IMG/VR virus record: IMGVR_UViG_3300007540_002278
Location: 1 to 22,170 of that record
Reading direction: 5' to 3' (one strand)
From: a virus
Length of the DNA: 22,170 bases
Below are positions 1-22,170 of the stretch, piece by piece. How positions within the stretch are numbered: the first letter of the stretch is position 1; every line of letters begins with the position of its first letter. The position numbers were made by a program, and so were the translations under genes. Below the pieces are notes generated by a model that did no database searches, was not told where the DNA came from, and saw only the letters and a program-made list of their open reading frames with translations.

Positions 1-167
1 AAGATATGCAGGAAGGTCGAGCAGCTTATGGCGACAACTGGATGATGTGGGATGGTAATATCTACATTAGAAAAGATGGTAATATCGATGGACCAAACGG
101 TAAATGGCCTGAAGGACATCCAAACCATCCATGGGAACAAGAGGCCATGCAAGCCGAAAATGAATAA
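1..167 (+). CDS. C-terminal fragment of an unrecognised phage protein (5' end outside window)
   Basis: An open frame enters from the left edge (first complete codon at base 3) and ends at TAA 165-167. It gives about 54 residues rich in Trp, Gly, Asn and Asp. It contains a short internal echo, DGNIYI followed by DGNID, then a Gly/Pro/His-rich stretch (KWPEGHPNHPWE) and an acidic end (AENE). A possible ATG lies at base 6, but the frame is open before it, so the gene is treated as truncated by the window. The WDGN.Y pattern suggests short beta strands. I do not recognise the family and assign no function. It lies 33 nt before the next gene and in the same direction, so it probably belongs to the same transcript. 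Confidence 0.5.
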   Translation, partial: DMQEGRAAYGDNWMMWDGNIYIRKDGNIDGPNGKWPEGHPNHPWEQEAMQAENE

Positions 168-200
168 GTAAATAAATTAATCGATTAAATATATATAAAC

Positions 201-1775
201 ATGGGATTCAAATTAAAAGGTTTTAAACCTGGTAATGGCTCTACCTTGAAAATGAAAAAAGGTAGTGCTTACAAAATTATGACCAAAGGCGCTGCAGATG
301 CAGCAAGAACCGTACAGAGTTCTGGTAGTGCGGATGCAGGTAGAGGTGGTACTGGCCTAAAGCCAAGAGCAACTCTAAATAAAATGGCTGAAAGAGCTAG
401 TGGAACTGGTATGAAAACTAGAGGCAAGAGAGCTGAAAGAGCTACTAGAGAAGCTTCAGTACAAAGAGCTGCAAGAGCTAAATCTAAAATGGAAGGCGTA
501 GGGAAAGCTATGTCACCAACTAAACTGGTAAAGCGAGTCAGTTCTACAGCCCCAACTATGAGAGGACGAGGAAAAGGAGGAGCCAAAGGTACTTCTAAAG
601 CTGTTAGAGCTAATAAAGACGGAAAACAAGCTATAGGTGGCGTTAGAATGGGTGGAAAATCTTTCGGAGAAAGAATGGTAAAACCAGCACCAACTAAATT
701 AATAAGAAAAGCAATTAAGGGAACAGGTAAATTAGGAGGAGCTGTTTTGAGAAATGCAAAATCTGCAGCTGGATCTGGTACTGGAATTGGTAGGACCACA
801 GCTAAATCAGCAGGGTTATCCAGAGCATCGACAAAAGCTGGAAGAATGATCGGGTCTGCTGGTACTGCAGGAGGTTCACCTCAAAAATTTGTAGGTGGTG
901 CTCTTGTAAGAGTAGGAAGTAAACTTTTACCAAGAGTAATTGGTTCTGGAGGTAAGGTTGTTGCTAAGAAAGGAGCGAAGAATGCAGCGAAGGCAGTAAC
1001 TTACGTACCTGAGGCTGCAGCGAAAACAACTGGACAAAAAATTGTATCTGGTCTTAAAAGCGGTGCTAAGTACATGGTTGGTGGTTACGCTTTTGATAAA
1101 GCTCTTGGGTTAATGTTTCCAGGTAAGAAAGCCAAGGATTTAACGGAGAAACAAAAAAGCGGAGTTGCGGCGGCAGCAGCAAAAGGAGCTAAATTTGCAG
1201 CAGATAAAGCAAAGAAAGGAAGTCAAGCAAATGCTTATAATAAAGCAGCAAAGAGAGATCCTAAATTAGCTAAGTTTGTTGCTGAAAGAAATAAGCACCC
1301 TAAAGGTTCTGAAGCTTACAACGCTGCGCAAAACAGAATTAACAGAGCTTATGGTGTTAAGAAAAGACATGGTGTTACTAAAACTACTGCTACTAAAGGT
1401 AGAACTACAGTAACAAGGGGTAGAACACCGGGTATAGGAGAGAGAGCTAAGATGACTAAAGACAGAGCAATAGGTGGAAGAAAACAAGTTGACCACGCTA
1501 AAAGTTACATAACTGGAAAATCTAAAGAAAGAAAAACCAAAAAAGATGCTGGTAAAGTAAAAGAAAGATTTTACGACGCACAAGGTAATTTAGAGAAGAA
1601 AGTCAAAATGAAAGGCGATGGTAAAAATCTAAGAAAAGTTAAGATTACCAAAAAGACTGCGGACACTGTTACTAAAACTAAGATCAATAAAAGAACTGGT
1701 AGAAAGGTAACTAAAACTAGAAAAAGAAGAATGGTTGGACTTGGCGACAAGTTAGCTGGTCTTGTAGGAAGATAA
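201..1775 (+). CDS. Hyperbasic Lys/Arg/Ala/Gly-rich phage protein, possible nucleic-acid-binding or internal virion protein
   Basis: This 524-residue protein is roughly one quarter Lys plus Arg by inspection, with few acidic residues and much Ala, Gly, Ser and Thr. The N-terminal two-thirds is low-complexity and probably disordered. Residues around 275-310 hold a mildly hydrophobic patch (KYMVGGYAFDKALGLMF). A denser segment follows at about 330-390 (AKRDPKLAKFVAERNKHPKG, then YNAAQNRINRAYG). The C-terminal 80 residues are extremely basic with many Lys-Thr and Lys-Lys pairs, and contain FYDAQGNLEKKVK before the short hydrophobic end GLGDKLAGLVGR. Composition resembles histone H1-like or protamine-like proteins and some internal virion proteins, but no specific family can be named. 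The start lies in an A/T leader with no Shine-Dalgarno sequence. It is followed 50 nt later by groEL. Role unknown; DNA or RNA binding is inferred from charge only. Confidence 0.75.
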   Translation: MGFKLKGFKPGNGSTLKMKKGSAYKIMTKGAADAARTVQSSGSADAGRGGTGLKPRATLNKMAERASGTGMKTRGKRAERATREASVQRAARAKSKMEGVGKAMSPTKLVKRVSSTAPTMRGRGKGGAKGTSKAVRANKDGKQAIGGVRMGGKSFGERMVKPAPTKLIRKAIKGTGKLGGAVLRNAKSAAGSGTGIGRTTAKSAGLSRASTKAGRMIGSAGTAGGSPQKFVGGALVRVGSKLLPRVIGSGGKVVAKKGAKNAAKAVTYVPEAAAKTTGQKIVSGLKSGAKYMVGGYAFDKALGLMFPGKKAKDLTEKQKSGVAAAAAKGAKFAADKAKKGSQANAYNKAAKRDPKLAKFVAERNKHPKGSEAYNAAQNRINRAYGVKKRHGVTKTTATKGRTTVTRGRTPGIGERAKMTKDRAIGGRKQVDHAKSYITGKSKERKTKKDAGKVKERFYDAQGNLEKKVKMKGDGKNLRKVKITKKTADTVTKTKINKRTGRKVTKTRKRRMVGLGDKLAGLVGR

Positions 1776-1825
1776 GAGGTAGAACTTTAAATCTACATAA
1801 ATATAATTAAATTAAATCAAATATT

Positions 1826-3391
1826 ATGGAATATAATTTACCAAATGAGTTGGTAAAAAACTTAGACTTCGGTGGTGAAGCTAAAAATAGAATTATCACC
1901 GGAGTTAATAAGTTAGCCCAAGCCGTTAAATCAACATTAGGTGCATCAGGAAAATGTGTTATCTATGAAGATGGGAGAGGCAAACCGGTCATAACAAAAG
2001 ACGGAGTAACCGTTGCAGAAAGCGTAGTCTTATATGACTCGGTAGAAAATATGGGTGCAACTCTAATCAAAGAAGCTGCCAGAAATACAGTTAAAGATGC
2101 TGGTGATGGTACAACAACTGCTACAGTATTAGCTGAAGCAATAATCAAGCAAGTAGACGCTGCGGTCGCAGAAGGTCTTACAATCAGAGAAATTAAAGAT
2201 GGGGTTAATGAAACACTAGAAGATGTTATTAAATATCTTAATAATATATCTATTGATGTTGAAGGTGATATGCTTAAATCTGTTAGTGCTATATCTTGTA
2301 ACAACGACTATAAGCTAGGAGCTATTATAGCTGAAGCTTATGATAAAGTTGGTAAAAACGGTGTAGTGCTTATGGAGGAGAGTGAATCAGAGGATACGTA
2401 TGTCGACGTAGTCGATGGTGTAAAAGTTGATTGTGGTTTAACATCTCCACATTTTGTTACTAATACAGAAAAACAAAATTGTGAACTTGATAACCCATTG
2501 GTGCTTATATGTTCATCTGAAATACCTAATGTACGTAAGATACAAACTATATTAGAATATGTCATTAAAAATAATAGAGCGTTACTTATAATAGCGCCAG
2601 TGGCACAACAAGTTAAAGCTGCACTACTTATGAATAAAGTAAAAGGTACTATTAAAGTTAATATCATTGATTTGCCAGGCTTTGGTCCTACTAAGAAAGA
2701 TGCTACAGAAGATTTAGCAATATTGACGGGGGCTACAGTAATAAATGAAGAGCTAGGCGATGATTTAGATTTAATGAAGCCTGATCATTTAGGTGAGGCT
2801 GACTTCTGCGTTACTGATGATAAAAATACTGTGTTAACTTTAGAAGGTATGACAGAAAATATCGAAGATAGAATAGATGATTTAAATAAACAATTAGCTA
2901 AAGAGCAAAATGCGTTTATAAAAAAGAAACTTGAAGATAGATTAGCTATGTTATCTGGTAGCGTTGGTATAATAAGAGTAGGTGCTAATTCTAAGGTTGA
3001 ATTAAAAGAGAAGAGAGATAGAGTTGAAGATGCCATATACGCAACTAAAGCTGCTTTGCAAGAAGGTATAGTTCCAGGTGGTGGCATTGCGTTGTTAAAC
3101 GCATCTCAAAAAATTTCGACCAGCAGAGCTGGTAAGGTGTTGCTTGATGCTTTATCTTCACCGTATGAAACTATTATTGATAATGCTGGTATGAAACTTA
3201 ATACTGGTATGAAAGAAGGTTATGGTTGTAATGTTATAACTAGTGAGTATGTTAAGATGATTGATGAAGGTATTATTGATCCTGTACTTGTGACTAAGTC
3301 TGCACTTAAGAATGCTGTAAGTGTAGCTTTAACTATTATGTCAGCAGATTGTGTAATATCAAATATCAGAATAGAAAATGCAGGCAGTTAA
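1826..3391 (+). CDS. groEL: Phage-encoded GroEL-type chaperonin (Hsp60)
   Basis: This is a 521-residue group I chaperonin that folds proteins in an ATP-driven ring chamber capped by GroES. It is nearly full length (E. coli GroEL has 548). The equatorial ATP-site motifs are intact: VITKDGVTVA near residues 55-64 (D59 matches E. coli D52), DAGDGTTTATV at 91-101 (D94 matches catalytic D87), and VEDAIYATKAA with D402 matching hydrolytic D398, followed by PGGG. The apical domain spans about 195-380 and has LTSPHF where E. coli has YLSPYF, so two of the three aromatic substrate contacts there are changed. By alignment to E. coli from memory, R197 becomes C203, E386 becomes K390, R452 becomes E448 and E461 becomes K457. 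About six residues are missing just after that ring-contact strand, and the C-terminal GGM tail is absent (it ends IENAGS). groES follows with a 14-nt overlap. The start has an AAATCAAATATTATGG leader. Likely substrates are virion proteins (inferred). Confidence 0.97.
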   Translation: MEYNLPNELVKNLDFGGEAKNRIITGVNKLAQAVKSTLGASGKCVIYEDGRGKPVITKDGVTVAESVVLYDSVENMGATLIKEAARNTVKDAGDGTTTATVLAEAIIKQVDAAVAEGLTIREIKDGVNETLEDVIKYLNNISIDVEGDMLKSVSAISCNNDYKLGAIIAEAYDKVGKNGVVLMEESESEDTYVDVVDGVKVDCGLTSPHFVTNTEKQNCELDNPLVLICSSEIPNVRKIQTILEYVIKNNRALLIIAPVAQQVKAALLMNKVKGTIKVNIIDLPGFGPTKKDATEDLAILTGATVINEELGDDLDLMKPDHLGEADFCVTDDKNTVLTLEGMTENIEDRIDDLNKQLAKEQNAFIKKKLEDRLAMLSGSVGIIRVGANSKVELKEKRDRVEDAIYATKAALQEGIVPGGGIALLNASQKISTSRAGKVLLDALSSPYETIIDNAGMKLNTGMKEGYGCNVITSEYVKMIDEGIIDPVLVTKSALKNAVSVALTIMSADCVISNIRIENAGS

Positions 3392-3635
3392 CGATTATGT
3401 AATAATAGATATAATAAAAGAGGGACCTAAAAAAGTAGGTGGCTTCATATTAACAGATGATACAGATGAAACAAACAGGTATAAAAAAGCTAATATCATT
3501 TCTGTCGGAGAACTGGTGGGAGTGGTTAAAACTGGTGATAGTATATATTATGATGCTATTGCTGGGCACGATATTGCTTATAACGATAATATGTACAGGG
3601 TAATACGTGCTAGAGATATAGTTATAGTAGAATAA
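3378..3635 (+). CDS. groES: Phage-encoded GroES-type co-chaperonin with short roof loop
   Basis: This 85-residue protein (E. coli GroES has 97) would form the heptameric lid of the GroEL chamber. It starts with NDYVIIDII, the counterpart of HDRVIVKR. The mobile loop covers about residues 14-33, with GG-FIL at 21-25 where E. coli has GG-IVL, the tripeptide that docks onto GroEL. The core strand IISVG aligns with VLAVG (G44 in both) and TGDSIYY with VGDIVIF. The segment between these is nine residues shorter, which removes most of the roof beta-hairpin, as in phage T4 gp31. The C-terminus DIVIVE matches DILAIVE. The ATG lies inside the end of groEL (14-nt overlap, +1 frame), so translation is probably coupled. 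The adjacent chaperonin gene supports the call strongly. Confidence 0.9.
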   Translation: MQAVNDYVIIDIIKEGPKKVGGFILTDDTDETNRYKKANIISVGELVGVVKTGDSIYYDAIAGHDIAYNDNMYRVIRARDIVIVE

Positions 3636-3653
3636 TTACTATTCACTAAAAAC

Positions 3654-3682
3654 GTGTAATCTCTATTAAAGAGATTATACAC
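3654..3682 (+). terminator. Hairpin after groES, possible transcript end or processing site
   Basis: The 8-bp stem TAATCTCT/AGAGATTA with loop ATTAA is extended by GTG/CAC across a two-base bulge. It lies 18 nt after the groES stop in the 117-nt gap before the next gene. No T-run follows; the sequence continues as a CA-rich stretch. It is therefore either a weak or factor-dependent terminator, or an RNA stability or processing element. The rest of the gap is A-rich leader for the 3753 gene. Confidence 0.45.
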
Positions 3683-3752
3683 AAACCACAACCCATAATC
3701 CGGGAACAAAAAATCAAAAACAATTAATTAATAACTTAAAAAATATAAAAAA

Positions 3753-4457
3753 ATGGGAAAAAATATGTTAGTATTTCATAATGGGTCAAATACCTCTTAT
3801 GCAAATTACGCAGACAACTTAACTTCTATGTCATCTGCTACAACAGCAATAACAATGAGATTCTTAGGTCAAGGCGCTTCTGCTACTGCTACAAGTACTG
3901 ATGCGGTAGTTTTAACTGTTACTGCGGGTAAAGAAGAAGAAATGATGGAACTTTTAGCTGGAGCTGTTGCTGAAGGAAGATCTGGAATGACAGTTGTTGC
4001 CGATGATCAAAATAGCAAATATATAAGTGGTCATATTACAGCTGTAGATTCTATATCTGTAGACACAGGAGCTGGCACATTTAAAAATGTAATAGTTGGA
4101 GCTTTTAGTTCTCACGATATTACATTAACGAACGCACAATCTGGATCTCTAGTAACTATACCAACAACTGGTGATAATTCAACTATTACGTTACCATCTT
4201 CTCCAGTAGAAGGCTGTAACTATAGATTAGTTTGTGAAGTAGCTTCAGGCGCTCACACTATTACTATTGCTGGTGAGTTTGAAGGTATTGTACTTGACAA
4301 CACTCACGCTAGCACATTAGATAACACAACTAATATAGCTATCGCTTCTAATAAATTTGAAGTTGGTGATTATCTTGAGTTGATTTATTCTACTTCTGCG
4401 GCAAAATGGAAAGTTTTTGGAATGGGAATTTCTGATGACTGGGTTACAGCATCTTAA
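3753..4457 (+). CDS. Beta-rich probable virion (decoration/fibre-like) protein
   Basis: This 234-residue protein is rich in Thr, Ser, Ala, Gly and Val with no signal peptide or membrane segment. Residues 1-110 form one block that includes a short helix (GKEEEMMELLAGAVAEGR). Residues 115-234 form a second, strongly beta-patterned block with alternating hydrophobic and polar residues (HDITLTN, TITLPSS, CNYRLVCEV, HTITIAGEF, DYLELIYS, KWKVFGMG). The second block resembles the small beta-sandwich or knob domains of phage head fibres and tail-spike tips, although no family can be named from sequence alone. It is preceded by an A-rich leader (TATAAAAAAATG) without a Shine-Dalgarno sequence and is followed 5 nt later by the winged-helix gene. 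A structural role is inferred from composition and its place in the late-gene block. Confidence 0.55.
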   Translation: MGKNMLVFHNGSNTSYANYADNLTSMSSATTAITMRFLGQGASATATSTDAVVLTVTAGKEEEMMELLAGAVAEGRSGMTVVADDQNSKYISGHITAVDSISVDTGAGTFKNVIVGAFSSHDITLTNAQSGSLVTIPTTGDNSTITLPSSPVEGCNYRLVCEVASGAHTITIAGEFEGIVLDNTHASTLDNTTNIAIASNKFEVGDYLELIYSTSAAKWKVFGMGISDDWVTAS

Positions 4458-4462
4458 TTTGA

Positions 4463-4903
4463 ATGAGATTAACTAGTCACGATTTACGTGATTTACAAAT
4501 CCTTAAGTATTACAGGCTCGTTAGAAAATGGGCCTGTAAGACTTACGGATTGACTGACGCGGATTTAGAACTTCTTATTTACTTAGATTGTAAAGGAAGA
4601 TTTACGCGTCAAGAATTTATCGACGGAACATATACCATGAGTTGGGATAAGAACCGTTGGGAGAAACTAAAGAGGAATGGTTGGATAGAAACGTGGAGAC
4701 ACAGAAACAGAACAACCATCAAATACTCTGTATTCAAAACCTCTTTTAAATGCTCACACTTAATTAGTAGAATATATCGAATATTATTAGGAGAGGAAGA
4801 TATACCTACTTCGGAAAAGAGTGTGTTTTTTACTAACCAATCATACACTGATAAGGTCATGAATAAGTCTATCGATGATATGATAAAAGATAATGAAAGA
4901 TGA
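4463..4903 (+). CDS. Winged-helix (MarR-like) DNA-binding protein
   Basis: This 146-residue protein has a winged-helix layout. Helix 1 is LKYYRLVRKWACKTYGL (about 14-30), helix 2 is DADLELLIYLDCKG (about 32-45), and FTRQEFID forms the next short helix. A basic recognition helix, DKNRWEKLKRNGWI, lies near residues 62-75. The wing, ETWRHRNRTTIKYSV, is rich in Arg and Thr. A C-terminal helix pair (SHLISRIYRILLG) would suit dimerisation. The pattern fits MarR-type regulators, but no ligand site can be identified. The stop overlaps the start of the holin-like gene (ATGA, 4900-4903), so the two are coupled. A role in timing late or lysis gene expression is inference; a structural or host-directed role is possible. 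Confidence 0.6.
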   Translation: MRLTSHDLRDLQILKYYRLVRKWACKTYGLTDADLELLIYLDCKGRFTRQEFIDGTYTMSWDKNRWEKLKRNGWIETWRHRNRTTIKYSVFKTSFKCSHLISRIYRILLGEEDIPTSEKSVFFTNQSYTDKVMNKSIDDMIKDNER

Positions 4904-5322
4904 TAAAAAATTTAGTAGGTGGCTTATTCGGCAAAATAGTAGATAATGCAGAAGGAATACTTGACAAAGTTATTACAACAGACAAAGAGCGTGATGAGGC
5001 AAAACTCGCGATTAAAAGGATATTACTTGAAGCCGAAAAAGAAGCTTTCGCGAAAGAAGTTGAAGACAGAAAAAGCGCTAGAGATATGTACAAAGACGAT
5101 GCAATTATTCAAAAGATACTTGCCACACTCTTCACGGTAGCATATTTTGCTTTAAGCTTTGTTATGTTTAGATTCTTTATGATGGGTGATATAGATTTAG
5201 GCGAATTTGAAATAAGCTTTATATCAACAATATTTGGTGCTATGAGTGCTAAGGTAAATACAGTTGTCGATTTCTTCTTTGGGGGATCGTCAAAAAAAAA
5301 TGAACAAATAAATAATAAATAA
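4900..5322 (+). CDS. Holin-like membrane protein (resembles the GTA/3TM phage holin family)
   Basis: This 140-residue protein begins with an amphipathic segment (MIKNLVGGLFGKIVDNAEGI). A long charged helix rich in Lys, Glu and Ala follows (about 24-65), containing DRKSARDMY. Two hydrophobic segments come next at about 70-92 (IIQKILATLFTVAYFALSFV) and 104-126 (FEISFISTIFGAMSAKVNTV, continuing VDFFFGG), then a polar Ser/Lys/Asn tail. This arrangement and the FFFG-S tail are typical of the phage and gene-transfer-agent three-TM holin family, which permeabilises the inner membrane at lysis; assignment is from memory of the family. Its ATG overlaps the upstream winged-helix stop (ATGA). No endolysin gene is visible nearby, which weakens a pure lysis-cassette reading. 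Confidence 0.6.
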   Translation: MIKNLVGGLFGKIVDNAEGILDKVITTDKERDEAKLAIKRILLEAEKEAFAKEVEDRKSARDMYKDDAIIQKILATLFTVAYFALSFVMFRFFMMGDIDLGEFEISFISTIFGAMSAKVNTVVDFFFGGSSKKNEQINNK

Positions 5323-5323
5323 A

Positions 5324-6109
5324 ATGCACGGAAAATATTATACAACAACAATTGAGCCTAATCTTGATGTGGCTAATGGAACAGCTTATACTAATAAAGA
5401 TCTTATCTTTGATTGGACACCATTTGAAATACCTAATGGTGCGGGAGCACTAGTTAATACTACGATTATTTATTTTGGAAAAGATGGTGCAGCAGCGCAA
5501 GCGAATGACGACTTAGTTCTTTATTTCGCTAAATCAAGTGGTGCTACAGCGCCTACATCACTAGGAACAGTTCACGCTGCATTAACAGCAACATCAGTTG
5601 CTCCAAGTAGAAGAAACGTGATAGGTATGACCTTTATAGATCAAAATCAAATGGTTAATAACGGGAACAGTTTAATTGGTTATGATGTTTTATCAAACAC
5701 GGGTACAGGTACTAATGTGATAGAAGGACCAATGGGGGTACTATTACAAGGTGACCCGGCTTATCCTAGCACAACAGGTTATCAAACAATATGGGTAGCA
5801 GGAGTAGGTGGAACTACAAGTGAATTTGATTTTGACTCATCAGTTGCTTTAAATATGGCCGCTAGTGCAAATGTTGACGCTGATACAACTGGGGCAAGTG
5901 TTACATTAACAACTAGTGGCACTGATCCTAGAAACGTTTTTGCGCCTGGTGATATTATTACTGGTAGTACAAACACTGTTACTATGGAAGTTGTTTCTGT
6001 GGATAGCGCTACTCAAATGAAAGTAAAAAATATAAGCGCACAAATAGATCACGGCGAAATACTAAATCCAAGAAATCCAATTAAAATGGTACTTGGATTT
6101 GAGTTTTAA
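5324..6109 (+). CDS. Beta-rich probable virion structural protein
   Basis: This 261-residue protein is rich in Thr, Ala, Gly, Asn and Val. It has no transmembrane helix and is mostly short beta strands (LIFDWTPFEI, NTTIIYFGK, DLVLYFAK, YQTIWVAGVG, ASVTLTTSG, NTVTMEVVSV). A probable boundary lies near residue 175, after which a small beta domain of about 85 residues (FAPGDIITGSTNTVTMEVVS) resembles those carried on phage surface or tail proteins. It begins one base after the holin-like stop and is preceded by a poly(AATAA)-type leader. Like the 3753 gene it probably encodes a virion-exposed protein, but no specific family is recognised. Confidence 0.55.
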   Translation: MHGKYYTTTIEPNLDVANGTAYTNKDLIFDWTPFEIPNGAGALVNTTIIYFGKDGAAAQANDDLVLYFAKSSGATAPTSLGTVHAALTATSVAPSRRNVIGMTFIDQNQMVNNGNSLIGYDVLSNTGTGTNVIEGPMGVLLQGDPAYPSTTGYQTIWVAGVGGTTSEFDFDSSVALNMAASANVDADTTGASVTLTTSGTDPRNVFAPGDIITGSTNTVTMEVVSVDSATQMKVKNISAQIDHGEILNPRNPIKMVLGFEF

Positions 6110-6115
6110 ATAAAT

Positions 6116-6140
6116 AAATTAAATTAAATTAAATTAAATA
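6116..6140 (+). repeat. AAATT pentamer array in a translation leader
   Basis: Four perfect AAATT copies are followed by one AAATA, directly upstream of the ATG at 6143. A shorter version (ATTAAATTAAATCAAATATT) precedes groEL at 1806-1825. The array gives an unstructured A/T leader instead of a Shine-Dalgarno sequence, as is usual for Bacteroidota translation. It may also be a replication-slippage tract. Confidence 0.6.
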
Positions 6141-6142
6141 TA

Positions 6143-6424
6143 ATGGGAAAAAAAGAAAAAGTGATTGACCTTAAACCTAAGGTTGATAAAGTATCAGATG
6201 AGCACTTAGCTAACTTACAGCAAGTAGTTAATACTATAAACGGGTTACAGTTTAATATAGGTAAAGTAGAATCACAGAAGCATCACTTACTTCATAATTT
6301 AGATGAAGCACAAAAAGGTATTCAAAAAATGCAAGAGATGTTAATGAAAGAATATGGCACCTTTGATGTTAATCTAAGCGACGGAACGATTAATTGGCCT
6401 AAAGAAAGTAAAGATGAAAAATAA
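6143..6424 (+). CDS. Small coiled-coil phage protein of unknown function
   Basis: This 93-residue protein opens with a basic stretch (GKKEKVIDLKPKVDK). A long helix with heptad-like spacing covers about residues 18-70 (LANLQQVVNTINGLQFNIGK, then a segment ending MQEMLMKEYG). It ends in a short strand pair, FDVNLSDGTINW. The helix-plus-DGTINW layout seems familiar from unnamed phage proteins upstream of terminase genes in Bacteroidota phages, but I cannot attach a function. It overlaps the next gene by 11 nt. An assembly-related role is conceivable from position only. Confidence 0.7.
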   Translation: MGKKEKVIDLKPKVDKVSDEHLANLQQVVNTINGLQFNIGKVESQKHHLLHNLDEAQKGIQKMQEMLMKEYGTFDVNLSDGTINWPKESKDEK

Positions 6425-6638
6425 TATCATCAGAAAAATAACTATAGGTAAGGATTATAAAAATGATTCAATGCACTACGCTGTAGATCAGGAGGTTTAT
6501 GGTGGGCATAAGATCTGTGATATAGTAGAAGAACAGGATAAGTATTGTATATATATTAGAAAGGGTGATGTAGTAATACCATGGAAAGATTTTAATAAAA
6601 ACATGGCTATATCAGTTGAGTATAATCTAGAATACTAA
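6414..6638 (+). CDS. Small phage protein of unknown function
   Basis: This 74-residue protein is predicted to be mostly beta, with strands NNIIRKITIG, MHYAVDQEVYG, HKICDIVEEQ, KYCIYIRKG, DVVIPWKDFN and AISVEYNLEY. The length and strand spacing suggest a small barrel or SH3-like fold, but no binding residues can be identified. The start lies within the end of the preceding gene. Its stop TAA shares one base with the start of the next gene (TAATG, 6636-6640), so three small genes are translated as a chain. No named family is recognised. Confidence 0.7.
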   Translation: MKNNIIRKITIGKDYKNDSMHYAVDQEVYGGHKICDIVEEQDKYCIYIRKGDVVIPWKDFNKNMAISVEYNLEY

Positions 6639-7225
6639 TGAAAGCTTATAAAGATTTTATAGTATCACCGATAGGTGAGAGATATAATAATTCTAAAAAA
6701 GTTGGAGAAAAAGAATTAATACTTAATACTGAAATATTTAATCATCAGTTTATAAATAGATTAGCATTAGTATTAGAAACTCCAATATTATTTGATACAC
6801 CTATTGAAAAAGAAGATGAGATAATATTACATCATAACGTTTTTAGAAGATGGCATGATGTTAAAGGTAGAGAAAAAAATAGTAGATCATACTGGAAAGA
6901 AGATAAATACTTTATATCTACAGATCAAATATTTCTTTATAAGAAAAAAGACTGGATGGCTATGCCAGGTTATAGTTTTGTTCAACCTATAGTATCAAGC
7001 AATAATTTAACTAGTGAGGCAGAAAAACCTTTAGTTGGCGTTATTAAATATAGTGATGGTACTTACAACAAAAATCAATTAGTTGGTTTTACACCTAATA
7101 GTGAATATGAGTTTATAATCGAAAACAAAAGATTATACAGGGTATTAAATAAATTTATTACAATTAAATATGAATATCAAGGAAACGAAAAAGAATATAA
7201 TCCAAGCTGGGCGCATAGCAGTTGA
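6638..7225 (+). CDS. Probable tandem GroES-like (double Cpn10-type) protein
   Basis: In this 195-residue protein, residues 5-102 follow the GroES strand order. KDFIVSP is the first strand. A loop of about 15 residues leads to KELILNT (like GGIVLTG). RLALVLETP stands for RGEVLAVGN, EKEDEIILHHNVF for VKVGDIVIFNDGY, and DKYFISTDQIFLYK for EEVLIMSESDILAIV. Residues 111-178 repeat the pattern: GYSFVQPIV, EKPLVGVIKYS, NSEYEFIIENKRLYRVLNKF and TIKYE. The end of this half resembles the phage's own GroES (LVGVVKTGDSIYYD and MYRVIRARDIVIVE). Two fused GroES domains are known in plant chloroplast Cpn20. The call rests on pattern matching without a search. The 3' end overlaps the next gene by 56 nt. A conserved Arg/His/Trp loop (NVFRRWHDVKGREKNSRSYW) inside domain 1 is longer than in GroES and is unexplained. 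Confidence 0.5.
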   Translation: MKAYKDFIVSPIGERYNNSKKVGEKELILNTEIFNHQFINRLALVLETPILFDTPIEKEDEIILHHNVFRRWHDVKGREKNSRSYWKEDKYFISTDQIFLYKKKDWMAMPGYSFVQPIVSSNNLTSEAEKPLVGVIKYSDGTYNKNQLVGFTPNSEYEFIIENKRLYRVLNKFITIKYEYQGNEKEYNPSWAHSS

Positions 7226-7442
7226 AGAGCTAATTAAAGTTGCTAAAGAAGCTATTGTTGATTCTGGCGATGATGTTTCTGCAGATAGATTAAAAAACGC
7301 CGCAGCTACTAAAAAGCTAGCTATATTCGATGCGTTTGAGATTTTAAACCGTATACAAGAAGAGGAGAACATGCTTGAAGGTAAAGTTGAAAATAAAAAA
7401 GAAGTTAAATTTAAAGGCTTCGCAGAAGGTAGATCAAAATGA
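7170..7442 (+). CDS. Candidate terminase small subunit
   Basis: This 90-residue, largely helical protein has helices at about 8-28 (NIIQAGRIAVEELIKVAKEA) and 36-66 (VSADRLKNAAATKKLAIFDA continuing FEILNRIQEEE), with a basic Gly-containing tail (KFKGFAEGRSK). It ends in an ATGA overlap with the large terminase (7439-7442). A short helical protein immediately before terL is the usual position and size of a TerS DNA-recognition subunit, but no helix-turn-helix can be seen with certainty. The start lies 56 nt inside the preceding gene. No later ATG would leave a sensible protein (the next Met is near residue 68), so this start is kept. Confidence 0.5.
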   Translation: MNIKETKKNIIQAGRIAVEELIKVAKEAIVDSGDDVSADRLKNAAATKKLAIFDAFEILNRIQEEENMLEGKVENKKEVKFKGFAEGRSK

Positions 7443-9676
7443 GTTACGAGCAAACATTATATGCAGTAATTGAACCAGTCAAACTTAATACATTAAAAAG
7501 ATTAAACAAATCTAAAAAATGGGAGTATGGTTATAATAAAGAAAACGATATTATCGTTATATCTAAGAATGGCACGGTAGGTGAAGTGCTTGATATACAG
7601 GGTTTAAAAGTAGCTTTACCTAAACAACCTAAAGAAATTTATAGTTGTAGTAAAACTAAGTCAAAACAAAAGTGGCGTAAGTTTGATCATAACCCACCTT
7701 TTAAAAGAATTAAAACTGTATTTGATTGGCAAGGATATCCAGATGACTTTAAACAAAGCCATTATGAATATATAGACGAAGAGTTTAGAAGAAGAGAAGA
7801 AGGTTTTTGGTTTATGAATAATGGTGAACCAACCTATATAACAGGTACACATTATATGTATTTACAATGGAGCAAGATTGATGTAGGTGCGCCAGACTAT
7901 AGAGAATCAAATAGATTATTTTTTATATTTTGGGAAGCTTGCAAGGCAGATAAAAGATGTTATGGGATGTGTTACTTAAAAAATAGACGTTCTGGTTTTT
8001 CATTTATGAGTTCAGCTGAAACCGTTAATTTAGCTACATTAGCTAGTGATAGTAGATTTGGGATACTATCTAAGACAGGTGCTGATGCAAAGAAAATGTT
8101 TACAGATAAAGTAGTACCTATTAGTATTAACTATCCATTTTTCTTTAAACCAATACAAGATGGTATGGACCGTCCAAAGTCTGAGCTAGCATATAGAGTA
8201 CCTGCAAAAAAGTTTACTCGTAAAAAAATACGAGAACGTGAGGAGATAGATGATATACAAGGACTTGATACAACTATTGACTGGAAAAATACAGGTGATA
8301 ATAGTTATGATGGTGAAAAACTAAACTTATTAGTTCACGATGAAAGTGGTAAGTGGGAAAGACCTGATAATATAAAAAATAACTGGAGAGTTACAAAAAC
8401 TTGTTTACGATTAGGTAGTAGAATAGTTGGTAAATGTATGATGGGTAGTACGTCTAATGCGTTAGAAAAAGGTGGTGATAATTTTAAAAACTTATACAAT
8501 AATTCAGATGTTACAAAACGAAATAGAAATGGACAGACTAAGTCAGGATTATATTCTTTGTTTATTCCTATGGAATGGAATTACGAAGGTTTCATCGACG
8601 AGTATGGAAGACCTGTGTTCAACGCTCCTAGAGAACAAACAGTTGATCCGCATGGCTTAGAAATAGAACACGGTGTTATAGACTATTGGAATAATGAAGT
8701 TGATGGATTAAGAGATGATCAAGACGCTTTAAATGAATTTTATCGCCAGTTTCCAAGAACTGAAGAGCACGCGTTTAGAGATGAGACAAAAAATAGTTTA
8801 TTTAATTTAGTTAAAATATACGAGCAAATAGATTATAACGAAGGTAACAGAAACTCATCTGTATTAACAACAGGTAATTTTCAATGGATTAATGGTAAAA
8901 AAGATACGCAAGTTGTTTTTAACCCAGATCCAAACGGTAGATTTAAAATTAGTTGGGTGCCAGGGATTAAATTACAAAATAACGTTATATTAAAAAATGG
9001 CGTAAGATATCCAGGTAATGAGCATATGGGTGCATTTGGTTGTGACTCATACGATATATCTGGAACAGTAGATAAACGAGGCTCAAAAGGTGCTTTGCAC
9101 GGATTAACAAAGTTTTCAATGGAAGATGCTCCAGTAAATACTTTTTTCCTTGAATACATAGCAAGACCACAAACGGCTGAAATATTTTTTGAAGATGTTT
9201 TAATGGCATTAGTATTTTACGGTATGCCAATACTTGCAGAGAATAATAAACCAAGATTACTATACTATTTACGTAGAAGAGGTTATAGAGGATTTAGTAT
9301 GAACAGACCTGATAAAATTTGGAATAAATTATCAGTTGCAGAAAAAGAAGTTGGTGGAATACCAAACTCTAGTGAAGATATAAAGCAAGCTCACGCAGCT
9401 GCTATTGAAATGTATATTAATGATCACGTTGGATTATTACAAGATGGTACTTATGGTACCACATACTTTAACGAAACATTAAATGATTGGTCTAAGTTTG
9501 ATATAAATAAAAGAACTAAACACGATGCTTCAATAAGTTCGGGTTTAGCTATAATGGCTTGTAATAGACATTTATATAGACCTAACCCAAATAAGAGTAA
9601 AGAAAAATTAAACTTAAGTATATCAAAATATAATAACTCTGGATTTTCATCTAGAATAATTAAAAGTAAAATATGA
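7439..9676 (+). CDS. terL: Terminase large subunit (DNA packaging motor)
   Basis: This 745-residue protein packages DNA into the prohead using an N-terminal ATPase and a C-terminal RNase H-like nuclease. GEPTYITGTHYMYLQW at about 130-145 precedes the ATPase core. The Walker A-like motif is KNRRSGFSF (about 181-189), the Arg/Gly/Ser variant found in many phage terminases. Walker B is LLVHDES (about 298-304) and a coupling-type motif is MMGSTS (about 338-343). The nuclease domain opens with GAFGCDSYDISG (D near residue 536) and its late acidic residue is probably in KHDASIS (about 694-700). The first 90 residues are an extra basic N-terminal region (SCSKTKSKQKWRKF). It is coupled at both ends by ATGA overlaps with the TerS candidate and the portal. 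The motif style recalls terminases of Cellulophaga and crAss-like phages. Confidence 0.93.
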   Translation: MSYEQTLYAVIEPVKLNTLKRLNKSKKWEYGYNKENDIIVISKNGTVGEVLDIQGLKVALPKQPKEIYSCSKTKSKQKWRKFDHNPPFKRIKTVFDWQGYPDDFKQSHYEYIDEEFRRREEGFWFMNNGEPTYITGTHYMYLQWSKIDVGAPDYRESNRLFFIFWEACKADKRCYGMCYLKNRRSGFSFMSSAETVNLATLASDSRFGILSKTGADAKKMFTDKVVPISINYPFFFKPIQDGMDRPKSELAYRVPAKKFTRKKIREREEIDDIQGLDTTIDWKNTGDNSYDGEKLNLLVHDESGKWERPDNIKNNWRVTKTCLRLGSRIVGKCMMGSTSNALEKGGDNFKNLYNNSDVTKRNRNGQTKSGLYSLFIPMEWNYEGFIDEYGRPVFNAPREQTVDPHGLEIEHGVIDYWNNEVDGLRDDQDALNEFYRQFPRTEEHAFRDETKNSLFNLVKIYEQIDYNEGNRNSSVLTTGNFQWINGKKDTQVVFNPDPNGRFKISWVPGIKLQNNVILKNGVRYPGNEHMGAFGCDSYDISGTVDKRGSKGALHGLTKFSMEDAPVNTFFLEYIARPQTAEIFFEDVLMALVFYGMPILAENNKPRLLYYLRRRGYRGFSMNRPDKIWNKLSVAEKEVGGIPNSSEDIKQAHAAAIEMYINDHVGLLQDGTYGTTYFNETLNDWSKFDINKRTKHDASISSGLAIMACNRHLYRPNPNKSKEKLNLSISKYNNSGFSSRIIKSKI

Positions 9677-12060
9677 GGTTAACACAACATTCTATAAATT
9701 TTCCATCACAAGCTGTTAGTGATTTAGAGAAGTTAAATAAAGAGTATGGCTTAAAGATAGCGAGAGCTATAAAACACGAGTGGTTTTCTGGTGCTACATC
9801 TAAGTATAATGTTTATAGAAATAATTTTCATAACTTAAGGCTATACGCAAGAGGTGAACAACCTATACAAAAATATAAAAATGAATTATCTATTAATGGT
9901 GATTTATCTTATCTTAATTTAGATTGGAAACCTGTTCCAATTATCCCTAAATTTGTTGATATCGTGGTTAACGGTATGGCTCAAAGAAACTATCAAATTA
10001 ATTGTTATTCACAAGATGAGTATGGCGTAAGTAAACGTACTGCATATATGGAATCATTATTAAGAGATATGAGAGCTAAGAACTTTGATAAAATGGTTCA
10101 ACAACAATATGATATAGACTTAAAAGAAAACGACCCTGAAACTTTACCAGATTCAGAAGAAGAATTAAAGCTGCATATGCAATTGAGTTACAAGCAAGGC
10201 GTGGAGTTAGCTGAAGAGCAAGCATTAAAAGTTTTATTAGAGGGAAGTGATTATGATTTAGTTAGAAGAAGATGTTTGTACGACTTAGCTGTATTAGGTA
10301 TTGGCGCTACAAAAACCACGTTTGATTGGGCTGATGGAGCTAAAGCTGAATACGTTGATCCAACTAATTTAGTGTATTCACATACTGAATCTCCTTATTT
10401 TGAGGATATATATTACGTAGGTGAAGTAAAAGACATACCTATTAATGAATTAGTTAAACAATTTCCAAAGTTATCCGAAGAAGATATTACAGAATTAGTA
10501 GATAAAAAATCTTACTCTACTAATAACGTCTCAAGTGATGATAAAAATAAAGTTAAAGTTCTGTACTTTAATTATAAAACACACATGAACAATGTATACA
10601 AACTTAAAAAGTTAGGTACAGGTGCGGAAAAGGTTATTGAAAAAGATGATACATTTAATCCTCCAGTGGAGAGTATGGATGGAAACTTTGAGAGATTAGA
10701 AAGAGTTGTTGAAGTGTTGTATGAAGGCGTTTATGTTGTGGGTGCGGATAAATTACTTACGTGGAAAATGTGTGATAACATGATGCGTACTGACTCTGAT
10801 TTCAACAGAGTAAAAATGAATTATCAAATAGTTGCGCCTAGAATGTATGAAGGTAGAATAGAAAGTTTAGTAGGTAGAATAACTAGCTTTGCTGATATGA
10901 TACAATTAACGCATTTAAAGCTACAACAAGTTATGGCGCGTATGGTGCCAGATGGCGTTTATCTTGACGCTGATGGTTTAGCTGAAATAGATTTAGGTAA
11001 CGGGACGAATTATAATCCACAAGAAGCTTTAAACATGTTCTTCCAAACTGGTAGTGTTATAGGTAGAAGTTTCACAGCTGATGGAGATGGCAACCCCGGT
11101 AAAATACCAATACAACAAATAAACAATGGCGTAAATGGAGGTAAGTTACAAAGTTTAATACAAACTTATAATTACTATTTGCAGATGATAAGAGATGTGA
11201 CCGGGTTAAATGAAGCAAGGGACGCTAGCACGCCAGATAGAAACGCTTTAGTTGGCGTACAAAAAATGGCCGCAGCTAATTCTAATACAGCTACTAGACA
11301 TGTTTTACAATCTATGTTATACATAACAGCTGAAGTTGCAGAATGTTTATCACTGCGCATAGCTGATATAATAGAATATTCACCAACAAAAGACGCTTTT
11401 ATTAGAGCGTTAGGTGCACACAACGTAGCAACATTAGATGAGATGAAGAACTTACATCTATATGATTTTGGTATATTTATAGAATTAATGCCAGATGATG
11501 AAGAAAAACAGATGTTAGAAAATAATATACAAGTTTCTTTACAACAAGGTAGTATTGACTTAGACGACGCAATAGACTTAAGATCTGTTCGTAATGTTAA
11601 ATTAGCCAATCAATTATTAAAAGTTAAAAGAAAAAAGAAACAAGAAAGAGAGCAGAAAATGCAGCAACAAAATATTCAAGCTCAATCTCAAGCTAATGCT
11701 CAAGCTCAACAAGCTGCTGCTCAAGCGGAGGTACAAAAGAAACAGGGTCTAATGCAGGCTGAAGTACAATTAGAACAGACTAAAAATCAATTAAAAACAC
11801 AATACTTACTTGCTGAAGTAGAAGCTAAAAAACAATTAATGGCTTATGAGTTTGAATTAGAATCTAAAATAGAGTCTGCAAAACAAAAAACGAACAATCA
11901 ACTTGAGGGAATGAGGGAAGATAGAAGAGATAATAGAGTTGATATGCAAGCGGCTCATCAAAAACAAATGGTAGATAGAAGAAGTGAGGGTAATTCACTT
12001 AAAAGGTTTGAGTCGTCAGGTAATGATAATATTACCGGGAATGCAGGATTGAACCTGTAG
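9673..12060 (+). CDS. Portal protein with long Gln/Ala-rich C-terminal helix
   Basis: This 795-residue protein would form the dodecameric DNA gateway at the capsid vertex. The N-terminal region includes LRLYARGEQP and WKPVPIIPKFVDIVVNGMAQ (about 85-105). The stem and clip region carries DVTGLNEARDAS then NALVGVQKMAAANSNTATRH (about 510-545), a pattern typical of podovirus-type portals. From about residue 652 to 770 it becomes a charged, Gln/Ala/Lys-rich coiled coil (KRKKKQEREQKMQQQ, QAQSQANAQAQQAAAQAE). In portals of this kind that forms a barrel reaching into the capsid. It ends in a Ser/Gly/Asn-rich tail. Gene order (terL, portal, scaffold, capsid) and size support the call. It starts in an ATGA overlap with terL. 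Confidence 0.9.
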   Translation: MRLTQHSINFPSQAVSDLEKLNKEYGLKIARAIKHEWFSGATSKYNVYRNNFHNLRLYARGEQPIQKYKNELSINGDLSYLNLDWKPVPIIPKFVDIVVNGMAQRNYQINCYSQDEYGVSKRTAYMESLLRDMRAKNFDKMVQQQYDIDLKENDPETLPDSEEELKLHMQLSYKQGVELAEEQALKVLLEGSDYDLVRRRCLYDLAVLGIGATKTTFDWADGAKAEYVDPTNLVYSHTESPYFEDIYYVGEVKDIPINELVKQFPKLSEEDITELVDKKSYSTNNVSSDDKNKVKVLYFNYKTHMNNVYKLKKLGTGAEKVIEKDDTFNPPVESMDGNFERLERVVEVLYEGVYVVGADKLLTWKMCDNMMRTDSDFNRVKMNYQIVAPRMYEGRIESLVGRITSFADMIQLTHLKLQQVMARMVPDGVYLDADGLAEIDLGNGTNYNPQEALNMFFQTGSVIGRSFTADGDGNPGKIPIQQINNGVNGGKLQSLIQTYNYYLQMIRDVTGLNEARDASTPDRNALVGVQKMAAANSNTATRHVLQSMLYITAEVAECLSLRIADIIEYSPTKDAFIRALGAHNVATLDEMKNLHLYDFGIFIELMPDDEEKQMLENNIQVSLQQGSIDLDDAIDLRSVRNVKLANQLLKVKRKKKQEREQKMQQQNIQAQSQANAQAQQAAAQAEVQKKQGLMQAEVQLEQTKNQLKTQYLLAEVEAKKQLMAYEFELESKIESAKQKTNNQLEGMREDRRDNRVDMQAAHQKQMVDRRSEGNSLKRFESSGNDNITGNAGLNL
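11677..11727 (+). repeat. Degenerate CAAGCT repeat coding the portal Gln/Ala tract
   Basis: Several CAAGCT and CTCAAGC units recur in phase (for example CAAGCTCAATCTCAAGCTAA, then CTCAAGCTCAACAAGCT), encoding QAQSQANAQAQQAAAQAE. The tract could expand or contract by slippage and so change the length of the portal barrel helix. Confidence 0.6.
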
Positions 12061-12094
12061 TCTTTTAATTTTTAATATTTTATAAAATTTTATT

Positions 12095-13258
12095 ATGGAA
12101 GAACTAAACGAAGAGGTTGTAGAAGAAACAACCGAACAACAAGAAGAGCAACCTTTAGAACAAGAGGTTGAGGATGTTATAGATGAAACTAAGTTTGATA
12201 GCGCTGGAGACGAAAGCGTTATTAAAATAGATTTAGATAACACGCCTAAACAAGAGCAAAACGTAGAAACACCAGTAGTTGAAGAGGAAGAGGCTGTAGA
12301 AGAAGAACAGCCTATTATGGAGGAGGTAACAGATGAAGAGCCTCAAACTATACAAGAAGCTGAAGAAGAGATAGTGGAAGCTGTAGCCGAAGCTGTTGAA
12401 ACTGGCGAACCACTACCTGAGAATATTCAAAAGGTAGTAGAGTTTATGAATGAAACTGGTGGTGACTTGCAAGACTACGTTAATTTAAATAGAGATTTAT
12501 CTAGTATGGATGATTCAGATGTATTAGATGAATATTATAGAACAACGAAATCTCATTTATCAGCAGAAGAAAGAAACTTTTTATTAGAAGATAGATTTGG
12601 TGTTAACGAAGAATCTGATGATGAAAGAGAAGTACGTAAAAAAAAGATAGCCCTTAAAGAGCAAGTTGCTGAGGCTAGAGCCTACTTAGACGGGCAGAAG
12701 TCTAAATATTATGAAGAAATTAAAGCTGGAGTTAAGTTAACTCCTGAGCAACAACATGCTATTAGTTTTTATCATAAGCACAACGAAGATCAAGAAGGTC
12801 AAAAGAAGTTATCCGAAGCTAGTAAGAAAACATTTTTAAATAAAACCAATAATCTTTTTAATGACAAATTCAAAGGTTTTGAATATGAAGTTGGGGATAA
12901 AAAATATAGGTATAATGTTAAAGATGTTAATAAAGTAAAGACGACACAAAGCGACATCAATAATTTTGTCAACAAGTTTGTTGGCGATGATAAAGCAACT
13001 ATTGATGATGCTGAAGGTTATCACAAATCTTTATTTACCGCTATGAATCCAGATGCTATTGCTAAGCATTTTTACGAGCAAGGCAAATCTGATGCAATTA
13101 AAGACAGAATAGCTAAAGATAAAAATATCAACTTAGAACCTAGAAAAACGCACGGCGAAGTTAATGTTGGCGGTGTACAATACAAGGTTGTAGGTAAATC
13201 TTCTGAAGACATTAGAAATAGATCTTTTAGAATTAAGAGTAACAAAAAGAAAAATTAA
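12095..13258 (+). CDS. Probable capsid scaffolding protein
   Basis: This 387-residue protein has an N-terminal 120 residues that are almost entirely acidic and Gln/Val/Pro-rich (EEVVEETTEQQEEQP, VEEEEAVEEEQPIMEE), giving a disordered, strongly negative arm. The middle is helical (KIALKEQVAEARAYLDGQKS, EEIKAGVKLTPEQQHAISFY). The C-terminal 30 residues are basic (RKTHGEVNVGGVQYKVVGKS, RNRSFRIKSNKKKN). An acidic or helical body with a basic C-terminal capsid-binding end, placed immediately before the major capsid gene, is the classic scaffold pattern (for example P22 gp8). No protease motif is visible, so it is unlikely to be a protease-scaffold fusion. Intergenic gaps are 34 nt upstream and 18 nt downstream. 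Confidence 0.75.
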   Translation: MEELNEEVVEETTEQQEEQPLEQEVEDVIDETKFDSAGDESVIKIDLDNTPKQEQNVETPVVEEEEAVEEEQPIMEEVTDEEPQTIQEAEEEIVEAVAEAVETGEPLPENIQKVVEFMNETGGDLQDYVNLNRDLSSMDDSDVLDEYYRTTKSHLSAEERNFLLEDRFGVNEESDDEREVRKKKIALKEQVAEARAYLDGQKSKYYEEIKAGVKLTPEQQHAISFYHKHNEDQEGQKKLSEASKKTFLNKTNNLFNDKFKGFEYEVGDKKYRYNVKDVNKVKTTQSDINNFVNKFVGDDKATIDDAEGYHKSLFTAMNPDAIAKHFYEQGKSDAIKDRIAKDKNINLEPRKTHGEVNVGGVQYKVVGKSSEDIRNRSFRIKSNKKKN

Positions 13259-13276
13259 CTTTAAAAATTTATAATT

Positions 13277-14806
13277 ATGGCAATTACAGGAGGGAATAGT
13301 TTGAATAGCGTTCCTGCTCATCAGCAACAAACGTTATCTACAAACTATATCGATTTTACTGCGTCAGGTACTACCTGGGCGCAACAATATCTGCCTGAAC
13401 TTATGGAAAAGGAAGCTGAGGTCTTTGGACCAAGAACAATATCAGGTTTCTTAGATAAGATTGGAGCAGAAGAATCTATGTCTTCAGATCAAGTTATTTG
13501 GTCGGAGCAAGGTAGATTACATTTATCTTACAAAGGTAGGGTATCAGATAATAACGGTGGCGCAACTATTGATTCAGTTGCATCTGCACAGATATTGATT
13601 CAATATGATATTGATGAAGCTGAAGGTGCTGACGCTGGTATATCTAATGGTTTATCAATTGTTAACCACGGTATTAGAGTAAACGATACTATTATCGTTG
13701 CTAATGCTACTGAGGTTAAAAAATGTTTTGTAACAAAAGTAGCAACAGATACAATAGATGTTGTACCTTATGGAGAAGCTCCTACGGTATTAACTGATTC
13801 TGCTGTTGCGAAATCATCAACGATACTAGTTTACGGTTCTGAATACAAAAAAGGTGCTTCTTACCATACTGGTGAGGGTGGTGCTGCTAGCGAATCAAGA
13901 ACTGCTAACGAACCTGCGTTCAAAACTTTTAACAACAAACCAATCATAATGAAAGATTACTACGAAGTATCAGGATCTGATACAGGTAGAATCGGTTGGA
14001 TCGAAGTTGCTTCTGAAGAAGGCAAAAGCGGATACTTATGGTATTTAAAAGCTGAGTCTGATACAAGAGCAAGATTCAATGATTATGTTGAAATGGCGAT
14101 GTTAGAAGCTGAAAAAGGTGGTGCTGGTACTGATATAATGGAATCAGCGGATGCGTTATATAATGCTACTGGTAATGCTACTGGTACTGAAGGTTTATTC
14201 GCAGCTATCGAATCAAGAGGTAATGTTACTACTGGTGTAACCGGTATTAACGCTGCTACTGATTTAGCTGAGTTCGACTCTATATTAGCTGAGTTTGACA
14301 AGCAAGGCGCTATTGAAGAATACATGATGTTTGTAAATAGACAAACTAGTTTAGCAATGGATGACATGTTAGCTTCAATGAATTCTTACGGAGCTGGAGG
14401 TACTTCTTATGGAGTATTTGACAACGACGAAGATATGGCATTAAACTTAGGTTTCTCAGGATTTAGAAGAGGTTCTTATGACTTCTACAAATCTGATTTC
14501 AGATACTTAAATGACAAAGCTACAAGAGGTGGTATTAATGATATAGCTGGCGCTAACGCGATCAGAGGTATGATGATACCAGCGGGTGTTTCTACAGTTT
14601 ATGACCAAACTATGGGTAAAAACTTAAAAAGACCTTTCTTGCATGTTAGATATAGAGCTTCTCAAACAGACAATAGAAAAATGAAAACTTGGACTACTGG
14701 TTCTGTCGGGGCAACTACATCAGCGTTAGACGCAATGCAACTACACTTCTTAACTGAAAGATGTTTAGTTGTTCAAGGTGCTAACAATTTCATGATGATG
14801 AAGTAA
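13277..14806 (+). CDS. Major capsid protein
   Basis: This 509-residue protein lies between scaffold and terminator in the standard place. The N-arm (to about 35) is followed by helical WAQQYLPELMEKEAEVFGPR, then FLDKIGAEESMSSDQVIWSE. A beta-rich insertion covers about 95-195 (NDTIIVANATEVKKCFVTKV, TDTIDVVPYG), likely a surface domain added to the HK97-type core. The long spine-type helix is GYLWYLKAESDTRARFNDYV continuing EMAMLEAEKGG (about 255-285). The C-terminal half contains the large A-domain, ending MQLHFLTERCLVVQGANNFM. The HK97 fold is inferred from layout, not from a search. Codon use is regular and the start lies in AATTATGG. A terminator follows directly, consistent with a highly expressed gene. 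Confidence 0.87.
   Translation: MAITGGNSLNSVPAHQQQTLSTNYIDFTASGTTWAQQYLPELMEKEAEVFGPRTISGFLDKIGAEESMSSDQVIWSEQGRLHLSYKGRVSDNNGGATIDSVASAQILIQYDIDEAEGADAGISNGLSIVNHGIRVNDTIIVANATEVKKCFVTKVATDTIDVVPYGEAPTVLTDSAVAKSSTILVYGSEYKKGASYHTGEGGAASESRTANEPAFKTFNNKPIIMKDYYEVSGSDTGRIGWIEVASEEGKSGYLWYLKAESDTRARFNDYVEMAMLEAEKGGAGTDIMESADALYNATGNATGTEGLFAAIESRGNVTTGVTGINAATDLAEFDSILAEFDKQGAIEEYMMFVNRQTSLAMDDMLASMNSYGAGGTSYGVFDNDEDMALNLGFSGFRRGSYDFYKSDFRYLNDKATRGGINDIAGANAIRGMMIPAGVSTVYDQTMGKNLKRPFLHVRYRASQTDNRKMKTWTTGSVGATTSALDAMQLHFLTERCLVVQGANNFMMMK
14162..14185 (+). repeat. 12-bp tandem duplication inside the capsid gene
   Basis: AATGCTACTGGT occurs twice in direct succession, coding NATG-NATG in a Gly/Asn/Thr loop of the capsid protein. 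It is in phase, so it lengthens the loop by four residues without a frameshift. Confidence 0.75.
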
Positions 14807-14817
14807 AACTATTTATT

Positions 14818-14855
14818 TATAAGGGCGGTGTAATATCGCCCTTATATTTTTATTA
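14818..14855 (+). terminator. Intrinsic terminator after major capsid gene
   Basis: A 10-bp stem (TATAAGGGCG with CGCCCTTATA) closes a 9-base loop, and the hairpin runs into ATTTTTATT. The GC-rich core contrasts with the AT-rich surroundings. It lies 12 nt after the capsid stop, on the sense strand of the operon. Confidence 0.85.
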
Positions 14856-14875
14856 ATTATATTATATATTATATT

Positions 14876-15727
14876 ATGGCAAAGAAAAAAGAAACAACTA
14901 AGGTTGAAAAACCTATAGTTAAAGAAACAGTGGCTGTTAAAGAACAGCCGATTGCAAAGGTTAAAGTTCCTGAGGTAAAAATTCTTACAGTTGAACATAA
15001 ACCAAAAAATCAATGGGAAGTAAAAGATAGAGTTTATTATTTAAAAGGTAGAAAGAAACCTTTATCACACTCTATAAGATCAGCTAATTTATATTGGTTT
15101 GATGAAGATAAAGCATACGAAAGAGAAATAAAATATTGTCAAAATCAAAAAACTTGTTTTGTTGATGAAATGAAAGGAGATCAGAGATTAGAACATATTA
15201 TATTTAGAAGCGGATCTTTATTTGTTCCCAAAGAAAAAGTTACATTGCAAAAATTTTTATCAATTCATCCTCATAGAGATCAAATATTCTACGAGCATAA
15301 GCCAGTGAAAATAGCTGAAAATCAAATTGAAATATTAGAAATGGAAGCTGATGCTATGGTATTAGCTAGACAAATGGATATTGATATGGCTGAAGCTGTT
15401 ATGAGAGTAGAGTCAGGATCCTCGGTTACTAAGATGAGTTCTAAAGAACTTAGAAGAGATTTACTACTATTTGCTAGGGATAATCCTAAATTGTTCTTAG
15501 AACTAGCTAAAGATGATAATGTTCAACTTAGAAATTTTGGTATTAAAGCTTCAGAGGCTAACATAATTAAATTATCTAATGACCAACGCCACTTTGAGTG
15601 GTCATCGACTGGTAGAAAAATTATGACAGTTCCTTTTGATGAGCATCCATTTTCAGCATTAGCTGCTTGGTTTAAAACTGACGAAGGTATGGAGATATAT
15701 TCAAATATCGAAAAAAGAATTAAGTAA
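14876..15727 (+). CDS. Post-capsid phage protein of unknown function (likely virion-associated)
   Basis: This 283-residue protein has an N-terminal 45 residues rich in Lys, Glu, Val and Pro (KKKETTKVEKPIVKETVAV), probably disordered. Residues 50-130 look folded and mixed alpha/beta (DRVYYLKGRKKPLSHSIRSA, YCQNQKTCFVDEMKGD, IIFRSGSLFVPKEK). The remainder is helical (EILEMEADAMVLARQMDIDM) and ends with HFEWSSTGRKIMTVPFDEHP then FSALAAWFKTDEGMEIYS. It is isolated between two terminators, so it may have its own promoter or depend on read-through. Position between capsid and connector genes suggests a head-completion or internal role, but no family can be named. Confidence 0.7.
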   Translation: MAKKKETTKVEKPIVKETVAVKEQPIAKVKVPEVKILTVEHKPKNQWEVKDRVYYLKGRKKPLSHSIRSANLYWFDEDKAYEREIKYCQNQKTCFVDEMKGDQRLEHIIFRSGSLFVPKEKVTLQKFLSIHPHRDQIFYEHKPVKIAENQIEILEMEADAMVLARQMDIDMAEAVMRVESGSSVTKMSSKELRRDLLLFARDNPKLFLELAKDDNVQLRNFGIKASEANIIKLSNDQRHFEWSSTGRKIMTVPFDEHPFSALAAWFKTDEGMEIYSNIEKRIK

Positions 15728-15747
15728 CTTTAATATTAGTAATAATT

Positions 15748-15780
15748 ATAGCCACTCATTACGGGTGGCTATTTTTATTT
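15748..15780 (+). terminator. Intrinsic terminator
   Basis: A 10-bp stem (ATAGCCACTC with GGGTGGCTAT, one G-T pair) has the 5-base loop ATTAC and is followed by TTTTATTT. It lies 20 nt after the stop of the 14876 gene. The following 15781-15836 segment holds AT-rich sequence with TATAAT at about 15811, which could be a promoter -10 box, but no convincing -35 partner is visible. Confidence 0.85.
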
Positions 15781-15836
15781 AAGTGCTAACCTTTCACTTT
15801 ATCATGTGACTATAATATAGTATAAAATATAATAAT

Positions 15837-16004
15837 ATGAGTAAATCAAAAGGACTTGGGGACACTGTTGAGAAAATTACTCGAGCTACTGGCGTAAAGT
15901 CTTTAACTCAATTAGCAATGAGGGCTACTGGCTATAAAGAATGCGGTTGTAATAAAAGAAAAGCTTGGCTTAATAAACAGTTTCCTTATCATAAACAAAA
16001 ATAA
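15837..16004 (+). CDS. 55-residue Cys-Gly-Cys phage protein
   Basis: An ATG at 15837 opens 55 codons ending at TAA 16002-16004. The protein starts SKGLGDTVEKITRATG, continues with a short helix (SLTQLAMRATG) and carries ECGCNKRKAWLNKQFPY near the C-terminus. The CGC pair beside basic residues and the LNKxFPY ending recall a small protein seen in many phages of Bacteroidota, although I know no function for it. The two cysteines could bind metal as part of an oligomer. It is in an A/T-rich context just after a terminator and 2 nt before the next gene, so it is probably the first gene of the tail-module transcript. Confidence 0.7.
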   Translation: MSKSKGLGDTVEKITRATGVKSLTQLAMRATGYKECGCNKRKAWLNKQFPYHKQK

Positions 16005-16006
16005 TT

Positions 16007-16738
16007 ATGGCTGTAACTATAGATAATGTATATCAAAAAGTATTAGCGCTAGCTAATAAAGAACAGAGAGGTTATATAACACCTCAAGAATTTAATCTAT
16101 TTGCGGATAAAGCCCAAAATGAAATATTTGATAATTACTTTCACGGTTTTAAAGGTGCTCAAAGAAAACCAAACGATCAAATGCTATACGCAGATGAAGT
16201 TGAAATGTTAGAAGAAAAACTACATCCTTTTCATATTGATACTACAGTTAATGTAGCAGCTGCTAATTTAGCTTTACCATCTATCCATAAAATAATAAGT
16301 ATTACTAGAGCAAATGGAACTCAATTATCTCAAGTTAATAAAACTCAAATAACATTTACAGAAGGAAATCCTTTAACTAAAGCCGTTCTAACAAGATCTG
16401 TTTTTGTTAGAGAAGATTCTGGTAGCGTAACAGTTTATCCAGCTGCATCAGCGGCTACTTGGAACGTGGATACAAATGGTGATGGTCAAGTTGACGCAGA
16501 AGCTTTTGAAGTAAGTTATTATTCAGCGCCATCAGCACCTAATTGGGCTTATGTAGTTACAAATGAAAAAGCTTTATATAACGCTACTAATTCAACTGAC
16601 TTTCAATTACATGTAGGTGAAGAAGAAAATTTAGTATCAAGAATATTAATGTTAGCTGGTGTAACAATACAGAAACCAGAAATACAGCAAGCTGGTGTTC
16701 AAGATATACAATTAATGAAACAACAACAAAATAGTTAA
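16007..16738 (+). CDS. Probable head-to-tail connector or tail ring protein
   Basis: This 243-residue protein has an N-terminal helical region (TIDNVYQKVLALANKEQRGY, PQEFNLFADKAQNEIFDNYF). A beta-rich middle follows (IDTTVNVAAANLALPSIHKI, SVTVYPAASAATW, EVSYYSAPSAPNWAYVV) and the end is helical and Gln-rich (EENLVSRILMLAGVTIQKPE, LMKQQQNS). A helical lead with a beta sandwich of this size, upstream of a similar protein and a gp10-like tail protein, fits the ring or tail-tube adaptors of podoviruses such as those described for crAss-like virions. The exact ring assignment is not possible. It overlaps neither neighbour and has an AATTATGG start. Confidence 0.6.
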   Translation: MAVTIDNVYQKVLALANKEQRGYITPQEFNLFADKAQNEIFDNYFHGFKGAQRKPNDQMLYADEVEMLEEKLHPFHIDTTVNVAAANLALPSIHKIISITRANGTQLSQVNKTQITFTEGNPLTKAVLTRSVFVREDSGSVTVYPAASAATWNVDTNGDGQVDAEAFEVSYYSAPSAPNWAYVVTNEKALYNATNSTDFQLHVGEEENLVSRILMLAGVTIQKPEIQQAGVQDIQLMKQQQNS

Positions 16739-16740
16739 TT

Positions 16741-17643
16741 ATGGGATTATTAGACGGAACAAATGAATATCAATATTATACAGGTTCAAGCGCTAACTAC
16801 GGTAACTATCAGTTTGTTACATTAGAGAATCTTATAAACGCATTTATGTATATATACGTGGGTGAAGGAAAAATAATATCTAAAATAAATAGAACAGATG
16901 TTCAGTTTCACGCTATGCGTGCAATACAAGAATTATCTTACGATATACTTAGATCTTTTAAAAGTCAAGAAATAGAAGTACCTAATAGTTTATCTATGAT
17001 ATTACCTCAAGATTATGTTAATTATATTAAGATAGTTAGAGTTGGTAGTGATGGTATAGAAAGAGTTTTATATCCAGCTAGAAAAACTTCAGATCCTTTT
17101 GCTATAACTCAAGATGGAGATGGTGTTTATCAATATACAGATACTGATAGTGATGGCACTGGTAATATACTAACTGAGCAAACACCTAGTGATACATCTA
17201 GTAATTTTACGGATCAAACACCAGTTAATTATCATTTGTATGATATTAATTATGTTACCGATACAGAGATAAGCCCACAAGGTAGAAGGTATGGTTTGGA
17301 TCCAGAGCATACACAAATAAATGGTAGTTATTTTATAGATAACGCAAGGGGCGTGATTAATTTTGGCTCAGCATTAGCTGGTGTAACTGTAACGCTACAT
17401 TATGTTAGTGATGGATTAGGTAAAGATTCAGAGATGGTTGTACATAAGTTTTGCGAAGAAGCTTGTTACAAACATATAGCGTATGGCGTATTATCCACAA
17501 GATCTAATATACCAGAATATTTAGTTGCTAGATTTAAGAAAGAAAGGTTTGCTGAAACCAGAAAGGCAAAAATTAGATTATCAAATATTAAGATAGAAGA
17601 ATTTACGCAAGTTCTAAAAGGAATGGGTAAACAAATAAAATAA
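16741..17643 (+). CDS. Probable tail ring/adaptor (gp4-like connector) protein
   Basis: This 300-residue protein begins with a Tyr/Asn/Gly-rich stretch and a helical pair (LENLINAFMYIYVGEGK, DVQFHAMRAIQELSYDILRS). The motif EVPNSLSMILPQDYVNYIKI follows at about 79-98. A Ser/Thr/Asp-rich insertion lies at about 125-160 and a beta strand pair is GVINFGSALAGVTVTLHYVS. The C-terminal helical bundle carries VHKFCEEACYKHIAYG and RFKKERFAETRKAKIRLSNI. The PxDYV-type strand and C-terminal helices fit head-to-tail adaptor proteins of podoviruses and crAss-like phages. It starts 2 nt after the preceding stop, in AATTATGG. Confidence 0.6.
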   Translation: MGLLDGTNEYQYYTGSSANYGNYQFVTLENLINAFMYIYVGEGKIISKINRTDVQFHAMRAIQELSYDILRSFKSQEIEVPNSLSMILPQDYVNYIKIVRVGSDGIERVLYPARKTSDPFAITQDGDGVYQYTDTDSDGTGNILTEQTPSDTSSNFTDQTPVNYHLYDINYVTDTEISPQGRRYGLDPEHTQINGSYFIDNARGVINFGSALAGVTVTLHYVSDGLGKDSEMVVHKFCEEACYKHIAYGVLSTRSNIPEYLVARFKKERFAETRKAKIRLSNIKIEEFTQVLKGMGKQIK

Positions 17644-17647
17644 AATT

Positions 17648-20600
17648 ATGGGAGAAATTAAACATGGTTTTACGGGTGGAAAGATGAATAAAGATCTTGA
17701 TGAGCGTTTAGTTCAGCAAGGTGAATATAGAGATGCAATGAATATCCAAGTTAGAACCACAGCTGGAAGCGGTGAAGGTGATGGTATTGGAGATGCTGGG
17801 GTCGTACAAAATTTACAAGGCAATATTAGCATCGGTACAGCAACGGGTGATACTTTATCCGCTAGTTTTGTTGATACTGACTTTACTTGTATAGGTTCTA
17901 TTGCTCACGAAAAAACTGACTCGGGTTATTTCTTTTTTACAACAGATATATTTTTAGCAGCTGATTATACTTCAACTACTGAAATAATAAAAATAGATAC
18001 TATAGTAGAGCATAGTGTTAAAACTAATTTAAATGCCCCTGTAGTCGTGGATAGGTGGGGACTACAAACACCTATAATTAATGTATGGGGTAATAACAAT
18101 GGAGATGCTTCAGACAACGAAGCACCAACTGGCACTATAACTACGTTCAATGCTATATCTACTCTTCCAGCAAAAATAAGAGAAGGTATGACTATAGAAT
18201 TTACCGACTCAGCAAATGTTGGTAATTTTGCTACAGTTAAAATAAAAAAAATAGATGGTAATACAATACATTTATACGATCAAATAAATACTGCTGATGC
18301 TACATGGGCTAACTTTACTCATGCTAGATTTACTCACCCTAGAGCTTTACATTTTTCTAAAAAGCAACTTATTACAGGAATAAACATAATAGATAATTTA
18401 TTATTTTGGACAGACGGAAAAACTGAGCCAAAAAAAATAAATATAGAAAGATGTAAAAAAGGTACTAATGTTGATGGGACTTCACATACTAAATTATTTA
18501 TAACTAATCCTAATACAGAGGAGTTGGCAGATGCAGGGTCGTTAGAGCTAACTGGTTTAAATAGCGATTTACTAGAAGAGCATATTACTGTTTTAAGGCC
18601 AGCGCCTAAAACTCCACCAACGATAGATGTTGAATTAAAAGATGATGCAGAATTAGAATTCTCTGTAAGCGAGTTTTACTCAACAACTATAGAGGGTGAC
18701 AGTGACACTGAAACTTTAACTAGTTTATGGGATATTCAAGAGGACGTAGAAAGTATGGTTGGTACCACAGCATTTATAGGTTCAACAGCTATTGACTCTA
18801 CTCCTGATATCTTACATTACTATGGCGATACTATACCAAATTTAAGTCAAGTACCTTTTGAAATAGGAGATATTTTTGTTGTGTCACAAGAGGAGGTTGA
18901 AGAAGGTTTTACTCCGGTAATTTTTAAAGTTAAGTTCTTAGGGTATTATAATGGTTACCCTAGTTTAGAACTATCTGAATCACCTACGGATCTAATAAAA
19001 GTAGAAATAATAAAGGCACCTAATTATTTACCTAGCAATAGTATGCACGATTGGTCATTCAGGCTTGCTAATGATAAAGATTCTAAGTTTGAATTAAAGT
19101 TTGCAAGGTTTGGATATAGATATAAATACGAAGATGGTGAATACTCAGCTTTTTCTCCTTGGTCCGAATTAGCATTTGATCCAGGTTTATTTGATTACGA
19201 TCCCGTAAAAGGTTATAATCTAGGTATGGTTAACACTATTAAAAAATTAACTATAAAAGATTTTATACCGTATTACACTGATAGATCTTTAGATATAATT
19301 GAGGTAGAGATACTATATAAGTCTACTGATTCACCAAACGTATACACAATAAAAAGTATTAAAAAAATAAGAGACGGTGAATGGGAGCTGTTTACGCCTG
19401 ATGGTAATTTAGATAACAATGATGCAACTCAAAGTTCTTTAGGAACAGGTGCATTAGAGATAAAGTCAGAAACTATACATAGAGTTTTACCATCTAACCA
19501 AACGTTAAGAACTTTTGATAACGTACCTAGAATTGCTTTAGCCCAAGAGATAACCGGAAGTAGAGTACTATATGGTAACTTTACTCAAGGATTTGATTTA
19601 AAATATCCAGTTGGATTAAATCAAGATGTAGTAAGCGAGTCAGTTGATAATCAACCTAAAAGATCGGTTAAAACAATTAGAGACTACAAGGTTGGTATGG
19701 TATTTGGAGATATATATGGTAGAGAAACACCGGTTATAGCATCAAATAAAATAACTTCAGGAATTGATGTTTTTGGTGATGAGGAGTTTTTTGCCTCAAC
19801 AGACGAATTAACTATACCTAAAGAGCTTTGCGCTCAAGCGAATAAGTTATCTGTTAAGCAGGTATGGGATAAACCAGGTTTGCCGGGCGGTGATCCATCG
19901 TCTATGACTTGGATGGAATACGTAAAATATTACGTTAAAGAAACTAGTAATGAATACTATAATCTTGTATTAGACAGATGGTATAAAGCTAAAAAAGAAA
20001 ATAACATATGGTTATCTTTTCCGTCTGCAGATAGAAACAAGGTTGATCTTGAAACTTATTTATATTTAAAAAAGGCCCACGGAAGTGATGACGCTATATT
20101 AGATAAGGCTAGGTATAAAATAATAGATATTAAAAATGAAGCTCCTGATTTCATAAAAACAGATACAAGAAATTTAGGATTGGTGAATATAACTGGGGAC
20201 CCAACTGATGCTGGCTCTGAGTCACCAATTGGTGCAGCTGACCCACAGATAAATGAACCATTTCTTTTAACATCACCAACAAACACTAGAATAGAAGTGC
20301 CAAATAGTTCTTGGCAAGGTTTTTTAAACTTGTATGGAGAAAATAAAAGAGGGCAACTTTTTGTTAGAGTTGTGGGTCAAACAGAAAATATAGCTTCTGG
20401 TGGTGTATTTAACAGATTAAACAGTGGTGATTATAAAAAAGTAACACATCATTATGTGAAGCCAGCGGCACAACTTGAAAATGAAGTAGGTGTAGTAACA
20501 TATGATAGTTCATTTCTAGGATCCGCTGATATGGTAAATAGATTTGCGGCTATGGGTTATCCTATAGATGGTGATTGCGCTACTCAATGTTTACAGTATT

Positions 20601-22170
20601 ATTTTGAATTCAAAGAAGATGTTATAGAAAATAAGCCAGAATTTGATGGAAGATTTTTTGTTCTTATAGAAAAAGATGAAACAACTGAAGAGACGATAGA
20701 GATAACGTCTGAAAGCGGTTTAACTTTCTTTGAGATATTTCAGTTCACAATAAATTATGTAGACTCACAGCAGTTTAGCCCAGCTAAACAAGGGCCGTAT
20801 TCAAGAACTGGTGATGAGGGTAATACGGATATATATGACGCTACAACTGGTTTAATGAGTAATTTTACAACTGGTATATATGATGGTGATCCTAGGATAT
20901 ATACAGACCCTACAAATCCTTATGAATGGTGGGGTTGGGGTAGATTTTCACAAACTCATCCTCATAGTGGAGATGCATCTTATACTTTTCAAAATAATAA
21001 TGGTGATGATGATACTCAATATGATTCTAGACAGGCCCACTTTTTTGCTTTAGGATGTAACCACTCAGTTACTGGTGATGATCATAATGACATGCCGTAT
21101 AATTCGGCGGATGGGGAAATAAATGGGGATGATGGTCAATTTAATGACATGAACTTAAAGGGAACTATTAATTATGCTCAAATAACTTATCAATTTTGGC
21201 AGACATATAAAATGTTTCATAGATTTTCTGATGAATATGGATATGAAAATGTAGGGCCAGATGGTTCAAACTTAGCTAACGAGCATTTAGTGTTTTTAGA
21301 TGGAGCTAGAGCTAATCAATTTCAACTTAAAGAGTATGGAACTGATATTAACACTACCACAGAGCAAGGTGTCCAAACTGTTTCTCCTGGCCAAGAATTT
21401 ATAGTCACTAATGACTCGCAGGCAGAAAGTGGTAGTATAGGTTACGTAGATGCCCCTGCTATTTATAATTACAAACCTACAGCATTAGATGAAGGATACG
21501 CTTCAGAAGGTTTAGGTAGGATGGTTCTTAGTAAGCTAGGTAATTGGGGCATTGATGCTGGCAACCCTGTTGCGGGTGCTATATATAATTATTTTGCAGG
21601 TGACTCAGCTAGTGGTACTTACTTCTCTTTCGTAAATGACGAATCTGATAATGGCGAAGCACATGTGTATAAAGTTATAACCACTCATCCGGAAGACGAT
21701 GATATTATTATACCTGTACAAAAAACAATACCTCAAGCTAGTAGAAATTTTGGTTGGCTAAGAAGAGCTGCCAATTATGGAGACGGGGATAGTGGCTGTG
21801 AAGATACAGAGAAACGTAGTGAGCCACTAAATATATGGAGTGGTCTGCAATACGGTGATAGTGATTATGATGGCGTTAATTTCTCAGGTGAAAATCAAAC
21901 TTGTGCTGATGAATTTGGTGTTCAAAATGCACCGTGCTGGCAAAATTTAAATTTTGACATGCTTGGAGATGCGTTGGGCTTAGGACCTATGGAGCTAAGA
22001 GTTGGTGTACTAGCTAATGATACTGGTAACAATGACTATGCTTTTAATGGTGACCCATGCAACAACAGGTTCAACAAGATATGTGGACAATGCAACGTTT
22101 CAGAATCTGTATATGATGGATACGGAACATACGGTGATTCTAAAGTTTGTACTAGAGAGTCAATAAGATT
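17648..22170 (+). CDS. Large tail stabilisation/muzzle-type protein (P22 gp10-like), truncated by the window end
   Basis: The frame is open from ATG 17648 to the last base: at least 1507 residues with no stop. The N-terminus GFTGGKMNKDLDERLVQQGE continues YRDAMNIQVRTT; this KDLDER-GEYRDAxN signature is typical of the tail stabilisation proteins of many marine and Bacteroidota podoviruses, related to P22 gp10 and the muzzle of crAss-like virions. The first 260 residues look like a beta-propeller-type sequence (NIIDNLLFWTDGKTEPKKIN, about 250-270, is a recognisable repeat-edge motif). Segments such as GYRYKYEDGEYSAFSPWSEL and YSPAKQGPY-like strings are beta-rich. The last 125 visible residues contain seven cysteines (SGCED, TCADE, PCWQ, DPCNN, ICGQC, VCTR). 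Usual family lengths suggest the gene continues well beyond the window. Confidence 0.75.
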   Translation, partial: MGEIKHGFTGGKMNKDLDERLVQQGEYRDAMNIQVRTTAGSGEGDGIGDAGVVQNLQGNISIGTATGDTLSASFVDTDFTCIGSIAHEKTDSGYFFFTTDIFLAADYTSTTEIIKIDTIVEHSVKTNLNAPVVVDRWGLQTPIINVWGNNNGDASDNEAPTGTITTFNAISTLPAKIREGMTIEFTDSANVGNFATVKIKKIDGNTIHLYDQINTADATWANFTHARFTHPRALHFSKKQLITGINIIDNLLFWTDGKTEPKKINIERCKKGTNVDGTSHTKLFITNPNTEELADAGSLELTGLNSDLLEEHITVLRPAPKTPPTIDVELKDDAELEFSVSEFYSTTIEGDSDTETLTSLWDIQEDVESMVGTTAFIGSTAIDSTPDILHYYGDTIPNLSQVPFEIGDIFVVSQEEVEEGFTPVIFKVKFLGYYNGYPSLELSESPTDLIKVEIIKAPNYLPSNSMHDWSFRLANDKDSKFELKFARFGYRYKYEDGEYSAFSPWSELAFDPGLFDYDPVKGYNLGMVNTIKKLTIKDFIPYYTDRSLDIIEVEILYKSTDSPNVYTIKSIKKIRDGEWELFTPDGNLDNNDATQSSLGTGALEIKSETIHRVLPSNQTLRTFDNVPRIALAQEITGSRVLYGNFTQGFDLKYPVGLNQDVVSESVDNQPKRSVKTIRDYKVGMVFGDIYGRETPVIASNKITSGIDVFGDEEFFASTDELTIPKELCAQANKLSVKQVWDKPGLPGGDPSSMTWMEYVKYYVKETSNEYYNLVLDRWYKAKKENNIWLSFPSADRNKVDLETYLYLKKAHGSDDAILDKARYKIIDIKNEAPDFIKTDTRNLGLVNITGDPTDAGSESPIGAADPQINEPFLLTSPTNTRIEVPNSSWQGFLNLYGENKRGQLFVRVVGQTENIASGGVFNRLNSGDYKKVTHHYVKPAAQLENEVGVVTYDSSFLGSADMVNRFAAMGYPIDGDCATQCLQYYFEFKEDVIENKPEFDGRFFVLIEKDETTEETIEITSESGLTFFEIFQFTINYVDSQQFSPAKQGPYSRTGDEGNTDIYDATTGLMSNFTTGIYDGDPRIYTDPTNPYEWWGWGRFSQTHPHSGDASYTFQNNNGDDDTQYDSRQAHFFALGCNHSVTGDDHNDMPYNSADGEINGDDGQFNDMNLKGTINYAQITYQFWQTYKMFHRFSDEYGYENVGPDGSNLANEHLVFLDGARANQFQLKEYGTDINTTTEQGVQTVSPGQEFIVTNDSQAESGSIGYVDAPAIYNYKPTALDEGYASEGLGRMVLSKLGNWGIDAGNPVAGAIYNYFAGDSASGTYFSFVNDESDNGEAHVYKVITTHPEDDDIIIPVQKTIPQASRNFGWLRRAANYGDGDSGCEDTEKRSEPLNIWSGLQYGDSDYDGVNFSGENQTCADEFGVQNAPCWQNLNFDMLGDALGLGPMELRVGVLANDTGNNDYAFNGDPCNNRFNKICGQCNVSESVYDGYGTYGDSKVCTRESIR

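Follow-up and report, generated by a model that had tools for sequence, protein, structure and literature searches.

An overlapping groEL/groES pair and a long, predicted two-domain co-chaperonin gene in a viral contig

Gene Organization of the Window

The window, i.e. the whole stretch of DNA analyzed here, is an IMG/VR viral contig of 22,170 bases in which the large genes are all located on the + strand. A basic 524-aa protein comes first, followed by groEL and groES, several unknown genes, the long co-chaperonin and then the terminase, the portal, the capsid and additional virion proteins (Table 1). The terminase-portal-capsid block (7439-14806) lies downstream of the chaperonin pair, so that the pair is indeed upstream of a morphogenesis module, as an earlier note on this DNA had described.

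Table 1. Chaperonin genes and neighboring features of the window.
Feature	Position	Strand	Evidence
groEL, group I Cpn60, 521 aa	1826..3391	+	Pfam, PHROG, residue alignment, AF2/Foldseek
groES, single-domain Cpn10, 85 aa, mobile-loop-like GGFIL	3378..3635	+	Pfam Cpn10
Overlap of groEL end and groES start, 14 nt, conserved in the clade	3378..3391	+	
Long second co-chaperonin, 195 aa, two predicted Cpn10-like domains	6638..7225	+	PHROG, AF2, profiles
Long co-chaperonin, N-terminal half, Cpn10-like by predicted fold only; conserved mobile-loop-like ELILNT	6638..6955	+	
Long co-chaperonin, C-terminal half, Cpn10	6956..7171	+	Profile-profile comparison of the wider family
Overlap of long co-chaperonin 3' end and next gene, 56 nt	7170..7225	+	Third-codon-position conservation
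90-aa gene between long co-chaperonin and terminase; small-terminase candidate	7170..7442	+	Position only
Terminase large subunit (context)	7439..9676	+	
Portal protein (context)	9673..12060	+	
Virion structural protein, probable major capsid protein, possible client (context)	13277..14806	+	

The groEL/groES Pair

The groEL product matched the Pfam family Cpn60 along its entire length (E 1.4e-53) and the PHROG family chaperonin groEL (E 1.6e-133). The groES product exceeded the curated cut-off of Pfam Cpn10 (E 1e-10) and reached a profile probability of 97.5% against bacterial GroES; it combines the Cpn10 domain with a hydrophobic mobile loop. Both reading frames are intact.

The overlap of the two genes was found with exactly the same length in 30 of the 31 complete GroEL/GroES pairs of the group, which include the window itself and one near-identical contig and in which the GroEL identity goes down to 67%. 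In the remaining pair, the start was called upstream. Since the overlap is repeated so exactly, it is not due to chance. A translational coupling of groEL and groES is plausible. The gene order is opposite to that of the analyzed bacterial loci, where GroES directly precedes GroEL in 78 of 80 cases and follows it in one. Both the overlap and the reversed order had been pointed out in the earlier note.

Within the group of the window, GroEL and GroES are invariably followed by the long Cpn10, terminase, portal and capsid, in this order. Wherever a contig extends 5.4 kb or more to the upstream side of the long gene, it carries GroEL, located 1.8-5.6 kb ahead of that gene. The viral scan with GroEL yielded four relatives. 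groEL and groES are both under purifying selection, with a median dN/dS of 0.12 for GroEL and 0.10 for GroES (long protein 0.21, terminase 0.07).

Conserved Residues and Predicted Structure of the Viral GroEL

The residues D59, D94 and D402, named earlier as the ATPase acids of a full-length GroEL, correspond to D52, D87 and D398 of E. coli and show no variation among the 13 clade members and 80 bacteria compared. Together with these ATP-binding and catalytic positions, the GDGTTT motif was identified in all 13 clade members. The AF2 model has a complete GroEL fold (pLDDT 85) with a TM-score of up to 0.90 to solved GroEL structures in Foldseek, and the equatorial, intermediate and apical domains are all full length according to the Pfam match and to AF2/Foldseek. 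The overlapping groES gene would provide the GroES partner expected of a group I chaperonin.

On the apical surface, F204, L237 and N265 are retained. The client- and lid-site changes Y203 to H, L234 to Q and L259 to K are fixed in the clade, being found, like the changes R197 to C and E386 to K at the salt-bridge positions, in all or nearly all sampled members. In bacteria, these five positions are near-invariant. At the ring-ring interface, R452, S463 and V464 are substituted, E461 is variable and about six residues are missing, and the protein has no GGM tail. We infer that the lid and client specificity and the ring contacts of the phage GroEL have changed. Because ring-contact residues are altered or missing, the protein may form one ring, perhaps as in the phages OBP and AR9, or have an altered contact between rings. 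The five lineages sampled that have a long co-chaperonin all carry a replacement of Y203, while the phage GroELs sampled outside them retain it; this pattern may be confounded by the faster evolution of the former.

Ancestry of the Viral GroEL

Among the matches listed, the best bacterial GroEL was 42% identical to that of the window. In the trees, the clade of the window forms one group (SH-aLRT 100) on a long stem, and the sampled bacteria belong to another group together with several other phage GroELs. The Bacteroidota GroELs form one clade which excludes that of the window. GroEL thus belongs to a well-supported viral clade outside the sampled bacterial diversity, and the tree topology together with the low identity to bacteria indicates an old viral gene. 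The GroELs of elemo, ctfjg026, phi38:1 and Panino are long-branched, so that their placement in the tree is unsure.

As the sign of a recent capture, the earlier note had named a tree in which the two genes fall within a single bacterial genus, along with stop codons in relatives. The tree has no such placement, and the frames are open in all complete relatives. Recent host capture was ruled out by the tree and by the identity to bacteria of at most 42% among the matches listed. That the pair is a passenger, recently taken from the host and unused by the phage, is extremely improbable, as the dN/dS values near 0.1 also argue against it. In its favor, a deep sister relation between the viral clade and the Bacteroidota is compatible with the data (AU p 0.68), and since this relation is not rejected, the pair may ultimately stem from an ancestor among the Bacteroidota. 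The long viral retention of a complete pair suggested before is in agreement with the clade support, the selection values and the synteny with the capsid module in the IMG/VR relatives.

Comparison With Known Phage Chaperonins

The view of the earlier note that phages hold at most one half of the system has to be revised, as a phage-owned GroEL/GroES pair is not unprecedented. A search with the GroEL protein in 50,697 phage-collection records resulted in 270 matches, 225 of which cover at least 80%; these counts include a few host sequences, since bacterial contigs (AGRM01000005 and AFYI01000007, Salmonella) are filed as phage. Some phages are described to carry both GroEL and GroES (PMC7185714), and both are reported by the authors of Panino. 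Nishimura et al., 2017 (PMC5332604), described GroEL in 36 genomes of marine flavophages which are related to phi38:1, and cpn10 is listed as a core gene of the Pervagoviridae.

Elemovirus (68 isolate records) and Caudoviricetes sp. ctfjg026 are annotated with groEL followed by groES, others likewise, whereas the order in Immutovirus is groES then groEL. For virioplankton chaperonins, Marine and co-workers reportedly linked gene order to GroEL phylogeny in 2017. Elemovirus (Flavobacterium phages vB_FspP_elemo) and ctfjg026 resemble the window in the overlapping gene pair, in a related terminase (46% and 63%, respectively) and in a long Cpn10 beside it, but their GroEL is only about 37% identical. 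Their overlaps measure 1 nt (elemo) and, according to the annotation, 44 nt (ctfjg026), compared to 14 nt here, and the elemo pair is located on the strand opposite to the capsid module.

The marine flavophages of group 2 (PMC5332604) and Callevirus/Pervagoviridae (phi38:1, Calle) are marine Bacteroidota podoviruses with GroEL like the window. Callevirus differs in that its chaperonin genes belong to the replication module, where Cpn10 comes first and is separated from GroEL by one gene, and the accessible text on flavophages and Pervagoviridae gives no two-domain description for the long Cpn10. The phages EL, OBP and AR9 also encode GroEL-like proteins; these are far diverged (EL about 26% identity) and work without a co-chaperonin, in contrast to the window protein, which has the features of a normal group I GroEL with lids. 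The pair is another member of the known viral chaperonins, and the long co-chaperonin matters more.

The Long Second Co-chaperonin

The earlier account, confirmed in its observation of the pair, overlooked the long co-chaperonin gene beside the terminase, which is the less expected part of the locus. Its product matched the PHROG family co-chaperonin GroES (E 5.5e-14). For a profile comparison of the two halves, a family alignment of 46 sequences was used. The C-terminal half reached a Cpn10 probability of 95.5% (family aligned to the window protein) and 96.9% (aligned to phi46:3) against bacterial GroES, and only 12.6% was obtained for the N-terminal half. The C-terminal part also passes the Pfam Cpn10 cut-off in the homologues of phi46:3 and phi38:1. 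The long protein of the window itself stayed below the cut-off in the Pfam Cpn10 search, the profile comparison restricted to the window clade, which has too little diversity, gave no Cpn10 match, and a PDB sequence search with the long protein returned nothing meaningful. The wider family profiles identify the C-terminal half as Cpn10.

The AF2 model of the long protein is of medium confidence (pLDDT 76, pTM 0.67). Its best PDB match is the two-domain chain 7ekq_R (Cpn20; E 7.8e-4, 199 alignment columns, TM 0.52), and this alignment spans the full length of the protein; the next matches are 7ekq_Q and then single Cpn10s. The N-terminal domain is thus predicted to be Cpn10-like, and the protein likely has two Cpn10-like domains. 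Mobile-loop-like motifs were found in the N-terminal half of the window protein (ELILNT), ctfjg026 (GGIEFI) and elemo (NGLIL). A clear hydrophobic triplet of the mobile-loop type is lacking in the C-terminal domain of the window clade.

In the overlap with the next gene, 97% of the third codon positions are conserved compared to 74% elsewhere, and this region is under dual-coding constraint. The conserved C-terminal tail was considered as a binding motif and rejected, because the near-invariant third codon positions reveal the overlap with the start of the next gene.

Among the closest known counterparts are Cpn20/Cpn21 of chloroplasts and CPN20/CPN23 of Chlamydomonas, which include the best structural match (7ekq_R/Q) and share with the phage protein a size of about 20 kDa, two head-to-tail Cpn10-like domains (predicted in the phage) and the presence of a single-domain Cpn10 beside it. 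The phage protein differs in an identity of only about 12%, in the linkage of its gene to terminase and in the C-terminal loop without a clear hydrophobic triplet. Tandem-joined Cpn10 domains have been described as unique to chloroplasts (PMC5780408), and none were found for phage co-chaperonins in open-access literature text. A predicted two-domain second lid beside DNA-packaging genes would apparently be an arrangement known mainly from chloroplasts.

Distribution of the Two Lid Genes

The scan of IMG/VR with the long co-chaperonin resulted in 597 stretches, 80 of which were fetched, and a second scan with the ctfjg026 protein added 540. The stretches of aquatic phage contigs with a similar long protein therefore number well above 1,000, a sum of two scans which may share contigs. 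Homologues annotated as cpn10 or GroES are located in the terminase block of Elemovirus, Callevirus and Pachyviridae, and unannotated ones in that of ctfjg026 and Panino.

Cpn60, a single GroES and the long Cpn10 were found together in 19 genomes or long contigs. Both lids are present in the Pachyviridae phi46:3, phi19:3, phi13:2 and phi18:3 and in one fragment (a 72.8-kb contig), and a search for Cpn60 in these four genomes and the fragment found none. In Pachyviridae (Cellulophaga phages phi46:3, phi19:3 and phi13:2), the single-domain Cpn10 is encoded among replication genes and the long one beside the terminase. Gundel_1 has none of the three genes, and among the genomes examined there was no case of the long protein without a single GroES. 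The consistent co-occurrence, counted in a handful of lineages which are not independent samples, suggests that the two lids are used together.

Possible Function of the Chaperonin and Its Two Lids

The genes are probably best explained by a dedicated, phage-owned group I chaperonin with two lids, acting as a mixed ring or as alternative lids. The phage would be a podovirus of the Bacteroidota-phage kind with a complete chaperonin of its own, in which GroEL forms seven-membered, ATP-driven rings and the overlapping downstream groES gene supplies a matched lid, probably by coupled translation. The second lid gene, encoding two joined Cpn10-like domains, would belong to the terminase-portal operon and be expressed with the virion genes. 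In the mixed ring, three two-domain subunits and one single-domain subunit (3x2+1) would fill the seven positions, as proposed for chloroplast Cpn20/Cpn10 (PMC5780408). Alternatively, the two lids could be client-specific, the long one serving virion proteins. All function is predicted from the genes, and expression timing, coupling, ring composition and clients are given here on the same basis.

The medium-confidence model for the N-terminal half with its TM of 0.52 and low profile probability, the lack of a clear hydrophobic triplet in the C-terminal domain and the varying place and orientation of groEL in relatives speak against two lids of this kind. The long protein could instead be a structural or packaging protein reusing the Cpn10 fold, associated with terminase or portal, while the ordinary GroEL/GroES does all chaperonin work. 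We regard this as rather unlikely. It would fit the divergent N-terminal half, the fixed position of the gene in the terminase block of all relatives and its presence in Pachyviridae without a phage Cpn60; however, the mobile-loop-like motifs are kept across the lineages, the long protein was always found together with a single GroES, and phages that lack GroEL could rely on that of the host, as T4 does with gp31.

The phage co-chaperonins T4 gp31 and RB49 CocO are linked to capsid folding. Both are single-domain proteins which use the host GroEL, whereas the phage analyzed here has its own GroEL and a predicted two-domain second lid of about twice the length. The long protein may nevertheless work like gp31. 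In a division of this type, GroES would act with the phage GroEL and the long protein would divert the host GroEL to capsid proteins. The differences of the phage GroEL apical residues from the host type and the retention of the long protein in Pachyviridae without Cpn60 are in line with such a division, but we consider it improbable, since the single GroES, too, is retained by these phages although they have no GroEL of their own, and neither lid is therefore tied to the phage GroEL alone.

In the earlier note, virion proteins had been proposed as clients from the position of the pair. The position was confirmed; it is weak evidence on the clients, because relatives such as Elemovirus and Callevirus place groEL elsewhere, not always near the virion genes or in the same orientation. 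The place of the long gene in the terminase block is constant among relatives, and the proposal of virion proteins as clients is based on this place instead. Most likely, the second lid would be made with the virion genes and the chamber would serve virion proteins.

A more specific version is put forward tentatively and is more doubtful than the general one: a widespread marine phage lineage would have independently evolved, or captured, a chloroplast-like mixed 3+1 lid on a phage GroEL ring whose lid-binding and ring-contact surfaces have been rewritten, giving a chamber specialized for virion proteins, and its GroEL-less relatives would place the same mixed lid on the chamber of the host. 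If the long protein is a lid, it offers a natural test from the bacterial world of how lids with an even number of domains fit seven-fold rings, and of lids tuned to one client class, e.g. capsid proteins. The roles of the individual parts can be separated, because phages with two lids and no GroEL exist beside close relatives that have one.

Additional Genes Near the Chaperonin Genes

The 524-aa protein encoded just upstream of groEL (201-1775) is very basic and rich in Lys, Arg, Ala and Gly, without a family match. Related basic proteins (43-51% over part of the length) are encoded in the same position in several relatives. Between the chaperonin and the packaging genes, a 140-aa protein (4900-5322) has weak holin matches (PHROG holin, E 0.007; GTA_holin_3TM, E 0.08, below the cut-off), and its gene is a possible lysis gene.
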